A program made the translations under genes and the position numbers. A stretch of 64,000 bases of DNA from Halococcus qingdaonensis (GTDB taxonomy: Archaea > Halobacteriota > Halobacteria > Halobacteriales > Halococcaceae). Position 1 is the first letter of the stretch. Every line of letters begins with the position of its first letter. Shown piece by piece: positions 1 to 64,000 of the stretch. Where the stretch lies: NCBI RefSeq assembly GCF_024508235.1, contig NZ_CP101943.1:1054001-1118000 (forward strand), written 5' to 3'. The notes under the pieces were generated by a model. The model did no database searches, was not told where the DNA came from, and saw only the letters and a list, made by a program, of their open reading frames with translations.

Positions 1-2
1 TC

Positions 3-848
3 CTCGCCGGCGGCTACGAAGTGATGACCGACACGAGCGCCGACCAGACCAGATGGTGGCTCGGCGTGAGCGGCGACACCGAGTACGAGCGTCTCAGCGG
101 GACGACCTTTGCGGGGGTGTACGCCCAGATGGCGAACGCCTACTTTCACGAGTACGACGCGGACCCGGAGGCGCTCGCACGGGTCGCCGTCAAAAACCAC
201 GCCAACGGTGCCGAGAACCCGAACGCACATCTCGGATTCGCCTGCTCGATGGCCGACGCGACCGATGCACCACCGGTGGCCGATCCGCTCAATCGCTATC
301 ATTGCTGTCCGATCTCCGACGGGGCGAGCGCCGTCCTCGTGGTTTCGGAGGACGTCGCAGAAGAGTTCGCCCCCGTTCGCGTCGCGGGCGTCGGCGCGGC
401 GAGCGGTCGTGTCGGTCTGTTCGAGCGCGACACCCTCACCTCGATCCCGGCGAGCGCGGCTGCCGCCGAGCGCGCCTACGAGCGAGCCGACATCGACCCA
501 GAAGACGTCGATTTCGCCGAGGTCCACGATTGTTTCGCCATCGCGGAACTGCTGGCCTACGAGGATCTCGGCTTCTGCGAGCGCGGCGAGGCGGGGGCGC
601 TCCTCGACGACGGGCGGACCGATCCCGACGGTGAACTGCCGGTCAACACCTCCGGCGGGCTGAAATCGAAGGGCCATCCGATCGGCGCGACCGGCACCGG
701 ACAGCTCGTCGAGCTGTTCGAGCAGTTCCAAGAACGCGCACACGTCCAAGTCGATTCGCCCGAGATCGGCCTCGCCCACAACGTCGGCGGGAGCGGCGGC
801 GGGGCCACGGTGACGGTTCTCGAACGCACGGACGTGGGAGGGGCGTAA
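3..848 (+). CDS. SCP-x-type thiolase family protein, 5' end outside the window
   Basis: The reading frame is open to the left edge, and the residues before the first in-window GTG (LAGGYE, then VMTD) match the thiolase core, so the gene starts upstream of this window. The visible part is the second thiolase half. It carries the HDCF motif (VHDCF, about residue 170 of the visible part), the GHPIGATG loop with its catalytic His, and a C-terminal NVGGSGGG stretch. In biosynthetic thiolases that last stretch would be CxGGGxG; the missing Cys is typical of the SCP-x/lipid-transfer-protein group, some of which act as retro-aldolases rather than thiolases. The stop codon overlaps the next ATG by one base, so it is co-translated with the HMGCS-like/DUF35 protein. 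Substrate unknown; a role in acyl-CoA chain shortening or extension is inferred. Confidence 0.85.
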   Translation, partial: LAGGYEVMTDTSADQTRWWLGVSGDTEYERLSGTTFAGVYAQMANAYFHEYDADPEALARVAVKNHANGAENPNAHLGFACSMADATDAPPVADPLNRYHCCPISDGASAVLVVSEDVAEEFAPVRVAGVGAASGRVGLFERDTLTSIPASAAAAERAYERADIDPEDVDFAEVHDCFAIAELLAYEDLGFCERGEAGALLDDGRTDPDGELPVNTSGGLKSKGHPIGATGTGQLVELFEQFQERAHVQVDSPEIGLAHNVGGSGGGATVTVLERTDVGGA

Positions 849-2236
849 TGAGGGGTCTCGACGCCGTCGCGACCTATCTCCCGTGCTACCGACTCGCCGG
901 TGAGGCGGTCGAGGAGGCGTGGGGTCGGAGTCCGCACCGAGAAATGGTGGTGCCTGGGGCCGACGAGGACGCCTTTACGATGGCCGTCGCGGCGACCGAG
1001 CGGCTGATCGAGACGGGTGTCGAGCGTGAGGCGATCGAACACGTCGCCCTCGCGAGCACGACGCCACCGCTGGACGAAGGGCTGTTCGCACCGCGACTCG
1101 GACGCGCGCTCGGGCTGGAACGGGACGTGGAAACGAGCGAGCACACCGGGAGTACGCTCGCTGGTGCCGAGGCGCTCTCGCGGGCGCTCGACGCCAACGG
1201 ACCGGCGCTCGTGGTCGTGTCGGACTGCCCCAACGGCGATCCGGCCGATGGGTGGGGTGCCGGCGCGGTCGCACTCCTCGTCGCCGACGAGGCCACCGTC
1301 GGGATTCCAGAACGGGCGTGGTACGCCGACGAGTATCCCGGACTCCGCTATCGCGAGCGCGGTTCGGAGGACGTGGCGTCGATCGGCGTCACGACGTACG
1401 AGCGGGACGCGATCCGGGAATGCGTGGCCGGGGCCGCCACAAGGATCGACGATATCGAGAGCGTCGCGCACGCCGCGCTCCACCAGCCCGACGCGCGGAT
1501 GCCGAGCCGTATCGCGGGCGATCTCTCGATCAACGACGATGTGATCGAACGCGGCACCGTCGTCGGTCGGGTGGGTGATGCCGGCGCGGCCACCGTCTTC
1601 CTGGGACTGGCTCGCGCGCTCAGGGGTGCCGACGCGGACGACCGGACACTCGCGGGCGCGTTCGGTAGCGGTGGCGCAGGAGCGGCGTTCGTCCTCGATG
1701 GCGGCCTCGATATCGCGGGGCTCGCTGATGGGGAAATCCCCAGTGGCGAGCGGATCTCGTACACGACCGCCCTCCGCAAGCGTGGCGTGCTCGACGAGGA
1801 GGAAGTCGCGGGCGGCGGCGCACGCGTCAGCCTCCCGACGTGGCGCGAGAGCCTCGACCAGCGCTACCGACTCCGGGCCGGGCGCTGTCCCGACTGCGAA
1901 ACGGTGGCGTTCCCGCCGGAAGGTGCCTGTCCGCACTGCGGTTCGCGAGCCGATTACGAGCCGTACGACCTGCCACGCGTCGGCGTCGTTAGGGCGCGAA
2001 CGGTCGTCGGGCAGGGCGGCGCACCACCCGAGTTCGCCGCCCAGCAGCGCCGCGACGGTGCCTACGGGGTCGTCGTGGTCGGTTTCGAAGGGACCGACGC
2101 GACGCTGCCGGCACAGCTCACCGACTGCGATCCCGAGTCGGTGGCGATCGGCGACGAGCTCCGGGCCGTCGTCCGTCGGATCTACGAGCAGGAGGGGATC
2201 GCGCGCTACGGCGTGAAGTTCGTCCCGACCGCATAG
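848..2236 (+). CDS. HMG-CoA-synthase-like domain fused to DUF35 (Zn-ribbon/OB-fold) domain
   Basis: This 462-residue protein has an N-terminal thiolase-fold domain of the HMG-CoA synthase/KAS III type (residues about 1-330) followed by a DUF35 acyl-CoA-binding module. The DUF35 rubredoxin-like zinc ribbon uses Cys347, Cys350, Cys361 and Cys364, and is followed by the OB-fold. The pseudo-active site reads SEHTGSTLAG (residues 97-106). The position that holds the nucleophilic Cys in active HMGCS appears to be Thr103, so condensation chemistry is doubtful. The general-base region AALHQPD still has a His. In methanogen thiolase/HMGCS complexes a separate DUF35 protein bridges the two enzymes; here the bridge is fused to the HMGCS-like part and sits next to a thiolase. 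I infer a scaffolding or substrate-channelling role; the mevalonate HMG-CoA synthase is probably a different gene. Confidence 0.8.
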   Translation: MRGLDAVATYLPCYRLAGEAVEEAWGRSPHREMVVPGADEDAFTMAVAATERLIETGVEREAIEHVALASTTPPLDEGLFAPRLGRALGLERDVETSEHTGSTLAGAEALSRALDANGPALVVVSDCPNGDPADGWGAGAVALLVADEATVGIPERAWYADEYPGLRYRERGSEDVASIGVTTYERDAIRECVAGAATRIDDIESVAHAALHQPDARMPSRIAGDLSINDDVIERGTVVGRVGDAGAATVFLGLARALRGADADDRTLAGAFGSGGAGAAFVLDGGLDIAGLADGEIPSGERISYTTALRKRGVLDEEEVAGGGARVSLPTWRESLDQRYRLRAGRCPDCETVAFPPEGACPHCGSRADYEPYDLPRVGVVRARTVVGQGGAPPEFAAQQRRDGAYGVVVVGFEGTDATLPAQLTDCDPESVAIGDELRAVVRRIYEQEGIARYGVKFVPTA

Positions 2237-2357
2237 TTGCGACGATGTCGGCCAGTGCGGTTGGAACGGAGTGAGGATGAGGGGAGGAGGTTGGTGGAGA
2301 CGGAGGGGGAGGGGAATCAGCAGTGGGTTTCATATACCACACCGTCGATGATTGGGT

Positions 2358-2819
2358 ATGCCATACAGTTACGAACCACACTACTTCGAGGATCTCGACG
2401 TGGGTCAGCGCTTCGAGAGCGCCGGACGAACGGTTACGGAGACGGATTTCGCCCTGCACTCGATGTTCACCGGCGACTGGACCGAACTCCACACGAACAA
2501 GGAGTATTCCGAAGACGGTCCGTTCGGCGAGCGCATCGCCCAAGGACCGATGACGTTCATCCTCTCGACGGGTCTGTTCCAGCGCACGGGGATCGTCGAG
2601 CGGACCGTAGTGGCGTTTCTCGGGATGAACTACATGGACCTCCCCAGCGCGGTGCGAATCGGGGAGACGATCAGCTGTGAGTTCGAGGTGGCCGAGAAAC
2701 GCGATCTGGAGAGCCGCGACGATGCCGGCCTCGTCGTCGTCGACGTCGTGACCTCTAACCACGAGGGAGAGGTGAAACTAGAGGGAGACATGAAATTCCT
2801 GTTCAAGAACAAGGAGTGA
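2358..2819 (+). CDS. MaoC family (R)-enoyl-CoA hydratase-like protein
   Basis: This is a 153-residue single hot-dog-fold protein. The hydratase motif is visible as GDWTELH, giving the catalytic pair Asp40 and His45, followed by the usual FGERIAQGPM segment. I start it at ATG 2358 (MPYSY), two codons after an in-frame TTG, because MaoC proteins begin close to the FEDLDVGQ motif. It lies 120 bp downstream of the thiolase/DUF35 pair on the same strand, which suggests a shared acyl-CoA pathway; the gap (purine-rich, including 2263-2325) could allow separate transcription. Expected reaction: reversible hydration of a trans-2-enoyl-CoA. The thiolase/DUF35/MaoC set resembles the ChsH-Ltp2 type hydratase-aldolase complexes of actinobacterial side-chain degradation, which is inference only. 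Confidence 0.85.
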   Translation: MPYSYEPHYFEDLDVGQRFESAGRTVTETDFALHSMFTGDWTELHTNKEYSEDGPFGERIAQGPMTFILSTGLFQRTGIVERTVVAFLGMNYMDLPSAVRIGETISCEFEVAEKRDLESRDDAGLVVVDVVTSNHEGEVKLEGDMKFLFKNKE

Positions 2820-2906
2820 GCGTCAGCATCCATTGACATCGGAGCAGGCATTCGCGAACGAAACGTCCACGAGAGTGACAACATTCTTATGTAACTAATT
2901 CTGTTT

Positions 2907-2929
2907 TTTCTGCATTCTCGATGCAGAAA
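2907..2929. repeat. Perfect 9-bp inverted repeat upstream of a lipoprotein gene
   Basis: The arms TTTCTGCAT (2907-2915) and ATGCAGAAA (2921-2929) are perfect complements separated by TCTCG. The element lies 38 bp before the ATG of the PsbP-like lipoprotein gene, in an AT-rich stretch holding a CTTATG box near 2886. It could be an operator or an RNA hairpin in the 5' untranslated region. Confidence 0.6.
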
Positions 2930-2966
2930 GAGGAACCTTCATGTACTGTATGAACGGATCAGTGCT

Positions 2967-3776
2967 ATGCAACGACGCCGAGTCCTGACTGGTCTCATAG
3001 CGGGTGCCTCGCTCCTCGCCGGCTGCAGTAGTACCGACGGCGGGAGCGGCGACAACGCTACCCAATCCACGAACGGCTCCGACACGACGGGCAACGAGTC
3101 GACCACGACGACGGTCGCGACCACGATGACCGAAACTGCACGAGAGACCGCTACCCGGACACGAACGCAAACCCGGACTGCCACTGCAACTCCCACCCCG
3201 ACCGAGACGGCGACATCTCGGCCCACGTCAGCAACCACGGCTTCCGAGACGGCAGCGATGGCCACGACCATGCGGTCGATGGAGATTGACCTCTCGGATC
3301 GCGAGACCTACAGCAGCGACACCTACCCATACACGATCGAGTATCCGACCGAGTGGCGGATCGACGAAACCGATCCCACGGAGGTTTCCTTCACGAGTCC
3401 GTCCACACCCGGCGAGATCACCATCTACATCAGCGAGGATGCGCCGTCGTCGGTGACGCTCGAACAGGCGACGGACCAGTTCCTGAGCGGCTATCAGCAG
3501 TCCGCCGGGGAAAGCGATCTGGAGCACGAAACGCTCGATCGGCGGGAGGTCACGCTCCCGAACGAGTACGATGCCGTCTATCTCGATCTGCGACTCAGTT
3601 CGCCCGATGTCGCCGTGCGCATTCGACAGAACGCGGTTCTCACGCTCGTCGGCGATACCCTCTATACCGCCGCGACCACCCTCCCGGAACCGGCGTACTC
3701 CTCGCCGGTCGATCAGCAGACGGAAGAGATGCTGCTGTCGCTGACGGTCAGTGAGGACGCGTCGATCTCGGTGTGA
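2967..3776 (+). CDS. Tat-type lipoprotein with Thr-rich linker and PsbP-like domain
   Basis: The protein opens with a twin-arginine-like signal (QRRRVLTGL) and a lipobox LLAGC at about residue 20, so it is predicted to be exported and anchored to the outer face of the membrane. Residues about 25-100 form a Thr/Ser/Gly-rich linker, a normal spacer in haloarchaeal surface lipoproteins and probably O-glycosylated. The C-terminal 160 residues start YTIEYPTEWR and look like the PsbP/Mog1 fold found in small secreted proteins. No catalytic residues are recognisable. It stands alone, with a private promoter region containing the 2907-2929 inverted repeat. Function unknown. Confidence 0.75.
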   Translation: MQRRRVLTGLIAGASLLAGCSSTDGGSGDNATQSTNGSDTTGNESTTTTVATTMTETARETATRTRTQTRTATATPTPTETATSRPTSATTASETAAMATTMRSMEIDLSDRETYSSDTYPYTIEYPTEWRIDETDPTEVSFTSPSTPGEITIYISEDAPSSVTLEQATDQFLSGYQQSAGESDLEHETLDRREVTLPNEYDAVYLDLRLSSPDVAVRIRQNAVLTLVGDTLYTAATTLPEPAYSSPVDQQTEEMLLSLTVSEDASISV

Positions 3777-3894
3777 CATGCCTGTTTGACATCGTATGAC
3801 TCGATTTCCGGATCGAGATCGCGACGACACCGGCAGATACCGACATCGGTGACGGTTCCGCCGCCGTTGCGCCGATCGTCCGCCGCCACACAGC

Positions 3895-3901
3895 TATTTA
3901 T
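3895..3901 (+). promoter_or_regulatory. TATA box for the amidohydrolase gene
   Basis: TATTTAT lies 25-31 nt before the ATG at 3926, the spacing expected for a leaderless or nearly leaderless haloarchaeal transcript. It supports ATG 3926 rather than the in-frame GTG at 3905. Confidence 0.6.
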
Positions 3902-3925
3902 CCGGTGGCTACGAGACGTGTGAAC

Positions 3926-4798
3926 ATGGCCGACATCGACCTGCTCGACGAGCCACGCGCCATCGACACCCACGCCCACCAGCCGACCAGCGAGTTCCTC
4001 CACGACGCCGGCGGCGAGATGATGCGCGACGCGGCCGGCAAGTTCGGCACCGAACTCGAAACGTGGGGTTACGAGGAGATGCGGGAGGAGTATCACGCGG
4101 CCGGCATCCGCCACGCCGTTCTCCTGGGATGGGATGCCGAAACGAACACTGGTAACCCGCCGGTGGAAAACGACTACGTCGCCGAAGTGCGCGACGACTA
4201 CCCCGACTTCTTCACCGGGTTCGCGAGCGTCGATCCGCTCAAGGACGACTGTGTCGCGGAAGCCGAACGCGCGATCGAGGAGCTCGACCTCTCGGGGTTC
4301 AAGTTTCAGCAGATCGCTCAGGGGTTCGATCCGAGCGCGCCGAAGCACGACGAACTCTGGAAGACGATCGAGGAGCTCGGCGTTCCGGTCGTCTTCCACG
4401 GCGGCAACTCGACGCTCGGGGCCGGTGCGCCGGGCGGGCGCGGGCTCCGGGTCCGCCACGGCAACCCGCTGCTCGTCGACGACGTGGCGGCGCGCTTTCC
4501 GGAGATGCAGATCCTGCTCGCCCATCCGGCCTTCCCCTGGGAGAAAGAACAGCTCGCCATCTGCCAGCAGAAGGGCAACGTCTACATGGATCTCTCGGGC
4601 TGGCTCCCCAAGTACATCGACGACCAGGTGCTCCAGTACGCCGGCTCGCTGCTCCGCGACAAGGTGATGTTCGGCACCGACTACCCGATGATCCGCCCCG
4701 AGGCGTGGCTCGAATCGTTCGCCGAGCACACCGATTTCTCCGCGGAAACCCAGCGCAAGCTCCTCTGGGAGAACGCCGAGGACTTTCTCGGACTCTGA
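3926..4798 (+). CDS. Amidohydrolase 2 family metal-dependent hydrolase
   Basis: This 290-residue TIM-barrel protein of the amidohydrolase-2 type (PF04909; ACMSD/gamma-resorcylate decarboxylase relatives) begins MADIDLL. Metal-site motifs are in order: the THAH pair (His16 and His18), FHGG in the middle, AHPAFPW, and the C-terminal GTDYP Asp. In this family these residues bind one metal ion and activate water, or drive a decarboxylation. The substrate cannot be read from sequence. The start was chosen from the TATA spacing; an in-frame GTG 21 bp upstream would add RRVN-type residues that look non-native. It is followed by a DUF2267 gene 65 bp downstream, apparently a separate function. Confidence 0.85.
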   Translation: MADIDLLDEPRAIDTHAHQPTSEFLHDAGGEMMRDAAGKFGTELETWGYEEMREEYHAAGIRHAVLLGWDAETNTGNPPVENDYVAEVRDDYPDFFTGFASVDPLKDDCVAEAERAIEELDLSGFKFQQIAQGFDPSAPKHDELWKTIEELGVPVVFHGGNSTLGAGAPGGRGLRVRHGNPLLVDDVAARFPEMQILLAHPAFPWEKEQLAICQQKGNVYMDLSGWLPKYIDDQVLQYAGSLLRDKVMFGTDYPMIRPEAWLESFAEHTDFSAETQRKLLWENAEDFLGL

Positions 4799-4863
4799 CG
4801 ACGGGAAACGAAACCGTCGCTTGCAGGCAGCACGCCGAACTGCGCTGTGGGCGACGAGCCGAT

Positions 4864-5250
4864 ATGGACGACGAGCAGTTCTTCAGCGATGTCGAATCGC
4901 GTGCCGACCTCGACTCGCGCGAGCAGGTGGTCGCGGTAGCCGAATCGGTGTTTGGCGTGCTCGGCGAACGGCTCGACACGACTGACGCGCTCGCCGACGA
5001 GCTCACGGAGAACCTCGCAGCAGCACTCGACGGTGCTGGCCAGGAGGCTGCCGGATTCACACCCGAGGAGTTCGTCGACTGGGTGCGCGAGGCCGAACGC
5101 GAGAAAACGACCGACGTCGACGTCGATCAGGCCCGACTCCACACTCAGGCCGTTCTTGAGAGCCTCGCGCAGTCGGTCGACGGCACGACCTGGAACGACG
5201 TTCGGAGTCAGCTCCCCGACGAGTACGAGCGCCTCTATCGGGCGGGCTAG
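4864..5250 (+). CDS. DUF2267 domain protein
   Basis: A 128-residue acidic, all-alpha protein beginning MDDEQFF. It matches the DUF2267 pattern: an N-terminal helix pair with a DSREQ segment, a central FTPEEFVDWV segment, and a C-terminal half ending in LPDEYERLY, as in the family where two repeats of the LP..Y.xLF type occur. No signal peptide, membrane segment or catalytic motif is present, so it is probably cytosolic. ATG 4864 was chosen because upstream in-frame residues are arginine-rich and unlike the family. It converges with the Bat-type regulator, with one base between the stop codons. Function unknown. Confidence 0.8.
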   Translation: MDDEQFFSDVESRADLDSREQVVAVAESVFGVLGERLDTTDALADELTENLAAALDGAGQEAAGFTPEEFVDWVREAEREKTTDVDVDQARLHTQAVLESLAQSVDGTTWNDVRSQLPDEYERLYRAG

Positions 5251-5251
5251 T

Positions 5252-5911
5252 TCACTCGTCCGAGCGCGTGCCCATCAGGATCGTGTCCTCGGCCAGCACC
5301 CGCTGAGCGCGTCGCAGTCGCTCCGAGAGCGCCTGATGGGAGATACCGAGCTCGTCGGCGAGCGTCGAGACGTCGGTCTCGCGCGGCACTGAGAAGTAGC
5401 CCTGCTCGGTCGCCAGCCGGAGCGCCTCGTACTGCTTTTCGGTGAGGCCGTGCCGGCCGACCGGGTTGCCGTCCATTTCGCGGATCGTCTCGACCTCGAA
5501 GGTGAGGCCGTTCTCGTCACAGAAATCGTAGGTCTCGGAGAGCGATTCGCGGGTCGGGTAGAGAACGCGGAGATACCACCAGCCGTCGGCCCCGTAGGCG
5601 TCGAGGATCGTCGCCTCCACGCCGGTGAGCATCTGAAGGACGAGCTGGATGTCGGCGATCCACTCCATCCGATAGAGTGATTCGGTGTCGAGATCGCTCA
5701 GCAGCGTCGGATCGCCGACGCTCGGATCGTCGGCGAGCGCCGCCTCGTAGCGCTCGGCGTCGCTCCCGCGGAGCCAGACCAGCGGCATGACGACGTCGTC
5801 GCCGGTCTCGACGATGCGCTCGATCTCGCACTCGATATCAGGGTCTGCCGTGAGTGTCTCGTAGAGGGCGAACTCGCCGGCCGGTACGCGTCCCTTGACG
5901 ACTGTCGCCAT
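5252..5911 (-). CDS. Bat-type helix-turn-helix transcription regulator
   Basis: A 219-residue protein with an N-terminal sensing domain of the bacterio-opsin-activator type (no cofactor motif evident) and a C-terminal HTH_10 domain (about residues 155-210). The HTH_10 region contains LTEKQYEAL, GYFSVPRETDVSTLADELGI and the recognition-helix segment SHQALSERLRRA. These regulators are abundant in haloarchaea and often control a neighbouring gene. The ATG at 5911 fits the usual MATVVKGRVPAGEF opening; the frame extends eight codons upstream without resemblance to the family. Its target is unknown. It is convergent with the DUF2267 gene, and its upstream neighbour is 150 bp away. Confidence 0.85.
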   Translation of the reverse strand: MATVVKGRVPAGEFALYETLTADPDIECEIERIVETGDDVVMPLVWLRGSDAERYEAALADDPSVGDPTLLSDLDTESLYRMEWIADIQLVLQMLTGVEATILDAYGADGWWYLRVLYPTRESLSETYDFCDENGLTFEVETIREMDGNPVGRHGLTEKQYEALRLATEQGYFSVPRETDVSTLADELGISHQALSERLRRAQRVLAEDTILMGTRSDE

Positions 5912-6060
5912 CGATACACGGACTACCGGGAGCAAACGGATAAATCAGCGGGATCGGGCGTCACGTGGCGGAGCTGTCGGACCGCCGGCCCACAGCCACT
6001 CGCATCCCCGGATCGGAACCCATTTCGAACGCGACCCACGGCCGAAGGGACGTTCGCCGG

Positions 6061-6243
6061 TTACTGCTCGTCGGTCGTTTCTGCGCCGTCGCCGGTATCG
6101 TTCTCGCCGGTACCACTCAGAAACCGTCGCTTGACGAACCGAATCCCGAGGATCGCGCCACCGCCGGCGGCCAGCGCCCCGGGGATGCCGTATCGTTTGT
6201 AGCCCTTCTTCGCCGCTTTCATCGCTGCCGTGCTGCCGAGCAT
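6061..6243 (-). CDS. Small basic/acidic membrane-associated protein, 60 aa
   Basis: The sequence starts MLGSTAAMKAAKKGYKRYG and has a short glycine/alanine-rich hydrophobic segment (about residues 20-36) followed by a basic KRR patch and an acidic tail. The layout suggests a single short membrane segment. Codon usage (GC-rich third positions) and the clean ATG support a real gene. No family recognised. It diverges from the lipoprotein gene at 6332. Confidence 0.55.
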   Translation of the reverse strand: MLGSTAAMKAAKKGYKRYGIPGALAAGGGAILGIRFVKRRFLSGTGENDTGDGAETTDEQ

Positions 6244-6331
6244 GGTGTCCGTGTCGGCGGCCGACGGAAAAGCGCGCTGCCTGCATCGCTCGGACTACAG
6301 GTTCAAGGAGTCGTATCCCGAACCGGAAGCA

Positions 6332-6730
6332 ATGACCCGCTCACGTCGCCGGTTCCTCGCTGCCTTCCCGATCGTTGCCGGCCTCGGTCTCGGCGGCTGT
6401 CTCACGCTCGATCCGACGGTGAACGCCGACACCGCGGAGTCGGCCGTTTTCGAGGAGATTGCGACCGACGAATCGTGGGCGAGCGGTCGCGTCCGAGCCT
6501 CGATCACGCTCGCGGCGAACGCGACGAGCGACCAGGACGTCACCGATCTGACGGTGACGACCGAGAGCGGCAAGAGCTTCGACTCGACGAGCGTCAGCAG
6601 CGGCCAGAGCCGCGGGATCATCCTCTACCTCCCGGCGGGCGAGAACGCGACCATCACCGCCACCGATTCGATCAACGGCACGACGATCGAGAGTCAGAGC
6701 GTCGAAACCGGCGGCGACGAACTGTTCTGA
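6332..6730 (+). CDS. Tat lipoprotein of unknown function
   Basis: A 132-residue protein with a clear twin-arginine lipoprotein signal: RSRRRFLAAFP, a hydrophobic stretch, then the lipobox GLGGC. The mature part is rich in Thr, Asn-Thr/Ser sequons and Asp. It has a beta-sandwich-like pattern reminiscent of FxLYD/DUF3426-type extracytoplasmic domains, but I do not recognise a specific family. ATG 6332 is chosen because the signal sequence starts there; the frame extends upstream without a sensible signal. The gene converges with the membrane protein gene, whose stop is at 6731. Confidence 0.7.
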   Translation: MTRSRRRFLAAFPIVAGLGLGGCLTLDPTVNADTAESAVFEEIATDESWASGRVRASITLAANATSDQDVTDLTVTTESGKSFDSTSVSSGQSRGIILYLPAGENATITATDSINGTTIESQSVETGGDELF

Positions 6731-7819
6731 CTAGCGCTGGGAGCCGCGCAGAATGAGCGGCCCGATGGCGAGCGTGCGTTTCGCGATCGTCGCGACGCGG
6801 GCGATATAGGCGATGAGCAGGAGGAAGGGGAGCGTCGTGACGGTGAATCCGCCGGCGACGAGCCAGAGGATGTCCGGAACGCCGATCGTCGCACCCGTCA
6901 GCGTGCTCCCGTCGACGAACGCGAGCATCGCGGCGGCGACGACCAGCGCCGGCACCGCGACGTAGAGGATGAGCTGTGAGAGATCGATCAGCGCCCACTC
7001 GAAGTAGAGCGTCTTGATGTGCTCGCGCGCCGGACCGAACATCGACAACGACGTGCGGAGCTCGTCGAGGATCGCGTGATCCTCGTCGGTCAGGCTGTCG
7101 GCGTGATCGTCGGCGATGCGCTCGACCTGGAACAGTTTCCAGCCGTAGTTGAAGTTCAGCGCGGCGAAGAGCACGTCGAACTCGCCGAAGGTCGCCCCGT
7201 CGAGCTCCTCGTCGACCTCTTCGGCGTTGCCGACGATGGATTCGGTGAACTCGTCGACCTCCGCGCGGAGCTGATCGTCGTCGTTGTCGGCGACGGCGCT
7301 GCGCAGGGCCTCGGCACGCCGGCGCGCCGCGTCGATGACGACGCGCAGGAACATCGAGGGGTCGGCCGGCATCGGCTGGCCGATGAGATCGCGGGTGTAC
7401 GACCGGAAGTCCATCGTGTCGCTCATGCGGGCGTGTTGTTCGCCGAGCGGGCCGTTCTCTTGAGAGATGACGAGCTGTGAGATGGTGAGCACGAGCGTCG
7501 TCGCGGTGACGATGGCCCCGATCATCGTCGAGAACATCGTCTCGATCGTGTCGGCGCTCCGGAGGCTCGCCTCGAACGGCGGGTAGACGAACACCCCGAG
7601 GGCGACGAACGCGACGAAGACGAACAGCGCGAGCAGCGCGGTGATGAGCAGGCGGTTCGCACCGAGCATCACCCAGAGCTTGATGCGGCTCTCGTTCGCG
7701 CGCTCGCGCATCGTGTTCGCGGTGCTGATGTCGACGTCGGGGTCGATTGCCGCACCCATCTCGGCCTCGGTTTCCGGATCGACCCCGACGTCCGTGCGCG
7801 CATCGGGGTCGGCGCTCAT
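6731..7819 (-). CDS. Membrane protein of unknown function, 362 aa
   Basis: The protein starts MSADPDARTD and has an acidic cytoplasmic N-terminus. Two membrane segments follow (about residues 55-80, ALLALFVFVAFVALGVFVY, and 95-120), then a hydrophilic middle part of about 130 residues, and two C-terminal membrane segments (about 265-290 and 310-335). The segment after TM1, with STMIGAIVTATTLVLTISQLVISQ, loosely recalls DUF2254 proteins. No channel or enzyme motif is visible. The start is fixed by the gene before it: the stop of the DUF4177 gene overlaps this ATG by four bases (7816-7819), so the two are translationally coupled. Confidence 0.75.
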   Translation of the reverse strand: MSADPDARTDVGVDPETEAEMGAAIDPDVDISTANTMRERANESRIKLWVMLGANRLLITALLALFVFVAFVALGVFVYPPFEASLRSADTIETMFSTMIGAIVTATTLVLTISQLVISQENGPLGEQHARMSDTMDFRSYTRDLIGQPMPADPSMFLRVVIDAARRRAEALRSAVADNDDDQLRAEVDEFTESIVGNAEEVDEELDGATFGEFDVLFAALNFNYGWKLFQVERIADDHADSLTDEDHAILDELRTSLSMFGPAREHIKTLYFEWALIDLSQLILYVAVPALVVAAAMLAFVDGSTLTGATIGVPDILWLVAGGFTVTTLPFLLLIAYIARVATIAKRTLAIGPLILRGSQR

Positions 7820-8004
7820 TCCGGCTCCCCGTCGACGGGTCGCTTGAACAGCAGGAACTTCGTCCCGCCGCCGGCGTACTCGACGCTCGTGACGAGCTCC
7901 CAGCCCGCAGCGCCGAGTTCGTTCAACTCCGCCTTCGGATCGCTCGTCTCCTTCTGTGTCGGCCCGCGCGGCGGGCGCAACGTCTCGTACTCCCACTCGG
8001 TCAT
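7816..8004 (-). CDS. DUF4177 family small protein
   Basis: A 62-residue protein starting MTEWEYETLRPP with the DUF4177 signature: an opening WEYxxL strand, a central LNELGAAGWELV segment, and a closing FLLFKRP strand. Members are small alpha/beta proteins of unknown function. Its stop codon overlaps the ATG of the following four-TM membrane protein, which suggests the two act together. Confidence 0.8.
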   Translation of the reverse strand: MTEWEYETLRPPRGPTQKETSDPKAELNELGAAGWELVTSVEYAGGGTKFLLFKRPVDGEPE

Positions 8005-8140
8005 TGGTCGATAGTCACACGTACCCTGTCGCCACCGAATGCTAAATGGCTATGCTTTCGACAGTTCCATCTCGGCGAGTGACATGCTCAGTGCTGGCAG
8101 CGTCGCAATGGCTATACAGTTTCATGTAGTACGTCATCAT

Positions 8141-8623
8141 ATGACAATACGTGAGGCCGCGACCGACGATGCCGAGGCGATCACGGCGATCGCACGGGAG
8201 TCGTGGAGCCACGACTATCCCGACATCCTGAGCCGCGACACGGCCGAACAGGGTGTCGAGGAGTGGTACGCGCCCGAAACAATCAGGACTGAGATCGACA
8301 GCGACGACGCGGTCGTGCCGGTGGCCGAGCGCGACGGCGAGGTGGTGGGGTTCGCCCATGCCGTCGGGGACGGGACCGGCGGCACGGTTCTCAGAGTCTA
8401 CGTCGCGCCCGACCACCGGGGCGACGGCATCGGCAGCGGTCTGCTCGACCATGCCCGCCAGCGGCTCGTCGACCGCGGTGCCGGGCGGCTGCGGGCGATG
8501 GTGCTCGCCGACAACGAGCCGGGAAACGAGTTCTACCGTCGACTCGGGTTCGAACTGCGCGAGCGAAACGAGACCCGCATCGGTGGGGAGACCTACCGGG
8601 AGAACGTCTACCTCGATGTCTGA
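8141..8623 (+). CDS. GNAT family N-acetyltransferase
   Basis: A 160-residue single-domain GNAT protein starting MTIREAATDDAEAI. The acetyl-CoA pyrophosphate-binding motif A is clear (VYVAPDHRGDGIGSGLL), as is the motif B region with NEPGNEFYRRLGF. The first ATG after an AT-rich segment (8110-8140) was chosen; longer in-frame options add residues unlike GNAT proteins. Substrate unknown (amine, amino acid, N-terminus or small molecule). Monocistronic, in a divergent arrangement with the DUF4177 gene. Confidence 0.85.
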   Translation: MTIREAATDDAEAITAIARESWSHDYPDILSRDTAEQGVEEWYAPETIRTEIDSDDAVVPVAERDGEVVGFAHAVGDGTGGTVLRVYVAPDHRGDGIGSGLLDHARQRLVDRGAGRLRAMVLADNEPGNEFYRRLGFELRERNETRIGGETYRENVYLDV

Positions 8624-8682
8624 GTGGCGCAGCCGATCGACCCGACGACGGGGTGGCGAGCGCGACCGGCGATTCCCAACGG

Positions 8683-8689
8683 CTTAACC
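8683..8689 (+). promoter_or_regulatory. TATA box for eIF1A
   Basis: CTTAACC lies 23-29 nt before the ATG at 8712, the usual spacing for leaderless haloarchaeal transcripts. Confidence 0.55.
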
Positions 8690-8711
8690 GTCTGCCGTTC
8701 CTATCGAGCAC

Positions 8712-8996
8712 ATGAGCGAAGAATCCGGGCGGAAGAACCTCCGCATGCCCGACGACAACGAGGTGTTCGCCGTCGTGACCCAGCACAACGGCGGCAATCA
8801 CGTCCAGCTACGGTGTATGGACGGGAAGGAACGCATGGGTCGGATCCCCGGCCGTATGAAGTATCGCGTCTGGATCAACGAGGGCGACGTCGTGCTCGTC
8901 GAGCCCTGGGACTGGCAGGACGAGAAGGGCACCATCGAGTGGCGCTACTCAGACCAGGACGCCGACCAGCTCCGCCGCGAAGGCCACATCGAATAG
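8712..8996 (+). CDS. eif1A: Translation initiation factor 1A (aIF1A)
   Basis: A 94-residue S1-like OB-fold protein with the aIF1A layout: basic N-terminal tail, [13 protein letters not shown], then a conserved core with [33 protein letters not shown]. It binds the A site of the small ribosomal subunit and helps start-codon selection together with aIF2 and aIF1. Length and sequence are normal for haloarchaea. It converges with the CoA-transferase gene (gap of 5 bp). Confidence 0.95.
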
Positions 8997-9001
8997 TCGT
9001 T

Positions 9002-10567
9002 TTATTCCGACCGGACGAACTCGGTCAGCGCCATCGGCTCCGCACGGAACAGCCGCGTGTCCATCTCCGAGAGATCGTCGGCGACGGTCGGCGCGAACGC
9101 CATCTGGTCGACGACGTCGCTCTCGACATCGACGCCCGGTGCGATCTCGGTGAGCGTGACTCCTTCGTCACCGAGTTCGAAGACGGCCCGCTCGGTGACG
9201 AAGACGACCGGCTGGTCGGTTTCGAGCGCGTAGTCGCCGCTGAAGGTGACCTGTTCGACGCGCTCGACGAACTTCGGTGCCCCGTCCTCGCCCTCGACGG
9301 CGAGCCGTCCGTCGCCGACGGATATCGACGAGTCGCCGGTCGTGAGCGTGCCACAGAAGACCACCTTCGCGGCGTTCTGGGTGATGTTGATGAACCCGCC
9401 ACAGCCCGGCAGTCGCGAGCCGAACCGGCTGACGTTGACGTTGCCGTCGCGGTCGGCCTGTGCGATGCCGAGATAGCCGATGTCCAGCCCGCCGCCGTCG
9501 TAGAAGTCGAACTGCTCGGGCGAGCTCACGAGCGCGTCGTGGTTGCTGGCCGTCCCGAAGTCGATGCCGCCCGACGGCGAGCCGCCGATGGGGCCCGCTT
9601 CCACAGTTTGAATGATCTCGTCGCTGACGCCGCCGGCGGCCGCGACGGCTGGAATCGCCTCGGGCACGCCGACCCCGAGGTTCACCACGGCGTCGGGCAC
9701 CAACTCCATCGCCGCCCGGCGCGCGATGACCGTCCGCGCGGTCAGCGGCGTTTCCTCGGTCGTCGAGTCGCGCGGTGGCCGGACTTCGCCACTCAGCGCA
9801 CCGCTGTAGTCGGTTCCGTACGTCTGTGCGTGGTCCTCGGTGGGGGCTTCGACGACCGTATCGACGACGATGCCCGGGATATCGACCTCGCGCGCGTCGA
9901 GCGAGCCGGCCTCGGTGACGCGCTCGACCTGTACGATGACGGTCCCGTCGGCGTTGTGGGCGGCCTGTGCGGTCGCCAGCATGTTCGCCGTGAGTGCTTC
10001 GCGCTCCATCGAGACGTTGCCGCGCTCGTCGGCGGTCGTCCCGCGAATCAGCGCGACGTCGGGCGCTATCGCGTGATAGAAGAGATACTCCTCGCCGTCG
10101 AGCGTGACGACCTCGACGAGATCCTCGGTCGTCGCGTCGTTGACCTTCCCGCCCGTTCGCCGCGGATCGACGAACGTTCGCAGTCCGGCGGTCGTCACCG
10201 TCCCCGGTTTGCCGGCCGCGGTGTCGCGCAGCAAGTGGTCCATCGCGCCGAAGGGGAAGTTGTAGGCCTCGACGTCGCCGGCGACGATGCGCTCCATGAG
10301 CTGTGGGACGAACCCCCAGTGGCTGCCGATGACTCTTCCGAGCATCCCGTCGCGTGCGAGATGGGAGACGCCGTTGCCCTGCCGGTCGCCCTCGGCCGCG
10401 GGATGGTACAGCGTGAGGTCGCCGGGCGACCCCGTTCGCGTGTAGCGCTCGCCGAGTGCCGAGAGCAGGTGTTCGGGAATCCCGACGGCGACGAACCCGC
10501 CGACGGCGACCGTATCGCCTGCAGCAATCGACTCGACGGCCGCGTCGGCAGGTCGAACGAGTGACAT
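9002..10567 (-). CDS. Acyl-CoA:acetate/propionate CoA-transferase (fused alpha-beta)
   Basis: This protein of about 521 residues is a type I CoA-transferase with both halves in one chain, like propionate CoA-transferase. The N-terminal half has the GDTVAVGGF glycine loop. The C-terminal half has the catalytic-Glu motif TVEAGPIGG, followed by the SGGIDFG and GCGGFINI segments. The enzyme moves CoA between short acyl-CoAs and acids by a glutamyl-CoA thioester. ATG 10567 is preferred because GGAGG lies 4 nt upstream; an in-frame ATG at 10594 is the alternative. The preceding molybdate transporter operon ends 33-60 bp upstream, so the enzyme may be read through from it, but no functional link is evident. 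Confidence 0.88.
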   Translation of the reverse strand: MSLVRPADAAVESIAAGDTVAVGGFVAVGIPEHLLSALGERYTRTGSPGDLTLYHPAAEGDRQGNGVSHLARDGMLGRVIGSHWGFVPQLMERIVAGDVEAYNFPFGAMDHLLRDTAAGKPGTVTTAGLRTFVDPRRTGGKVNDATTEDLVEVVTLDGEEYLFYHAIAPDVALIRGTTADERGNVSMEREALTANMLATAQAAHNADGTVIVQVERVTEAGSLDAREVDIPGIVVDTVVEAPTEDHAQTYGTDYSGALSGEVRPPRDSTTEETPLTARTVIARRAAMELVPDAVVNLGVGVPEAIPAVAAAGGVSDEIIQTVEAGPIGGSPSGGIDFGTASNHDALVSSPEQFDFYDGGGLDIGYLGIAQADRDGNVNVSRFGSRLPGCGGFINITQNAAKVVFCGTLTTGDSSISVGDGRLAVEGEDGAPKFVERVEQVTFSGDYALETDQPVVFVTERAVFELGDEGVTLTEIAPGVDVESDVVDQMAFAPTVADDLSEMDTRLFRAEPMALTEFVRSE

Positions 10568-10627
10568 ACGTCCTCCGTCGCCGTTTCGGGACATAGACGT
10601 GTCGATACCGCCCGCCCGAACGTCGAT

Positions 10628-11695
10628 TCACTGGGGAACGGACTTCGCTCCTGAATATCTCTCGACGCCACCGATGACGTGGATGGCGTCGGCCGGGAGC
10701 GCCAGCCGAGTCCGCTCGCGCTCGTCGAGTCCCGTACGCTCGTAGGCGGGCGGCGAGAGCGCGAGGCGCACGGCCTCGTCGCCCCCATCGGGCACGATGT
10801 CGAGCAGGTGGCCATCACCCTCGAAGACACGTCGGGTGATCGCTCCCTCGAAGGAATTTCTCGTTTCGTCGTCGGCGAGCGTGACGTACTCGGGACGGAC
10901 GCAGAACCAGACCGTATCGCCGTCGGTTGGCCCACCGATGGCGGCGTCGAGCCGGCGGCCGTTCCAGTCGAGTGCGGGGCCCGTTCCGGTTTCGACGACA
11001 TCTCCCCGAAACAGGTTGGTGCTCCCGGTGAACGAGGCGACGAACGGCGTCGCGGGATGGGCGAACACTTCGTCGGGCGTGTCGAGTTGAAGGAGTTCCC
11101 CGTCGGCGATCACCGCGAGTCGGTCGCCGATAGCGGTCGCTTCGCGCTGGTCGTGGGTGACGTAGACGACGGGCACGTCGAGCGAGGCGAGCAGCGGGCG
11201 GAGCTCGTCCCGGAGCCGGCGCTTGATCGGTGCGTCGAGGTTGGCGAGCGGTTCGTCGAGCAGAAGCGCATCGGGATCGGCTGCCAGCGAACGCGCGAGC
11301 GCGACCCGCTGGCGCTCGCCGCCCGACAGCGTGTCCGCGCGCTGGTCGAGAACGTCACCGATTTCGAGCGCGTCGGCGAGCTCTTCCACCCGCCTCTCGG
11401 AGCGAGCGGCGTAGGCGACGTTCTCGCGAGCGGTCATATGGGGGAACAGTGCACCGTCCTGGAAGACCAGAACTGTGCCACGTTTTTCAGGTGGTTGCCC
11501 GGTGAGATCAAGCCCGTCGAGCGAGATCGTCCCGGCGTCGGGGGTGAGCATGCCCGCGATCGCCGAAAGGAGGGTGGTCTTGCCACAGCCCGATGGCCCG
11601 AGTACCGAGAGCACTTCCTCGCCGACCGTGAGGTCGATCGGGCCGAGCTCGAACGCGCCGTGGGATTTCCGTACGCCGTCGACGACGAGCGTCAT
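10628..11695 (-). CDS. wtpC: Molybdate/tungstate ABC transporter ATP-binding protein
   Basis: A 355-residue ABC ATPase beginning MTLVVDGVRKSHG. Walker A is GPSGCGKTT, the Q-loop region is VFQDGALFPHM, the signature is LSGGERQRVALARSL, Walker B is LLLDEP, and the switch His is in THDQREAT. A C-terminal TOBE-type domain follows (about residues 265-355), as in ModC/WtpC/CysA-type subunits. The start at 11695 overlaps the permease stop by four bases. Together with the permease and binding protein it makes a complete importer. ModC and WtpC cannot be told apart from sequence alone, so the symbol is provisional. Confidence 0.88.
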   Translation of the reverse strand: MTLVVDGVRKSHGAFELGPIDLTVGEEVLSVLGPSGCGKTTLLSAIAGMLTPDAGTISLDGLDLTGQPPEKRGTVLVFQDGALFPHMTARENVAYAARSERRVEELADALEIGDVLDQRADTLSGGERQRVALARSLAADPDALLLDEPLANLDAPIKRRLRDELRPLLASLDVPVVYVTHDQREATAIGDRLAVIADGELLQLDTPDEVFAHPATPFVASFTGSTNLFRGDVVETGTGPALDWNGRRLDAAIGGPTDGDTVWFCVRPEYVTLADDETRNSFEGAITRRVFEGDGHLLDIVPDGGDEAVRLALSPPAYERTGLDERERTRLALPADAIHVIGGVERYSGAKSVPQ

Positions 11696-12507
11696 TGCCA
11701 CGGGTTGGCCGCGACGGTGTTGAGCACGGCGAGCGCCGCGACCGAGATGAGCAGGAGGAGGATCGCGATCGGATAGGCGTTGTCGAGCCCGAGCTCGATG
11801 AACGAGACCCAGATCTGGACCGGCATCGTCCGTGGGTAGTACGAGAGCATCATCGTCGCGCCGAACTCGCCCATCGCGCGCGCGAAGGTGAGCGTCACGC
11901 CGGCGGCGATCCCCGGCATGGCGAGCGGCAGCGTCACGTTCCGGGCGGTCGTCCACCGCCCCTTGCCGAGCGAGCGCGAGGCGTGTTCGAGGGTTCGATC
12001 GACGCCCTCGAAGGCCGCCTTCGCCGTGACGACGACGAACGGCGAGGCGACGAACGTCTGAGCGAGCACCACGCCGGCGAGCGAGCGCGTGAGCGGAACG
12101 CCGGCGCTGGCCGCGGCCTTGCCGATGGGTGCACCGGGGCCGAACACCGTGAGCAGGACGATACCGCCGACGGTCGGCGGGAGCACCAGGGGGAGGACGA
12201 CGACCCCCAGCACGGCGTTCGTCCAGCGCGACTCGCTCCGCGCGAGCCAGTACGCGAGCGGCAGGCCGAAGACGGTGGCGACGGTCGTGCTGATCGACGC
12301 CGCCAGCACCGACGTCGTCGCCGCGTCCACGACCGTCGAGTCGGTCATCCGGGCGATGACCTCACCCGGCGGTACCGACAGGAACAGCGAGATCAGCGGC
12401 GCGAGATAGTAGAGACAGAGCACGCCGCCGAGGACGAGCGCGACGGTGAGCCAGTCGAAGCCGAGCAGCGTCGTCCGTGATCGTGCCGTGTCGGAGCGTG
12501 TCGCCAT
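11692..12507 (-). CDS. wtpB: Molybdate/tungstate ABC transporter permease
   Basis: A 271-residue integral membrane protein with about six membrane segments and the binding-protein-dependent transport motif EHASRSLGKGRWTTARNVTLP (EAA loop). This loop contacts the ATPase. The MGEFGATMMLSYYPRTMP segment is characteristic of molybdate/tungstate/sulfate permeases (ModB, WtpB, CysT). It sits between the binding protein and the ATPase: its stop overlaps the ATPase ATG (four bases) and its start directly follows the binding-protein stop. Assignment to Mo/W rather than sulfate rests on the adjacent ModE-like regulator with its TOBE domain. Confidence 0.88.
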   Translation of the reverse strand: MATRSDTARSRTTLLGFDWLTVALVLGGVLCLYYLAPLISLFLSVPPGEVIARMTDSTVVDAATTSVLAASISTTVATVFGLPLAYWLARSESRWTNAVLGVVVLPLVLPPTVGGIVLLTVFGPGAPIGKAAASAGVPLTRSLAGVVLAQTFVASPFVVVTAKAAFEGVDRTLEHASRSLGKGRWTTARNVTLPLAMPGIAAGVTLTFARAMGEFGATMMLSYYPRTMPVQIWVSFIELGLDNAYPIAILLLLISVAALAVLNTVAANPWQ

Positions 12508-13668
12508 TCAGATCAGGAGGGTGATGTCCGATACCGTCGAGGATAGTTCCACCGAGCTCCCGCCGAGCGCGGATTGGGGTCCCGCGGTTTCGGTGCTGCC
12601 GGAGCGATTTCCGGCGGACTGCGTTCCACCGGATTCGCTACCACCTGAGCCACCGGTCGCCCGTTGCACACGCTGTGGCACGTCCCCCTCGTACATCGGG
12701 AACTGGTCACGCAGGAGGAACCCGTGTTCATCGAGGTAGTCACCGGTCGTGTGGGCGGCGAACACGTCGAGAGCGGCGTCACTCATCTTCCGGATCGTCG
12801 ACCCGTAGCTGATGAGCCCTCCCTGAACCATCTGATCGGTCGGAAGCGTGTACGAGACCGTCGAATACCACTCCTCGTCGTACTGTGGATTGCTGAGATC
12901 GATCCGATCGGGGAGATCGATATACTCGTAGTCGCGCTCGACGGCCATGTTGCGGTAGGCGATGGCGGCGTCGATCGACCCGCTCTCGAACTGACTGATG
13001 AGCGCCGTCTCGGGGAAGATCTGATTCTTCTGCAGTATCTTCTCTCGGAGGTTCGACGCGTTGTCGTAGTACCGCGAGGCGAGTTCGAGGGTGAACAGCG
13101 CGCGATAGCCGAGCGGGTCCTGATCCGGATCGGTACGGCCGATGCGCACGTCGTCGCTGGCCAACGCATCGTACCAGTTTTCGGAACCCGCCTCGGCGAG
13201 GCGCTTGCCACCCTCGGTGTCGGGGTTGTAGGCGATGACGACGGCGTTGCTCGTGAACACCGAGTGCCAGGGCGGTGAGAGAGGTTCCTCGAACAGTGCC
13301 ACGTCGGCGACGCTCACGATGTCGGGATCGCGCTTGCCCTCGTCGATCATGCGCGCGACCGTCGCCGATCCGTGGGCCTCGACGTTCACCGGGACGTCGA
13401 CGGCGGGTTCGAGACCGTTCGACAGCGCGTTCTGGAGGCTGCCGGCCGCGAGAATCGCGATCGTCGTCGATGTTCCGCTACCGCCACCGCCGTTCGTGCT
13501 GGTACTGGAACCATCGCTTGCGGTGCCCGAACCGTTGGCGGTGCCGGTGGGGTCGCCGCTGCCGACACAGCCCGCCACGCCCGCGAGTCCGACTGCACCG
13601 GCCGCTCCGGCCGCCCGCAGGAGGTCACGGCGCGAGCGCCCGCCGGACCGTTGTTCTCTCATAGACAT
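12508..13668 (-). CDS. wtpA: Molybdate/tungstate-binding lipoprotein
   Basis: A 386-residue Tat lipoprotein with signal RSRRDLLRAAG and lipobox LAGVAGC, then a Gly/Ser/Thr-rich linker. The type II periplasmic-binding fold starts at AILAAGSL, where the Ser after the Ala-Gly contacts the oxyanion in WtpA/ModA, and continues with NVEAHGSATVARMI and the YNP motif AVVIAYNPDT. An unusual C-terminal tail of about 60 residues, Ser/Gly/Thr-rich, follows the binding domain. The first ATG (13668) is preferred over the one at 13662 because AAGGAG is 6 nt upstream. First gene of an A-B-C operon. Confidence 0.88.
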   Translation of the reverse strand: MSMREQRSGGRSRRDLLRAAGAAGAVGLAGVAGCVGSGDPTGTANGSGTASDGSSTSTNGGGGSGTSTTIAILAAGSLQNALSNGLEPAVDVPVNVEAHGSATVARMIDEGKRDPDIVSVADVALFEEPLSPPWHSVFTSNAVVIAYNPDTEGGKRLAEAGSENWYDALASDDVRIGRTDPDQDPLGYRALFTLELASRYYDNASNLREKILQKNQIFPETALISQFESGSIDAAIAYRNMAVERDYEYIDLPDRIDLSNPQYDEEWYSTVSYTLPTDQMVQGGLISYGSTIRKMSDAALDVFAAHTTGDYLDEHGFLLRDQFPMYEGDVPQRVQRATGGSGGSESGGTQSAGNRSGSTETAGPQSALGGSSVELSSTVSDITLLI

Positions 13669-13688
13669 AACCCTCTCCTTCCGGCCCC

Positions 13689-13720
13689 GTGATAAGCGTT
13701 TTGCCGGTTCGCACGAACCG
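13689..13720. promoter_or_regulatory. Divergent wtpA/modE-like promoter with inverted repeat
   Basis: The divergent gap is only 57 bp. GTGATAAGCG (13689-13698) can serve as a TATA box in both directions, about 27 nt from each start codon. A perfect 7-bp inverted repeat, CGGTTCG-CA-CGAACCG (13705-13720), ends 5 nt before the regulator ATG, a position where a bound protein would block initiation. It is a plausible operator for the ModE-like protein itself. Confidence 0.5.
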
Positions 13721-13725
13721 ACCGC

Positions 13726-14442
13726 ATGGACCTCGACGCGGGCTTCGACGCACAGCTCGACAAATCGGGGGTGGAGTTCGACGAGCGCGACGCGGGCCTC
13801 CTCCGGGCGATCGACGACCACGGCTCGCTCAACGCCGCTGCCGGCGCGCTCGGGCGGTCGTACTCGCGCTCGCAGCGCCGCGTCGTCGAACTGGAGGAGG
13901 CGTTCGGCCCGCTGGTCGCGCGCGAACGGGGCGGCACCGGTGGCGGCGGCAGCACGCTGACCGACGGTGCTCGCGACCTCCTCGTGGCGTTCGAGCGCCT
14001 CACCGCCGAGTTCACGGGCGTCGCCGAGGTCGAGGAGACGGTGCTCGACGGAACGGTCGTCGAACGCGACGGCGAACTCGCCACCGTCGAGACACCCGCT
14101 GGAACCGTCCGCGCGATCGTTCCCACAGGAAGCCGTCGGGTCCGTCTCGCCATCCGCGCCGATGCCGTCACGCTCCACACGCCCGGGGCGCTGCCAGACC
14201 GCGAGACCAGCGCCCGCAATCGGTTTCAGGGGGAGGTCACTGCCATCGAGAGCGGCGACGCGCTCGCCCGCGTCGCGCTCGATATCGGAACCGACGCACG
14301 GCTGACCGCGCTCGTGACGCGCGAGAGCATCGCGACGCTCGCACTCTCGCTTGGCAGCGAGGCGGTCGCCTCGTTCAAGGCGACGGCGACGCGGGCGATT
14401 CCGGCGCAGCAGGGAACGTCCGACGAACGGACTGACGACTGA
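13726..14442 (+). CDS. ModE-like molybdate/tungstate-responsive regulator (HTH + TOBE)
   Basis: A 238-residue protein with a LysR/ModE-type winged helix at the N-terminus (about residues 20-90). It has the pattern GLLRAIDDHGSLNAAAGALGRSYSRSQRRV and a Gly-rich wing (GGTGGGGS). TOBE/Mop-like oxyanion-binding segments follow (about residues 105-230), with LAIRADAVTLHTP and a second NRFQGEVTAIESGD unit. ModE dimers bind molybdate or tungstate through TOBE domains and repress the importer when the metal is plentiful. It is divergent from the importer operon across a 57-bp promoter, which supports direct control. Confidence 0.88.
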   Translation: MDLDAGFDAQLDKSGVEFDERDAGLLRAIDDHGSLNAAAGALGRSYSRSQRRVVELEEAFGPLVARERGGTGGGGSTLTDGARDLLVAFERLTAEFTGVAEVEETVLDGTVVERDGELATVETPAGTVRAIVPTGSRRVRLAIRADAVTLHTPGALPDRETSARNRFQGEVTAIESGDALARVALDIGTDARLTALVTRESIATLALSLGSEAVASFKATATRAIPAQQGTSDERTDD

Positions 14443-14499
14443 GTGGTGATTTCGGTCGGTGACCGAAAACGGCAGTTCGTCAGGAGAGGGAAAGACTAC

Positions 14500-15768
14500 T
14501 TAGTCGGACAGCAGCGAGCGGGGACCGGGGAGCAGCTGGCCGATGAGTTCGCGGTGTTCGGCGACGAAATCACGGAACAGGGGGATGTCGCCGACGTGGA
14601 AGAGCTTCGCCAGCGCGAGCGGGTTGCCCGCGTTGGCCGACGAGAGCGTGTCGCTGCTGAGCCGGCGGAGGTCGCGGATGAAGCGGTTGTACCGCTCGGT
14701 CGGGGCGTAGTAGATCAGATGTGTCATGAGCAGCCGCATCGCCGCCTTCGGGGCCACGTTGCGGTGCCAGAGCATGTCGTAGATCGTCATCTCGTCGGCG
14801 GAGGTATCCATCCGGCCGGTGAAACAGCGATCAGCCGTAACGGCCGCCGCACGGCCCGAGCGCATGCACTTGTCGATGCCCTGTCCCCAGAGCGGATCGA
14901 TCGAGGGGACGGTGTCGCCGATCGCCATGAACCGATCGGTGCTGAGCTGTTTCGGCGGCTGGATGTGCGCCGACCCGCGATGCTGACTGTCGTCGATGCG
15001 GGTGGCTTCGGCGAACCGGGGATCGTCGTCGAGCCAGCCCGTGAGCGCGTCGTCGATACGGACGCGGTCGTCGTCGGGGCCGTACTTGTCGTTCTGGATG
15101 AAACAGAGCCCGACCTTCGCCGTGTCCGCGCCGGTGTGGAAGATCCACGCGTAGCCGCCCGGCGCGAGATCGTGATCGAGGCGGAGCATCATCGAATCGT
15201 TGAGATCGGCGTAGCCGGGATGGTCGAGCGCCACGCCCTCGTACTCCCACTCGATGCCGATCGCCTGGCGTTTCCGTTCGAGATCGCTCACTCCGAGAGC
15301 CTTCGCCAGCGGCGCGGCCGGCCCGGTGGCATCGATCACGATGTCGGCGTACACCTCCTCGCCGCCGTCGTAGCGCACGCCAGCGATCTCGTCGTTCTCC
15401 ACGATGGGCTGTGAGACCCGGGAGTCGAAGCGGTAGGTTGCGCCGTGATCACGGCCGTCACGGACGAGATAGCGCTTGAAGTCGGCGAACTCCAGCACTG
15501 CGCCAGGTTGGGTCATCTGGAAGTTCTCGTCGGGCGATTCGAGGACGACGCTGTCGGTGTAGTGCATCACCACGTCGTCGGGGATGCCGAACGAACCCAT
15601 CATCGAGGGGAAGGTCCCGCCGGTGGACTTGTTGCTCTGGGCGGGGAACGTCCCCTCGGGTTCGGTCTCCAGGACGAGCACTTCGTAGCCGCGCTCGGCG
15701 AGATCCCTGGCACACTGTGCACCAGCGGGACCCGCGCCGGCGATGACGACGTCGTATCGCTCGGACAT
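14500..15768 (-). CDS. FAD-dependent geranylgeranyl-reductase-family oxidoreductase
   Basis: A 422-residue flavoprotein starting MSERYDVVIAGAGPAGAQCA, a classic GxGxxG FAD-binding fold. The second FAD motif is AIGDTVPSIDPLWGQGID. It belongs to the geranylgeranyl reductase/digeranylgeranylglycerophospholipid reductase superfamily, whose members saturate isoprenoid chains of archaeal lipids, carotenoids or menaquinone; halogenases and hydroxylases share the fold. ATG 15768 is chosen because the Rossmann fold begins there. Monocistronic, convergent with the ModE-like gene. The exact substrate is not deducible. Confidence 0.8.
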   Translation of the reverse strand: MSERYDVVIAGAGPAGAQCARDLAERGYEVLVLETEPEGTFPAQSNKSTGGTFPSMMGSFGIPDDVVMHYTDSVVLESPDENFQMTQPGAVLEFADFKRYLVRDGRDHGATYRFDSRVSQPIVENDEIAGVRYDGGEEVYADIVIDATGPAAPLAKALGVSDLERKRQAIGIEWEYEGVALDHPGYADLNDSMMLRLDHDLAPGGYAWIFHTGADTAKVGLCFIQNDKYGPDDDRVRIDDALTGWLDDDPRFAEATRIDDSQHRGSAHIQPPKQLSTDRFMAIGDTVPSIDPLWGQGIDKCMRSGRAAAVTADRCFTGRMDTSADEMTIYDMLWHRNVAPKAAMRLLMTHLIYYAPTERYNRFIRDLRRLSSDTLSSANAGNPLALAKLFHVGDIPLFRDFVAEHRELIGQLLPGPRSLLSD

Positions 15769-15831
15769 GAACGCCGTTCGGATCGGTGTGCTATTTAGTC
15801 TTGCTGGCCGCACCCGCCGTGTGCCTGTGAC

Positions 15832-16287
15832 TCACTCCCGATAGCCTTTGCGGAAGCTCCGGAACTCGCTCCGATGTGACTCCTCGTCGCTGAGGATGTC
15901 GATCGCGAGGTCCTCGGTCACCGGATCGTCGGCCTCGCGCGCGGCCTCCAGCAGCGACCGGTAGGTGTCGATGGCGTCCTGTTCGTATTCGATCACGCCG
16001 TCGATCACGCTCAGAACGTCGGCGGTATCGTCGGGCGGCTGAAGCGCCTCCTGTTCCGGTTCGAATTCGAAGGAGGCCGGCGGCTGGGCGTCGAGTTCCT
16101 TCAGACGCTTGCCGAGGCGCTCGGCGTGGAGCAGCTCCTCCTGTTTGGCATCGGTACGAAGGCTGTCCTTGACCTCGGCGGCGCTGACGCCGTCGAGCAC
16201 CGACGCGTTCGTCAGGTAGTTCATCACCGTCTCCATCTCGTCGTTGTAGGCGCTGCGGAGCAGCTCGATCACTCGGTCGTTCGTCAT
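15832..16287 (-). CDS. Ferritin-like (rubrerythrin-type) diiron protein
   Basis: A 151-residue four-helix-bundle protein. Candidate carboxylate and His ligands come in two ExxH-type sets: NDEMETVMNY and QEELLHAERL in the first half, and IEYEQDAIDTY and DEESHRSEF in the second. That is the layout of rubrerythrin/bacterioferritin-like proteins without a rubredoxin tail. The probable role is iron storage or peroxide handling. It is divergent from the cox operon. A CTTATACC box read on the minus strand (16312-16319) lies 25-32 nt upstream of its ATG. Confidence 0.8.
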   Translation of the reverse strand: MTNDRVIELLRSAYNDEMETVMNYLTNASVLDGVSAAEVKDSLRTDAKQEELLHAERLGKRLKELDAQPPASFEFEPEQEALQPPDDTADVLSVIDGVIEYEQDAIDTYRSLLEAAREADDPVTEDLAIDILSDEESHRSEFRSFRKGYRE

Positions 16288-16311
16288 GCTCTCACATACA
16301 CAAACCCATCA

Positions 16312-16319
16312 CTTATACC
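16312..16319 (-). promoter_or_regulatory. TATA box for the ferritin-like gene
   Basis: On the minus strand GGTATAAG lies 25-32 nt upstream of the ATG at 16287, right for a leaderless transcript. The same bases read CTTATACC on the plus strand and might also serve the cox operon with a leader of about 95 nt. Confidence 0.55.
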
Positions 16320-16398
16320 ATTGGTTATTTTTTCTTCACGAATCGGACGTTCCGACCCGTTCTATGGCAATCTTTTTGGTGGTATGGCGACAGTACCG

Positions 16399-16421
16399 TG
16401 TGGGAGTGAGTTACTCCCACA
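16399..16421 (+). promoter_or_regulatory. Hairpin immediately before the cox operon ribosome-binding site
   Basis: TGTGGGAGT (16399-16407) and ACTCCCACA (16413-16421) form a perfect 9-bp inverted repeat with loop GAGTT. GGAG at 16422-16425 follows directly, and coxG starts at 16436. As RNA the stem would end exactly at the ribosome-binding site; as DNA it could be an operator in the leader. Confidence 0.6.
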
Positions 16422-16435
16422 GGAGACACTCACAC

Positions 16436-17077
16436 ATGGAATTCAGTGGGACGTTCGAACTCGAAGACGCGACGACCGAGGAGGTGTGGCTCGCGCTCTC
16501 GGACCCGGTGATGATCGAGCACGCGCTGCCGGGCTGTGAGTTCCTCGTCGCGGTCGACGACACGGATCCGGATTTCGACGCCCTCCGCGAGGAACACGCC
16601 GATCGTGACGTCGAGCCGACGTCCGACCCGGAAGTCATCGCCGAGCGCGCGTTCGAGGAGGGGAATCACTACGCCGCCATCATCGGCATCAGCATCGGGC
16701 CCGTCAACCCGACCTTCGAGACGGTCGTCACCATCGACGAGCGTGACCAGCCGTACATGGAGGCCTCGGGCGAGGGATCGGCCGGCGACAGCTCCTTCGA
16801 GATGTCCTCCTGGATGGATCTCGACCAGGCGGACGACGGCGTCGAAGTCGAGTGGGCGACCGAGGCCGACGTGTTCGGGCGCATCGCGCAGATGGGCCAG
16901 CGCGTCATCAACCCGGCGGCCAACCAGGTCGTCAAGCGATTCTTCTCCTCGGTCCAGGACGAGCTCCGCGAGCGCGAGATCGCCGAAGGTGGCACCGTCG
17001 AACAAGCGCAGTCGGACGAGGACGACCGCGGTATCGTCGACCGGATTCTCGGTCGATCGGACGGGAGTAAGCAATGA
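16436..17077 (+). CDS. coxG: CoxG-like SRPBCC protein (CO dehydrogenase subunit G family)
   Basis: A 213-residue protein starting MEFSGTFELEDATTEEVW, the usual opening of the CoxG/SRPBCC fold, with the LPGCE segment near residue 32. The family helps assemble or membrane-anchor CO dehydrogenase-type enzymes. The mature domain ends near residue 185; an acidic tail of about 25 residues follows. An insertion of acidic residues (DDTDPDFDALREEHADRD) near residues 40-60 is longer than in bacterial relatives. ATG 16436 has GGAG 10 nt upstream. It is the first gene of the operon, and its stop overlaps the ATG of the iron-sulfur subunit gene by four bases. Confidence 0.85.
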   Translation: MEFSGTFELEDATTEEVWLALSDPVMIEHALPGCEFLVAVDDTDPDFDALREEHADRDVEPTSDPEVIAERAFEEGNHYAAIIGISIGPVNPTFETVVTIDERDQPYMEASGEGSAGDSSFEMSSWMDLDQADDGVEVEWATEADVFGRIAQMGQRVINPAANQVVKRFFSSVQDELREREIAEGGTVEQAQSDEDDRGIVDRILGRSDGSKQ

Positions 17078-17592
17078 CAGAACACGACATCGAACTATCG
17101 GTCAACGGGACGACACACGAACTCACGGTCGAATCGCGAACCCTACTCGTCCACGCGCTGCGCGACGAGCTGGGCTATACAGGAACGAACGTCGGCTGCG
17201 AGAGCTCGACCTGCGGGGCCTGTACGGTACACCTCGACGGCGACGCGGTGAAATCCTGCACGCTGCTCGCGGTCCAGGCCGACGGCGCAGAGATCGGCAC
17301 CGTCGAAGGGCTCGCCGAGGACGGCACCTATGCTCCGATCCAGGAAGGCTTCCAAAAAGAGCACGGGCTCCAGTGTGGCTACTGCACGCCGGGGATGATG
17401 CTCGCGGCGGACGACCTCCTGGAGCGCAAGCCCGATCCCGACGAGGGCGAGATCAGGGAGGCGATCGAGGGCAACCTCTGTCGGTGTACGGGCTATCAGA
17501 ACATCGTCAACGCCGTCGAGTTCGCCGCCGACGAGATGGGAGAGGCGAGTAGTCCGGAGATGACGGCCGCGGACGGCGGAGGTGACGACTGA
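17074..17592 (+). CDS. coxS: Molybdenum hydroxylase small subunit, two [2Fe-2S] clusters
   Basis: A 172-residue CoxS-type subunit. The N-terminal plant-ferredoxin-type domain has Cys residues in [14 protein letters not shown] and KSC. The C-terminal four-helix domain has QCGYCTPGM and [10 protein letters not shown]. Together these bind two [2Fe-2S] clusters that carry electrons from the molybdenum site to FAD. The final 20 residues are an acidic Gly/Asp extension. It overlaps coxG by four bases and its stop shares one base with coxL. Confidence 0.93.
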
Positions 17593-20033
17593 TGGGGATC
17601 GAGACGATCGAAGCCGACGAGCTCGACGTAGAATCGGTGCTCGGCTCGGCGGTCGAGCGCCGTGAGGACCCCTCGCTGATCACGGGCGAGGCCGAGTACA
17701 CCGACGACATCCAGCGCCCGAACATGGCCCACATGAGCGTGCTCAGGAGCCAGTACGGCCACGCGACGATCAACGGGGTCGACACGAGCGACGCCGAGGC
17801 AATGGACGGCGTGATCGGCGTCTACACCGCCGACGATCTCGACGTACCCGGCGAGATCCCCGTGGGCTGGCTGCTCGACAGTCTGGAGACGCCGGTCCAT
17901 CCGCTCCTCGCGGGCGAGACGGCGCGCTACCAGGGCGACGGCATCGCGGTCGTTGTCGCCGAGGAGCGCTACATCGCGAGCGACGCGGTCGACGCCATCG
18001 ACGTCGACTACGACCGCCGCGACGCGGTCATCGATCCGAAAGAGGCCGTCGAGGACGGCGCGCCGGTGGTCCACGACGATCTCGACGACAACACGGCCTT
18101 CGACTGGGAGATCGGCGACGCCGACGAGACGGACACGGCGTTCGACGAGGCGGCCCACACCGCGGAAGTCGATCTGACGAACCAGCGGCTGATCCCGAAC
18201 GCGATGGAACCGCGCGCGACCGTCGCCGAGTACAAGCCCGGTACCGAGGAGTTGGAGGTCCACATGACCTCACAGAACCCGCATCTCCATCGCCAGCTGA
18301 TGTCCGGGGTGCTGGACGTGCCCGAGCACAAACTCCACATCGTCGCGCCGGACGTCGGCGGCGGGTTCGGCTCGAAGATCCACCACTACCCGGACGAGGC
18401 GCTCGCGTGCTGGTGTGCGATGGAGACCGGGCGACCCGTCAAGTGGACCGCCACGCGCACCGAGACCTACCTCACCGACGCCCACGGACGCGATCACGAA
18501 TCACACGCCGAACTGGCGATGGACGAGGAGGGAATCATTACTGGAATGCGCGTGAAGACCTACGCGGGGATGGGCGCGTATCTCTCGACGTTCGCACCCG
18601 CCGTGCCGACCTACCTCTACGGTACCCTCCTATCGGGCCAGTACGATATTCCAGCTATTCACTGTAACGTGGTCGGCGCGTTCACCAACGGCGCACCCGT
18701 GGACGCCTACCGGGGCGCGGGACGGCCGGAGGCGCTGTATCTCGTCGAGCGCATCATCACCCTCGGCGCGCGCGAGATGGGGATGGATCCCGCCGAGTTC
18801 CGTCGGCAGAACTTCGTGCCCGCGGACGACTTCCCCCACCAGACGCCCGTCGCCGTCGAGTACGACAGTGGTGACTACGAACCGGCGCTCGACAAAGCCC
18901 TCGAAGCCGTGGGCTACGACGATCTCCGGGAGCGCCAGGAGGAACTGCGCGAGGAGGGCCGGTATCTCGGTATCGGACTATCGAGCTACATCGAGGCCTG
19001 TGGGCTCGCACCCTCGGAACTCGCCGGTCAGCTCGGCGCACAAGCAGGACTGTGGGAATCGGGGCTCGTTCGCGTTCATCCGACGGGGAAGGTCACGGCG
19101 TTCTGTGGCACCTCGGGCCACGGCCAGGGCCACGAGACGACCTACGCACAGATCGTCTCTGACGAACTGGGAATCCCCTACGACGATATCGAGATCGTCG
19201 AGGGCGACACCGACGAGATCCCCCAGGGGATGGGCACCTACGGCTCGCGCTCGGCGGCTGTGGGGGGAAGCGCGCTGGCGACGAGCTCACAGAAGGTCGT
19301 CGAGAAGGCGAAGAAGATCGCTGCCCACCAACTGGAGGCGAGCGAGGACGATATCGAGTTCGAGAACGGCGAGTTCAACGTGGCGGGCGCACCCGAACGC
19401 TCGATGCATATCCAGGACGTGGCCGCTCAGTCCTATCTCGCCCACGACATGCCCGACGGGATCGAGCCGGGCCTGGAGGAGACCTCCTTCTACGACCCGG
19501 ACAACTTCGTCTTCCCGTTCGGCACGCACATCGCGGTCGTGGAGGTAGATCCCGAGACGGGCGAGATCGAGTTCAAGAACTACGTCGCTGTGGACGATGT
19601 CGGCCCGCAGATCAACCCGAAGATCGTCGAGGGGCAGGTCCACGGCGGCGTCGCCCAGGGCATCGGCCAGGCGCTCTACGAGGGTGCCGAGTACGACGAC
19701 AACGCACAGCTCGTGACGGGCTCGATGCAGGACTACACGGTACCGAAGGCCGAACACATCCCGACGATGGAGACCGACTCGACAGTGACGCCGAGCCCGC
19801 ACAACCCGCTCGGCGTCAAGGGCGTCGGCGAAGCGGGCACGATCGCGGCCCCGCAGGCCGTCGTCAACGCCGTCACCGACGCGCTCCAGCCGTTCGATGT
19901 CGATCACATCGACATGCCGCTCACGAACGAGGCGGTCTGGCGGGCGGTGAACGACGCCCCCGATGCAGGGGCGGAGGGCGGCGACGAGGCGATCGCGGAC
20001 GGAAGCGGGGCCGAGAACGGAGGTGAGAACTGA
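17592..20033 (+). CDS. coxL: Molybdenum hydroxylase large subunit, form II CoxL type
   Basis: An 813-residue xanthine oxidase/CO dehydrogenase-family catalytic subunit. It has an N-terminal Ald_Xan_dh_C domain (about residues 15-130) and the Moco-binding domain with the GGGFG loop (VGGGFGSKI). The active-site loop is AYRGAGR (residues 372-378), followed by further Moco contacts and the catalytic Glu in GVGEAG near residue 745. Proven aerobic CO dehydrogenases (form I) have AYxCSFR with a Cu-bound Cys; this gene lacks that Cys and matches form II, whose substrate is generally uncertain. A tail rich in Gly, Glu and Ala ends the protein. The stop overlaps the coxM ATG by one base. Confidence 0.92.
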   Translation: MGIETIEADELDVESVLGSAVERREDPSLITGEAEYTDDIQRPNMAHMSVLRSQYGHATINGVDTSDAEAMDGVIGVYTADDLDVPGEIPVGWLLDSLETPVHPLLAGETARYQGDGIAVVVAEERYIASDAVDAIDVDYDRRDAVIDPKEAVEDGAPVVHDDLDDNTAFDWEIGDADETDTAFDEAAHTAEVDLTNQRLIPNAMEPRATVAEYKPGTEELEVHMTSQNPHLHRQLMSGVLDVPEHKLHIVAPDVGGGFGSKIHHYPDEALACWCAMETGRPVKWTATRTETYLTDAHGRDHESHAELAMDEEGIITGMRVKTYAGMGAYLSTFAPAVPTYLYGTLLSGQYDIPAIHCNVVGAFTNGAPVDAYRGAGRPEALYLVERIITLGAREMGMDPAEFRRQNFVPADDFPHQTPVAVEYDSGDYEPALDKALEAVGYDDLRERQEELREEGRYLGIGLSSYIEACGLAPSELAGQLGAQAGLWESGLVRVHPTGKVTAFCGTSGHGQGHETTYAQIVSDELGIPYDDIEIVEGDTDEIPQGMGTYGSRSAAVGGSALATSSQKVVEKAKKIAAHQLEASEDDIEFENGEFNVAGAPERSMHIQDVAAQSYLAHDMPDGIEPGLEETSFYDPDNFVFPFGTHIAVVEVDPETGEIEFKNYVAVDDVGPQINPKIVEGQVHGGVAQGIGQALYEGAEYDDNAQLVTGSMQDYTVPKAEHIPTMETDSTVTPSPHNPLGVKGVGEAGTIAAPQAVVNAVTDALQPFDVDHIDMPLTNEAVWRAVNDAPDAGAEGGDEAIADGSGAENGGEN

Positions 20034-20926
20034 TGTATCCCGACGAGTTCGACTACTACCGGGCCGAGGGCGTCGACGACGCGCTCTCCTTGCTCGACGA
20101 ACACTCGGGAGCGGGGACGACTGAACTGCTCGCGGGCGGCCACAGTCTGCTACCGGCGATGAAGACCGGGCTATCGAGCCCCGACATCCTGATCGACATC
20201 AGCGGCATCGAGGAGATGCAGGGGATCTCGGTCGACGGCGATACGCTCTCGATCGGCGCGATGACGCGGTACAGCGATCTCGTCGACTCCGAGGACGTGG
20301 CCGAGCACGCGCCGGCGCTCGCGGCGGCCGTCGAGCAGGTCGGCGACGTCCAGGTCAGAAATCGTGGGACCATCGGCGGGAATCTGGCCCACGCCGATCC
20401 CGCGGCCGACCTGCCGGGCGCTGCGCTCGCCTCGGACGCGACGCTCGTCGTCCACGGTCCGGATGGCGAGCGCGAGATCCCAGCCGACGACTTCTTCTTC
20501 GGGATGTATACGACCGACGTCGGTTCCGACGAGCTGCTCACGCGGATCGAGATCCCCTCGGCCGCCGGCGCGCTCGGAGCATACGCGAAGAAGCCGAGTC
20601 CGTCCTCCGGGTACGCGATGGTCGGCGTCGCCGCACTGCTCGAAACCGACGGCGACGGCGTCACGTCGGCGCGCGTCGGCGCGAACGGCGTGATGGACCA
20701 CGGCGTTCGTCTTTCGCCCGTCGAGGACGCGCTCGCCGATGGTGCACTCGACGACGAGACGATGGCGTCGGCCGCGAACCACGCCAGCGACGATCTCGAC
20801 GTCGACATGATGATGTCGGATCTCCAGGCCTCGAACGAGTTCCGTGCCCAACTGCTCGAAGTGTACACCGAGCGGGCGCTGACCGCGGCGATCGAGAGCG
20901 GTTCGTCGTCGGTCGCGGCCGACTGA
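20033..20926 (+). CDS. coxM: Molybdenum hydroxylase medium (FAD) subunit
   Basis: A 297-residue FAD-binding subunit with both family motifs: AGGHSLLPAMK near residue 39, and TIGGNLAHADPAADLP near residue 118. These bind the FAD diphosphate and are spelled as in CoxM rather than xanthine dehydrogenase. The C-terminal CO_deh_flav_C domain begins near residue 180. It follows coxL with a one-base overlap. The order here, G-S-L-M-D-E-F, differs from the M-S-L-D-E-F-G order of the well-known bacterial cluster. Confidence 0.92.
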   Translation: MYPDEFDYYRAEGVDDALSLLDEHSGAGTTELLAGGHSLLPAMKTGLSSPDILIDISGIEEMQGISVDGDTLSIGAMTRYSDLVDSEDVAEHAPALAAAVEQVGDVQVRNRGTIGGNLAHADPAADLPGAALASDATLVVHGPDGEREIPADDFFFGMYTTDVGSDELLTRIEIPSAAGALGAYAKKPSPSSGYAMVGVAALLETDGDGVTSARVGANGVMDHGVRLSPVEDALADGALDDETMASAANHASDDLDVDMMMSDLQASNEFRAQLLEVYTERALTAAIESGSSSVAAD

Positions 20927-21042
20927 CGCTTCTTCCTTCTCTCCGTTCTCTTTTCTTCGACCGTCTTCGATCGATTCGCGACGGCGATCCGACGAACTGG
21001 TTTTAAACCACGGGTACGTTACGTGCGGTCGTGTCACATTCG

Positions 21043-21138
21043 ATGGTAGATATCGGTTCGTGCGACTCGGGGTCGATCCCGCCCGACGACACCCCGTGGC
21101 CGGCAACACCGGCCGATCGGGCCGTGGAGGGCGGATGA
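21043..21138 (+). CDS. Possible 31-aa leader ORF coupled to coxD
   Basis: ATG at 21043 opens a 31-codon frame (begins MVDIGSCDSG, ends RAVEGG) whose TGA overlaps the coxD ATG as ATGA. TTTAAA at 21002-21007 is 36 nt upstream and could drive it with a leader of about 12 nt. Because coxM ends at 20926, this would give coxD-E-F their own promoter. The protein has no recognised family. Chance ATGA overlaps are common in GC-rich DNA, so confidence is low. Confidence 0.3.
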   Translation: MVDIGSCDSGSIPPDDTPWPATPADRAVEGG

Positions 21139-22037
21139 GCGACGCGACCGGGTTCGACGGGACGACCGAGGACGACGTCCGGGAGGCCTTCGAGAGCGAG
21201 GACTACGTCGCCGGCGACGAAATCACCACGACGGTGACGCTGGCGCTCCGCCTCGGCAAGCCACTACTCGTCGAGGGCGAGCCGGGTGCGGGCAAGACCG
21301 AACTCGCCAAGGTGCTGGCCGGGGGGCTCGACACCGAACTCCTCCGACTCCAGTGTTACGAGGGGCTGACCGCCGAGAACGCGCTCTACGAGTGGAACTA
21401 CACGAAGCAGCTGCTGAGTGTCCAGGCCGCGGAGGGCGAGGAGTCGGTGTTCGACGAGGAGTATCTGCTCGAACGCCCGCTGCTGAGCGCGCTCCGCGGC
21501 GAGGGCCGGCGAGTGTTGCTCATCGACGAGATCGACCGGGCCGACGAGGAGTTCGAGGCGCTGTTGCTCGAACTGCTCTCGGATTTCCAGGTGAGCGTGC
21601 CCGAACTCGGCACCGTCAGCGCGACGACCCCGCCCGCGGTGATCGTCACCTCGAACCGGACGCGCGGGCTGTCGGACGCGCTCAAGCGCCGGTGTCTGTT
21701 CCTCCACGTCGCGCCGCCCTCCTTCGAGAAGGAGCGCGCCATCTTGGAGCGGAAGGTGCCCGCACTCGACGCGGCGGTCGCCGCCGAACTCTGTGCGATG
21801 GCCGGTCGACTCCGCGAGGAACCCCTGCTCAAACCGCCCGGCGCGGCCGAGACGATCGACTGGGCACGGGCGATCGACGCACTCCGCGACGGGAACGACG
21901 AGTCGCTCGACGATGCCGAGATTCGGAACACGCTCGGCTGCCTGCTCAAGGAAGTCGAGGACATCGAGCGCGTCGACGACGAACTGCTGGCATCGCTGCA
22001 CGAGGCGGCCAAACGTGTCCGCGCGGAGGCAGACTGA
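21135..22037 (+). CDS. coxD: MoxR-type AAA+ ATPase, CoxD-like
   Basis: A 300-residue AAA+ protein. Walker A is GEPGAGKTE (about residues 52-60), the Walker B region is VLLIDEIDRAD, followed by sensor 1 (VTSNRTRGLSDALKRRC) and the arginine-finger region. In CO dehydrogenase systems the MoxR ATPase CoxD works with the VWA protein CoxE to build the active-site sulfur/metal centre. ATG 21135 is followed directly by SDATGF; the frame extends 25 codons upstream but without resemblance to the family. The stop overlaps the coxE ATG by one base. Confidence 0.9.
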   Translation: MSDATGFDGTTEDDVREAFESEDYVAGDEITTTVTLALRLGKPLLVEGEPGAGKTELAKVLAGGLDTELLRLQCYEGLTAENALYEWNYTKQLLSVQAAEGEESVFDEEYLLERPLLSALRGEGRRVLLIDEIDRADEEFEALLLELLSDFQVSVPELGTVSATTPPAVIVTSNRTRGLSDALKRRCLFLHVAPPSFEKERAILERKVPALDAAVAAELCAMAGRLREEPLLKPPGAAETIDWARAIDALRDGNDESLDDAEIRNTLGCLLKEVEDIERVDDELLASLHEAAKRVRAEAD

Positions 22038-23311
22038 TGGATCCCACAGAGCACGTTCGCGAGGAACTCGTGCGATTCGTGCGTGCACTCCGTCGAGCGG
22101 GTGTGTCCGTCCCCGCGAATGCTGGGACGACCGCCGCTCGCGCGCTCGTCGCCGTCGGGTTCGACGATCGCGAGCGTGCACGAGTCGCGCTTCGGGCATC
22201 GCTCGTGCCCGAACAGGCGGATGTGGCGACGTTCGACGAACTCTTCGCCGAGTTCTGGCGGCGGCTCACCGCCGGTCTCGATCCGACTGGTCCCGTGGAG
22301 CAACCCGATAATCCGCCGGACGGAGGACTCGCACCGCTCGGGGCCGAAGCGGCTCCCGGCGAACGCGCCGAATCGGACGACACGAACGGTGAGGATGGCG
22401 ATACGGACGAGAACCGGGCCGGCCTAGGTGCTGTCGTCGGCCCCGGAACGGAAGCGACGGGCGAGAACGTTGCGACCGCCAGGTACAGTCCGACGGGTCG
22501 ATCGGAAGAGATCGCGACGTTCGCCGTGCCCGACGAGGAAAGGTTCGACGATGCTTTCGACGAGTTGACGCGTGCGCTCGCGGAGCTCGCGGGTCGGCGC
22601 TGGACCACCGGCGAGGGGCGTCCCGACGTCCGGCGTGCGCTCCGAGCGAGCGTCGGGACGGGCGGTGCGATCGTCGATCTGCCGGGACGCGAGCGGGCAC
22701 GGACGGCGCTCCGGGTACGCGTGGTGGTCGACGTGAGTCGATCGGTGCTCGACGTGATCGAGCGGCCGTTCCTACTACGATTTCTCCGGCGGGCCCACGC
22801 GGTCTGGCGCGACACCCGGGTGTTCTTCTTCGACGAAGACCTGCGGGAAGTCACCGACTCGTTCGACGCAGCGAGTGCGGACGCGGCGCTGGCTGCGCTC
22901 GAACGCGCTGAAGCCGAGTGGGGCGGCGGCACGCATATCGGCGAATCGCTCGATCGCCTCTCCACCGAGTTTCCATACGCGGTCGATCGCCGATCGGTGC
23001 TCGTCGTCGTGAGCGACGGCCTGGAGATGGGCGACGTATCAGCACTGGAGCGGGCGATGGCGGAGCTGTCGCGGACGGCGGCCGCGGTGCTCTGGCTCAA
23101 CCCGCTCGCGGCCTCGCCGGCGTACGAGCCGAGCGCTCGCGGGATGGCGGCCGCGCTGCCGTATCTCGACGGGCTGTTCGCGTTCGCCGGGCCGGCCGAT
23201 CTCGACGATCTTGCGGGGCAGCTCCGACGACAAGGGTCACACGGTGCTATCGGCTACGAACACGACAGGCGACGAACCGAGAGACGAACACGACAACGGA
23301 CAACGACATGA
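22037..23311 (+). CDS. coxE: VWA-domain protein, CoxE-like
   Basis: A 424-residue protein with an N-terminal helical domain (about residues 1-85), an acidic disordered linker rich in Asp, Glu and Gly (about 90-150), and a von Willebrand A domain at the C-terminal half. The metal-ion site shows as VVDVSRSV (DxSxS), with the later VVSDGLEMGD strand. Partner of CoxD in maturation of the molybdenum hydroxylase. The C-terminal tail is Arg/Thr-rich. It overlaps coxD by one base and its stop overlaps the following XdhC/CoxF-like gene by four bases. Confidence 0.88.
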   Translation: MDPTEHVREELVRFVRALRRAGVSVPANAGTTAARALVAVGFDDRERARVALRASLVPEQADVATFDELFAEFWRRLTAGLDPTGPVEQPDNPPDGGLAPLGAEAAPGERAESDDTNGEDGDTDENRAGLGAVVGPGTEATGENVATARYSPTGRSEEIATFAVPDEERFDDAFDELTRALAELAGRRWTTGEGRPDVRRALRASVGTGGAIVDLPGRERARTALRVRVVVDVSRSVLDVIERPFLLRFLRRAHAVWRDTRVFFFDEDLREVTDSFDAASADAALAALERAEAEWGGGTHIGESLDRLSTEFPYAVDRRSVLVVVSDGLEMGDVSALERAMAELSRTAAAVLWLNPLAASPAYEPSARGMAAALPYLDGLFAFAGPADLDDLAGQLRRQGSHGAIGYEHDRRRTERRTRQRTTT

Positions 23312-24432
23312 CCGACACGAACTGGGAGATGGCCGAAGCGGACGTACTGGCAGCGATCGGCGACGCGCTCGATCGGGGCAACGACGCAGTGCTCGCGACG
23401 ATCATCGACGTTGAGGGCAGCGCGTACCGCCGCCCCGGCGCGAAGATGCTCATCGAGGGTGATGGCGGTGCCGGCAGCCTCACCGCCGGCTGTCTCGAAG
23501 ACGAGGTGCGCGGACTCGCGAACGACGTGCTTGACACCGGACGGCCTCGCATCGAGACCTACGATCTGATGGGTGACGAGGACGTCTGGGGGCTCGGCAT
23601 GGGCTGTAACGGGATCATCACCGTCCTGCTCGAACCGCTTGACGCGAGCCATCGGCCGGCCGTCGAGCGCGTGGCACACGGCACGGACTGTGCGACGCTC
23701 ACGGTCGTCGGCGGCGACCGCCCACTCGGCGAGCGTGGCATCTACGACCCCGACGACGGGTTTGCGGGTGCTCTACCCGAGTGGCTCGTCGCGGACCTCG
23801 CCGATCGAACGGCCGCGCTGTTCGACGCCGGGCGGAGCGAGACGATCAGTGTCGACACCGACGATGGCAGCGTCGATCTGTTCGTTGATACGATCGAGGC
23901 ACCTCCGGAGCTCGTCGTGCTCGGCTCGGGGCCGGACGTCACCCCCGTGGTCGAGCTCGCGTCGCGGGTCGGGTTCCGCGTCGCGGTCGTCGCCTTCCGG
24001 GGTGCGCTGTCGGAGGCCGACTTCCCCGCGGCCGACACGGTTCACACGACATCGCCGCCGAAGCTCCGCGAGACCGTCGATCTCGACGCCGATACGCACG
24101 TCGTCGTGATGACACACAACTTCATCGACGACCGGCTTGCGCTCGGCGAACTACTCGACACGCCCGTGCCCTACATCGGTTTGATGGGCCCCCGCGATCG
24201 ATTCGAAGAGATGCGCGACGAGCTCGCCGCCGGGGGCGTGTCCATCACCGACGCGGACGCCGATCGCATCTACACGCCCATCGGTCTCGATCTCGGCGGC
24301 GATGCTCCCTCCATCATTGCCTACAGCATCGTCGCCGAACTGCTTGCGGTCGCCAATGATCGGACACCATACCACCTCGCCGAGCGTGCCGGACCGATCC
24401 ACGACCGTCGTGCCGTCGAACCGACCGAGTGA
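23308..24432 (+). CDS. coxF: XdhC/CoxF family Moco-sulfuration/insertion factor
   Basis: A 374-residue protein with the XdhC_CoxI domain first (about residues 10-75; GSAYRRPGAKMLI and GSLTAGCLED), the Cys-containing LGMGCNGIITVLLEP motif near residue 102, and a C-terminal Rossmann domain. XdhC binds Moco and protects it until it is sulfurated and inserted. The ATG at 23308 overlaps coxE by four bases. Last gene of the operon; 186 bp later the DNA becomes AT-richer and gene-poor. Confidence 0.9.
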   Translation: MTDTNWEMAEADVLAAIGDALDRGNDAVLATIIDVEGSAYRRPGAKMLIEGDGGAGSLTAGCLEDEVRGLANDVLDTGRPRIETYDLMGDEDVWGLGMGCNGIITVLLEPLDASHRPAVERVAHGTDCATLTVVGGDRPLGERGIYDPDDGFAGALPEWLVADLADRTAALFDAGRSETISVDTDDGSVDLFVDTIEAPPELVVLGSGPDVTPVVELASRVGFRVAVVAFRGALSEADFPAADTVHTTSPPKLRETVDLDADTHVVVMTHNFIDDRLALGELLDTPVPYIGLMGPRDRFEEMRDELAAGGVSITDADADRIYTPIGLDLGGDAPSIIAYSIVAELLAVANDRTPYHLAERAGPIHDRRAVEPTE

Positions 24433-25617
24433 TCGTGGATATCGTATAGCGACATGTAGTTTATTCGTATGGACGAGAACAGACGAGATAATTCATTCAC
24501 ATACGAGTTACTACCGATCAGGAGCTATCCAGTACCAATTCATCCAGAAGCCGACAGATAGACCTCTCTGGATGAGATGAGTTGTATAGACAACCAGCTC
24601 CAGAAGGGTCCAGCAATAATCACATGACCGATGAGTTCCAGGCCAGCGTTTGCGCTTTGCAGCGTAGAGTCACCTGAGCGCGGAAAACCTGGCAGCAACG
24701 GTTATCAGTACGTCAACTGTGGCGTACAGGCGAAGTTGGAAGTGTACCACGTCGTTCACCCACCGTGGCGGGACGAGCCCGGTCACAGTCTGTCAGGCCT
24801 GCATGCTGAATTACACGAAGAGAACGATGACGACTCGAGCGATACGATTGAACGAGACGCTGGTGACAAATGATCATAGCTTCACAAGCCATTCGACCGA
24901 CCCACCATCCTCTGAGGTAGACGGTGCTATGGGTTAGTTGCACAGCCCAAGGTCGGCATCAGCGAGCGCCGCGACCGTCGTATCGCGGGCGTTGACGGCG
25001 GGATATCGTCACTGGAGACGATATCGAAGAGCGTCGTGGGTAGCAGAGGGTCTCCCGGGATTCGGGTTCGTGTGAGGGAACGAGCGTACACAGCATGGAG
25101 ATACGAGTCACAATGACGACCGTCCTCTCAATAAGCCGATGCGCCGCGTCGGACAATCATTGACTATCCGTTTCGATTCACAGCCCGGTCTAGCAGCTAT
25201 TTGCCAGTAACGTACTCATCGGGTGGACGACTGTCGCCGCTGGCTGTCGGGACGCTGGTCGAATCACAAGCACCAGTCTATTTGCGGACGATGTTTCCAG
25301 ATCGTGGAGCCACACGATACGCACCTCGATACTTCGTTATCGAACGCTTCCCAGAACCAACCGAATACAGATGCGTTCTCGAAGAGAGTGCTCGCTGTTG
25401 TTCGGGTAGGTAATCCATAGCTCACTACGAAGAGGAAACAGATACCATCTATTGAGATTTCATAGATTGTTATCCATGTAGTACCAGATGGGGATTTTAG
25501 GGGACTGCAAATATAGATATGCCAGAAAAATGCGGAACTAAAGGGGCCGAATTAGGGCATAAGAACGCTTATCGAGAAGAGGAGAACGTTGATACCGTGG
25601 GCGGTCGTTCGGCTGCT
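24433..25617. other. Gene-poor, AT-richer island between cox operon and recombinase
   Basis: About 1.2 kb with visibly lower GC than its neighbours and no confident gene. It contains an imperfect stem (TCATCCAGA at 24540-24548 and TCTGGATGA at 24567-24575), a short frame at 24631-24873, and short frames near 25200-25420 with no conserved start. No tRNA or insertion-sequence ends were found. It reads like decayed or transferred DNA next to the DUF5805/recombinase pair. Confidence 0.5.
24631..24873 (+). pseudogene. Possible remnant of a small acidic protein gene
   Basis: An 80-codon frame whose second half (SNGYQYVNCGVQAKLEVYHV, then an acidic tail) has protein-like composition. An overlapping frame that starts at ATG 24624 (MTDEFQASVC) ends after 17 codons. 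The pair could be one small Cys-containing protein broken by a frameshift. No family identified, and it may be chance. Confidence 0.2.
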
Positions 25618-26007
25618 GTGAGCGAGAGTGACACCGAACGAAAGGTCGTCAAGACCTACGTTCCGGCCCATCAAAAAGAGCGGTGGCGCGAGCACGCCGC
25701 CGAGCTGGAGATGAGCCAGAGTGAGTTCGTACGGCTGATGATACAGGCTGGCCGGCGCGATTTCGACCTCGATGGCGAATCGGAGGAAGGCGGTTCTGGC
25801 GACGAAACCCCTGGGGTCGATGGCCTCGAAGACCGGGTGCTCGACGTTCTCGACGACGGCTACTGCTCGTGGGATGAACTCGTCCGGTCGCTCACCGACG
25901 ATATCGAGGAGCGACTCGAAACCACACTCCAACGGCTCCAGCGCGAGAACCGCATCCGCTACAGCGGCCGCCACGGGGGCTACACCGCAGGGGACGATGG
26001 CCGCTGA
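25618..26007 (+). CDS. DUF5805-type protein with C-terminal winged-helix-like region
   Basis: A protein of about 129 residues. The N-terminal part (KTYVPAHQKERWREHAAELEMSQSEFVRLMIQAGRR) is the DUF5805 pattern and looks like a ribbon-helix-helix-type DNA-binding fold. The second half (LEDRVLDVLDDGYCSWDELV, ERLETTLQRLQRENRIRYSG) looks like a winged helix. GTG 25618 is chosen because the conserved block starts with SESDTERKVVK. Alternatives in the same frame are GTG 25597, about 27 nt downstream of a CTTATC box, and ATG 25519. It overlaps the recombinase gene by 11 bases. Homologues are commonly found beside such recombinases, from general knowledge of haloarchaeal genomes. Confidence 0.75.
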   Translation: MSESDTERKVVKTYVPAHQKERWREHAAELEMSQSEFVRLMIQAGRRDFDLDGESEEGGSGDETPGVDGLEDRVLDVLDDGYCSWDELVRSLTDDIEERLETTLQRLQRENRIRYSGRHGGYTAGDDGR

Positions 26008-27037
26008 GGCGATCGACGACGCGGTCGGCTATTTCATCGAGGATCTCGAATACCACGGTCGTTCGGAGCGCACGCGTGAGGCCTACGAACGGGTTCTCCG
26101 TCGGTTCGAGGGGTTCCTCGCTGGCCCTCGATGCCCGAACGAGCGCTCGCTCGCACCCGCCGAGGCGGGTCAGCGCGAGTGCATGGCATGGGTACATTCA
26201 CTGCGGGAGTCACACAGTCAGAGTACGGTGGCGACCTACGCATCGTATCTCCATCGGTTCTACGCCTATATGATGCAGGTCGAGGCGTTCGATTCGAACC
26301 CGATGGCGCTCGTCGTCGAAGAGATGGACGAAACCATCGAGAAAGACCCTCAGCGTCGGGAAATCTCGCTCTCGGCCATGCGTGAGTTCGTCGCGGGAAT
26401 CAGCCACCCGCTCGATCGAGCCGTGATCGTCGTACTGCTGAAGACCGGGATGCGCGTCGGCGAGCTCTGTAACCTCGATCTCCGCGATCTCGTGCTCGAC
26501 GACGCGGATCTCGACGAGACGTACTCGTTGGGTACTCGTGGCCAGTTGAACGATCGGGCCGAATCGCTGTACGTGGCGAACGACGTGGGTCGTGGTGACG
26601 TTATCAACGGAGAGCAACGACACGCGTCGAACAAACGACGGCGTGCGACGATCGTGCCGGTCGATGCGGAGCTCCGCCGCACGCTTCGGCACTGGCTTGC
26701 CGTCCGGCCGAACACGATCTCGGCCGCCGAACCGTTGTTTCTCAGCACCAGAGACGACTGGGGTGAGCGTCTCACGCCCCCGATGGTGCGCTCGATCGTC
26801 ACCAAGCACGCCCGTTCGATGGGCTGGTATCAGTCGGGGGGCGACGCGACCGAAAACGTCACTCCACACTACTTCCGTCACTTCTTCACGACGCATCTCC
26901 GTGATCGGACCGGCGATCGCGGCATCGTGAAATATCTTCGCGGCGATGTCGCCGACGATATCATCGATACATACACCCATAACTGGGGTGATCGCGTCCG
27001 TGAGCTCTATCTCGACAAGATATACGATATTCTATAA
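25997..27037 (+). CDS. Tyrosine recombinase / integrase, XerC-D type
   Basis: A 346-residue site-specific recombinase. The N-terminal SAM-like core-binding domain covers about residues 5-100 (RSERTREAYERVLRRF). The catalytic residues visible are Arg153 in TGMRVGEL, His291 and Arg294 in PHYFRHFF, and Tyr326 in DTYTHNW. The usual GH box before the Tyr is GD (LRGDVADD), a variant often seen in haloarchaea. It overlaps the DUF5805 gene by 11 bases, so the two are co-expressed. No att site, tRNA or excisionase is apparent. It may be an integrase from a past mobile element or a chromosomal recombinase. Confidence 0.88.
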   Translation: MAAEAIDDAVGYFIEDLEYHGRSERTREAYERVLRRFEGFLAGPRCPNERSLAPAEAGQRECMAWVHSLRESHSQSTVATYASYLHRFYAYMMQVEAFDSNPMALVVEEMDETIEKDPQRREISLSAMREFVAGISHPLDRAVIVVLLKTGMRVGELCNLDLRDLVLDDADLDETYSLGTRGQLNDRAESLYVANDVGRGDVINGEQRHASNKRRRATIVPVDAELRRTLRHWLAVRPNTISAAEPLFLSTRDDWGERLTPPMVRSIVTKHARSMGWYQSGGDATENVTPHYFRHFFTTHLRDRTGDRGIVKYLRGDVADDIIDTYTHNWGDRVRELYLDKIYDIL

Positions 27038-27422
27038 TTCTTGAGATTGTCGCATTTCGAATTCATACATCACATGTTGCTATACAGATCTCGGCGGCGA
27101 GCGGTCGATGATCTCGAGCTGTGAACCGCCAGCTACGTGCGATCATGGCCTCTCAAGCGAGCGCGAAGACTAACCGAAGATGACTGGTTTTCGCGATGCT
27201 CTACCGACCCACTGGGATTCGGCGGCTACTGCTGGTCAAGAAAACGATATCCGATGGGCGACAGATATCGGCTCTCTATCGGACATAGTGTTTCAGACGA
27301 ACCCTCGTGGGGTTAACCCATCGCGCATGAGCAATCTACCTGCAACTTCGTGATGGCATGGCTTGAACTAGAGAACATGTTCGGGAGTACATATATTATC
27401 ACGGCAGAGCGACGTTCCCGAC
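27038..27422. other. AT-richer intergenic region with promoter for the cytochrome/molybdoenzyme gene
   Basis: 385 bp with no convincing gene. A 57-codon frame (27180-27353) lacks any family resemblance. ATATATTAT (27391-27399) lies 24-32 nt before the ATG at 27423 and is a good TATA box for a leaderless transcript. Confidence 0.5.
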
Positions 27423-29063
27423 ATGGCCCTCGAATTCCCGTGGTGGCTCCGACTCGCCCACGTCTTCAATCTCCTCTTCATGCTGCTCTTGATTCGGAGT
27501 GGGATCGGCATCATCGGCGCACATCCACGATTCTACTGGAGCGACGACGCGATCCCTGGGACGGAGTGGCTTCGCACCGGTGATCAAGAGCGACCGACCA
27601 ACATCGACAAAGAGCGGATCGGCGGTGAGGACGAACAACGACGGCCGACCGCGACCGAATCCATTTCCGGGGAGGCCACCGACGGTGGGGTCAGCATGGA
27701 GACGACCGAGCTTCCGTCGTCAGAGCGCTCGTCGGGACGGACGTCCAAGCGAGTGTCGAAGGAGAAAGAGGGAGTGTGGACGGCCGAAGACGAGGCCGAT
27801 CCGTATTCCTCGTGGCTGGCACTCCCCGGAAAGGACAATCTCGGCCTCTCGCGCCACTGGCACTACTGGGGCGTGGCCGGCTGGCTCATCACGGGCGGTC
27901 TCTACGTCGTGTTGCTGTTCGGCACCGGCCAATGGGATCGCTTGGTCCCGACATCGTGGTCGATCTTCCCGCAAGCGTTCGACGCGCTAGTGACATATGC
28001 ACAGCTACAGATTCCGGAAGCGGCTGGCTACAACGCGCTCCAGCAGCTCACGTATTTCGCCGTCATCTTCGTCCTCTCGCCGCTGATGATCGTCACTGGT
28101 GTACTGCAAGCGCCGGCGATGCGAGCTCACTTCCCGAACTGGTTTTCGCACATCCGCCAGAAAGTGCGGTCGATCCATCTTCTCGGAATGCTCGCGTTCG
28201 TCGTCTTCATCGTCGGCCACGTGGGCCTTGTCGTCGCCCACGGTTTCAGCGAGCAGATGGCGAAGATCATGCTCGGGAGCGCCGACGCGTCGCACTCGCT
28301 CGCGCTCGCGCTCACGGCAGTCTGGATCGGTGGCGTGGTCGCGTTCCTCGTGATCGCCGACCGGGCATCGCTCAAATGGCCAATGCGGACCAAGAAACTG
28401 CTCGAAATCGGCCTTGATTCGCTGTTGAAGCGCGTCTTCCACCACCACACGGATATCGTCGACGAGGAGAGCGAACTGCAGACACCCTCGGAGTTCGCTC
28501 GCGTCAACGGGAAGGCACCACGGAACGACACGTATCGGGCGCACGTCGCCGAGGACTTCGAGAACTGGCAGCTGACGGTCGACGGGCTTGTCGAGAACGA
28601 ACTTGAATTTTCGCTCGACGAGCTCCAGGAGCTCCCCCGACAGTCACAGACGACGCGTCACGACTGCATCCAGGGATGGACGTACGTCGCCCAGTGGGGT
28701 GGCGTCCCGGTCAACGAACTCATCGATCGCTGTAACCCGGCCGAGGAAGCCGAGTGGGCCGTCTTCCACACCCTCGACGAGAAGTGGGAAGAGCCGGACG
28801 TCGACGGCTACTACTACGAGGCGATCCGGATGGACAAGGCCACCGAGCAGGGGACGCTGCTCGCCGACGAGATGAACCACGAGCCCCTGCCGATCGCTCA
28901 CGGCGCGCCGTTGCGCCTGCGCATTCGGACGCAACTGGGCTACAAGATGGCCAAATGGGTCACGCGCGTCGAGTTCGTCGAGGACTTCGACGACATCGGC
29001 AAGGGCCAGGGCGGCTGGCGCGACGACGTGCTCAACTACTTCCCCAACAGTGCCGACATCTGA
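27423..29063 (+). CDS. Cytochrome b-type membrane domain fused to MsrP/YedY-like molybdopterin domain
   Basis: A 546-residue fusion. Membrane segments at about 8-32, 150-168, 205-230, 250-275 and 293-312 carry candidate haem His residues (His13, His145/147, His252, His266, His273). A hydrophilic, charged stretch of about 100 residues (41-140) is inserted after the first segment. The C-terminal domain (from about 370) is a sulfite-oxidase/MsrP-type molybdopterin fold, with Cys415 in TTRHDCIQGW as the expected Mo ligand. In bacteria MsrP (molybdoenzyme) and MsrQ (haem b membrane partner) are separate proteins that repair methionine sulfoxide; here the electron donor and enzyme appear to be one chain. 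The cytochrome part is not clearly MsrQ; DUF4405/cyt b561 types are alternatives. The active domain is presumed to face outside, but no Tat signal is visible. Confidence 0.75.
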   Translation: MALEFPWWLRLAHVFNLLFMLLLIRSGIGIIGAHPRFYWSDDAIPGTEWLRTGDQERPTNIDKERIGGEDEQRRPTATESISGEATDGGVSMETTELPSSERSSGRTSKRVSKEKEGVWTAEDEADPYSSWLALPGKDNLGLSRHWHYWGVAGWLITGGLYVVLLFGTGQWDRLVPTSWSIFPQAFDALVTYAQLQIPEAAGYNALQQLTYFAVIFVLSPLMIVTGVLQAPAMRAHFPNWFSHIRQKVRSIHLLGMLAFVVFIVGHVGLVVAHGFSEQMAKIMLGSADASHSLALALTAVWIGGVVAFLVIADRASLKWPMRTKKLLEIGLDSLLKRVFHHHTDIVDEESELQTPSEFARVNGKAPRNDTYRAHVAEDFENWQLTVDGLVENELEFSLDELQELPRQSQTTRHDCIQGWTYVAQWGGVPVNELIDRCNPAEEAEWAVFHTLDEKWEEPDVDGYYYEAIRMDKATEQGTLLADEMNHEPLPIAHGAPLRLRIRTQLGYKMAKWVTRVEFVEDFDDIGKGQGGWRDDVLNYFPNSADI

Positions 29064-29081
29064 TCGCGATCCCGGGAGAGC

Positions 29082-30254
29082 GTGGGTTCACCGATTCCGT
29101 TCACCATCGGTGGTTCGGGTTCGGCAGCCGTGAGCGGGACGGACTGGGATAGCGGAACCGTACCAACCGAGAGCGGATCGCCACGATCAAAAAACCCCAT
29201 CCGGAGCGCTATTGCTGACGTACTGCGTGACTGGGACCCGATCTACTTCGCCCTGGTCATGGCGACGGGCATCGTCTCGATCGCGACGCGCTTGCTCGGT
29301 CTCCGTCCGCTCGACATCGCGCTCTTTGGCTGCAGCGTGCTCGCGTACGTCGTCATCAGTGCGTTCACGCTCGCGCAGATCGGGCGTCAGCCGTACTCGG
29401 CCGTTCGCGATCTGACGAACTACGATCGTGCAGTCGGTTCGTTCACCGCGATCGCGGGAACCTGCGTGCTCGGGAGCCAGTTCGTCGTCTTCGACGTCTC
29501 GATACCAATCGCGACGGGGCTGCTCGCGGTCGGCGGCGGACTGTGGTTCGTGCTCGTGTACGCGGTCTTCTTCGGTCTGACCGTCCGTGATGTCGATCAG
29601 CCCATCGACGAGGCGATCGACGGGAGCTGGCTGCTCGCGGTCGTCGCCACACAGTCGGTCGCCGTGCTGTCCGGACTGCTCGCGCCGGCTTATCCATCAG
29701 CGCTTCAGGAGCTATTGCTCGTCGCGTTCGGGCTCTACGCGGTCGGTGGGATGCTCTATCTGATACTGATCACGCTCGTGTTCTACCGGATGACGTTCTT
29801 CGCATTCGATCCCCGCTCGGCGACGCCACCGTACTGGATCAACACCGGAGCGGTGGCGATCACGACGCTGGCCGGTGCGATACTCGTGGCCACCAGCGGC
29901 GACTGGGCGTTTCTCGCCGCTCTCCGACCGTTTCTGGTCGGATTCACCTTTTTCTACTGGATGACGGCGACGTGGTGGATCCCGCTGCTCGTCGCGCTGG
30001 GTGTCTGGCGACACACGATCGGCGGGCTTGCCCTTCCACACACGCCGGCAGGGTACGATCCGAGCTACTGGGGGATGGTGTTCCCGCTCGGGATGTACAC
30101 GGTCAGCACCTACCGGCTGGCGGCGGCGACCGGACTTGACACGATCGGTGTCATCCCGCGATATTTCGTCGTCATCGCCGTTCTCGCCTGGCTACTGGTC
30201 GCCGGTGGACTGGTCCGACGTGGGATCGTGCGACTCTCGAACACCCGTGGATGA
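29082..30254 (+). CDS. TDT family transporter (TehA/Mae1/Ssu1-like)
   Basis: A 390-residue protein with about ten membrane segments. It has the family's opening motif after the cytoplasmic N-terminus ([17 protein letters not shown], like the FxMxxGTG.G region), and closing membrane helices including [14 protein letters not shown], which matches the family's PLG.Y...T segment. The family includes tellurite/anion channels TehA and SLAC1, C4-dicarboxylate transporter Mae1 and sulfite exporter Ssu1. The GTG at 29082 follows GGGAG by 3-4 nt; an in-frame GTG at 29130 is possible. It begins 18 bp after the molybdoenzyme fusion and is probably in its operon, so an anion related to that enzyme is a plausible substrate. 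Confidence 0.85.
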
Positions 30255-30381
30255 TGCGGATCGTCGACCCGGATGGATCCATCGCTGACGATCGGAGAGG
30301 AGGGGCTGACCAACTACCACGAAGCGCTCCACGGCCCGAAATCCCACCAATCTTGTATGCGCTCGTCACCTGCAGACGGCA

Positions 30382-31194
30382 ATGGTGCCGACAGAATCGT
30401 CAGCCGTAACCGCAGTCGCCCCCGGAAGCGTGACGCCGATCTTCGTCCCACCGCGCACCTCACAGGACGGATCGTTCGGCGTGAGTTTCGCCATCGAGGA
30501 CGGCGTCGAAGCGACGGTCGAACCCAGCGACGAGATATCGATCAGCCTCGACGGGGAGCCGACCGCCGTCGAACCCGTCGAGAACGTCCTCGACCGGCTG
30601 TCGGTCGCGGCGGCAGTGTCGTTGTCGGCGTCGATACCGGTCGGCTACGGGTTCGGAGCCAGCGGTGCCGCGACCCTCGCCACTGCGCTGGCCGCCAACG
30701 AGGCGTTCGATCTCGGGCGAGATCACGAGCAGCTCCTCGACGCGGCCCACCACGCGGAGATCGACGCCGGGACGGGTCTCGGCGACGTCTTCATCCAGGA
30801 TCGTGGCGGCCTCGTCTGGAACACCGGCGACGGCATCCAGCGCTCGGAGTCGTCGGCCGAACTCGGATACACTGCGCTCGATGGGATCGCCACCAGTGCC
30901 GTCCTCGACGACGAACGGACCGTCGAGCGAGTTCGCGAGCACGGACAGGAGGGGCTCTCACGCGTTACTCCCGGACAGTCGCTGCGAGAGCTACTCGAAC
31001 TGTCGTGGACGTTCGTCCAACGGACCGGTCTCGCAACCGATCGCGTCATCGACGAAGTACGACGCGTCGAACGGGATGGGGGTGTCGCGAGCATGGCGAT
31101 GCTCGGCGAGACCGTCATCGCCACCGGGACGCGAAACGTCCTCGAACGAACGACTCGCATCACGAACGAGGGCGCACGCATCACTGAGCTGTGA
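30382..31194 (+). CDS. Pantoate kinase (archaeal CoA biosynthesis)
   Basis: A 270-residue GHMP kinase. The ATP-binding loop is SIPVGYGFGASGAATLA (about residues 86-102), the characteristic variant of archaeal pantoate kinase PoK. The kinase phosphorylates pantoate to 4-phosphopantoate before condensation with beta-alanine by phosphopantothenate synthetase. The C-terminal GHMP segment is MAMLGETVIATG. ATG 30382 is preferred because the family starts shortly before the conserved APGSVTPIF strand. No phosphopantothenate synthetase gene follows in the window. Probably monocistronic. Confidence 0.88.
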   Translation: MVPTESSAVTAVAPGSVTPIFVPPRTSQDGSFGVSFAIEDGVEATVEPSDEISISLDGEPTAVEPVENVLDRLSVAAAVSLSASIPVGYGFGASGAATLATALAANEAFDLGRDHEQLLDAAHHAEIDAGTGLGDVFIQDRGGLVWNTGDGIQRSESSAELGYTALDGIATSAVLDDERTVERVREHGQEGLSRVTPGQSLRELLELSWTFVQRTGLATDRVIDEVRRVERDGGVASMAMLGETVIATGTRNVLERTTRITNEGARITEL

Positions 31195-31318
31195 GCGAAC
31201 GGATGGCTGATCCTGAGCTACACTCGCCAGTGGATGGCGAGGAGGACGCATTCGTCGGTGGCGTCGATGGCGATCCGACGAGCAGAACGATCAAGACGAA
31301 CCGCCGACACCGGCATGC

Positions 31319-31798
31319 ATGGTGAACGACGGGCGGATCGCGGTCGTCCATTTCGTCGGACGGATCGCGGACGGGGCGGAGGCGGGCACGGTCTTCGACA
31401 CCTCCGACGTCGACGTGGCGCTCTCGGAGGAGATCTACCACGGCCATCGCGACTACAAACCCCTCGAATTCCGGGTTGGTGCGGGCGAGGTCGTCGCCGG
31501 TATCGACGAGGCAGTAGAAACGATGGAGACCGGTGAGACGAAGACCGTCCGTGTCGATCCCGAACGAGCCTACGGAACGTATGATACTGAGCGCGTCGTC
31601 GAGGTCCCGCGGGACGAACTCGAAACCCGAAACGACGTCACTGCCGAGGAGGGCGAACTGGTGAAAAGCGATACCGACGAGACCGGCTGGATAACCGACG
31701 TGACCGACGAGGGAGTCGTCATCGACTTCAACCACGAACTCGCGGGCCAATCGGTCGAGTTCGAACTCCGCGTGATCGACGTCTGCGATCCGGAATAA
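31319..31798 (+). CDS. FKBP-type peptidyl-prolyl isomerase (SlyD-like)
   Basis: A 159-residue FKBP/SlyD protein. The FKBP half-domain opens VVHFVGRIADG and has the GTVFDTS segment. The active-site wall is FRVGAGEVVAGIDEAVETMETGE. An inserted-flap segment then follows (YGTYDTERVVEVPRDEL to VTDEGVVIDFNHELAG), and the closing FKBP strand is FELRVIDV. It assists protein folding in the cytosol. It converges with the sulfite-oxidase-family gene, with 21 bp between their stop codons. Confidence 0.9.
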   Translation: MVNDGRIAVVHFVGRIADGAEAGTVFDTSDVDVALSEEIYHGHRDYKPLEFRVGAGEVVAGIDEAVETMETGETKTVRVDPERAYGTYDTERVVEVPRDELETRNDVTAEEGELVKSDTDETGWITDVTDEGVVIDFNHELAGQSVEFELRVIDVCDPE

Positions 31799-31819
31799 CG
31801 GCCGATCGTGCCCTGTCGA

Positions 31820-33499
31820 TCAGCTCCCGCCGTCGGTGGTGCTGTTACCTGACGTGGTGGACGTGTTTCCACCGACTGTGGTCTCGCCGGAAGCGTTTCC
31901 GATCGTGGTTGCCCCGTCGGTTTCGTTTCCGCTCGTCGCGTTCCCATTCGTTGTGTTGCCACCAGTCGCGTTTCCGCTGCTGGCGTTGCCGCCGGTTGCG
32001 TTCCCGTCACCGCCGCTCGTGACGGTCACGTCGACCGATTCGGGCATGTAGGCGTTGCTGCCGTAGCCGTCCTTGTTCCAGGGGTACTTGTCGTCGGTGA
32101 TGCCCCGGAGGTTTTCGTCCGGCTTGGAGATCGTCGCCGGCTGGGTGCGTCCCTCGCCGTCGGTCGCCCGCGAGACGAGCGTGTAGTCGCCGGGGTCGGC
32201 GTCCCAGCGATAGCGGTACTGTCGCCACGCCGCCGGGCCGGGGCTCGGGCCGAAGAACTCCGCGTCGTTCCACGTCTCGCCGCCGTCGGTCGAGATCTCG
32301 ACGCCATCGACCTCGTCGTCGCCGGCCCACGCGACCCCGACCACCTCGACGGTACCGTCGATACCGGGACTCACCGTCGCGTCCTGTCCGGGATAGCCGA
32401 TGAGCGATTTCACCAGCTGGTCGTACATGTACGCGTTACGGATCTCATCGGTGTTCTGCATCTGCTCGTGGACGTCGAAGGTGTCGATCGACTCGTAGCG
32501 TTTCGGCTCCTCGTCCTGAACCGGGATGATCCGGTAGGAGCTCTGCTGCCAGTGGGTGTAGGTGCGGTCCTGCTCGCCGTTCCACTGGGGTCCGTAGAGC
32601 ATCTTCTCCATGACGTGCATCCGGCCGAGCCACTTGACGTTGTTACAGCCGTACCAGCCGGGAACGATCAGGCGGACCGGAAAGCCGTGTTCGGCGGTCA
32701 GCGCGGAGCCGTTTCGCTCGTAGGCCAGCATACAGTCGTCCGTCGCCTTCTGCATCGGAATCGACCGCGCGAAGACGTCCTCGCCCTCGGGGGCGTCATC
32801 GCCCATCACCGAGAGCCACATCTCGTCGCTCGTGTCGGCCCCGTACGCTTCGAGCACCGCACTGAGCGGCGTCCCGGTGTAGCGGGCGGTGTCGGTCGCC
32901 CCGAACGACCACGGGTTACCAGCGACCTGCGGCTCGAAGTACGACCGTCCGTTGCCCGAACACTGCATCGTGTGGACGACCGACTCCGTCGGGTAGTCGC
33001 GTTTCAGCTCCTCCATCGAGATCTCGGCCTCGCCGTCGGACAGTCCCGTGAACGAGATCGTGTGCTCGGCCTCGTCGATCTTCGGGGAGTTGTAGTGACT
33101 CCGGATATATTCCGAGTCGACACCAGTGAGGAAGCTCGTGTACGTTGCGAGATCGTCGGCCTGTCCGTTCGGCGGCTCGGGTGAGAGGATCTCGAGACCG
33201 GGATATTTCTGCTTCAGCTGTTGTTTCGTGTAGCTGTAGCTGTCGCCCGTCGCTCCGCCCTCGGTGGTCGCCTCGGCCGTTTGGTCCGTGGTTTCGCCGG
33301 CGGTCGCCGTCTCGGCAACGGTCGTCCCGGCTGCGCCGGTCGTTTCGTTGCCACCGGACTGGTCTCCACCACCGCAGCCGGCCAACACCCCTGCACCGGC
33401 GGTCACGCCCGCCGCCGCGAGATAGCGTCGTCTGCTCAGATAGCGTTCACTCTGCGATCGGTCCGTCGCTGGTTCGTCGTCGGTTTCGTTTTCTGTCAT
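31820..33499 (-). CDS. Tat-exported sulfite-oxidase-family molybdoenzyme with sequon-rich tail
   Basis: A 559-residue protein starting MTENETDDEP. A Tat signal (LSRRRYLAAAG) and lipobox VLAGC are followed by a Thr-rich linker. The sulfite-oxidase molybdopterin domain (about residues 110-345) has Cys180 in HTMQCSGNGRSYF as the Mo ligand. The Mo-co dimerisation/Ig-like domain covers about 360-485 (EVVGVAWAGDDEVDGVEISTDGGETWN). The last 65 residues are a Gly/Asn/Thr tail with nine N-glycosylation sequons. The protein is presumed to be membrane-anchored on the outside and to oxidise sulfite or reduce sulfoxides. An in-frame ATG at 33523 is an alternative start. The halocyanin gene immediately upstream on the same strand is a likely electron partner. 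Confidence 0.87.
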   Translation of the reverse strand: MTENETDDEPATDRSQSERYLSRRRYLAAAGVTAGAGVLAGCGGGDQSGGNETTGAAGTTVAETATAGETTDQTAEATTEGGATGDSYSYTKQQLKQKYPGLEILSPEPPNGQADDLATYTSFLTGVDSEYIRSHYNSPKIDEAEHTISFTGLSDGEAEISMEELKRDYPTESVVHTMQCSGNGRSYFEPQVAGNPWSFGATDTARYTGTPLSAVLEAYGADTSDEMWLSVMGDDAPEGEDVFARSIPMQKATDDCMLAYERNGSALTAEHGFPVRLIVPGWYGCNNVKWLGRMHVMEKMLYGPQWNGEQDRTYTHWQQSSYRIIPVQDEEPKRYESIDTFDVHEQMQNTDEIRNAYMYDQLVKSLIGYPGQDATVSPGIDGTVEVVGVAWAGDDEVDGVEISTDGGETWNDAEFFGPSPGPAAWRQYRYRWDADPGDYTLVSRATDGEGRTQPATISKPDENLRGITDDKYPWNKDGYGSNAYMPESVDVTVTSGGDGNATGGNASSGNATGGNTTNGNATSGNETDGATTIGNASGETTVGGNTSTTSGNSTTDGGS

Positions 33500-33537
33500 G
33501 ATATGTTCGTTCGCCGTCGTCACAGAGCCGTCATCCG

Positions 33538-34101
33538 TTACTCGGAGACCGTGACTGTCCCGACCATTCCCGAACTAGTGTGTGGGATGCACACATACGT
33601 ATAGTCACCGGCTGTTTCGAAGGTGTGCTCGTAGGTTTCGCCCTCCGAAACGACGGCGAAACTGTCACCGTTGTCGTAGGACGCGAACGACTCCGCATCG
33701 TCCGGGATGCTGACCTTGTCGCTGTCCTGTGGTCTCGCGCTGACGTTGTGGCCGGCGCTCTCGAACTCCCACGTCACCGTGTCGCCGACCGAAACCTCGA
33801 TCTGTTCCGGTTCGAAGACGAGACTGCCGTCGGGACCGGCCGCGACCGTCTTCCCACCGCTACCGCCTCCACCGGCTGTCGCCGCTCCGTCCGTCGACGT
33901 GCCGTCCGAAGCGGTTCCGTTGTCAGCACTGCTCCTACCGGTCGTTCCGTCACCACTGCTATCGCTCCCACCGCCCGTTTCGGTACTGTCGTTACTGCCA
34001 CTACCGGAACTTGTGCCGCTGCTACTACAGCCCGCACCAGCTGCGGTGATGGCTACTGCTCCGATGCCCGCGATGAACCGTCGTCGACTCGTGCGTTCCA
34101 T
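33538..34101 (-). CDS. Halocyanin (type 1 blue copper protein)
   Basis: A 187-residue copper lipoprotein with a Tat signal (SRRRFIAGIG) and lipobox GAGC. A Ser/Gly/Asp linker (about 30-85) is followed by a plastocyanin-like domain. The four copper ligands are all visible: His118 in GHNV, Cys171, His174 and Met179 in YVCIPHTSSGM. The protein carries single electrons on the outer membrane face. It starts the operon that continues into the sulfite-oxidase-family gene (39 bp gap between stop and start), so it probably accepts or donates that enzyme's electrons. Confidence 0.92.
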   Translation of the reverse strand: MERTSRRRFIAGIGAVAITAAGAGCSSSGTSSGSGSNDSTETGGGSDSSGDGTTGRSSADNGTASDGTSTDGAATAGGGGSGGKTVAAGPDGSLVFEPEQIEVSVGDTVTWEFESAGHNVSARPQDSDKVSIPDDAESFASYDNGDSFAVVSEGETYEHTFETAGDYTYVCIPHTSSGMVGTVTVSE

Positions 34102-34220
34102 CGATTCGTATCACCAGTAGGGCCGATAAAAGGGGTTGTTTGGCGTGCGCTAACTTTGCTCGACGCTGTGACGATCGATGCAACGGTTCGACCTGACCGG
34201 AACAGCACCTGCCCGATGGG

Positions 34221-35510
34221 TCAGTCGCTCCGATGAAAATCGATGGACAGAGAGCCGCTCCGCCGTTCGACGACCGTCTCCCGTGGTTCAGTGCGCGCGA
34301 TCGGCCGGCCATCTCTGAGAACGAGTGCGCGCGGGGCCCGCGTCCGGAGCGTGTTGAACGCGTCCGGACTGTGGTAGAGTACGAGCGAGCCCCTGTTGCC
34401 CTCTTCGAGCCCGTACCCCTCCACATCGAACACGGTCGCGTTCGCGTCGGTTAGCATCTCCCAGATCGTCTGCACGTCCTCGTGGCCGTTCATGTGTGCG
34501 TAGTGAACCAGGAGGTGGGCGGAATCGAGCGGGTCGGCCTTCCCGTAGTGATACCAGGGATCCATCACCGAATCGTGGCCGATGCCGACCGTCACGCCCG
34601 ACTCGTGGAGCTCGTCGATCCGCGTGTGCCCGCGCCGGCGCGGGTAGTCGTCGTAGCGCCCCTGGAGGACGCTGTTGTCCGGCGGGTTCGTGATGACGCT
34701 CACGTCGCTTTTGGCCAGCAATGAGATCAGTTTGTCCGCGTAGGCGTCCGGATACGAGTGCATCGCCGTCGTGTGACTCGCCGTGGTTCGCTCGCCGATG
34801 TCGTGCCGGTGGGCCTCGCTCGCGAGCACCTCCGTCATCCGGGAGCTCGGATCGTCCGTCTCGTCGATGTGGAGATCAAGCTGGATGTCGTGCTTCTGGG
34901 CGATCTCGACGGCGGTTTCGACCTCCTTCACCCCTTCCTCGCGCGTGTGCTCGTTGTGGGGAATGCCGCCGACGAGGTCTGGACCCATGCTGACGGCCTC
35001 GCGGAGGAGGTCCTCGTTTTCTTCCGCCGTAAAGACGCCCTCCTGCGGGAACGCGACGACCTGGAGATCGACGATGTCACTGACCTCCTCGCGCAGTTCG
35101 AGCAACGCCTCGAACCCGGTGAGCGTCTCCTCGGTGACGTCGGCGTGGGTTCTGACCCGCGTCACGCCGTTGGCCGCGAGCCACTCGATGACCTGCTCGG
35201 CTCGCTCTTTGACGCCGACGGTGGTGAGCTCCTGCTTTCGCTCGCCCCAGAGCTCGATCCCCGCCGCGAGCGTACCGACGTCGTTCCAGCAGGGCTCGCC
35301 GGCCGTGAGCGCCGCATCGAGATGGATATGTGGCTCGATCAGCGGCGGTGTGACGAACTTTCCGGCGGCGTCGTAGCGCTGGTCGCTATCGAACGCCGAC
35401 GGATCGCCCTCGCCGGCCGGCACGATCCGGTCGATCGTCCCGTCCCGGATCTCGATGTCCACCTCCTCGTCGGTGCGAGTCGTCGCACCCGTCACGATGA
35501 ACGACGCCAT
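34221..35510 (-). CDS. Cytosine-deaminase-like amidohydrolase (CodA type)
   Basis: A 429-residue amidohydrolase-superfamily protein with CodA-type motifs: EPHIHLDAAL (metal His pair), DLHIDETDDPSSRM (catalytic Glu), ASHTTAMHSYP, and the metal-binding GIGHDSVMDPWYHYG loop. CodA converts cytosine to uracil and ammonia. The motif GHDSVMDPW is close to the classical GHDDVFDPWY, but the family also includes N-isopropylammelide- and creatinine-type deaminases, so the substrate is provisional. Cytoplasmic. The gene is preceded by a private promoter region; no nucleobase permease is adjacent. Confidence 0.82.
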   Translation of the reverse strand: MASFIVTGATTRTDEEVDIEIRDGTIDRIVPAGEGDPSAFDSDQRYDAAGKFVTPPLIEPHIHLDAALTAGEPCWNDVGTLAAGIELWGERKQELTTVGVKERAEQVIEWLAANGVTRVRTHADVTEETLTGFEALLELREEVSDIVDLQVVAFPQEGVFTAEENEDLLREAVSMGPDLVGGIPHNEHTREEGVKEVETAVEIAQKHDIQLDLHIDETDDPSSRMTEVLASEAHRHDIGERTTASHTTAMHSYPDAYADKLISLLAKSDVSVITNPPDNSVLQGRYDDYPRRRGHTRIDELHESGVTVGIGHDSVMDPWYHYGKADPLDSAHLLVHYAHMNGHEDVQTIWEMLTDANATVFDVEGYGLEEGNRGSLVLYHSPDAFNTLRTRAPRALVLRDGRPIARTEPRETVVERRSGSLSIDFHRSD

Positions 35511-35659
35511 GTCCTCCGTACAGCGCCGACGGCGAAAAGTGCGTTGTTGGCGAACGACGGCGAACGATTGTTCAATGTTAGCGATCTGAAAACCAATAAA
35601 ACATCACGAACAGCCAATTTCGTTCCGCTGCGAAGCGGGTTCGGTCAGTTGCCACTGCT

Positions 35660-38290
35660 CTACGCCACTCGTGCGAGCAGTCGCTCCCGGAGCACGAGCA
35701 GACACGGCAACACCGTCATGCACGCGACGAACGCATAGACGATGCTCAACCCCGTCACGATGCCGAAGCGCTGGAGCGGCGGCGACAGCGCCAGCGCGAG
35801 CACCCCGAAGCCGGCCGCGGTCGTCACCGCGCTCCCGAGCAACGCGCCGCCGGTGCCAGTGAGCGTGGCCGACAGCGTGTCCGCCAGGGAATCGTGGCGC
35901 ACGCGCTCGTCGACGAACCGTTCGCTGACGTGGATACTGTAGTCCACGCCGAGGCCGATCGCGAGACTCGTGATGACGACCGTCTCGCTGTTGAACGGGA
36001 TGTCGAGGGCGGCCATCGTCCCGAGCAGCCACGCGAGCGCGATCAGGACGGGTACGAGCGCGATCACCCCCAGCCCCGGCGTTCGGCTTCGCCACCAGTA
36101 CAGCCCGGCTAGCAGCCCGAGAATGACCACCAGCGTGATGGCGAACCCTTCGACGAGCGTCTCGAACAGCGCGCTCTGGACGACCGCGGTGATGACCGGC
36201 CCGCCCGTTGCGGTGGCCGTCACCGGCGCGTCCCCTTCGATCGTCGACGCGACGTCCCGCACGTCGCCCGCGACCGTCTGGGAGGAGGCGTTGCCCTGGA
36301 CGCCGACGGTCAGCCTGGCGGACCGGTACGAGCCGTTGTCGGCCCGGGAGAGCACCGACGACGCCTGCTCCGGCGCGGCATCGAACAGGAGGTCGTACAC
36401 CGCCGCCGTATCCCGGTCCGGGAGACCGTCACCGTCCGTATCGCGCGTTGCGATCGCGTCGGCGACCGTCTCGTTTTGCGCGGCGACGCTCCGGAGAACG
36501 GACGACGGGCTCTCTATCGCGGCCCGTCCGTCGGCACCGACGACGATCGCCCCGCTTTGGCTGGTGTCTTCGGCCGCCTCGTCGGCGGCGGTCAACAGCG
36601 CCGGTGCGGTCACGTTCCCTTCCAGCAGTATCTGTCCGTCCGAATCCTGACCGCGCTGGCGGAAGTTCTCGCTCAGATAGTCGAGATCCTCGCTTACGTC
36701 GTAGTCACCGGGCGCGAACGGGCCCGGCAGCGAATCCATCCACGCTGGTGCGTCCTGGGGCAGGAAGTCGGCCTGGTTGAACTCCGTGTCGATACCGGTC
36801 GCGCCGTAGGCACCGCCGGCGGCGAGTACCACCGCGAGAACGACGACGAAGATCGGTGCGCGCCGGGCGAGCGTGGCCGTTCCCGAGAGCAGCCGGCGCA
36901 ACCACCCCGAGCCGACGCCGACGGCGGCGTTCCGTCGATCCCGGCCGCGACGATCGAAGAACCGTTCGAGTTCGAGTTTGAGCGCCGGGACGAGCGCCGC
37001 GAAGACGACGAAGATGGCGACGATCCCGACACCGCTCAGGATCGCGAAGTCCTGGATCGAGCCCAGTGGACTGATGTAGTTCGAGAGGAAGCCAACGGCC
37101 GTCGAGAACGCGGCGGTCGCCAGCGCGAGCACGACGCCGGCAACCCCGGCGCGCATCGCGGCCGTAGGATCGCGTCGCTCGACGGATCCGTCGTCGGTGT
37201 CGAGGATGCCTTCCCTGGCCTCGCGATAGCGCATGACGACGTGAAGCGAGTAGTCGATGCTCAGACCGATGAGCAGGAAGGGGACGGCGATCAGCGTCGA
37301 GTTCGACGGAATCCCGAGCCAGCCTTGGATACCGGCATACCAGACCAACACGACGGCGACGCCGAAGACGCTCACAAGCACGTCCATCAGGTCACGGTAG
37401 GCGATCGCGAGAACCACGAGCAGGAGGACGATCGCGATCGGCGTGATGATCGTGAACGTATCACCGATGGCCTGGGAGGATTCCTCGTCGATGATGCCCT
37501 GCCCGAAGACGAACGCGTCGGCGAAGCGGTTCTCGACCAGCGCGTCGATCGCCACCTGTGCGTCGTTGACCTCCTCTTCAGTCGCCACCGAATCGCCCGG
37601 GGGCGTCTGGAAGACGAGGGTAGTCCGCGCGTCGGCCTGTGTCGTGCCCGGTTCGTACGCCGTCGGCAGGAACTCGGCCGGGTCGTCGCCCGGAACGGAC
37701 GCATCCGGATCGAGGATGCGGCTGAGATACGTCTCGACCTGTGCGTCGGATCTGGATTCGAGGGCGGCGATCTGCTGATCGAGCGTCGGTTCCGTCGACC
37801 GTTCCGCTCCCGGGCCCGCCGTAGCGTTCGCGGTTGTTCCGTTGGACGCGGTCCCGTTGGAGTCGTCACCACCCGCGGCGTCGGCGCGCTCGCTCTGCTG
37901 GTGGGCGTAGGCGACGTTCGCCACGATGTTCTCGATACCGATCGCTCCCGTCTCCGCGCGCAGCGTCGCGTTGATCGATTCGTTGTCGTGGAACTGTTTC
38001 TGCAATCGGAGACTCTTCAGGAGAGATTCGCGCGTGAGGACGTTACCGCCGTTGTCCCTGACGACGACCTGCGAGACCACCGCGTCGTCGGTCCCGTAGG
38101 TCGCATCGATGCGATCGAGCGCCGCCTGCTCCGGCGAGTCGATACCAGCCTGGCCGATCTGACCGTCCTCCGTGGTGCCGACGACTGCCCCAGCGCCGAC
38201 GATCGCGGAGACGACGAGCAGCAGGGCGATTATCAGCCGACTCCGCGAGACGAGGAATTCCGCGTAGCGGGACGGAATGTCGCGTTTCAT
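35660..38290 (-). CDS. RND/MMPL family exporter
   Basis: An 876-residue transporter with the duplicated RND architecture: one N-terminal membrane helix, a large external loop (about residues 40-285), a five-helix block (DUF/SSD-like, residues about 285-460), then a second helix, external loop and five-helix block. Conserved acidic transport segments appear as GLSIDYSLHVVMRYREAREG and GLGVDYSIHVSERFVDE (GxxxDY). It lacks adaptor or outer-membrane partners, as expected for archaea. Substrate unknown (lipids, hopanoid-like or hydrophobic compounds). A 25-codon frame overlaps its start (38287-38364). Confidence 0.88.
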   Translation of the reverse strand: MKRDIPSRYAEFLVSRSRLIIALLLVVSAIVGAGAVVGTTEDGQIGQAGIDSPEQAALDRIDATYGTDDAVVSQVVVRDNGGNVLTRESLLKSLRLQKQFHDNESINATLRAETGAIGIENIVANVAYAHQQSERADAAGGDDSNGTASNGTTANATAGPGAERSTEPTLDQQIAALESRSDAQVETYLSRILDPDASVPGDDPAEFLPTAYEPGTTQADARTTLVFQTPPGDSVATEEEVNDAQVAIDALVENRFADAFVFGQGIIDEESSQAIGDTFTIITPIAIVLLLVVLAIAYRDLMDVLVSVFGVAVVLVWYAGIQGWLGIPSNSTLIAVPFLLIGLSIDYSLHVVMRYREAREGILDTDDGSVERRDPTAAMRAGVAGVVLALATAAFSTAVGFLSNYISPLGSIQDFAILSGVGIVAIFVVFAALVPALKLELERFFDRRGRDRRNAAVGVGSGWLRRLLSGTATLARRAPIFVVVLAVVLAAGGAYGATGIDTEFNQADFLPQDAPAWMDSLPGPFAPGDYDVSEDLDYLSENFRQRGQDSDGQILLEGNVTAPALLTAADEAAEDTSQSGAIVVGADGRAAIESPSSVLRSVAAQNETVADAIATRDTDGDGLPDRDTAAVYDLLFDAAPEQASSVLSRADNGSYRSARLTVGVQGNASSQTVAGDVRDVASTIEGDAPVTATATGGPVITAVVQSALFETLVEGFAITLVVILGLLAGLYWWRSRTPGLGVIALVPVLIALAWLLGTMAALDIPFNSETVVITSLAIGLGVDYSIHVSERFVDERVRHDSLADTLSATLTGTGGALLGSAVTTAAGFGVLALALSPPLQRFGIVTGLSIVYAFVACMTVLPCLLVLRERLLARVA

Positions 38291-38364
38291 CGGCTCCCGT
38301 TCCTATCCATCTCGGAAACGACCGCACGATCCCGTTCTCGATCCGCCGTTGCGTCTCCGTTCAT
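38287..38364 (-). CDS. Possible 25-aa leader ORF before the RND exporter
   Basis: On the minus strand ATG 38364 opens a 25-codon frame (MNGDATADRERDRAVV, ending RNGSR) that stops in TGA overlapping the exporter ATG as ATGA. GGAGG lies 6 nt upstream of the small ATG, and CCTTATC (38386-38392) lies 22-28 nt upstream. The signals suggest translation begins here and couples into the exporter. Highly charged; no family. Confidence 0.4.
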   Translation of the reverse strand: MNGDATADRERDRAVVSEMDRNGSR

Positions 38365-38489
38365 ACCCGTCCTCCGAGAGGAACTGATAAGGAGCGATGG
38401 AAGGCTCCCAGAACGTGGGAGAGCCGTTCCGATCGGGCAGAGACGACACTTACGAACTGTGACGAGAAGATGGTGAGAGGGGGAGAGGT

Positions 38490-38765
38490 CTACGTCCGAT
38501 AGAGCCCGACGATCATGACGGCGAACCCGGCACAGATGATCACGCTTTCGAGCAGCATGCCGAGCGTGATCGACGCGCCGCCGAGGTGGTGGAACGCACC
38601 CACGAGAACGGTGCCGAGGGTGATGACCGCCAGCCCCAGCGCGAAATACTGGAGTCCGGCGATCCGCGTTCGATCGTAGGCTCTGTAGGCCATCAGGGAG
38701 ACGACGCCGCCGAGAACGAGCGCGGTGAGTTTGACGACGAGCAACGACGCGACGAGGGGGTCCAT
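38490..38765 (-). CDS. DUF7521-like three-helix membrane protein
   Basis: A 91-residue protein starting MDPLVASLLVVKLTALVLGG with three hydrophobic segments (about 8-28, 41-60 and 66-88), ending in a short GLYRT cytoplasmic tail. It resembles the small haloarchaeal DUF7521 membrane proteins, which typically follow an HTH gene. Its ATG (38765) shares one base with the stop of the winged-helix gene upstream, so the two are co-translated. This suggests a membrane sensor for the adjacent regulator. Confidence 0.7.
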   Translation of the reverse strand: MDPLVASLLVVKLTALVLGGVVSLMAYRAYDRTRIAGLQYFALGLAVITLGTVLVGAFHHLGGASITLGMLLESVIICAGFAVMIVGLYRT

Positions 38766-39217
38766 CACGACTCCTCCTTCATCGCCGACCAGAACGTGGC
38801 CAGTCGATCCTCGGCATTCGTCTCCGGACGCGTCACCGACATGGTGAACCCGCCGTCGTCGTCGACACCGATGGTGATCTCCGAGAAATCCCGCTCGTAG
38901 AGCGTGACGTTCGGCCCGTCGCGGCGCACCTCCGTGTACTCCCTGACGAGGCCCGATTCCCGGAGCAGTTCGAGCTTGCGATACACCGTCGAACTCGACA
39001 GTTCGCACTCGTCGCGGAGCTCGCTCGCGGATTTCGGGCTGTCCAACAGCGACAGGATCGCCCGGCAGTGATCGTCGTCGAGCGATTGCAACACCGTCTG
39101 GAGCGAGGGGTCATCGGGGTCGTCGGCCGTCAAGCGAGCCATTGCTGTGGAGCCGTCCGTGGTGTCCGTGTTCGACGGGATCAGTGATAACCGGTTCGAC
39201 CCGACGTGGTCACTCAT
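38765..39217 (-). CDS. Winged-helix (ArsR-type) transcription regulator
   Basis: A 150-residue protein. An N-terminal linker precedes a winged HTH at about residues 38-100: SLQTVLQSLDDDHCRAIL, then SPKSASELRDECELSSSTVYRKLELLRESGLVREY. That is the helix-turn-helix with recognition helix seen in haloarchaeal ArsR-like regulators. The C-terminal half forms beta strands (NVTLYERDFSEITIGV). ATG 39217 has a GGGGAG-type sequence 7 nt upstream; ATG 39142 (MARLTADD) is an alternative. It is followed without gap by the DUF7521-like membrane protein, its probable partner. Confidence 0.8.
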   Translation of the reverse strand: MSDHVGSNRLSLIPSNTDTTDGSTAMARLTADDPDDPSLQTVLQSLDDDHCRAILSLLDSPKSASELRDECELSSSTVYRKLELLRESGLVREYTEVRRDGPNVTLYERDFSEITIGVDDDGGFTMSVTRPETNAEDRLATFWSAMKEES

Positions 39218-39409
39218 TCGAGGACTCCCCCCACGATTTCGCTCCGGGCGTCGGCGTCGATCATCGCTGCTATCGCTCGTTCTTTCGGTGGCTGGGGTAT
39301 AGTGGTCTCGGTCGTTCCCAGATCGCCGGAATGGCACGATCCCGGTCGTCGGGCGAGTCGCTGGCCCCAGCCCGTGGCACTCCCACGATCTGGGACTCCT
39401 CCGATGGGG

Positions 39410-39416
39410 TTTATAT
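39410..39416 (+). promoter_or_regulatory. TATA box upstream of small ORF and CopD-like gene
   Basis: TTTATAT at 39410-39416 lies 20-26 nt upstream of an ATG at 39436 and about 150 nt upstream of the CopD-like gene ATG. A transcript from it would start close to the small ORF. Confidence 0.55.
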
Positions 39417-39435
39417 CCCACCCCCGAACGGTCCG

Positions 39436-39567
39436 ATGATGACGAACGGAGTAACCGGACGAACCCACCCGAGGGATGCCGAACGAACGACTGAAAATCG
39501 ACAGGCAGGCCAAGGAACGAAAGCCACGTCGACGAGCGAACGGTCAGACACGAGGGGGCGCGGATGA
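39436..39567 (+). CDS. Possible 43-aa leader ORF before CopD-like gene
   Basis: ATG 39436 opens a 43-codon frame (MMTNGVTGRTHP, ending RSDTRGRG) whose TGA overlaps the next ATG as ATGA. The TATA box at 39410-39416 places the transcript start at about this ATG, so a leaderless message would be translated here first. Rich in Thr, Arg and Ser; no family. Confidence 0.35.
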   Translation: MMTNGVTGRTHPRDAERTTENRQAGQGTKATSTSERSDTRGRG

Positions 39568-40004
39568 CGAGCGTGCTCGACGTGGCGATGACCATCCACA
39601 CGATCTTCGCTGCATTGTGGACGGGTGGCACGCTCGTCGTTGCGGGTGCCGTCATCCCGGCTGCGCGCAGCGAGCTGCTGAATACGGACGGACTGGCGCT
39701 CGTGACACGCCGATTTCGCTATCTCACGGCCGCGTCGGTGCTGCTGCTGTTGTTCAGCGGTGGCCATCTCGCGGGGACGCTCTACACCGCCGAAACGCTC
39801 CAGACGACGGGCCGGGGAAACCTCGTCCTGACGATGGTCGGCCTCTGGCTCGTCCTCGCAGTCGTGCTGTTCTTCGGGTTCCGTCGCTTGTCCGGCAGTC
39901 GATCGAACCAGTCGGCAGTAGCCGCGGCAACGAACGCACGACCGTGGTTTCTCGGGGCGAGTGTCGTCTCGATAGCGCTGCTCGTCGTCGCCGGGCTGCT
40001 GTGA
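39564..40004 (+). CDS. CopD-like/DUF2269-type membrane protein
   Basis: A 146-residue protein with four membrane segments (about 8-30, 52-72, 84-105 and 126-146). The first segment has a conserved His (MTIHTIFAALWTGG) and the second region has FSGGHLAGTL, resembling CopD-like copper-resistance/DUF2269 haem- or metal-linked membrane proteins. No soluble domain. Its ATG overlaps the small leader frame, and the TATA box is 150 nt upstream. Exact role unknown. Confidence 0.7.
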   Translation: MTSVLDVAMTIHTIFAALWTGGTLVVAGAVIPAARSELLNTDGLALVTRRFRYLTAASVLLLLFSGGHLAGTLYTAETLQTTGRGNLVLTMVGLWLVLAVVLFFGFRRLSGSRSNQSAVAAATNARPWFLGASVVSIALLVVAGLL

Positions 40005-40110
40005 ACTGATTCGAAACTCGTCGTTCCGAACACTCCCGACGGATAGTCGGAAAACGGCGTCGCGATCTCGATGCGCAAGCGCTAACTACTGAAGAGTACC
40101 ACCGATCGAT

Positions 40111-40269
40111 ATGCCGATCACCGACGAGGAGTTCGAGCGGTATCAACGGAACGGCTATCTCGTCGTCGAGGACGTTCTCGCCCCCGACGAGGTCGAGTCG
40201 GTCACGCAACGCCTCCGCCAGTACGTTCGCGGCGAGCGGGCCGAAGACGAGTTCTCGGGGTGTGTCTGA
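40111..40269 (+). pseudogene. Truncated phytanoyl-CoA dioxygenase N-terminus
   Basis: A 52-codon frame reading MPITDEEFERYQRNGYLVVEDV, then LAPDEVESVTQRLRQYVRGE. This is the start of the PhyH (phytanoyl-CoA dioxygenase) family; real members continue for over 200 residues with the Fe(II)/2-oxoglutarate site, all missing here. The frame ends FSGCV then TGA, and the NRAMP-like GTG follows with no gap. It looks like a gene cut by a deletion whose promoter now serves the transporter. Confidence 0.7.
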
Positions 40270-41616
40270 GTGAGCGTCGCGGAGCGGTTTCGGTCGTTCA
40301 CCGGCAGTATCGGACCGACGTGGCTCGCGGGGGCCATCGCGGCGGGTCCGGCGACGATGGCCAGCCTCATCACCGGCGGTGCGAGCTTCGGTTACACGCT
40401 GCTCTGGGTCGCCCTGCTCTCGGCGATCCTGGGTGCGGTGTCACAGTATCTCGCCATGCGACTTGGCCTCCTCACCGAGGCGGGCATCGTCGCCGTCGTC
40501 GAGGAGCATCTCGGAAACACGTGGGCGTGGCTGCTCGTCGTCGATGCCGTACTCGCCGCAGGACTGGCACAGCTCGTCATCATGAAGACGGTCGCCGGCG
40601 TCTCGGCGACGATCACCGGCATCGACGCACGCGCCTGGGCGGTCGTCTGGGCACTCGTGCTCGCGGCCGGGCTCGCTGGCGGTGGCTATCGCCTCGCCGA
40701 GACGGGCGCGAAACTGCTCGTCTCGCTGGTCGTCCTCGCCTTCCTCGCCTCGCTGTTCGTCGTCCCGATCGACCTCTCGGCGGCGGCCGGCGGGCTCGTC
40801 CCGCGGATCCCCGCCGGCGTGGACGGCGCGCTCGTCGCCGCCGGCATCCTCGGCGGCGCGGTCCACGTCACGCTCGTGACGATGCAGTCGTACACGATGG
40901 ACGCGCACGGCTGGAGCCGTGACGACATCGATCTCGCCCGGTTCGACGTCGGTCTCTCGATGCTCGGCGCGTTCGGGATCTACAGCCTCGCCATCTTCCT
41001 CGTGGCCGCGTCGGTGCTCCACGGGCCGGGTGTCTCGGGAGCCGAGCTGACCGCGACCGCGGCCGCACAGGCGCTCGGCCCGCTCGTCGGCGACGCCGCG
41101 AGCTGGCTGTTCCTGGTCGGTCTCTGGGGCGCGGCCGTCTCGACGCTCGGCGCGAACACGGTCGTTCCGCCCTATCTCCTCGCCGACAAGTTCGGCTGGG
41201 AGCGCGACGTCTCCGACGACCGCTACCGGGCGGCTATCGTCGTCGTCGCGCTGGCGGGTATCGGCGGCGTCTTCATCGGCGGCGAGGCGTTCCCGCTGCT
41301 CGTGCTGACGCTCGCGTTCGGTCTCGTCGGCACGCCGTTCGCGCTCGCAGTCGTGCTCTACCTGCTCAACGATCGGCAGGCGGTGCCGGAGACGAACTCG
41401 ACGCTCGCCAACGTCGGCGGGCTCGCACTCGTCGGCGTCACCGCCGTCACGGCCGGCTCGTTCCTCCAGGGACAGGTCGCGAGCGGGCTGACACCGGTCA
41501 CGCTGTTCGTGCTCGCGTTCGCCGTCGTGCTCGCGGTCGCGACGGTGCTGTTGCTCGCGCTGTTCGTTCGCGAGCGGTTCGACGGCACCGACACGACCGC
41601 CGAATCGATGGGGTAG
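40270..41616 (+). CDS. NRAMP-like metal transporter
   Basis: A 448-residue protein with 11 predicted membrane segments and NRAMP-like topology. The metal-binding DPGN motif of helix 1 in true NRAMPs is not present: the corresponding place reads GPATMASLITGG. The MPH motif of helix 6 is also altered (VHVTLVTMQSYTM). It may carry Mg, Al-like or other ions, as do divergent NRAMP-related transporters (for example NrmT). It starts with GTG at 40270, immediately after the stop of the PhyH remnant. No ribosome-binding site is clear, so translation may depend on the upstream fragment. Confidence 0.75.
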   Translation: MSVAERFRSFTGSIGPTWLAGAIAAGPATMASLITGGASFGYTLLWVALLSAILGAVSQYLAMRLGLLTEAGIVAVVEEHLGNTWAWLLVVDAVLAAGLAQLVIMKTVAGVSATITGIDARAWAVVWALVLAAGLAGGGYRLAETGAKLLVSLVVLAFLASLFVVPIDLSAAAGGLVPRIPAGVDGALVAAGILGGAVHVTLVTMQSYTMDAHGWSRDDIDLARFDVGLSMLGAFGIYSLAIFLVAASVLHGPGVSGAELTATAAAQALGPLVGDAASWLFLVGLWGAAVSTLGANTVVPPYLLADKFGWERDVSDDRYRAAIVVVALAGIGGVFIGGEAFPLLVLTLAFGLVGTPFALAVVLYLLNDRQAVPETNSTLANVGGLALVGVTAVTAGSFLQGQVASGLTPVTLFVLAFAVVLAVATVLLLALFVRERFDGTDTTAESMG

Positions 41617-41715
41617 ATCGGTTCTCGCAGTTCTTCTTCGGTCACTGGACGACGATATACGGATTTTCGAGACGACCCGGAGTCGCATGCAATTGTTTCA
41701 CTTACATAGTTCGCG

Positions 41716-41728
41716 ATTCGTGACGAAT
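41716..41728. repeat. Short inverted repeat upstream of the OPT gene
   Basis: ATTCGT-G-ACGAAT (6-bp arms, 1-nt spacer) lies in the 220-bp AT-richer gap between the NRAMP-like and OPT genes, about 110 bp before the OPT ATG. Possible operator; weak on its own. Confidence 0.3.
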
Positions 41729-41837
41729 ATCACGACTGAGTTGACGTTTGTTGTCTTGAGACACGATAGACAGCCGGTTAGCGAGATCAGTGCGCAATTC
41801 TTTCCGTACTTGGGCAAATACTGCGGGGTAGTTTCAC

Positions 41838-43775
41838 ATGGAATCGGAGAACGAACCGCCATCGACCGGCGGTGTCGACCCGTACGTTGCAGCCGACACC
41901 AGCATGACCGAACTCTCGGTGAAGGCGGTCCTGCTGGGGCTCGTGCTCAACGTCGTTCTGATGGCGGCAAACGCTTATCTCGGGCTGCGTGCCGGGCTGA
42001 CGATCAGCGCTTCTATCCCGGCAGCGGTCATCAGTATGGGACTGTTCTACGGCCTCTCGCGCATCGGCATCCAGGGGACGATCCTGGAGAACAACATCGT
42101 CCAGACGATGACGTCGGCCGGCTCGTCGCTGACCGCTGGCGTGATCTTCTCGCTCGCCGGCGTCGCCTTCCTCGGCGAGTCGATCGATATCGTCACCACC
42201 GCGGCGGTCTCGCTGCTCGGCGGGATCCTCGGCGTGCTGTTCATGATCCCGATGCGGCGCTATCTCATCGTCGAACAGCACCAGGAGCTTCCCTATCCCG
42301 AGGGGACCGCCTGCGCGGACGTGCTCCAGGCGGGCGAACACGGCGGGCGCGGCGTCCGGTTCGTCTCGATCGGGTTCATCGTGGGCGCGCTCTACACGGC
42401 GCTCGCGAACATCTGGGGCGTGATCCAGACGACGATCCAGGGGGCGTTCTCGGTGACGAACACCCGCGGGTTCGCGCTCGGCGGGGACTTCACGCCCGCG
42501 CTCGTCGGCGTCGGCTACATCATCGGGCCGCGCATCGCGGCGTACATCCTCGGCGGCGGGCTGGTCTCGTGGATGATGCTGATCCCGCTGCTCGTCACCG
42601 GCGGGATGGTGCCACCCGACGCCGCCGGTGGGACGCTGTTCGAGCAGGCGAACGCGGTCTGGAGCAGCTACGTCCGCTACGTCGGTGCGGGAGCGATGAT
42701 CGTCGGCGGACTGTACGCGATCGCGTCGATGCGCTCGACGATCCTCGACGCGATCCGGCTCGCGGGCGCGGAGTTCAGCGAGGGACTCAACGGGAACACG
42801 GATCGCAAACGCACCGCTCGCGACCTCCCGATGGCGATCGTCGTCGTCGGTGCGGCCATCGTCGCGATCTTGCTCGTCGTCATACCCCAGGTCCGCGTCG
42901 GGCTGCTGGGCGCGCTCATCGCGGTGCTCGCGGCGTTCCTGTTCGTCGCGGTCTCCTCCTATCTCGTCGGCGTCGTCGGGAGTTCCTCGAACCCCGTCTC
43001 GGGGATGACCGTTGCGACGATCCTGATCGCCGCGGTCGTGCTCCGCTCGACCGGCGTCTCGGATCCGGTCATCGTGCTCGTCACGGGATCGGTCGTCGCC
43101 ATCGCGGCCGCGGTCGCCGGCGACACCTCACAGGACCTCAAAACGGGCTATCTGCTCGGTGCGACGCCGCGAAAACAGCAGATCGCCCAGCTCGTCGGGA
43201 TCGGGCTGTCGGCGCTGTTCGCCGGCGGGATCATCGTCTTCTTCAACCAGGCCTACGGGCTCGGGAGCCAGACGCTCCCCGCGCCCCAGGCCGGGCTCAT
43301 GGCGCTGATCGCGGAAAGTGTCCTCAACGGGACGGCGAACTGGGGGATGGTGCTGATCGGCGCGACGTTCGCGGCCGTCCTCATCATGATGGACGTGCCG
43401 GTGTTGCCGTTCGCGGTCGGGATGTATCTCCCGATCAGCCTGGCGACGCCGATCTTCCTCGGCGGCGTGCTGAAAGCCATCGTCACCCGCTACGTCGAAC
43501 GAACGGGTGACGAGGAGGCGACCGAGCGCGCGACGCTCAACGGCCGCATCGTGGCCGCGGGCCTGATCGCCGGCGAGGCGATCATGGGCATCGTCGTCGG
43601 CGCGATCCGAATCCTCGGCGTCGGCTCCGGCGGCGAGATCCCGTTCCCCGTCGGCATCGGCGATCAGCTCTCGCTGTGGCTCGGCGTCGCCGCCGTCGGC
43701 GGGCTGCTCGCGTTCATCGCCGCGAGCACGATCCGGGGCGCGAGGGAGACCGAGAACGTCGAGGAGCTGTACTAA
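41838..43775 (+). CDS. OPT family oligopeptide transporter
   Basis: A 645-residue membrane protein with about 16 hydrophobic segments and OPT motifs: NAYLGLRAGLTISASIPAAVIS near residues 43-64, QHQELPYPEGTACADVLQAGE near residue 150, and the later NPVSGMTV segment. The family (prokaryotic subgroup) imports oligopeptides or metal-chelate complexes, probably with protons. The C-terminal helix ends with VEELY, and a PqqD-like gene starts 3 nt after the stop. Confidence 0.88.
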   Translation: MESENEPPSTGGVDPYVAADTSMTELSVKAVLLGLVLNVVLMAANAYLGLRAGLTISASIPAAVISMGLFYGLSRIGIQGTILENNIVQTMTSAGSSLTAGVIFSLAGVAFLGESIDIVTTAAVSLLGGILGVLFMIPMRRYLIVEQHQELPYPEGTACADVLQAGEHGGRGVRFVSIGFIVGALYTALANIWGVIQTTIQGAFSVTNTRGFALGGDFTPALVGVGYIIGPRIAAYILGGGLVSWMMLIPLLVTGGMVPPDAAGGTLFEQANAVWSSYVRYVGAGAMIVGGLYAIASMRSTILDAIRLAGAEFSEGLNGNTDRKRTARDLPMAIVVVGAAIVAILLVVIPQVRVGLLGALIAVLAAFLFVAVSSYLVGVVGSSSNPVSGMTVATILIAAVVLRSTGVSDPVIVLVTGSVVAIAAAVAGDTSQDLKTGYLLGATPRKQQIAQLVGIGLSALFAGGIIVFFNQAYGLGSQTLPAPQAGLMALIAESVLNGTANWGMVLIGATFAAVLIMMDVPVLPFAVGMYLPISLATPIFLGGVLKAIVTRYVERTGDEEATERATLNGRIVAAGLIAGEAIMGIVVGAIRILGVGSGGEIPFPVGIGDQLSLWLGVAAVGGLLAFIAASTIRGARETENVEELY

Positions 43776-43777
43776 TC

Positions 43778-44131
43778 ATGTCCGAAGCCGAGTCGCAGGT
43801 ACGACGCCCGATCCGGACGACCGAAGATTGGGAGTGCGAACGTGTCGATGGCGACCCGAGCGTGACGATCCAGCGCCCGCGTCAGCCACGGAACCGCGTC
43901 GACGAACTCCTGTTCGATCTGTTCGATACGCCGACCGAGCGCGAACTCGAACTCGACGCGGTCGGCAGCATCGTCTGGCGTCACTGCGACGGCGAGACGA
44001 CGACGGCCGCGATCGCCGACGAACTCGCCACAAGGGTACCCAACGAGCGGATCGAACCCGTTGACGAGACGCTCTCGTATTTCCTCGCGCAGCTCTCGGA
44101 GCTCGATCTGATCCGCTACGCATCCGACTGA
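43778..44131 (+). CDS. PqqD-like peptide-chaperone-fold protein
   Basis: A 117-residue protein whose C-terminal half is PqqD/winged-helix-like: LELDAVGSIVWRHCDGETTTAAIADELA (a classic LNxxG.xiW...dG..sv.ei...l pattern), followed by VDETLSYFLAQLSELDLI. PqqD-type domains bind precursor peptides in RiPP pathways. The N-terminal 55 residues are charged. It starts 3 nt after the OPT gene, so it must be expressed with it. No radical-SAM enzyme or precursor peptide gene is seen nearby. Confidence 0.75.
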   Translation: MSEAESQVRRPIRTTEDWECERVDGDPSVTIQRPRQPRNRVDELLFDLFDTPTERELELDAVGSIVWRHCDGETTTAAIADELATRVPNERIEPVDETLSYFLAQLSELDLIRYASD

Positions 44132-44204
44132 TCGGATCGTTTCGAACGGCTCGAAAATCCCCCATTACGGGGTGATGCAAAGAGGAACGGTGAGGTAGGT
44201 ATCG

Positions 44205-45698
44205 TCAGTCGTCTTCGTCCTCGCCGTCTTCCTCATCGTCCTCGTCGCGATCCTCGTCATCTTCGTCGTCCCCGCCCTCCCCGCTGGCGGCACCGACGAG
44301 CGCGGTGAGATCGAGATGCCCGTCGCCGTGGTAATCGGGTTCGCCGATGTCGCGCGCGGTATCACGAAGCAGGTCCTCGACCGCCGCGACGCTCATTTCA
44401 GGACGCAACGATCGCACGAGTGCGACCGCGCCCGTCACCTGTGGGGCGGCCATCGAAGTGCCGGCCTTGAACCCATAATCGGGCGAGACGTCGCCGTTCT
44501 CCTCGCTATAGACCGTCGAGAGCACGAGATCGTAGAACCACTTCGGGGAGTCCGCGTCGCCGTCGTTGGCCTCGTCCTGGGCGTCGGGATCGAAGTTCCC
44601 GCCGGCGGCGCTCACGTCGACGACGCTCCCGCCATACGTAGTGTATTTCGCCGGCTGTGTCGTCGGTTTGCGGAGGTTTTCGGGTTCGAGCGCTTCCTCG
44701 GCCTCGATCTCGTCGTCGAACTCGTCGTCCCAGATGTAGCCGATGGGGCCCGTCGCCGACACCGAGAACACACCGTCGGCCTCCGTCGGCACGCCGATCG
44801 TCTCCTCGGGATCGAGATCGACGGCGGAGTTGCCGGCCGAGTTGACGACGACCGTCCCCTGCTCGTTCGCGTAGCTGGCGGCGCGGCCGTACAGTTTCTG
44901 GATCGCGACGAGTTCCGGACTCCTGTTCCCATCCGTCGCCGGAATGCCGAGGCTCAGGTTCGCGGCGTCGCAGTTCGTCTCGGCGGCGTAGACGATCGCC
45001 GCGAGGATGTCGCCGGTCGCCGCACCCTCCTCGCCCGCAGCGAACACGCGGAGCGCGAGCAGATCGGTTTTCGGCGCGGTGCCGAGGATCCCGCCACGCT
45101 CGCCGTCGTAGTCGTTCGTCCCGGCGGTGATGCCGGCGACGTGGGTGCCGTGGTCGCTCGCGCCGCTGGCGAAGAACCCACCGCCGTCGCCGGTGAAGTT
45201 CCGCGAGAGTTCCTCGTTCACCACTCCGTCGAGATCGGGATGATCGGGGTAGACGCCGGTGTCGATGACGGCGACCCGACTCCCCGCGCCACGGGTCGTC
45301 TCGTGAACCTCCTCGGCGAGTTCCTGGGCGTGTTTGTCCCACTGAAGCGTCCGGCGGTCGGGAACCCCCGGCGTCTCCTCGTCGTCATCGTCGCGTTCGA
45401 CGGCCGGCCCGTCGTCGCCGTCCCACTCCTCGTCGTGTGGAGCGATCTCCACGTCGGGTGCGGTGGCTGCCGGACCGCCGACCTCGTCGGGGTCGCCGGC
45501 GGCGACGAGGACGTCGATGTCGGCGAGATCGTGGATGATCTCCGTCTCCGCGGACACCGCCGAGCGATCGACTTCGCGGAGATCGATCAGGAAGCGTTTC
45601 TTCCCGCTGGCGGCCGAGACGGCCGTGGTCCCGAATGCGAGCCCGGCACCTGCCATGCCGGTCAACTGGAGGAACTTCCGACGGCTATGGTCTACCAT
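44205..45698 (-). CDS. Tat-exported subtilisin-like serine protease with acidic tail
   Basis: A 497-residue S8 protease (halolysin type). The Tat signal is SRRKFLQLTG, without a lipobox. An I9-like propeptide region (about 33-110) is followed by the catalytic domain with Asp146 (AVIDTG), His183 (DHGTHVAG), the oxyanion Asn in NSAGNS, and Ser415 (GTSMAAP). The final 25 residues are almost all Asp and Glu. A secreted protease active at high salt. Start as given; divergent promoter with the zinc-ribbon gene cluster (198 bp apart). Confidence 0.9.
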   Translation of the reverse strand: MVDHSRRKFLQLTGMAGAGLAFGTTAVSAASGKKRFLIDLREVDRSAVSAETEIIHDLADIDVLVAAGDPDEVGGPAATAPDVEIAPHDEEWDGDDGPAVERDDDDEETPGVPDRRTLQWDKHAQELAEEVHETTRGAGSRVAVIDTGVYPDHPDLDGVVNEELSRNFTGDGGGFFASGASDHGTHVAGITAGTNDYDGERGGILGTAPKTDLLALRVFAAGEEGAATGDILAAIVYAAETNCDAANLSLGIPATDGNRSPELVAIQKLYGRAASYANEQGTVVVNSAGNSAVDLDPEETIGVPTEADGVFSVSATGPIGYIWDDEFDDEIEAEEALEPENLRKPTTQPAKYTTYGGSVVDVSAAGGNFDPDAQDEANDGDADSPKWFYDLVLSTVYSEENGDVSPDYGFKAGTSMAAPQVTGAVALVRSLRPEMSVAAVEDLLRDTARDIGEPDYHGDGHLDLTALVGAASGEGGDDEDDEDRDEDDEEDGEDEDD

Positions 45699-45794
45699 AC
45701 CATCATATACGCTTACATCGATAATATAAAAAATTAGCTAATGAAATCCTATACGAACTGCGTCTCGCGGGAGTTCGCTCCGCCGGGCAACGTC

Positions 45795-45822
45795 GGGAGG
45801 GGGGAAGGGGAGGAGAGGTGGG
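45795..45822. other. G-rich tract, potential quadruplex
   Basis: Runs GGG, GGGGGG, GGGG and GGG within 28 bp on the plus strand, about 75-100 bp upstream of the ATG at 45897 and upstream of its likely TATA region (CTTAACC near 45869). A similar G-rich stretch lies at 2273-2325 and a pyrimidine-rich one at 54223-54265. Structure formation is inferred, not shown. Confidence 0.3.
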
Positions 45823-45896
45823 AACCGCGATCGGCACGGTTTCGTACGGCGATCGGCTTTCGACAAGACTTAACCCGCGGGTACACAGGTTGCGGT

Positions 45897-46082
45897 ATGA
45901 GCGAGAGCGACTCCGCATCGACGCAGTCGCGGACCTGCGTCTCCTGTGGTATCGACGTCTCCGGAACCAACGCCGCCGCCTTCGACTGTCCCGACTGCGG
46001 GACCCGTATCCACCGGTGTGCGACCTGCCGCAAGCAGAGCAACCTCTACGAGTGTCCCGACTGCGGGTTCACGGGGCCGTAA
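45897..46082 (+). CDS. Small zinc-ribbon protein of the HVO_2753 type
   Basis: A 61-residue protein with four CxxC-type knuckles (CVSCG, CPDCG, CATC and CPDCG), enough for two zinc sites. This is the layout of the haloarchaeal small zinc-finger protein HVO_2753, which in Haloferax affects swarming and biofilm formation. It precedes the EF-1beta gene by 2 bp, the same neighbour order as in Haloferax as far as I recall. Likely RNA- or protein-binding. Confidence 0.85.
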
Positions 46083-46084
46083 CG

Positions 46085-46351
46085 ATGGGGAAGGTCGCCG
46101 CGAAGCTCAAGGTGATGCCCGAGAGTCCCGAAGTCGATCTCGACGACCTCCAGGAGGAGTTGGAGGACTCGCTGCCCGAGGGCGCGAAGATCAACGGCTT
46201 CGAGCGCGACGACGTCGCCTTCGGACTGGTCGCGCTGCTGCCGACGGTGATCGTCCCCGACGACGCAGGTGGGACGGAATCGGTCGAGGAGGCCTTCACC
46301 AGCGTCGGTCGCGTCGAGAGCGTCGACGTGCAGAACGTCGGCCGGATATAG
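46085..46351 (+). CDS. Elongation factor 1-beta (aEF-1B)
   Basis: An 88-residue archaeal EF-1B guanine-exchange domain beginning [18 protein letters not shown]. It has the typical two-layer pattern with [21 protein letters not shown] and [16 protein letters not shown]. It exchanges GDP for GTP on aEF-1alpha. Two bases after the zinc-ribbon gene, so co-transcribed. Confidence 0.93.
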
Positions 46352-46372
46352 TTCGCCGTCCCGGAACACACG

Positions 46373-46379
46373 TTTTATA
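46373..46379 (+). promoter_or_regulatory. TATA box for rpl21e operon
   Basis: TTTTATA lies 26-32 nt before the ATG at 46405 and probably drives rpl21e, rpoF and possibly genes beyond. Confidence 0.6.
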
Positions 46380-46404
46380 CGGGCCGCTCTGCAACGCAGG
46401 CCAT

Positions 46405-46695
46405 ATGCCGAACTCCAAGGGCCCACTCAAGAAAACCCGGAACAAACTCTCCAACGACCCGCGAGAGCGTGGTACCTCGCCGCCCCAGCGCGCTATCGAG
46501 GAGTTCGACGCCGGCGATCGCGTCCATCTCAGTCTCGATCCGAGCGTGCCCGACGGGCGCTTCCATCCCCGGTTCGACGGCCACACCGGCGAAGTGCTCG
46601 ACGAGCAGGGACGCGCCTACCGCGTGCGCATCACCGACGGCGGAAAGGAGAAGACGATCATCGTCACCGCCGCCCATCTCCGCCGGCAGGAATGA
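46405..46695 (+). CDS. rpl21e: Ribosomal protein L21e (eL21)
   Basis: A 96-residue protein starting [20 protein letters not shown] with the eL21 layout: a basic N-terminal arm and the [21 protein letters not shown]-type SH3-like core. Part of the large ribosomal subunit. Its stop overlaps the next ATG (rpoF) by four bases, the usual haloarchaeal arrangement. Confidence 0.95.
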
Positions 46696-47048
46696 CCATC
46701 TTCAAGGAGAAACTCGACGAGGAGTATCTCACGCTCGCCGAGACGAAGGAGCTGCTCGCCGACATCGAGGCCGAGCGCGCCGCCGACGAGGAGCGCGAGA
46801 TGCGCTACGAGCTCGCCCGCGCCATCGATCACGTCAACCGCTTTGCGGATCTGACCGTCGAGGAGGCTCGCGAATTCGTCGACGAACTCGAATCACAGGA
46901 GAAGATCGACGAGTCGACCGCGTACAAGATCGCCAACCTGAAGCCCGCCAACCGCGACGAGCTCCGCGCCGTCTTCGCCCAGGAGCGCTATTCGCTGTCG
47001 GGCGAGGAGCTCGACGCCGTTCTCGACGTGGTCGCCCGCTACGACTGA
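46692..47048 (+). CDS. rpoF: RNA polymerase subunit F (Rpb4)
   Basis: A 118-residue Rpb4/RPC9-family protein starting [22 protein letters not shown]. It ends with an HRDC-like segment, [27 protein letters not shown]. With RpoE1 it makes the stalk of archaeal RNA polymerase. Coupled to rpl21e by a four-base overlap. Confidence 0.94.
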
Positions 47049-47057
47049 GCGGGACGA

Positions 47058-47065
47058 GTTTAAGT
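47058..47065 (+). promoter_or_regulatory. TATA-like box before DUF655 gene
   Basis: GTTTAAGT lies 25-32 nt before the ATG at 47090, right for a leaderless transcript separate from rpoF. Confidence 0.5.
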
Positions 47066-47089
47066 GTATCCTCGGCGTAGGCGGAAGCT

Positions 47090-47659
47090 ATGAGCGACGT
47101 CGAAAGCGACGAGGCGGGCGAGCACCGCGTCGTCCTCGATATGTTGCCGACCGGCCGTCCCGACGACGACCGGCCGCCACAGCAGAAATCGCCGCTCGCC
47201 TACGCCCTCGGCGAGGACGACTTCCTCCTCTCTGAGCTCACGCTCGACGAGAACGCCGACATCGGTTTCAGCGACCGTATCCGACCCGACAACGCGGCCA
47301 TCGAATCGACACACGCCATCGAATTCGACGCGCTACCGAGCGCCGCCCGCTCGGAGCTCGAATACGCGATCGAGGACACCATCGACCGCGACGAGCAGCG
47401 GTTCGTCGATTTCTACAACGACGCCCAGCCGATTACCCTCCGGCTCCACCAGCTCAACCTCCTGCCGGGGATCGGGAAGAAACTCAGGAACTCGATCCTC
47501 GACGAGCGCAAGCGAAAACCGTTCGAGAGCTTCGACGAACTCGAAGAGCGCGTCGCCGGGCTCCACCGCCCGAAGGAGATCCTCATCGAGCGCATCCGCG
47601 AGGAGCTGCGCGACGACGATCTGAAGTACCGCATCTTCGTCGGCCGCGACGAGGAGTGA
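47090..47659 (+). CDS. DUF655 protein with helix-hairpin-helix motif
   Basis: A 189-residue protein. The N-terminal OB-like domain of DUF655 spans about residues 10-100, and a helix-hairpin-helix nucleic-acid-binding motif is visible as LNLLPGIGKKLRNSILDERKRKPF (about 122-145). It is conserved in archaea next to ksgA and rpoF, so a role in ribosome or RNA biology is likely but unproven. Confidence 0.9.
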   Translation: MSDVESDEAGEHRVVLDMLPTGRPDDDRPPQQKSPLAYALGEDDFLLSELTLDENADIGFSDRIRPDNAAIESTHAIEFDALPSAARSELEYAIEDTIDRDEQRFVDFYNDAQPITLRLHQLNLLPGIGKKLRNSILDERKRKPFESFDELEERVAGLHRPKEILIERIREELRDDDLKYRIFVGRDEE

Positions 47660-47731
47660 ATAGGGTTTTGTCGGCCGCGTCGCTATCGTCGCCATGAATC
47701 AGCGAGCGTCGAGCACGGCCGTGGCGGGCAG

Positions 47732-48613
47732 ATGGCGATGAGTCACGGACGCGACGCCGACGAACGAGATCACGACCAGCAGCGCGATCCCGACGCACTG
47801 CTCGCACGGGCGGGCGTGCGCGCCGACACGGATCAGGACCAGCACTTCTTGGTCGACGATCGCGTGCTCGACCGCCTGGCGTCCCACACTACCGAACTCG
47901 ACACGAGCCACGTCCTGGAGATCGGTGCCGGCACGGGTGCGCTGACCGCTCGCCTGCTCGATCGCGCCGAGCGTGTGACGGCCGTCGAGCGCGACAGCCG
48001 TCTCGCCACCTTCCTTCGCGAGGAGTTCGCTGACGCGATCGCGGCGGGAGCGCTCACCGTCGTCGAGGGTGACGCGCTCGTGGTCGATCTCCCCGAATTC
48101 ACGGCCTCGCTGTCGAACCTCCCCTACGGGATCTCGAGCGAGGTCCTGTTCCGACTGCTGCCCCGCAAGCGACCGCTGGTCGTCACCGTCCAGCGGGAGT
48201 TCGCCGAGCGGATGGTCGCGGCTCCCAACACCGAGAACTACGGCCGGCTGTCGGTGACGGCGGGCCACTACGCCGACTGCGAGATCGTCGAAACCGTGCC
48301 TCCGGCAGCGTTCTCGCCGCCGCCGGCCGTCGAGAGCGCCGTCGTGCGGACCACGCCCCGCGATCCCGATTACAGCGTTCCCGAGGAACCCTTCCTCGCG
48401 TTCGTCAGAGGCGTGTTCACCCAGCGGCGCAAGACGCTGCGCAACGCGATCCGGAACACGGGCCATATCACGGGTATCGAACAACCCGAAGCGGTCGTTG
48501 AGGCCGCCGACGAGGAGCTGCTGGGCAAGCGTGCGGGCGAACTCGCCCCAGAGCAGTTCGCCGCGCTGACGGAGCTGGCGATCGAACACACCGACGTCGC
48601 TCCTCCGAAATGA
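47732..48613 (+). CDS. ksgA: 16S rRNA dimethyladenosine transferase KsgA/RsmA
   Basis: A 293-residue SAM-dependent N6-adenine methyltransferase. Motif I is VLEIGAGTGALT (about residues 62-73), the acidic SAM contact is AVERDS, and the catalytic NLPYGIS (NLPY) motif is near residue 129. It dimethylates two adjacent adenines in helix 45 of 16S rRNA late in small-subunit assembly. The start could be ATG 47732 or 47738. Long acidic N-terminal extension relative to bacteria. It sits between DUF655 and the HemK2-type genes, the conserved archaeal order. Confidence 0.93.
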   Translation: MAMSHGRDADERDHDQQRDPDALLARAGVRADTDQDQHFLVDDRVLDRLASHTTELDTSHVLEIGAGTGALTARLLDRAERVTAVERDSRLATFLREEFADAIAAGALTVVEGDALVVDLPEFTASLSNLPYGISSEVLFRLLPRKRPLVVTVQREFAERMVAAPNTENYGRLSVTAGHYADCEIVETVPPAAFSPPPAVESAVVRTTPRDPDYSVPEEPFLAFVRGVFTQRRKTLRNAIRNTGHITGIEQPEAVVEAADEELLGKRAGELAPEQFAALTELAIEHTDVAPPK

Positions 48614-48776
48614 CTGCGTTCAGCGAAATCATGCTCGACGACGTATCCGACGAATGGGCGGGATGGGGCCGGTGGAACGCGGCGAACTGGGAGAACGGTT
48701 CACGATTCGTGTCGGTCGAACGAACACGGCACGTGCATGCACGAAACCGAAACGTGAAACGAACGTGTCTGAGTAC

Positions 48777-48935
48777 ATGGCGTTCATCGAGGGGCTCCGC
48801 GAGACGCTCGGCGCGGACACTGCCAGCGCGGAGGCCGACGACGAAGAATACCAGTGTATCGACTGTTATGCCGAGTTCGACGAGCGAAAGCGACTCTGTC
48901 CGAAGTGTGGTGGCGAGGAGTTCGAGCGCGTCTGA
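48777..48935 (+). CDS. Small zinc-ribbon protein, 52 aa
   Basis: MAFIEGLRETLG is followed by an acidic linker and a four-Cys zinc ribbon: CIDC, then CPKCGGEEFERV. Upstream residues of the open frame do not look protein-like; a GTG at 48765 (VSEYMAF) is an alternative start. Small haloarchaeal CPxCG proteins of this kind are common and mostly uncharacterised. Confidence 0.7.
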   Translation: MAFIEGLRETLGADTASAEADDEEYQCIDCYAEFDERKRLCPKCGGEEFERV

Positions 48936-48959
48936 GACGGCTGTCGGGTGCGATAACCG

Positions 48960-50087
48960 ATGTTAGTGCCCGAGTTCCTCCGCTCCATCCAGAAGGCGTA
49001 TCTCTCGTCGACCGGCGGACAGCTGCTCGGCAGTCTCGGTGCGCTGGTCGTCCTGGCCGGTATCGTGATGCTCGTCAGACGAGCCGGAAAGCCGCTCAAG
49101 CGACGGTATAGCTCGCGACTCACCGAGGCGCTCCAGGCCGGCGTCGTGGCCGTCTGCGTCGTCGGCACCGTCTACTGGCTGATGGTCGTCTGGCGGGTGG
49201 TGCCAGCCATCGGGCTGGTGCTCGACGCGCTCTCGGTGAACCGCTGGACCGGCGCTCGACTGCTGCTCATCGCCGGCGTGATCGTCCTGGCCTATCTGCT
49301 GATACGGCTGCTCAACCGCTCGATCGACCGGCTGGCCGAGGAATACGGCGCGATCACCGACCACCAGAGCGAGGTCGCCTACCACATCGCCGACGTCGGC
49401 GTGGCCGTGGCCGCGCTGTTCGTCGTACTCGCGATCTGGGGGATCGAACTCAGCCGGCTCTTCCTCAGTGCGGGGGCGCTCGGTGCGGTCATCGGGCTGG
49501 CCGCCCGCGAGACGATCGGCTCGATCACGGCCGGCTTCGTCCTCCTCTTCTCGCGCCCGTTCCACGTCGGCGACTGGATCGCCGTCGGAGAGTACGAGGG
49601 GATCGTCAGGGAGGTCACGATCGTCAACACGGAGATCCGGACGTTCAACGACGAGCACGTGCTGATCCCGAACGACCAGATCACGAGCGAACCACTCGTC
49701 AATCTCTCTGAAAACAATCGCCTGCGGGTCGATACCGAAATCGGGATCGACTACGCGACCGATCTCGACGACGTGGTCGCGCTCACCGAGGAGACGATGG
49801 CGGAGATGGACGAACCACGGTCGGTGCCCTCGCCACAGGCCGTCCTGAAGGAGTTCGACGAGTCGAGCATCGTCCTGGAAGCGCGCTTCTGGATCGACGA
49901 TCCGAGCTCGCGACGCGTCTGGGGGGCCAAGAGCGCGTTCATCCAAGCGATCAAAAGGGCGTTCGACCATGAGGGGATCTCGATCGCCTACCCGCAGCGC
50001 GTGCTCGCCGCCCGCGACGAGGTCGGCGAGGTCGGCCCGCACGCCGAGCACGGTAGCCTCAGCACCGCGACCGACTGGGGTGAGTAG
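48960..50087 (+). CDS. MscS-type mechanosensitive channel
   Basis: A 375-residue protein with four to five membrane helices. The Gly/Ala-rich pore helix is visible as LFLSAGALGAVIGLAARETIGSITAGFVLLFSRPFHVGDWI (about residues 175-210), followed by the beta domain with the NDEHVLIPNDQI motif and the alpha/beta C-terminal domain. It releases solutes under hypo-osmotic shock. The C-terminus overlaps the start region of the HemK2-like gene. Confidence 0.9.
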   Translation: MLVPEFLRSIQKAYLSSTGGQLLGSLGALVVLAGIVMLVRRAGKPLKRRYSSRLTEALQAGVVAVCVVGTVYWLMVVWRVVPAIGLVLDALSVNRWTGARLLLIAGVIVLAYLLIRLLNRSIDRLAEEYGAITDHQSEVAYHIADVGVAVAALFVVLAIWGIELSRLFLSAGALGAVIGLAARETIGSITAGFVLLFSRPFHVGDWIAVGEYEGIVREVTIVNTEIRTFNDEHVLIPNDQITSEPLVNLSENNRLRVDTEIGIDYATDLDDVVALTEETMAEMDEPRSVPSPQAVLKEFDESSIVLEARFWIDDPSSRRVWGAKSAFIQAIKRAFDHEGISIAYPQRVLAARDEVGEVGPHAEHGSLSTATDWGE

Positions 50088-50088
50088 C

Positions 50089-50658
50089 GTGGGGCTCGAC
50101 GAGCGCCGCGAGCGCGAGAAGGTCTATCAGCCGGCCGAGGACTCCCACCTGCTGGCGACGGTCGCTCGCGGCGAGGTCACCCCCGCCGACCGCGCGCTCG
50201 ATGTCGGGACTGGATCGGGCTACGTCGCGACCGCGATGGCCGAGACCGGTGCGACGGTCTACGGTGTCGATCCGAACCCACACGCCTGCCAGCAGGCCCG
50301 CGAGAGCGGGATTCGAGTGGTGCAGGGCGATCTCACCGAACCATTCGAGGATGGCGTGTTCGACCTCGTGACGTTCAATCCGCCCTATCTGCCGACCACG
50401 CCCGACGAAGCGGTCGGCGACTGGATGGAGGTGGCGCTCGCCGGCGGCGAGAGCGGGCGCGCGGTGATCGAACCGTTTCTCGCCGGCGTCGGGCGCGTGC
50501 TCGCGCCAGAGGGGCGGGTGCTCATGCTCGTGAGCAGTCTGAGCGGGTTCGACACCGTCGTCGACCTGGCGAACGAGGCCGGCTTCACGGCGACGACCGT
50601 CGACCAGGACTCGTTCCCGTTCGAGACGCTCTCGATCCTCCGACTCGATCGCGATTAA
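50089..50658 (+). CDS. HemK2/Mtq2-type N5-glutamine methyltransferase
   Basis: A 189-residue SAM methyltransferase. It has motif I ALDVGTGSGYVATAM, the acidic contact GVDPNP, and the catalytic NPPYLPTTP (NPPY) motif near residue 100. Archaeal HemK2 methylates the GGQ glutamine of release factor aRF1. GTG 50089 is favoured, with a GGTGAG sequence upstream; GTG 50080 in the same frame overlaps the MscS stop and is the alternative. Its stop codon lies inside the palindrome that precedes the methionine synthase genes. Confidence 0.88.
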   Translation: MGLDERREREKVYQPAEDSHLLATVARGEVTPADRALDVGTGSGYVATAMAETGATVYGVDPNPHACQQARESGIRVVQGDLTEPFEDGVFDLVTFNPPYLPTTPDEAVGDWMEVALAGGESGRAVIEPFLAGVGRVLAPEGRVLMLVSSLSGFDTVVDLANEAGFTATTVDQDSFPFETLSILRLDRD

Positions 50659-50680
50659 TTACCTAGGTGCATAATCGCGA
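50649..50680. promoter_or_regulatory. 32-bp imperfect palindrome upstream of methionine synthase genes
   Basis: Outer arms TCGCGATTA (50649-50657) and TAATCGCGA (50672-50680) are perfect complements. The centre ACCTAGGT (50661-50668) is itself a palindrome with exactly the same midpoint. Only three positions (ATT versus GCA) break the symmetry, so 13 of 16 pairs match. It lies 5 bp upstream of the TATA box AAATATTAA (50686-50694) and 38 bp before the ATG at 50719. Candidate operator for a dimeric regulator; it also covers the last codons of the HemK2 gene. Confidence 0.65.
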
Positions 50681-50685
50681 GTAGC

Positions 50686-50694
50686 AAATATTAA
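50686..50694 (+). promoter_or_regulatory. TATA box for the methionine synthase operon
   Basis: AAATATTAA is 25-33 nt before the ATG at 50719, giving a nearly leaderless message. Confidence 0.65.
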
Positions 50695-50718
50695 GCGCCG
50701 TCATTCCCCATCCCACCT

Positions 50719-51723
50719 ATGACGGAATTCGTCGCGACGACGCCCGGCGTGTTTCCGCTGCCCGACTGGGCGAAGGACCAGTTGGGGAGCCTGAAGGGCC
50801 ACCAGAAGGAGGACCTCGTCGACGGCAGCGAGGGGACCGAGATCACGGACGTCTACGGGGAGACCCGGGCGACCGTCGCCGACTGGCAGGCGACCGCCGG
50901 ACTCGACAGGGTCGTGGAAGGGCAGCTCCGCTGGGACGACATGCTCGCCCACCCGCTCTGCGTCCACGATGCCGTCGAGACAAGGGGTATCGTCCGCTAC
51001 TACGACAACAACAACTTCTATCGGGAGCCGGTCGTCTCCGGCGAACTCACCTTCGACGGCGATCTCGCCGACGATCTCGACGCGCTTGCCGAGCTCGCTC
51101 CCGACGCGCCGACGCAGGCGGTCGTTCCCGGTCCGTACACGCTCTCGGAACTCGCGACCGACGAGTTCTACGGCGACGAGGCGGCGTTCCTCGATGGCAT
51201 CGCGAACTTCCTCGCGGGCGAGGTGCGAGCGTTTTCCGATGTCGAGACCGTCTTCGTCCTGGAACCGTCACTCGTGACGAACCCGCCGAGCGATGGTGAG
51301 GACGAGCACGCGAGCGAGGCCATCGACCGCGTGGCCGACGCGACCGACGCCGACGTCGTGGTCCAGACCTACTGGGGCGCGCTCACCGAGAAGGTCCACG
51401 CCCACCTGCTCGACGCGGACGTCGACGCCGTGGGCTACGACTTCGTCTCGAATCACGAGGACAACCTCTACAACATCAACGAATACGGAACGAAGGAGGG
51501 GATCGCGCTCGGGCTGGCCGACGGCCAGAACACGCTGGTCGAAGAGCCCGAGAAGATCGCCGAGCGTGTCGCGTGGGTCGACGAGCAGACGCCCGGTGCG
51601 GAGTTCGAAACCATGTACGTCACCACCAACACCGAACTGTTCTACCTGCCGGTGAGTCGCTGTGTCGAGAAGCTTGAAGCGCTGGCTGCGGGCGCTGCCC
51701 GCGCCGCGGAGGTGGCCCAATGA
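50719..51723 (+). CDS. MetE-like domain protein, apparently without zinc ligands
   Basis: A 334-residue protein of the cobalamin-independent methionine synthase/UROD-like barrel type (TTPGVFPLPDWAK, GPYTLSELA). The place that carries the zinc-binding HxC in the catalytic partner reads VVVQTYWGALTE, and the later Cys is absent, so it probably is not catalytic. It likely binds folate or another methyl donor, or scaffolds the partner. Its stop overlaps the partner's ATG by four bases. Confidence 0.8.
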   Translation: MTEFVATTPGVFPLPDWAKDQLGSLKGHQKEDLVDGSEGTEITDVYGETRATVADWQATAGLDRVVEGQLRWDDMLAHPLCVHDAVETRGIVRYYDNNNFYREPVVSGELTFDGDLADDLDALAELAPDAPTQAVVPGPYTLSELATDEFYGDEAAFLDGIANFLAGEVRAFSDVETVFVLEPSLVTNPPSDGEDEHASEAIDRVADATDADVVVQTYWGALTEKVHAHLLDADVDAVGYDFVSNHEDNLYNINEYGTKEGIALGLADGQNTLVEEPEKIAERVAWVDEQTPGAEFETMYVTTNTELFYLPVSRCVEKLEALAAGAARAAEVAQ

Positions 51724-52775
51724 GCCGCGGGCAGTTCCGGCCAGCCGACCACCCGAACGAACACTTCATCCTCACCACCGTCGTGGGGAGCTACCCGAAA
51801 CCGAAGTGGCTCGATCGCGTGCGCGAACTCCACGACGATCCCGAGGGCGAGTTCGACGAGAGCCAATGGGAGGAGGCGACCGACGACGCCGCCCGCCTCA
51901 TCACCCACGAGCACGAGCGCGCGGGGCTCGACGCCGTCGTCGACGGCGAGATGAGACGGAATGAGATGGTCGAGTTCTTCGCCGATCGCATCGAGGGCTA
52001 CGAGTTCAATGGACCAGTCAAGGTCTGGGGCCACAACTACTTCGACAAACCCTCGGTCGTGAACGACGTCGAGTACGACGACTCCTGGCTCGTTTCGGAG
52101 TTCGAGTTCACCGACGGCGTGGCCGATCGCCCGGTGAAGGTGCCGATCACCGGGCCCTACACGCTCGCCAGCTGGAGTTTCAACGAAGCCTACGAGGACG
52201 ATCGCGAGCTCGCGCTCGCGCTCGCGGATCTCGTCAACGAGGAGATCCAGAAGCTGGTCGACGCCGGCGCGCGCTACATTCAGATCGACGAGCCCGCCCT
52301 CGCCACGACGCCCGACGATCACGCGATCGTCGGCGAGGCGCTCGACCGCATCGTCGCCGACCTCCCCGAGGAGGTACGGATCGGCCTGCACGTCTGCTAC
52401 GGCGACTACTCGCGGATCTACCCCGAGATCCTGGAGTTCCCGATCGACGAGTTCGACGTCGAACTCGCCAACGGCGACTACGAGCAGCTCGACGTGTTCA
52501 CGGAGCCGGAGTTCGACCTCGATCTCGCGCTCGGCGTCACCGACGTCCACGTCGCCGAGGTCGAATCGGTCGCCACGATCAAGGCGAACATCCAGAAGGG
52601 CCTGGAGATCGTCCCGCCCGAGCGACTGACGGTGAGCCCCGACTGCGGGGTGAAGCTCCTCCCGCGGGACGTGGCCTATGGCAAGATGGAGAACATGGTC
52701 ACGGCCGCTCGCGAGGTCGAGCGCGAGCTCGACGCCGGCGAGATCGAAGTCGGTGCGGCGGTCGCCGACGACTGA
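51720..52775 (+). CDS. MetE-type methionine synthase catalytic subunit
   Basis: A 351-residue core MetE with all four zinc-site residues visible: His224 and Cys226 in GLHVCYGDY, Glu249 in FDVELANGD, and Cys309 in SPDCGVKLL. Other family motifs are TTVVGSYPKP at the N-terminus, DGEMRRNEM, ITGPYTLA and QIDEPAL. It transfers a methyl group to homocysteine to make methionine. Short archaeal core MetE proteins may use a corrinoid- or other C1-linked methyl donor instead of triglutamyl folate; the donor here is unknown. Second gene of a two-gene operon with a non-zinc paralogue. Confidence 0.88.
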   Translation: MSRGQFRPADHPNEHFILTTVVGSYPKPKWLDRVRELHDDPEGEFDESQWEEATDDAARLITHEHERAGLDAVVDGEMRRNEMVEFFADRIEGYEFNGPVKVWGHNYFDKPSVVNDVEYDDSWLVSEFEFTDGVADRPVKVPITGPYTLASWSFNEAYEDDRELALALADLVNEEIQKLVDAGARYIQIDEPALATTPDDHAIVGEALDRIVADLPEEVRIGLHVCYGDYSRIYPEILEFPIDEFDVELANGDYEQLDVFTEPEFDLDLALGVTDVHVAEVESVATIKANIQKGLEIVPPERLTVSPDCGVKLLPRDVAYGKMENMVTAAREVERELDAGEIEVGAAVADD

Positions 52776-52778
52776 TCT

Positions 52779-54110
52779 CTACTGACGCTCGCGGATCGAC
52801 ATTTCGACCGGATCGGCGGGATGGAGCGTCAGCGTCGGCAGGAAGTCGAACGAGGCGGTCGATTCGAGGTCGAGGTGGTAGTCCTGTGCGACGGTGCCGA
52901 TGATGAACTTCGCTTCGAGCAGCGAGAGCTGTTTGCCGATACACGACCGCGGGCCGGCACCGAACGGGAAGTACGAATAGCTCGGGCGCTCGTTCCGGCG
53001 CGCGGGTTTCCAGCGGTCGGGGTCGAACGTGTCGGGATCGTCGTACCAGCGCGGATCGCGGTGGATGGCCCACTGAGGGAGCATCAGCAGCGAGCCACGC
53101 GGCAGGCGATAGCCACCGAGATCGACCGGGCGCTTCGCAGTTCGAAAGAGGGTGTACACCGGCGGGTAGAGCCGCATCGCCTCGGAGAGCACGCGATCGG
53201 TGTAGTCGAGCTGTCGCACCGTCTCGCTCGTCGGCGGCTCACCGCCCAGCACGGTGTCGAGTTCGTCGTGGAGTCGCGCCTCGACCTCGGGATGGCGCGC
53301 GAGGAGATGCCAGGTGTAGGTGAGCGCGAGCGCCGTCGTGTCGTGGCCCGCGAGCAGCATCGTCATCATCTCGTCGCGGATCAGCTCGCGATCGACCTCG
53401 GCGCTCTCTGACTGTGCGTCGAACAGCAGCGAGAGCATGTCCGGGCCGTCGGCGTGTGGGCCCTGCCGGTCGCGCAGAACGTCACGAAGGACGTCTTCGA
53501 GAACGTCGATCGACTGGCGGTACTCGCGCTGTTCGCGCGTCGGCACCCATTCGGGCATCAAGAAGCCACGGATCGTCGGACTGAACTGATCGCCGACCGG
53601 CTGAAGGCTCTCCTGGACGCGCTCGATCGCCGCGTCGTCGAGCTCGACGCCCATCATCGCGCTGGTGATGATCTTGAGGGTGACTTTCGCCATCGCGATG
53701 TCGACCTGGATGGTTTCGCCCGTGTCCCACCCGGTGGCCATCTCCGCGGCGTACTCGGCCATCAGCCCCGCACAGTCGTCGAGTCGGCTCCTGAGAAACG
53801 CCGGCTGCATCCGCTGGCGCTCGCGTTTCCACGTCCCACCCTCGCTGAGCAACAGGCCGTCACCGAGCAGGTTCCCGAGCGTGTCCGCCTGGAACTGGGG
53901 TTTGCGGTAGGAATCCTCGTCGCTGACGAGCACGCGCTCGATGTCGTCCGGGTTCGTCAGCATGTACGCCTGCTCGGGCCCGAGCGTGAACTGTGCGATG
54001 TCGCCGTAGGCATCCCGGACCGCCGTCATGAACCGCAGCGGGTCCTGAGCGTAGTGATACGAGTTGCCGACCACCGGCAATCCCTTCGGTCCGGGAGGGG
54101 TCGTACTCAT
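52779..54110 (-). CDS. Cytochrome P450
   Basis: A 443-residue P450 starting MSTTPPGPKGLPVVGN (proline-rich hinge). It has the oxygen-binding I-helix AGHDTTALAL, the ExxR motif in LSEAMRLYPP, the PERF-like DPDRWKP, and the haem-Cys loop FPFGAGPRSCIGKQ. No membrane anchor, so it is probably soluble. Electrons likely come from ferredoxin and a reductase. Substrate unknown; the family resembles CYP102/CYP4-type fatty-acid or carotenoid hydroxylases in motif style. The start is fixed by the PPGPKG motif. It converges with the methionine synthase operon, with 3 bp between the stop codons. Confidence 0.9.
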   Translation of the reverse strand: MSTTPPGPKGLPVVGNSYHYAQDPLRFMTAVRDAYGDIAQFTLGPEQAYMLTNPDDIERVLVSDEDSYRKPQFQADTLGNLLGDGLLLSEGGTWKRERQRMQPAFLRSRLDDCAGLMAEYAAEMATGWDTGETIQVDIAMAKVTLKIITSAMMGVELDDAAIERVQESLQPVGDQFSPTIRGFLMPEWVPTREQREYRQSIDVLEDVLRDVLRDRQGPHADGPDMLSLLFDAQSESAEVDRELIRDEMMTMLLAGHDTTALALTYTWHLLARHPEVEARLHDELDTVLGGEPPTSETVRQLDYTDRVLSEAMRLYPPVYTLFRTAKRPVDLGGYRLPRGSLLMLPQWAIHRDPRWYDDPDTFDPDRWKPARRNERPSYSYFPFGAGPRSCIGKQLSLLEAKFIIGTVAQDYHLDLESTASFDFLPTLTLHPADPVEMSIRERQ

Positions 54111-54350
54111 ACCGAAAACAGGGGCCAAAACCACTTGAACGGGCGGAACTGACGGGAAAACGGTACTTTCGCATCGATAGCGAACGGACGATCGTTCGCT
54201 CGATAGCACCGTTGGGTGATCTCCCCTTTTCCCACCTCCCACCTCTCGCCCCCTTCTCCTCTCTCGTTCGGACGAGTTCTCCAACCGGCAGTATAGTAGA
54301 CCGGGAATACCGTGGGTAACCGTCTTATTCCTCAAGACTCTCTCGGGCCC

Positions 54351-54965
54351 ATGCGCCGTCTCCGTCTCGCGCTTGCGCTGGTCGTTCTCGTCGTGGTGAG
54401 CGGCTGTACGCTCCCCGGTGGTCAGCTCACCGCCGAGGCGAACCCCGTTGCGGTCGGGAACGACACCCTCGATCGGACGGGCTACGCGCTCGACGACAGC
54501 GCCACGATCGCGCTCAACGAGACGGTCGGGATCGATGGCGAGGACCGTACAGTCGGTGTGAAAAACCACATCGAGACGTACGCACACGGCGATCACGCGG
54601 GGCGATTCGCCGTCTTCAGTACGCCGAGCCCCGAGGCGAACGGAACACCGATAAACCCGTTCGCGAAGCCGTCCGAGCGCCGCGACGTGGGTCGGATGCT
54701 CGGCGAGGTGAACAACACGAGCGCGCTGACGGTCGAAAACCGCCAGAACGTCACGCTGGTCGGCCAGCCGACGGAGCTGGTGACGTACGCGACGACCAAC
54801 CGCTCCGCCAACGGGACGACACCGGTGTACGTCCACGTCGCAGTCGTCCAGAACGACGGTGATGCGGTGGTCGCCGTCGGCGTCAATCCGCAGTCGGTCG
54901 ATGCCGCCGATGCGACGAAACGGTTAGTCGAAGGCGTCGAATATGGGAAACAGCATGAAGGGTGA
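54351..54965 (+). CDS. DUF6517-like lipoprotein
   Basis: A 204-residue Sec-type lipoprotein: MRRLRLALALVVLVVVSGC, then a mature part with Thr/Asn sequons. It has the DUF6517 pattern (NDTLDRTGYALDD, VGVKNHIETYAHGD, FAVFSTPSPEANGTPINPFA). A CTTATTCC box about 23-30 nt upstream supports ATG 54351. Overlaps the downstream esterase gene by 11 bases. Confidence 0.8.
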   Translation: MRRLRLALALVVLVVVSGCTLPGGQLTAEANPVAVGNDTLDRTGYALDDSATIALNETVGIDGEDRTVGVKNHIETYAHGDHAGRFAVFSTPSPEANGTPINPFAKPSERRDVGRMLGEVNNTSALTVENRQNVTLVGQPTELVTYATTNRSANGTTPVYVHVAVVQNDGDAVVAVGVNPQSVDAADATKRLVEGVEYGKQHEG

Positions 54966-55890
54966 ACTCGATCCACAGGTCGCACAGCTGCTCGATCTCC
55001 TGAGCGAATACGACATCTCGTTGTCGGGCGACGTCGCCGAATCGCGCCAGCAGCTCGATCGAATGCTCGAACTCGCGGGTGACGATCCCGTGGACGTGGG
55101 TCGTGTATCCGATATCACGATCCCGGTCGACGGGCGCGAGCTGCCGGCGCGTGCGTACGTGCCTGATGCCGAAGGACCGTTCCCGACGGTGGCCTTCTTC
55201 CACGGCGGTGGGTTCGTACTCGGGAGCGTGGACGGCTACGACAACCTCTGTCGATTGCTGGCCAAGCGCAGCGACTGTCTGGTGGTGTCGGTCGACTACC
55301 GGCTCGCGCCGGAGCATCCGTGGCCGGCGGCGCTGGAGGACGCCTATGCGGCGACGAACTGGCTCGCGAGCAACGCCGAGCGGCTTTCGGGCGACGGCGA
55401 TCGGCTGGCGGTCGCGGGTGACAGCGCCGGCGGGAACCTCGCGGCGACGGTCTCGTTACTGGCTCGCGAGCGCGGGATGCCCACTATCGACGGGCAGATC
55501 TTGCTGTATCCCGCGACGGCGTATCTCGAACCGATGGACTCGCGCGCGGAGAACGCATCGGGCTACTTCCTCACCGCCGAGGACCTGCTGTGGTTTCTCG
55601 ACCAGTACATCGAGAACGAACTCGACGCGCACAACCCGCTGGCTTTCCCGCTCGCGGCGCGCGATCTCACCGACCTCCCGCCGGCGTTCGTCATGACCAA
55701 CGGGTTCGATCCGCTGCGCGACGAGGGGATCGCCTACGCCGACCGGCTCCGTGAAGCCGGCGTCGCTGTCGAGCACACGAACTACGAGTCGATGATCCAC
55801 GGCTTCCTCAACATGGAGGGGATCGTCGACCGCGCGTACGATGGCATCGACGAGATCGCGGCTTATCTCCGCGACGAACTCGGCGAGTGA
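54955..55890 (+). CDS. Alpha/beta hydrolase, hormone-sensitive-lipase family esterase
   Basis: A 311-residue HSL-family (family IV) esterase. The oxyanion hole motif is FFHGGGFVLGS, the nucleophile is Ser in GDSAGGNLAA, and the acid and His are in GFDPLRDEG and SMIHGFLNMEG. It hydrolyses short to medium acyl esters or related compounds in the cytosol. ATG 54955 (MKGELDPQ) is favoured; ATG 54943 is four codons upstream. It overlaps the lipoprotein gene by 11 bases. Confidence 0.88.
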   Translation: MKGELDPQVAQLLDLLSEYDISLSGDVAESRQQLDRMLELAGDDPVDVGRVSDITIPVDGRELPARAYVPDAEGPFPTVAFFHGGGFVLGSVDGYDNLCRLLAKRSDCLVVSVDYRLAPEHPWPAALEDAYAATNWLASNAERLSGDGDRLAVAGDSAGGNLAATVSLLARERGMPTIDGQILLYPATAYLEPMDSRAENASGYFLTAEDLLWFLDQYIENELDAHNPLAFPLAARDLTDLPPAFVMTNGFDPLRDEGIAYADRLREAGVAVEHTNYESMIHGFLNMEGIVDRAYDGIDEIAAYLRDELGE

Positions 55891-56306
55891 TCCGTGGCGA
55901 CCGCCGATTGGCAGCGGCGCGGTCGCTGTGGCGGTCGCGGCTGCGGCGGATAGTTGTCCTGGTGGATGAAGGGCGAGGTCACGAACGGAGTGAGTGACCG
56001 AGGGCTTCTGCGGTGTTGTGCGGTTGTGGTGCCGTGATGGGTCAGTGTCCGCGCGAACGAAGCGAGGTTCGACCGGAGGGAGAACCTCGAAAGCGAACGG
56101 TGAACGGAGTGAACCGTGAGCAGTGAGCGCGGTTCACGAGAGACGCTTCGCGTCTCTCTGACTCTCGTTCACTCCCTGCGGTCGTTCACGAGAACACCGT
56201 GAACGAGCACGAAGCGCGAGTGAACGGGAGTTTTTAGTCGAAGTTTTTGCGAGGGGTTGAGCGCGCGAGTGAAACGAGCGCGCGACACCCCGAAGTAAAA
56301 AAGTCG
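55891..56306. repeat. Convergent intergenic region packed with inverted repeats and terminator-like T/A runs
   Basis: 416 bp with no gene, between two converging genes. Stems seen: GAGAGACGC-TTC-GCGTCTCTC (56138-56158, 9 bp); CGTTCACG and CGTGAACG (about 56183-56205); and GCGCGC arms (about 56259-56283). Variants of GAACGGAGTGA and GAACGAAGCGAG recur at least four times. Terminator-like TTTTT runs are near 56231-56247 (plus strand) and AAAAAA at 56297-56302 (for korB on the minus strand). Looks like a family of repetitive hairpin elements. Confidence 0.6.
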
Positions 56307-57167
56307 CTAGTAGAACTCGCGGACGAGGTCGGTCGCGTCCTCGGGAGCGCCGTCGGGGATGTCGGCCATGTTCGAGTCGAGGCCGTGGCGTTCGTTGTAA
56401 GGGACCGAGTCCTCGTCCTGGTAGATGACGCCCTGGTATTCGGTGTCGTTGGTGATCTTCTCGCGGGCGGCGTCGCGGTCGGTCGGGTCGTGGTCCTCGT
56501 CCTCGACGTCGACGATGGTGTCGCGGAAGTAGTCGTAGGTGTCGACGTCGTTGAACGTTACGCAGGGGCTATAGACGTTGACGAAGCCGAAGCCGTCGTG
56601 CTCGACAGCCTGCTGGACGATCTCCTCGTGGCGCTGGGCGTCCGAGGAGAACGATTGGGCGATGAAGGTGCCGTCGGCCGCGAGCGCGAGCGCGAGCGGG
56701 TTGACGGGTGACTGTTTCGGACCGTCCGGCGAGGTCGAGGTCTCGAAGTCCTCGCGGCTGGTGGGCGAGAACTGGCCCTTGGTGAGGCCGTAGATGCGGT
56801 TGTCCATCACGACGTAGGTCATGTCCATGTTGCGCCGCGCCGCGTGGACGAAGTGACCCGCGCCGATCGAGTAGCCGTCGCCGTCGCCGCCCGAGACCAT
56901 CACTTCGAGGTCGGGATTGGCGCTTTTGACGCCGATGCCAACGGGGAGTGCGCGCCCGTGAACGCCGTGGAGCGCGTAGCTGTGCATGTACGTTCCGATC
57001 TTGCCCGAGCAGCCGATGCCGGCGACGACGAAGGTGTTGTCGGGGTCGTTGCCCGTGTTGGCGAGCGCCTTCATCATCCCGTTCATGGTGCCGAAGTCGC
57101 CGCAGCCCGGACACCACGTCGGCTGTTTGTCGGACTTGAAGTCGGTGAATCTGACGTCTGAGCTCAT
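56307..57167 (-). CDS. korB: 2-oxoacid:ferredoxin oxidoreductase beta subunit
   Basis: A 286-residue thiamine-diphosphate subunit: WCPGCGDFG at the N-terminus (Fe-S/TPP region), GIGCSGKIG, the TPP-Mg motif GGDGDGYSIGAGH, and NRIYGLTKGQFSPTS. Haloarchaeal KorB/PorB-type enzymes oxidise 2-oxoglutarate or pyruvate with CoA and pass electrons to ferredoxin. The four-base overlap with the alpha gene shows one operon (alpha first). Confidence 0.92.
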   Translation of the reverse strand: MSSDVRFTDFKSDKQPTWCPGCGDFGTMNGMMKALANTGNDPDNTFVVAGIGCSGKIGTYMHSYALHGVHGRALPVGIGVKSANPDLEVMVSGGDGDGYSIGAGHFVHAARRNMDMTYVVMDNRIYGLTKGQFSPTSREDFETSTSPDGPKQSPVNPLALALAADGTFIAQSFSSDAQRHEEIVQQAVEHDGFGFVNVYSPCVTFNDVDTYDYFRDTIVDVEDEDHDPTDRDAAREKITNDTEYQGVIYQDEDSVPYNERHGLDSNMADIPDGAPEDATDLVREFY

Positions 57168-58930
57168 GTGGGGACCTCCTGTGGCGTGTCGAGTTCCTCG
57201 GTGATCCGCTCGGCCAGTTCGTCGGCCTTGAACCGCACGCCATTATATTTGTTTACCCGTTTCAGTCGTGTAAGCGTGTCGTGTTCGATGACGTCGGCGA
57301 ACTGGCCCGTCGCATTACACTCGACGACAATGACGTCGTCGGCGGCCTCGATCTCGTCGGAGAGATCCGGCCGCGGGAACAGATACGGCACCGAGATGAA
57401 CCGGACCGAGACGTCCGCCTCGTCGAGGAAACCGATCGCCTCGCGCATCGCGCCCTCGTTCGAGCCCCACGAGAGCACGAGCGTGTCGGCGTCGCTATCC
57501 CCGAACTCGCGGTAGTCCCACTCTTCCTCTTCCTTCGCGGTCTCGACCTTCTGGTTTCGCTTGTCGACCTGCTCGATGCGCACCTCCTGCTCCTCGGTGC
57601 GTCGACCGAGCTCGTCGTGTTCGAGACCCGTCGTCATGTGTGCGCCGCCCGACGTTCCGGGTAGCGTCCGCGGGCTGATGCCGTCGGCGGCGGGGAAGTG
57701 TGGCTGGAACTGATCGCTGTCGTTCAGCCACGTGTCGATCTCGTCCTCGCCGACGAGCTTGCCGCGGTCGATCTCGACGGCGTCCATGTCGAACTCCTCG
57801 GGGGCGAACGTCTGTTCGGTGACCGCCAGCGCGAGGTCCGAGACCAGATAGACGGGCGTCTGGTATTTCTCGGCGTAATTGAACGCCTCGATCGTCTTGT
57901 GGAAACACTCCGATACCGTCGTCGGCGCGACCACGAACCGCGGGATCTCGCCGTGACCGCCGAACAGCGTCATATTGAGATCGCCCTGTTCCTGCTTGGT
58001 CGGCATCCCCGTCGAGGGGCCCGAGCGCATCACGTCACAGATCACGAGAGGCGTTTCGCTCTGGGCGACGAGGCCGAACGTCTCGGCCATCAGGTCGATT
58101 CCTGGACCCGAGGTGGCGGTCATCGCCCGCGCGCCGGCCCGCGCCGCGCCGAGCGCCATGTTGATCGCCGAGAGTTCGTCCTCGGTCTGCATCACGTGGC
58201 CGCCGTAGCGTTCGAGCCTGCCTTTCAGATACTCCATCACGTCCGTCGCGGGGGTGATGGGATAGCCCGAGTAGAACCGACAGCCGGCGGCGATCGCGCC
58301 CATGCCGATGGCTTCGTCGCCGTTCAGGAGGACGTAGTCGTTGTCGGTGGTTTCGATGTTGTAGCCGAACTCGTCGCGGTCGTACTCCTCCTGGACGTAC
58401 TCCTCGCCGAGACGGGCAGCCTCCTGGTTGTTGTCGATGATCGACTGGCCCTTGTCGCCGAACCGTTTTTCGAGCGCCTCGTCGAGGTTGTCGATCGGGA
58501 AGTTCGCGATCTCACAGGCCGCCCCGAGCGCGACGATGTTCTGCATGATCGCTCCGCCGGCGTCCTCGGCGAGCGATTTGAGCGGTACGGGGAGATCGAT
58601 CATTCCCTCGGGGGCCTCGAAGTCCTCCATCATCGTCCGCTCGCCGTCGTAGATGATGACCGAGCCCTCGTGGAGTTCGTCCATGTTTTCTTCCACTGTT
58701 CGCTGTGTGAGCGCGATGAGGACGTCGAGTCTATCGACGACCGACTCGACGCGTTCGGTCGAACTGCGGACCTTGTAGGCGGTGTAGCCGCCGCGGATGC
58801 GCGAGGCGAAGTCCTTCGAGGTGAAAACCTGTCGGCCCGCGCGCGAGAGCGCTTGGGCGAAGATCTTCCCCGTCGAATTGATGCCGTCGCCGGCCTCCCC
58901 ACCGATGGCCCAGTTCAAATCATCTGGCAT
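57164..58930 (-). CDS. korA: 2-oxoacid:ferredoxin oxidoreductase alpha (gamma-alpha fused) subunit
   Basis: A 588-residue subunit with the gamma domain first (NWAIGGEAGDGINSTGKIFA, about 1-190), then the alpha domain with GDEAIGMGAIAAGCRFYSGYPITPATDV (YPITP motif), and a C-terminal transketolase-like segment. With korB it makes the a2b2 enzyme for 2-oxoglutarate (or pyruvate) oxidation in the TCA cycle. ATG 58930 fits the MPDDLNWAIGGEAGDG opening. Confidence 0.93.
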   Translation of the reverse strand: MPDDLNWAIGGEAGDGINSTGKIFAQALSRAGRQVFTSKDFASRIRGGYTAYKVRSSTERVESVVDRLDVLIALTQRTVEENMDELHEGSVIIYDGERTMMEDFEAPEGMIDLPVPLKSLAEDAGGAIMQNIVALGAACEIANFPIDNLDEALEKRFGDKGQSIIDNNQEAARLGEEYVQEEYDRDEFGYNIETTDNDYVLLNGDEAIGMGAIAAGCRFYSGYPITPATDVMEYLKGRLERYGGHVMQTEDELSAINMALGAARAGARAMTATSGPGIDLMAETFGLVAQSETPLVICDVMRSGPSTGMPTKQEQGDLNMTLFGGHGEIPRFVVAPTTVSECFHKTIEAFNYAEKYQTPVYLVSDLALAVTEQTFAPEEFDMDAVEIDRGKLVGEDEIDTWLNDSDQFQPHFPAADGISPRTLPGTSGGAHMTTGLEHDELGRRTEEQEVRIEQVDKRNQKVETAKEEEEWDYREFGDSDADTLVLSWGSNEGAMREAIGFLDEADVSVRFISVPYLFPRPDLSDEIEAADDVIVVECNATGQFADVIEHDTLTRLKRVNKYNGVRFKADELAERITEELDTPQEVPT

Positions 58931-59109
58931 GTGCTGGCCCCGGCTACGCCATCTGCGGACGAAAAGGCTTCGGAACGACCATCAACATTTTCGACGGATA
59001 CAGTTCCGCTACAGCCCGCAGCACCGGCCAAACCCATGGATGCGACGTGTTTGCGCCGCGTTGCTCGCCGAATCGAAGTCCATTTGCCCGGGCCACGCCG
59101 AGCGCCGAC

Positions 59110-59751
59110 ATGGAGCCGACACGCACTCGCATCCGCGCCGTCCGGGACGTCGGGCCGGACGCAATCGCGCTCGATCTCGAAACACCGGAGGAGTTCGACG
59201 CCCGACCGGGCCAATTCGTCAAACTCTCGCTCGACGTCGATGGCGAACGTCTCTCGCGGTTCTACACGCTCTCCTCGCCGGGTGTCGAGGGGGAGTTCGA
59301 GATCACCGTCGCCGTCGATCCTGATGGCGACGTCGGTCCGAAACTCGCTTCCCTGGAACCCGACGATACGATCGTCGTCGCCGGGCCCTTCGGCAACGCC
59401 TACTACGAGGACGAATCCCGCACGACCGTCCTCGCCGGCGGGCCGGGCGTCGGCCCCGCCATCGGCATCGCCGAGCGCACGCTCGCCGACGGCGGGGACA
59501 GCGCCGTCGTCTATCGTGACGACGATCCCATCCACGACGAGCGCCTCACAGCCCTCGACGAGGCGGGTGCTGTCATCACCGTTCTCGACGGCGACGAACC
59601 GATGACCGACGCCGTCGCCGACGTGCTCGCGGGCACGCCCGATGAGCAGGTGCTCGTCTACGGCTTCGCCGACTTCCTCGACGCCGCCACCGACGCGCTC
59701 CAGGCCGCCGGCGGCGACCCCGACCGCGCGAAAGTCGAGAACTTCGGCTGA
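59110..59751 (+). CDS. FAD/NAD(P)-binding ferredoxin-reductase-like oxidoreductase
   Basis: A 213-residue flavin reductase of the FNR type: FAD-binding barrel with RFYTLSSPG (RxYS/T motif, near residue 52), and nucleotide-binding half with VLAGGPGVGPAIGIAE. It lacks an Fe-S domain. It may move electrons between NAD(P)H and ferredoxin; the P450 (5 kb away) or KorAB (adjacent, divergent) are possible partners. ATG 59110 is chosen by the start of the barrel. Confidence 0.82.
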   Translation: MEPTRTRIRAVRDVGPDAIALDLETPEEFDARPGQFVKLSLDVDGERLSRFYTLSSPGVEGEFEITVAVDPDGDVGPKLASLEPDDTIVVAGPFGNAYYEDESRTTVLAGGPGVGPAIGIAERTLADGGDSAVVYRDDDPIHDERLTALDEAGAVITVLDGDEPMTDAVADVLAGTPDEQVLVYGFADFLDAATDALQAAGGDPDRAKVENFG

Positions 59752-59827
59752 ATTTTCGCTCTGATAAGCGTGCGAGCGTCGGGCGAAAACTGCGATCGAT
59801 TCTTACCTTCTGTCGTACTGCCGCACC

Positions 59828-61195
59828 TCAATCGTCGCTGTCCGTTCCGTCCTCTTCATCTCCATCGTCTTTCTCGTTGTCCCTCTCATCTTCAGCCTCC
59901 TCTTCATCTTCTTCGCGTTCTTCGTCGTCCTCATCGCCATCGTCGGTATCATCGCCGTCTTCGTTTTCGTCGTCGCCATCGTCTCGCTCGGGGTCGTCGT
60001 CCGCGTCCTCGCGCTCGATCGGGACGTTCGCCCAGACGAATCGGTGGTCCGAGGCGGTACGAACGGCGTCGAGCAACCCTCGTTCGGTCGTCGCCGCGCT
60101 CGGCCAGACGACCGACGACTGGTCACGGCCGAGATCGGGCGACGGGAGCACGTAGTCGACCTGAGACTCGAATTCGGCGGTCCAGAAGCGCGAACGCGAT
60201 CCGTTTTTCGCCGCGCCGCCGGGGCTCGTCGGGAACGGTGTGGCGACGAACGCGTCGTTCTCGACGAAATACTCCGTGGCGGCGTTGAGGGTCTCCGCAT
60301 CGCCGGGCGCGGCGTTCATATCGCCCATCAGTACGTACGAGTCGTCGTCGAGACCACCCTGCTTCCCGCTGTCGTCGTAGATGTAGTCGGCACCGGCGAC
60401 GTAGTCGGCCAGCAGGCGGATCTCGTCGTGATTGCGCTTGCCGTTGAAGTTCCCCTCACCGTCGAAGACGGGCGGTGTCGGGTGGGCGGCGAGGGCGTGG
60501 ACGACCTCATCGCCGATCTCGATCGGGACGTCGATGTGTGTCTTCGAGGAGAGACGGAACTCCTCGGCCTCGGCGGCCGAGAGGTAGTTCTCCGTGCTCG
60601 GATCACGCGGGAGCAGGTTGTCCGGCATGTCTTTCCAGAGGAACTTCCGGAACGTTCGGATCGCGTCCCGACGGATGGGAAATCGACTGAGGATCGCCAG
60701 ACCGTATTTGCCGGGGAACTCCCCGAACCCGTAGGCGTCGTTGCCGTAGGTTCGATCGCCGGGCGTCTCGTCGACCGTATCGTTGTTGTCGAGATCGAGC
60801 CCGCTGGCGACGCCCGTGTTCGTCGTCGGCATGACCGTCTGTGGATACTCGATCCCACGGAGATCGGAGCGCTGGGGGACGCTGAGGTAGTTCTCGACGA
60901 ATGCGCGGGCGTTCGAGGGCGACGACGGGACGTCCTTGACGCGACTCGCCTGACGGTTGTTGGTCAGCTCGTTGAGCACCAGTACGTCCGGACGGATCTC
61001 CTGAATGACGCGTGCTGCGGCGGCGGCCTGTTCGTCGCTCGACGACTGGACTTGCTCAGTGCGGAGGTCGACGACGTTGTAGGTCGCGAACGTGACCGGT
61101 TCGTCGTCCCCGTCGTCCGCACTGACGGTTCCGGTCCCGATGGCGACGGTGCCGGCGATCGCGATGAAATCTCGTCGTGTGACAGTCGGTCGCAT
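59828..61195 (-). CDS. Tat-exported endonuclease/exonuclease/phosphatase-family protein with acidic tail
   Basis: A 455-residue protein starting MRPTVTRRDFIAIAG, a Tat signal without lipobox. The EEP fold is recognised by VTFATYNV, DVLVLNELTN, DVPIEIGDEVVHALAAHP, VLMGDMNAAPGD and, at the end, ASDHRFVWANV (catalytic SDHxP-like Asp/His). Members hydrolyse nucleic acids or phosphoesters. The final 60 residues are almost entirely Asp, Glu and Gly. The start is chosen from the Tat motif. Confidence 0.83.
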   Translation of the reverse strand: MRPTVTRRDFIAIAGTVAIGTGTVSADDGDDEPVTFATYNVVDLRTEQVQSSSDEQAAAAARVIQEIRPDVLVLNELTNNRQASRVKDVPSSPSNARAFVENYLSVPQRSDLRGIEYPQTVMPTTNTGVASGLDLDNNDTVDETPGDRTYGNDAYGFGEFPGKYGLAILSRFPIRRDAIRTFRKFLWKDMPDNLLPRDPSTENYLSAAEAEEFRLSSKTHIDVPIEIGDEVVHALAAHPTPPVFDGEGNFNGKRNHDEIRLLADYVAGADYIYDDSGKQGGLDDDSYVLMGDMNAAPGDAETLNAATEYFVENDAFVATPFPTSPGGAAKNGSRSRFWTAEFESQVDYVLPSPDLGRDQSSVVWPSAATTERGLLDAVRTASDHRFVWANVPIEREDADDDPERDDGDDENEDGDDTDDGDEDDEEREEDEEEAEDERDNEKDDGDEEDGTDSDD

Positions 61196-61373
61196 GAACG
61201 CGTGTCGTGCCGGAACTACAAAAACCCTGCCGAAAACGATAAAAATACAACGGTTTTGGGCGACGATTTCTGTTCGTCGGCCAGCAGAGACGGCGTTTTC
61301 GATCGTCGGCAGACTCATCGACGCGTCGGGGACTCGTCGTCGGATCGCATCGCGGCCGGCCGCGAGCGAAGCC

Positions 61374-61380
61374 CTATAAC
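61374..61380 (+). promoter_or_regulatory. TATA-like box upstream of the helicase
   Basis: CTATAAC lies 30-36 nt before the ATG at 61410. A six-codon frame starting at ATG 61403 and ending in TGA overlaps the real start region. Confidence 0.4.
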
Positions 61381-61409
61381 GAATGGCGCACGACCCTCGC
61401 ACATGACCG

Positions 61410-63782
61410 ATGAGCGGTGAGGAGTCCGTCGCCACCCACGGGAACGACGAGCCGTCGTGGCGCACTCGTTTCGGCTACGAACAGCCCTACGACGGCCAGG
61501 CCGACGCCATCGAGACGGCCATCGAGACGGGTGCCGAGGGCGGCTATCTCGTCATGGAGGGGGCCTGTGGCACAGGAAAGACGATGGCCGCGCTCACCGC
61601 CGCCGGAACGCTGCTCCGCGAGACCGACCGGTACGACAACGTGCTGGTCGTGACGCCGGTCAAACAGCAGCGCCGGCAGTTTATCGACGACCTGCGGACG
61701 ATCAACGCCGGACTCGATGACCCTCTCTCCGGGCTCGCACTCGTTGGCAAGCCCACCCTCTGTCCCTACGAACGCGCGGGTGCGCTCGATCGGGGCACAC
61801 AGGACGCCTGCGAGGACCTCCGGGAGAACACGGCTAGCTTGGTCGCCCACGACGGCGGTGGCGACGTCTGGTGGGACAGCGCCCGGGCGGGCGAACTCGT
61901 TTCCGAAGCCCGCACCGACGCCGACTCGTGGCGCACGCTCGACGACAACCTCTCGACCGCCGGCCACACGGCTCCCTACCCGACCGCACGGCCGACCGCA
62001 CCCGAATCGCTCAGTGAAAGCGATCAGTCCTACTGCCCGTTCGAGGCCGACTGGTACGCCCGCGAGAAATCCGTCCCCGTGGCCTTCGACGACGACGAAA
62101 ATCACGTCGTCACCACCGACGAACTGCTCGCCGGTGCGGTCCCCAGGGGAACCTGCCCACATCGTGCAATGGGCACGCTGCTCGACGACGCCGACGTGGT
62201 GGTCGGCAACTACAACCACCTGTTCGACCCGCGAACACGCGCGCTCACCGACGGCGTGGTCGACGATCGCACGTTCGTCATCGTCGACGAGGCCCATCGA
62301 CTGGAGGGGCGCGTCCGCGATCTCCTGAGCGATCGAATCGGGATCCAGTCGCTCCGGCGCGCGCGAAACGACGTCTCGCATCTCAGCACGCTCGCGGGCC
62401 AGTCGCGCGAGCATCGCGAGGAGGTCGCCACGCAGCTCGCCAGCTACGAGGTCGGTACCGACGAACTCCAGCGGGCCAGCGAGTTCTTCGACGACGCCAT
62501 CGACTGGCTCGATCGCCGCGTCGAACGCTATCTCGCGGACGAGTACGGCGATCTCGACCGCGCGGCCGAGGAGGGACGACTGCCCGAGAACGTCGAGATC
62601 CCGCTGCGCGATCCCGAGACGGACGAGACCGACGCGTTCTCCGAGTGGGCAAACGAGCAGTATTCATCCGGTTTCTGCAAATCGCTCCACACCATCGGCG
62701 CGGCCGTCGCGGACGCGCTCGATTCGCTCGATCCCCAGCGCTCGACGGTCTGTGGCGACGTCGGCCGCATCGTGACTCGCTGGTGGACGCGCGATCACGC
62801 GAGCTACTTCCGGGAGATCACGCTCTCGCGGACCGATCGCGAGCGCGTCGAGGGCTGGGAGCGCCACTACACCGCCGGACTGGTCTGCTACGACTGCCTA
62901 CCCGCCGAGGATCTCCGCGAGCGGTTCTCGGATCTCGGCGGCGGCGTCCTGATGAGCGCGACGCTCGAACCGATGGACGTCCTGCGCGAGTGCATCGGTC
63001 TCGATCGCCTCGTCGAGACCACGGACGACGAGAGCGACGACCGCGAGCGCCCGATCGCCACGCGGACCTACGATCTCGCCTATCCCGAGGCCAATCGGGC
63101 GAGCTGGATCGTCGACGCACCGGCCTTCACTGCGCGCAATCGCGGGCCGCCCAGCGAGGAAAGCGAGGTCCGGGAGACCTACGCCTACGCGCTCCGGGAG
63201 CTCGCCCGCAGCCCCGGCAACGTCCTGGTCTGTATGCCGAGCTACCGAGAGGCTGCGTGGGCGCACGACCGCCTCGCCGACGCGGTGGCGAAACCGGTGC
63301 TCCTCGACGAGCCGTCGAGCGACGAAGCCACCGAGGAACTCAAACAGGACTTTTTCGCCGGCGACGGCAAAGTCCTCGTCACCTCGACGCGCGGCACGCT
63401 CACCGAGGGCGTCGATTACGATGGCGAAAAACTGAGCGCGTGTGCGGTCGTCGGCGTCCCGCTCGTCAACGTGGCCTCACCGCGGATCCGGGCCGTGCGG
63501 CGGGCCTATGGTTCGGCCTTCGGCGACGAGCACGCCTTCGAGTACGCGCTCACGGTGCCCGCCGTGCGCCGCGCGCGACAGGCTATCGGCCGGGTGATCA
63601 GGGGGCCCGAGGAGGTCGGGGTGCGCGCGCTCGTCGACGAACGCTACACACCGGACGCACCCCGGTCGGTGTACGAGTATCTGCCGCCCGCCGAGCGTGA
63701 CGAGTGGCGCACGATGACCCCGATGTTTCTCGACTCACAGCTCGAACGGTTCTGGGACGATCACGAGCGACCGAACCAGTAA
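61410..63782 (+). CDS. XPD/Rad3-DinG type Fe-S cluster DNA helicase
   Basis: A 790-residue superfamily 2 helicase. Walker A is EGACGTGKTM (about 50-59), and a putative Fe-S domain uses Cys118, Cys134, Cys209 and Cys249. The Walker B box is VDEAH (DEAH, 293-296). The C-terminal HELICc_2 half has SATLEPM, VTSTRGTLTEGVDYD (motif V) and QAIGRVIRG (motif VI). It unwinds DNA 5' to 3' and acts in repair. The family is variable between XPD and DinG; both carry the Fe-S cluster. Start as given, SGEES. Confidence 0.92.
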   Translation: MSGEESVATHGNDEPSWRTRFGYEQPYDGQADAIETAIETGAEGGYLVMEGACGTGKTMAALTAAGTLLRETDRYDNVLVVTPVKQQRRQFIDDLRTINAGLDDPLSGLALVGKPTLCPYERAGALDRGTQDACEDLRENTASLVAHDGGGDVWWDSARAGELVSEARTDADSWRTLDDNLSTAGHTAPYPTARPTAPESLSESDQSYCPFEADWYAREKSVPVAFDDDENHVVTTDELLAGAVPRGTCPHRAMGTLLDDADVVVGNYNHLFDPRTRALTDGVVDDRTFVIVDEAHRLEGRVRDLLSDRIGIQSLRRARNDVSHLSTLAGQSREHREEVATQLASYEVGTDELQRASEFFDDAIDWLDRRVERYLADEYGDLDRAAEEGRLPENVEIPLRDPETDETDAFSEWANEQYSSGFCKSLHTIGAAVADALDSLDPQRSTVCGDVGRIVTRWWTRDHASYFREITLSRTDRERVEGWERHYTAGLVCYDCLPAEDLRERFSDLGGGVLMSATLEPMDVLRECIGLDRLVETTDDESDDRERPIATRTYDLAYPEANRASWIVDAPAFTARNRGPPSEESEVRETYAYALRELARSPGNVLVCMPSYREAAWAHDRLADAVAKPVLLDEPSSDEATEELKQDFFAGDGKVLVTSTRGTLTEGVDYDGEKLSACAVVGVPLVNVASPRIRAVRRAYGSAFGDEHAFEYALTVPAVRRARQAIGRVIRGPEEVGVRALVDERYTPDAPRSVYEYLPPAERDEWRTMTPMFLDSQLERFWDDHERPNQ

Positions 63783-63788
63783 ATTCCG

Positions 63789-63977
63789 TCAGTTGTCGTC
63801 GTCGCCGACGAACCGGAGCGCCACGCCCGCGATGATGACGCCGACACCGGCGACGGCGCTCAGAATGGGTGGCATGGGCAGGAAAAGCAGGATGACTCCG
63901 GCGAGGATCAACCACGTCGAACGAGCGACCATACCCGGAGTCCACGCGCGGCCCACATACCGTTTGTGGTCGCTCAA
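63789..63977 (-). CDS. Small two-helix membrane protein
   Basis: A 62-residue protein with two hydrophobic segments (about 17-33 and 37-56), joined by PMPP, and an acidic C-terminus GDDDN. ATG 63977 is used; ATG 63932 (MVARSTW) also fits. It converges with the helicase, 6 bp after its stop. Unknown function. Confidence 0.6.
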   Translation of the reverse strand: MSDHKRYVGRAWTPGMVARSTWLILAGVILLFLPMPPILSAVAGVGVIIAGVALRFVGDDDN

Positions 63978-64000
63978 CAGAAGTTCTGGGTGGCGTAGAC

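Follow-up and report, generated by a model that had tools for sequence, protein, structure and literature searches.

A conserved 15-bp site at metE, metK and a universal XRE-CBS gene points to a putative methionine/SAM control circuit in Halobacteria

This study revealed that promoters of metE (methionine synthase), metK (SAM synthetase) and the gene of an XRE-HTH protein with CBS domains (XRE-CBS) share a conserved 15-bp site in the class Halobacteria. The sites, their positions, their conservation and the identities of the genes are direct observations, and the shared site points to a putative methionine/SAM control circuit. We consider XRE-CBS, with a probability of roughly 75%, to be an autoregulated methionine/SAM regulator that has the metE box as one of its sites, a reading in which we infer the binder, the ligand and the direction of control from sequence. 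A universal candidate regulator can now be named together with its 15-bp site and core targets, and a function can be offered for a widespread, uncharacterised family of archaeal HTH-CBS proteins, which we take to be COG3620.

The metE promoter lies in a 64-kb window of Halococcus qingdaonensis, the window being the whole stretch of DNA that was analysed. Here metE forms an operon of two genes, and the following features are found at the locus:

50089 to 50658, plus strand: HemK-like methyltransferase gene upstream of metE, with its stop codon inside the left arm of the 32-bp palindrome.
50649 to 50680, no strand: 32-bp palindrome TCGCGATTAATTACCTAGGTGCATAATCGCGA, 13 of 16 pairs, with accidental outer arms.
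50658 to 50672, plus strand: 15-bp box ATTACCTAGGTGCAT (ATWACY-N3-RNGCAT, centre 50665), a predicted regulator site, identified by conservation.
50679 to 50684, plus strand: BRE-like GAGTAG (consensus GRRTRG), from aligned metE promoters.
50686 to 50694, plus strand: TATA box AAATATTAA, with bases 1 to 8 the same in each of the first 42 aligned metE promoters.
50699 to 50710, plus strand: start-proximal element CGTCATTCCCCA (consensus CGKYATNNCSTA), in the conserved columns +13 to +24 after TATA.
50719 to 51723, plus strand: metE part 1, first gene of the operon (MetE N-terminal-like, 334 aa; Pfam PF08267, PF01717).
51720 to 52775, plus strand: metE part 2 (catalytic domain, methionine synthase, 351 aa; PF01717 with E=8.5e-56, NF003317 above cut-off).

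The first-pass annotation had described a concentric 32-bp palindrome just upstream of the metE TATA box and proposed it as the operator of a dimeric or tetrameric regulator sensing methionine, SAM or cobalamin. The palindrome is present as described, with 13 of 16 pairs matching around an axis at 50664.5 and a gap of 5 bp between its end and the TATA box, and the 32-bp sequence occurs once in the whole genome. As symmetry alone it is within chance expectation: 107 centres with at least 13 of 16 pairs were counted in 2.06 Mb of the same genome (about 3.3 per 64 kb), and the window itself holds two. Its left outer arm overlaps the HemK-like methyltransferase gene at the 3' end of that gene, including the stop codon (50656-50658). 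Only 2 to 10 of the 16 pairs match at 56 other metE promoters, and the symmetry has already dropped to 8-10 pairs in the three relatives with MetE at 94-97% identity. Since the outer arms are unconserved in relatives, the 32-bp palindrome is not supported as the operator and, its frequency being at chance level, was rejected as a functional unit. The functional guess of the annotation was nevertheless largely right and only the boundaries of the element were wrong, the conserved unit being the 15 bp from 50658 to 50672. This pseudo-palindrome, nested in the 32-bp palindrome and kept across the class beside the metE TATA box, is a good candidate for a dimer-type operator.

Promoters of metE were compared over the family of H. 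qingdaonensis and a spread of the class, in an alignment anchored on the TATA 8-mer AAATATTA, which is present in all of the first 42. They contain a gapless conserved block that comprises the 15-bp box, the BRE GRRTRG, the TATA 8-mer and CGKYATNNCSTA at +13 to +24, with the centre of the box normally 21 bp before the TATA box. Of 57 promoters, 51 match the 15-bp box at this exact position, allowing no more than one mismatch, and all 57 do so once the position may vary by up to 3 bp; one of the promoters read (L230) has only a degraded box, and in the divergent family-6 genome G038, which stands beyond the 57, the box is absent from the metE promoter. The genomes compared are related rather than independent, and several families retain the box but not its flanks. 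No site in the window other than that of metE matches the box with one mismatch or fewer. The right half, GCAT, departs from a full palindrome in most genomes, and this conserved half may tune affinity at metE. The start-proximal element is conserved at metE and partly at the winged-helix gene described below, and it exceeds the usual -10 region.

We scanned 76% of the H. qingdaonensis genome (2.06 Mb) with a weight matrix built from the metE box, and searched 100% of the genome (2.70 Mb) for exact patterns. Besides metE, the scan returned ATAACTACTGGTTAT before metK and ATTACCCACGGTTAT before the XRE-CBS gene, both of which fit this 15-bp frame in palindromic form. The full palindrome pattern ATWACYNNNRGTWAT has exactly two matches in the entire genome, in the promoters of XRE-CBS and metK, and no match in four runs of 2.06 Mb of Markov-simulated sequence. 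At least one match, and mostly one to three, was found in every one of 59 haloarchaeal genomes, in which a control pattern mostly gave zero; in all 41 genomes whose matches were listed, one of them lies in the XRE-CBS promoter. The recurrence upstream of related methionine and SAM genes that had been anticipated for the operator was therefore found: class-wide for metE, and also for metK and the gene of the CBS-domain candidate regulator. A link to cobalamin found no evidence.

The metK promoter served as an independent test, which is not circular because the motif was derived from metE. Among 80 named haloarchaea (the closest being Halococcus morrhuae and H. thailandensis, with metK 99 and 98% identical), 72 have the box with at most one mismatch and 36 have it exactly, whereas some 308 kb of flanking and coding sequence gave a single background match. 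In most cases the ATG follows 72-75 bp after the start of the box, and in 62 of 71 promoters the centre of the box lies 32 bp before a TATA-like AAGTTATA. This is about one helical turn further out than the 21 bp at metE. Three forms of the box are seen at metK, with both halves ATWAC-like, with GCAT as the right half, or with ATGC as the left half. Swapped or flipped half-sites occur at metK as well as in winged-helix gene promoters, a pattern that fits a symmetric dimer. These data also bear on the possibility that the conserved block is merely an unusual core promoter, an extended BRE/TATA with a start-proximal element and no gene-specific regulator. The TATA box, the BRE and the start-proximal element of metE are indeed very conserved themselves. 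However, at metK the 15-mer stands at a different distance from a different TATA sequence, at the XRE-CBS gene it is close to the start codon, and elsewhere it hardly occurs at all, which makes this explanation highly improbable.

The XRE-CBS gene of H. qingdaonensis lies outside the window (C1:384110-384649) and encodes a protein of 180 aa in which an HTH_3/HTH_31 domain is followed by a C-terminal pair of CBS domains. The gene is present as a single copy in 59 of 59 Halobacteria genomes, with a nearly invariant HTH region, and across the phylum one homolog per genome was found in 100 of the 148 genomes sampled. In each of the 30 XRE-CBS promoters read, the palindrome ATWACY-N3-RGTWAT precedes the start codon by 22-29 bp. 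As would be expected of a regulon, the same 15-bp site is shared by metE, metK and the XRE-CBS gene, and the candidate regulator is present wherever the site is used (59 of 59 genomes for XRE-CBS, nearly all of the promoters read for the metE box). Because the site is in its own promoter everywhere and its gene is universal and single-copy, XRE-CBS is the best candidate for the regulator.

A site in the promoter of a regulator does not prove autoregulation, and a third regulator could bind all sites, with the XRE-CBS gene merely one of its targets; half-sites related to those of the box are also present at the promoter of an NhaC-superfamily transporter. Against this, the XRE-CBS promoter carries the most symmetric and most constant of all sites in every genome examined, including two small genomes that lack metE (G018 and G024) and yet keep both the XRE-CBS gene and its palindrome, and the gene is single-copy and universal. 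We therefore regard a third regulator as unlikely.

When 59 genomes were searched with a profile of the metE promoter, metE was recovered together with a single further promoter that recurred; the gene behind it encodes a winged-helix protein some 90 aa long. This gene is often near mre11/rad50, and in several genomes (e.g. at loci L099 and L103) it is followed by an Mre11-like gene. Its promoter copies the metE design, with box, BRE and TATA at identical spacing: 28 of 30 promoters (L108-L137) have the box centre 21 bp before TATA, the other two being without a recognisable TATA, and the box is reversed in some genera. The winged-helix protein, or a paralog of it, could itself bind the sites, as it has a winged-helix fold and its promoter repeats the geometry of metE in either orientation. 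However, orthologs were not found in the genus Halococcus and in two related genera, all three of which keep the metE box, so that the gene looks like a target rather than a regulator. In addition, its box is upstream of TATA, as at the target metE, and not at the position of an autorepressor, and the other paralogs seen in the family of H. qingdaonensis have different promoter elements. This alternative was rejected as quite improbable. Genome G059 apparently has no winged-helix ortholog either, and in the two genomes without metE the winged-helix query matches a different paralog best. A second winged-helix paralog (L141-L158) has a different, strikingly conserved promoter, which suggests another small regulon.

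For XRE-CBS as the regulator, the positions of the sites suggest two modes of control. Archaeal activators usually bind upstream of BRE/TATA, and repressors act near the start codon, as a general rule (PMC5937170). The metE and metK sites, at 21 and 32 bp on the same helix face upstream of BRE/TATA, suit an activator, and the site just before the start codon of the XRE-CBS gene suits autorepression. A dimer of XRE-CBS would bind ATWACY-N3-RGTWAT or variants with one half substituted, for instance by GCAT, and the metE site at 50658-50672 would be one member of a small methionine/SAM regulon common to the class. At metE and metK, bound XRE-CBS would probably be activating by aiding the binding of TFB/TBP, and at its own gene it would repress. 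Judging from the pathway and the domain, the CBS pair is probably a sensor of SAM, the end product of both targets, or may respond to a related adenosyl compound; CBS pairs also bind AMP and ATP. If the pair senses SAM, methionine synthase and SAM synthetase would follow the supply of SAM. In a wider picture, XRE-CBS would be a class-wide and perhaps phylum-wide master regulator of the methionine-SAM cycle, which activates metE and metK from helically phased sites, represses itself and controls the winged-helix regulator, thereby linking SAM status to a DNA-repair locus. We hold this extension tentatively, at somewhat less than an even chance.

Bacteria control their methionine and SAM supply by means of MetJ, SahR and riboswitches, and we know of no described archaeal counterpart. 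MetJ is a ribbon-helix-helix protein whose regulon is marked by tandem met boxes AGACGTCT, and SahR and SamR are ArsR-type regulators. In Halobacteria, the conserved box is ATWACY-N3-RNGCAT rather than AGACGTCT, and the candidate regulator is of the HTH_3/HTH_31 plus CBS type rather than ArsR-type. The regulons of MetJ, SahR and SamR in Proteobacteria have methionine synthase and SAM synthetase among their core targets, and the MetJ core also takes in its own regulators and a methionine transporter (PMC4239095). The likeness thus consists in one regulator with a short palindromic site and the same two core enzymes, whereas the circuit proposed here would operate on archaeal TATA/BRE promoters with an XRE-HTH and CBS candidate and the site ATWACY-N3-RGTWAT.

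TFB-RF1 of Pyrococcus and GvpE of Halobacterium bind a semi-palindromic site directly upstream of BRE/TATA (PMC5937170). The sites at metE and the winged-helix gene (21 bp) and at metK (32 bp) are placed in the same manner. In contrast to these systems, the candidate belongs to another protein family, it also has a repressor-like site before its own start codon, and activation is here only predicted. The uncharacterised archaeal HTH-CBS proteins likewise have an HTH followed by a CBS pair, and it is for such a protein that a regulon and a site are now proposed.

TrmB of Halobacterium regulates metabolic genes through the site TACT-N7-8-GAGTA; it resembles the present case in being haloarchaeal, in acting on metabolism and in its TACT...GAGTA-like site. 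It was rejected as the metE regulator, since the spacing from TAC(T/C) to GAGTA is about 15 bp and GAGTA is not conserved, being the BRE of some families only and replaced elsewhere, e.g. by GGATGG. A literature search covering the regulation of methionine in haloarchaea, regulators of the HTH-CBS type, COG3620 and the control of metK did not find the circuit, nor a target, site or ligand for archaeal HTH-CBS proteins; most subscription journals were outside its scope, so that priority is unproven. The proposed circuit is accessible to standard techniques, with Haloferax volcanii or Halobacterium salinarum as the host.

Further box-like matches, which we treat only as leads, are those at a methyltransferase gene, a membrane protein gene and the NhaC-superfamily transporter gene. 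The sequence ATTACTAYYGAGCATTT or a near-copy recurs before the gene of a protein of about 130 aa (L182, L184 and L185), one homolog of which has no Pfam match. Another recurrent match, ATTACCCATRCGCATAA, was rejected as a site of methionine genes because it sits downstream of the inorganic pyrophosphatase gene; it is highly conserved just 3' of this gene in two families (L168-L175). Matches of the form ATTAC..GAATTA precede the NhaC-superfamily transporter (NCBIfam name ArcD), a possible further target that was left uncounted, and the promoters of this transporter (L188-L217) contain palindromes with related half-sites. The transporter could be a methionine transporter. In H. qingdaonensis itself, two box-like sites (C1:22405-22450) lie between the transporter gene and a divergent aminotransferase gene.
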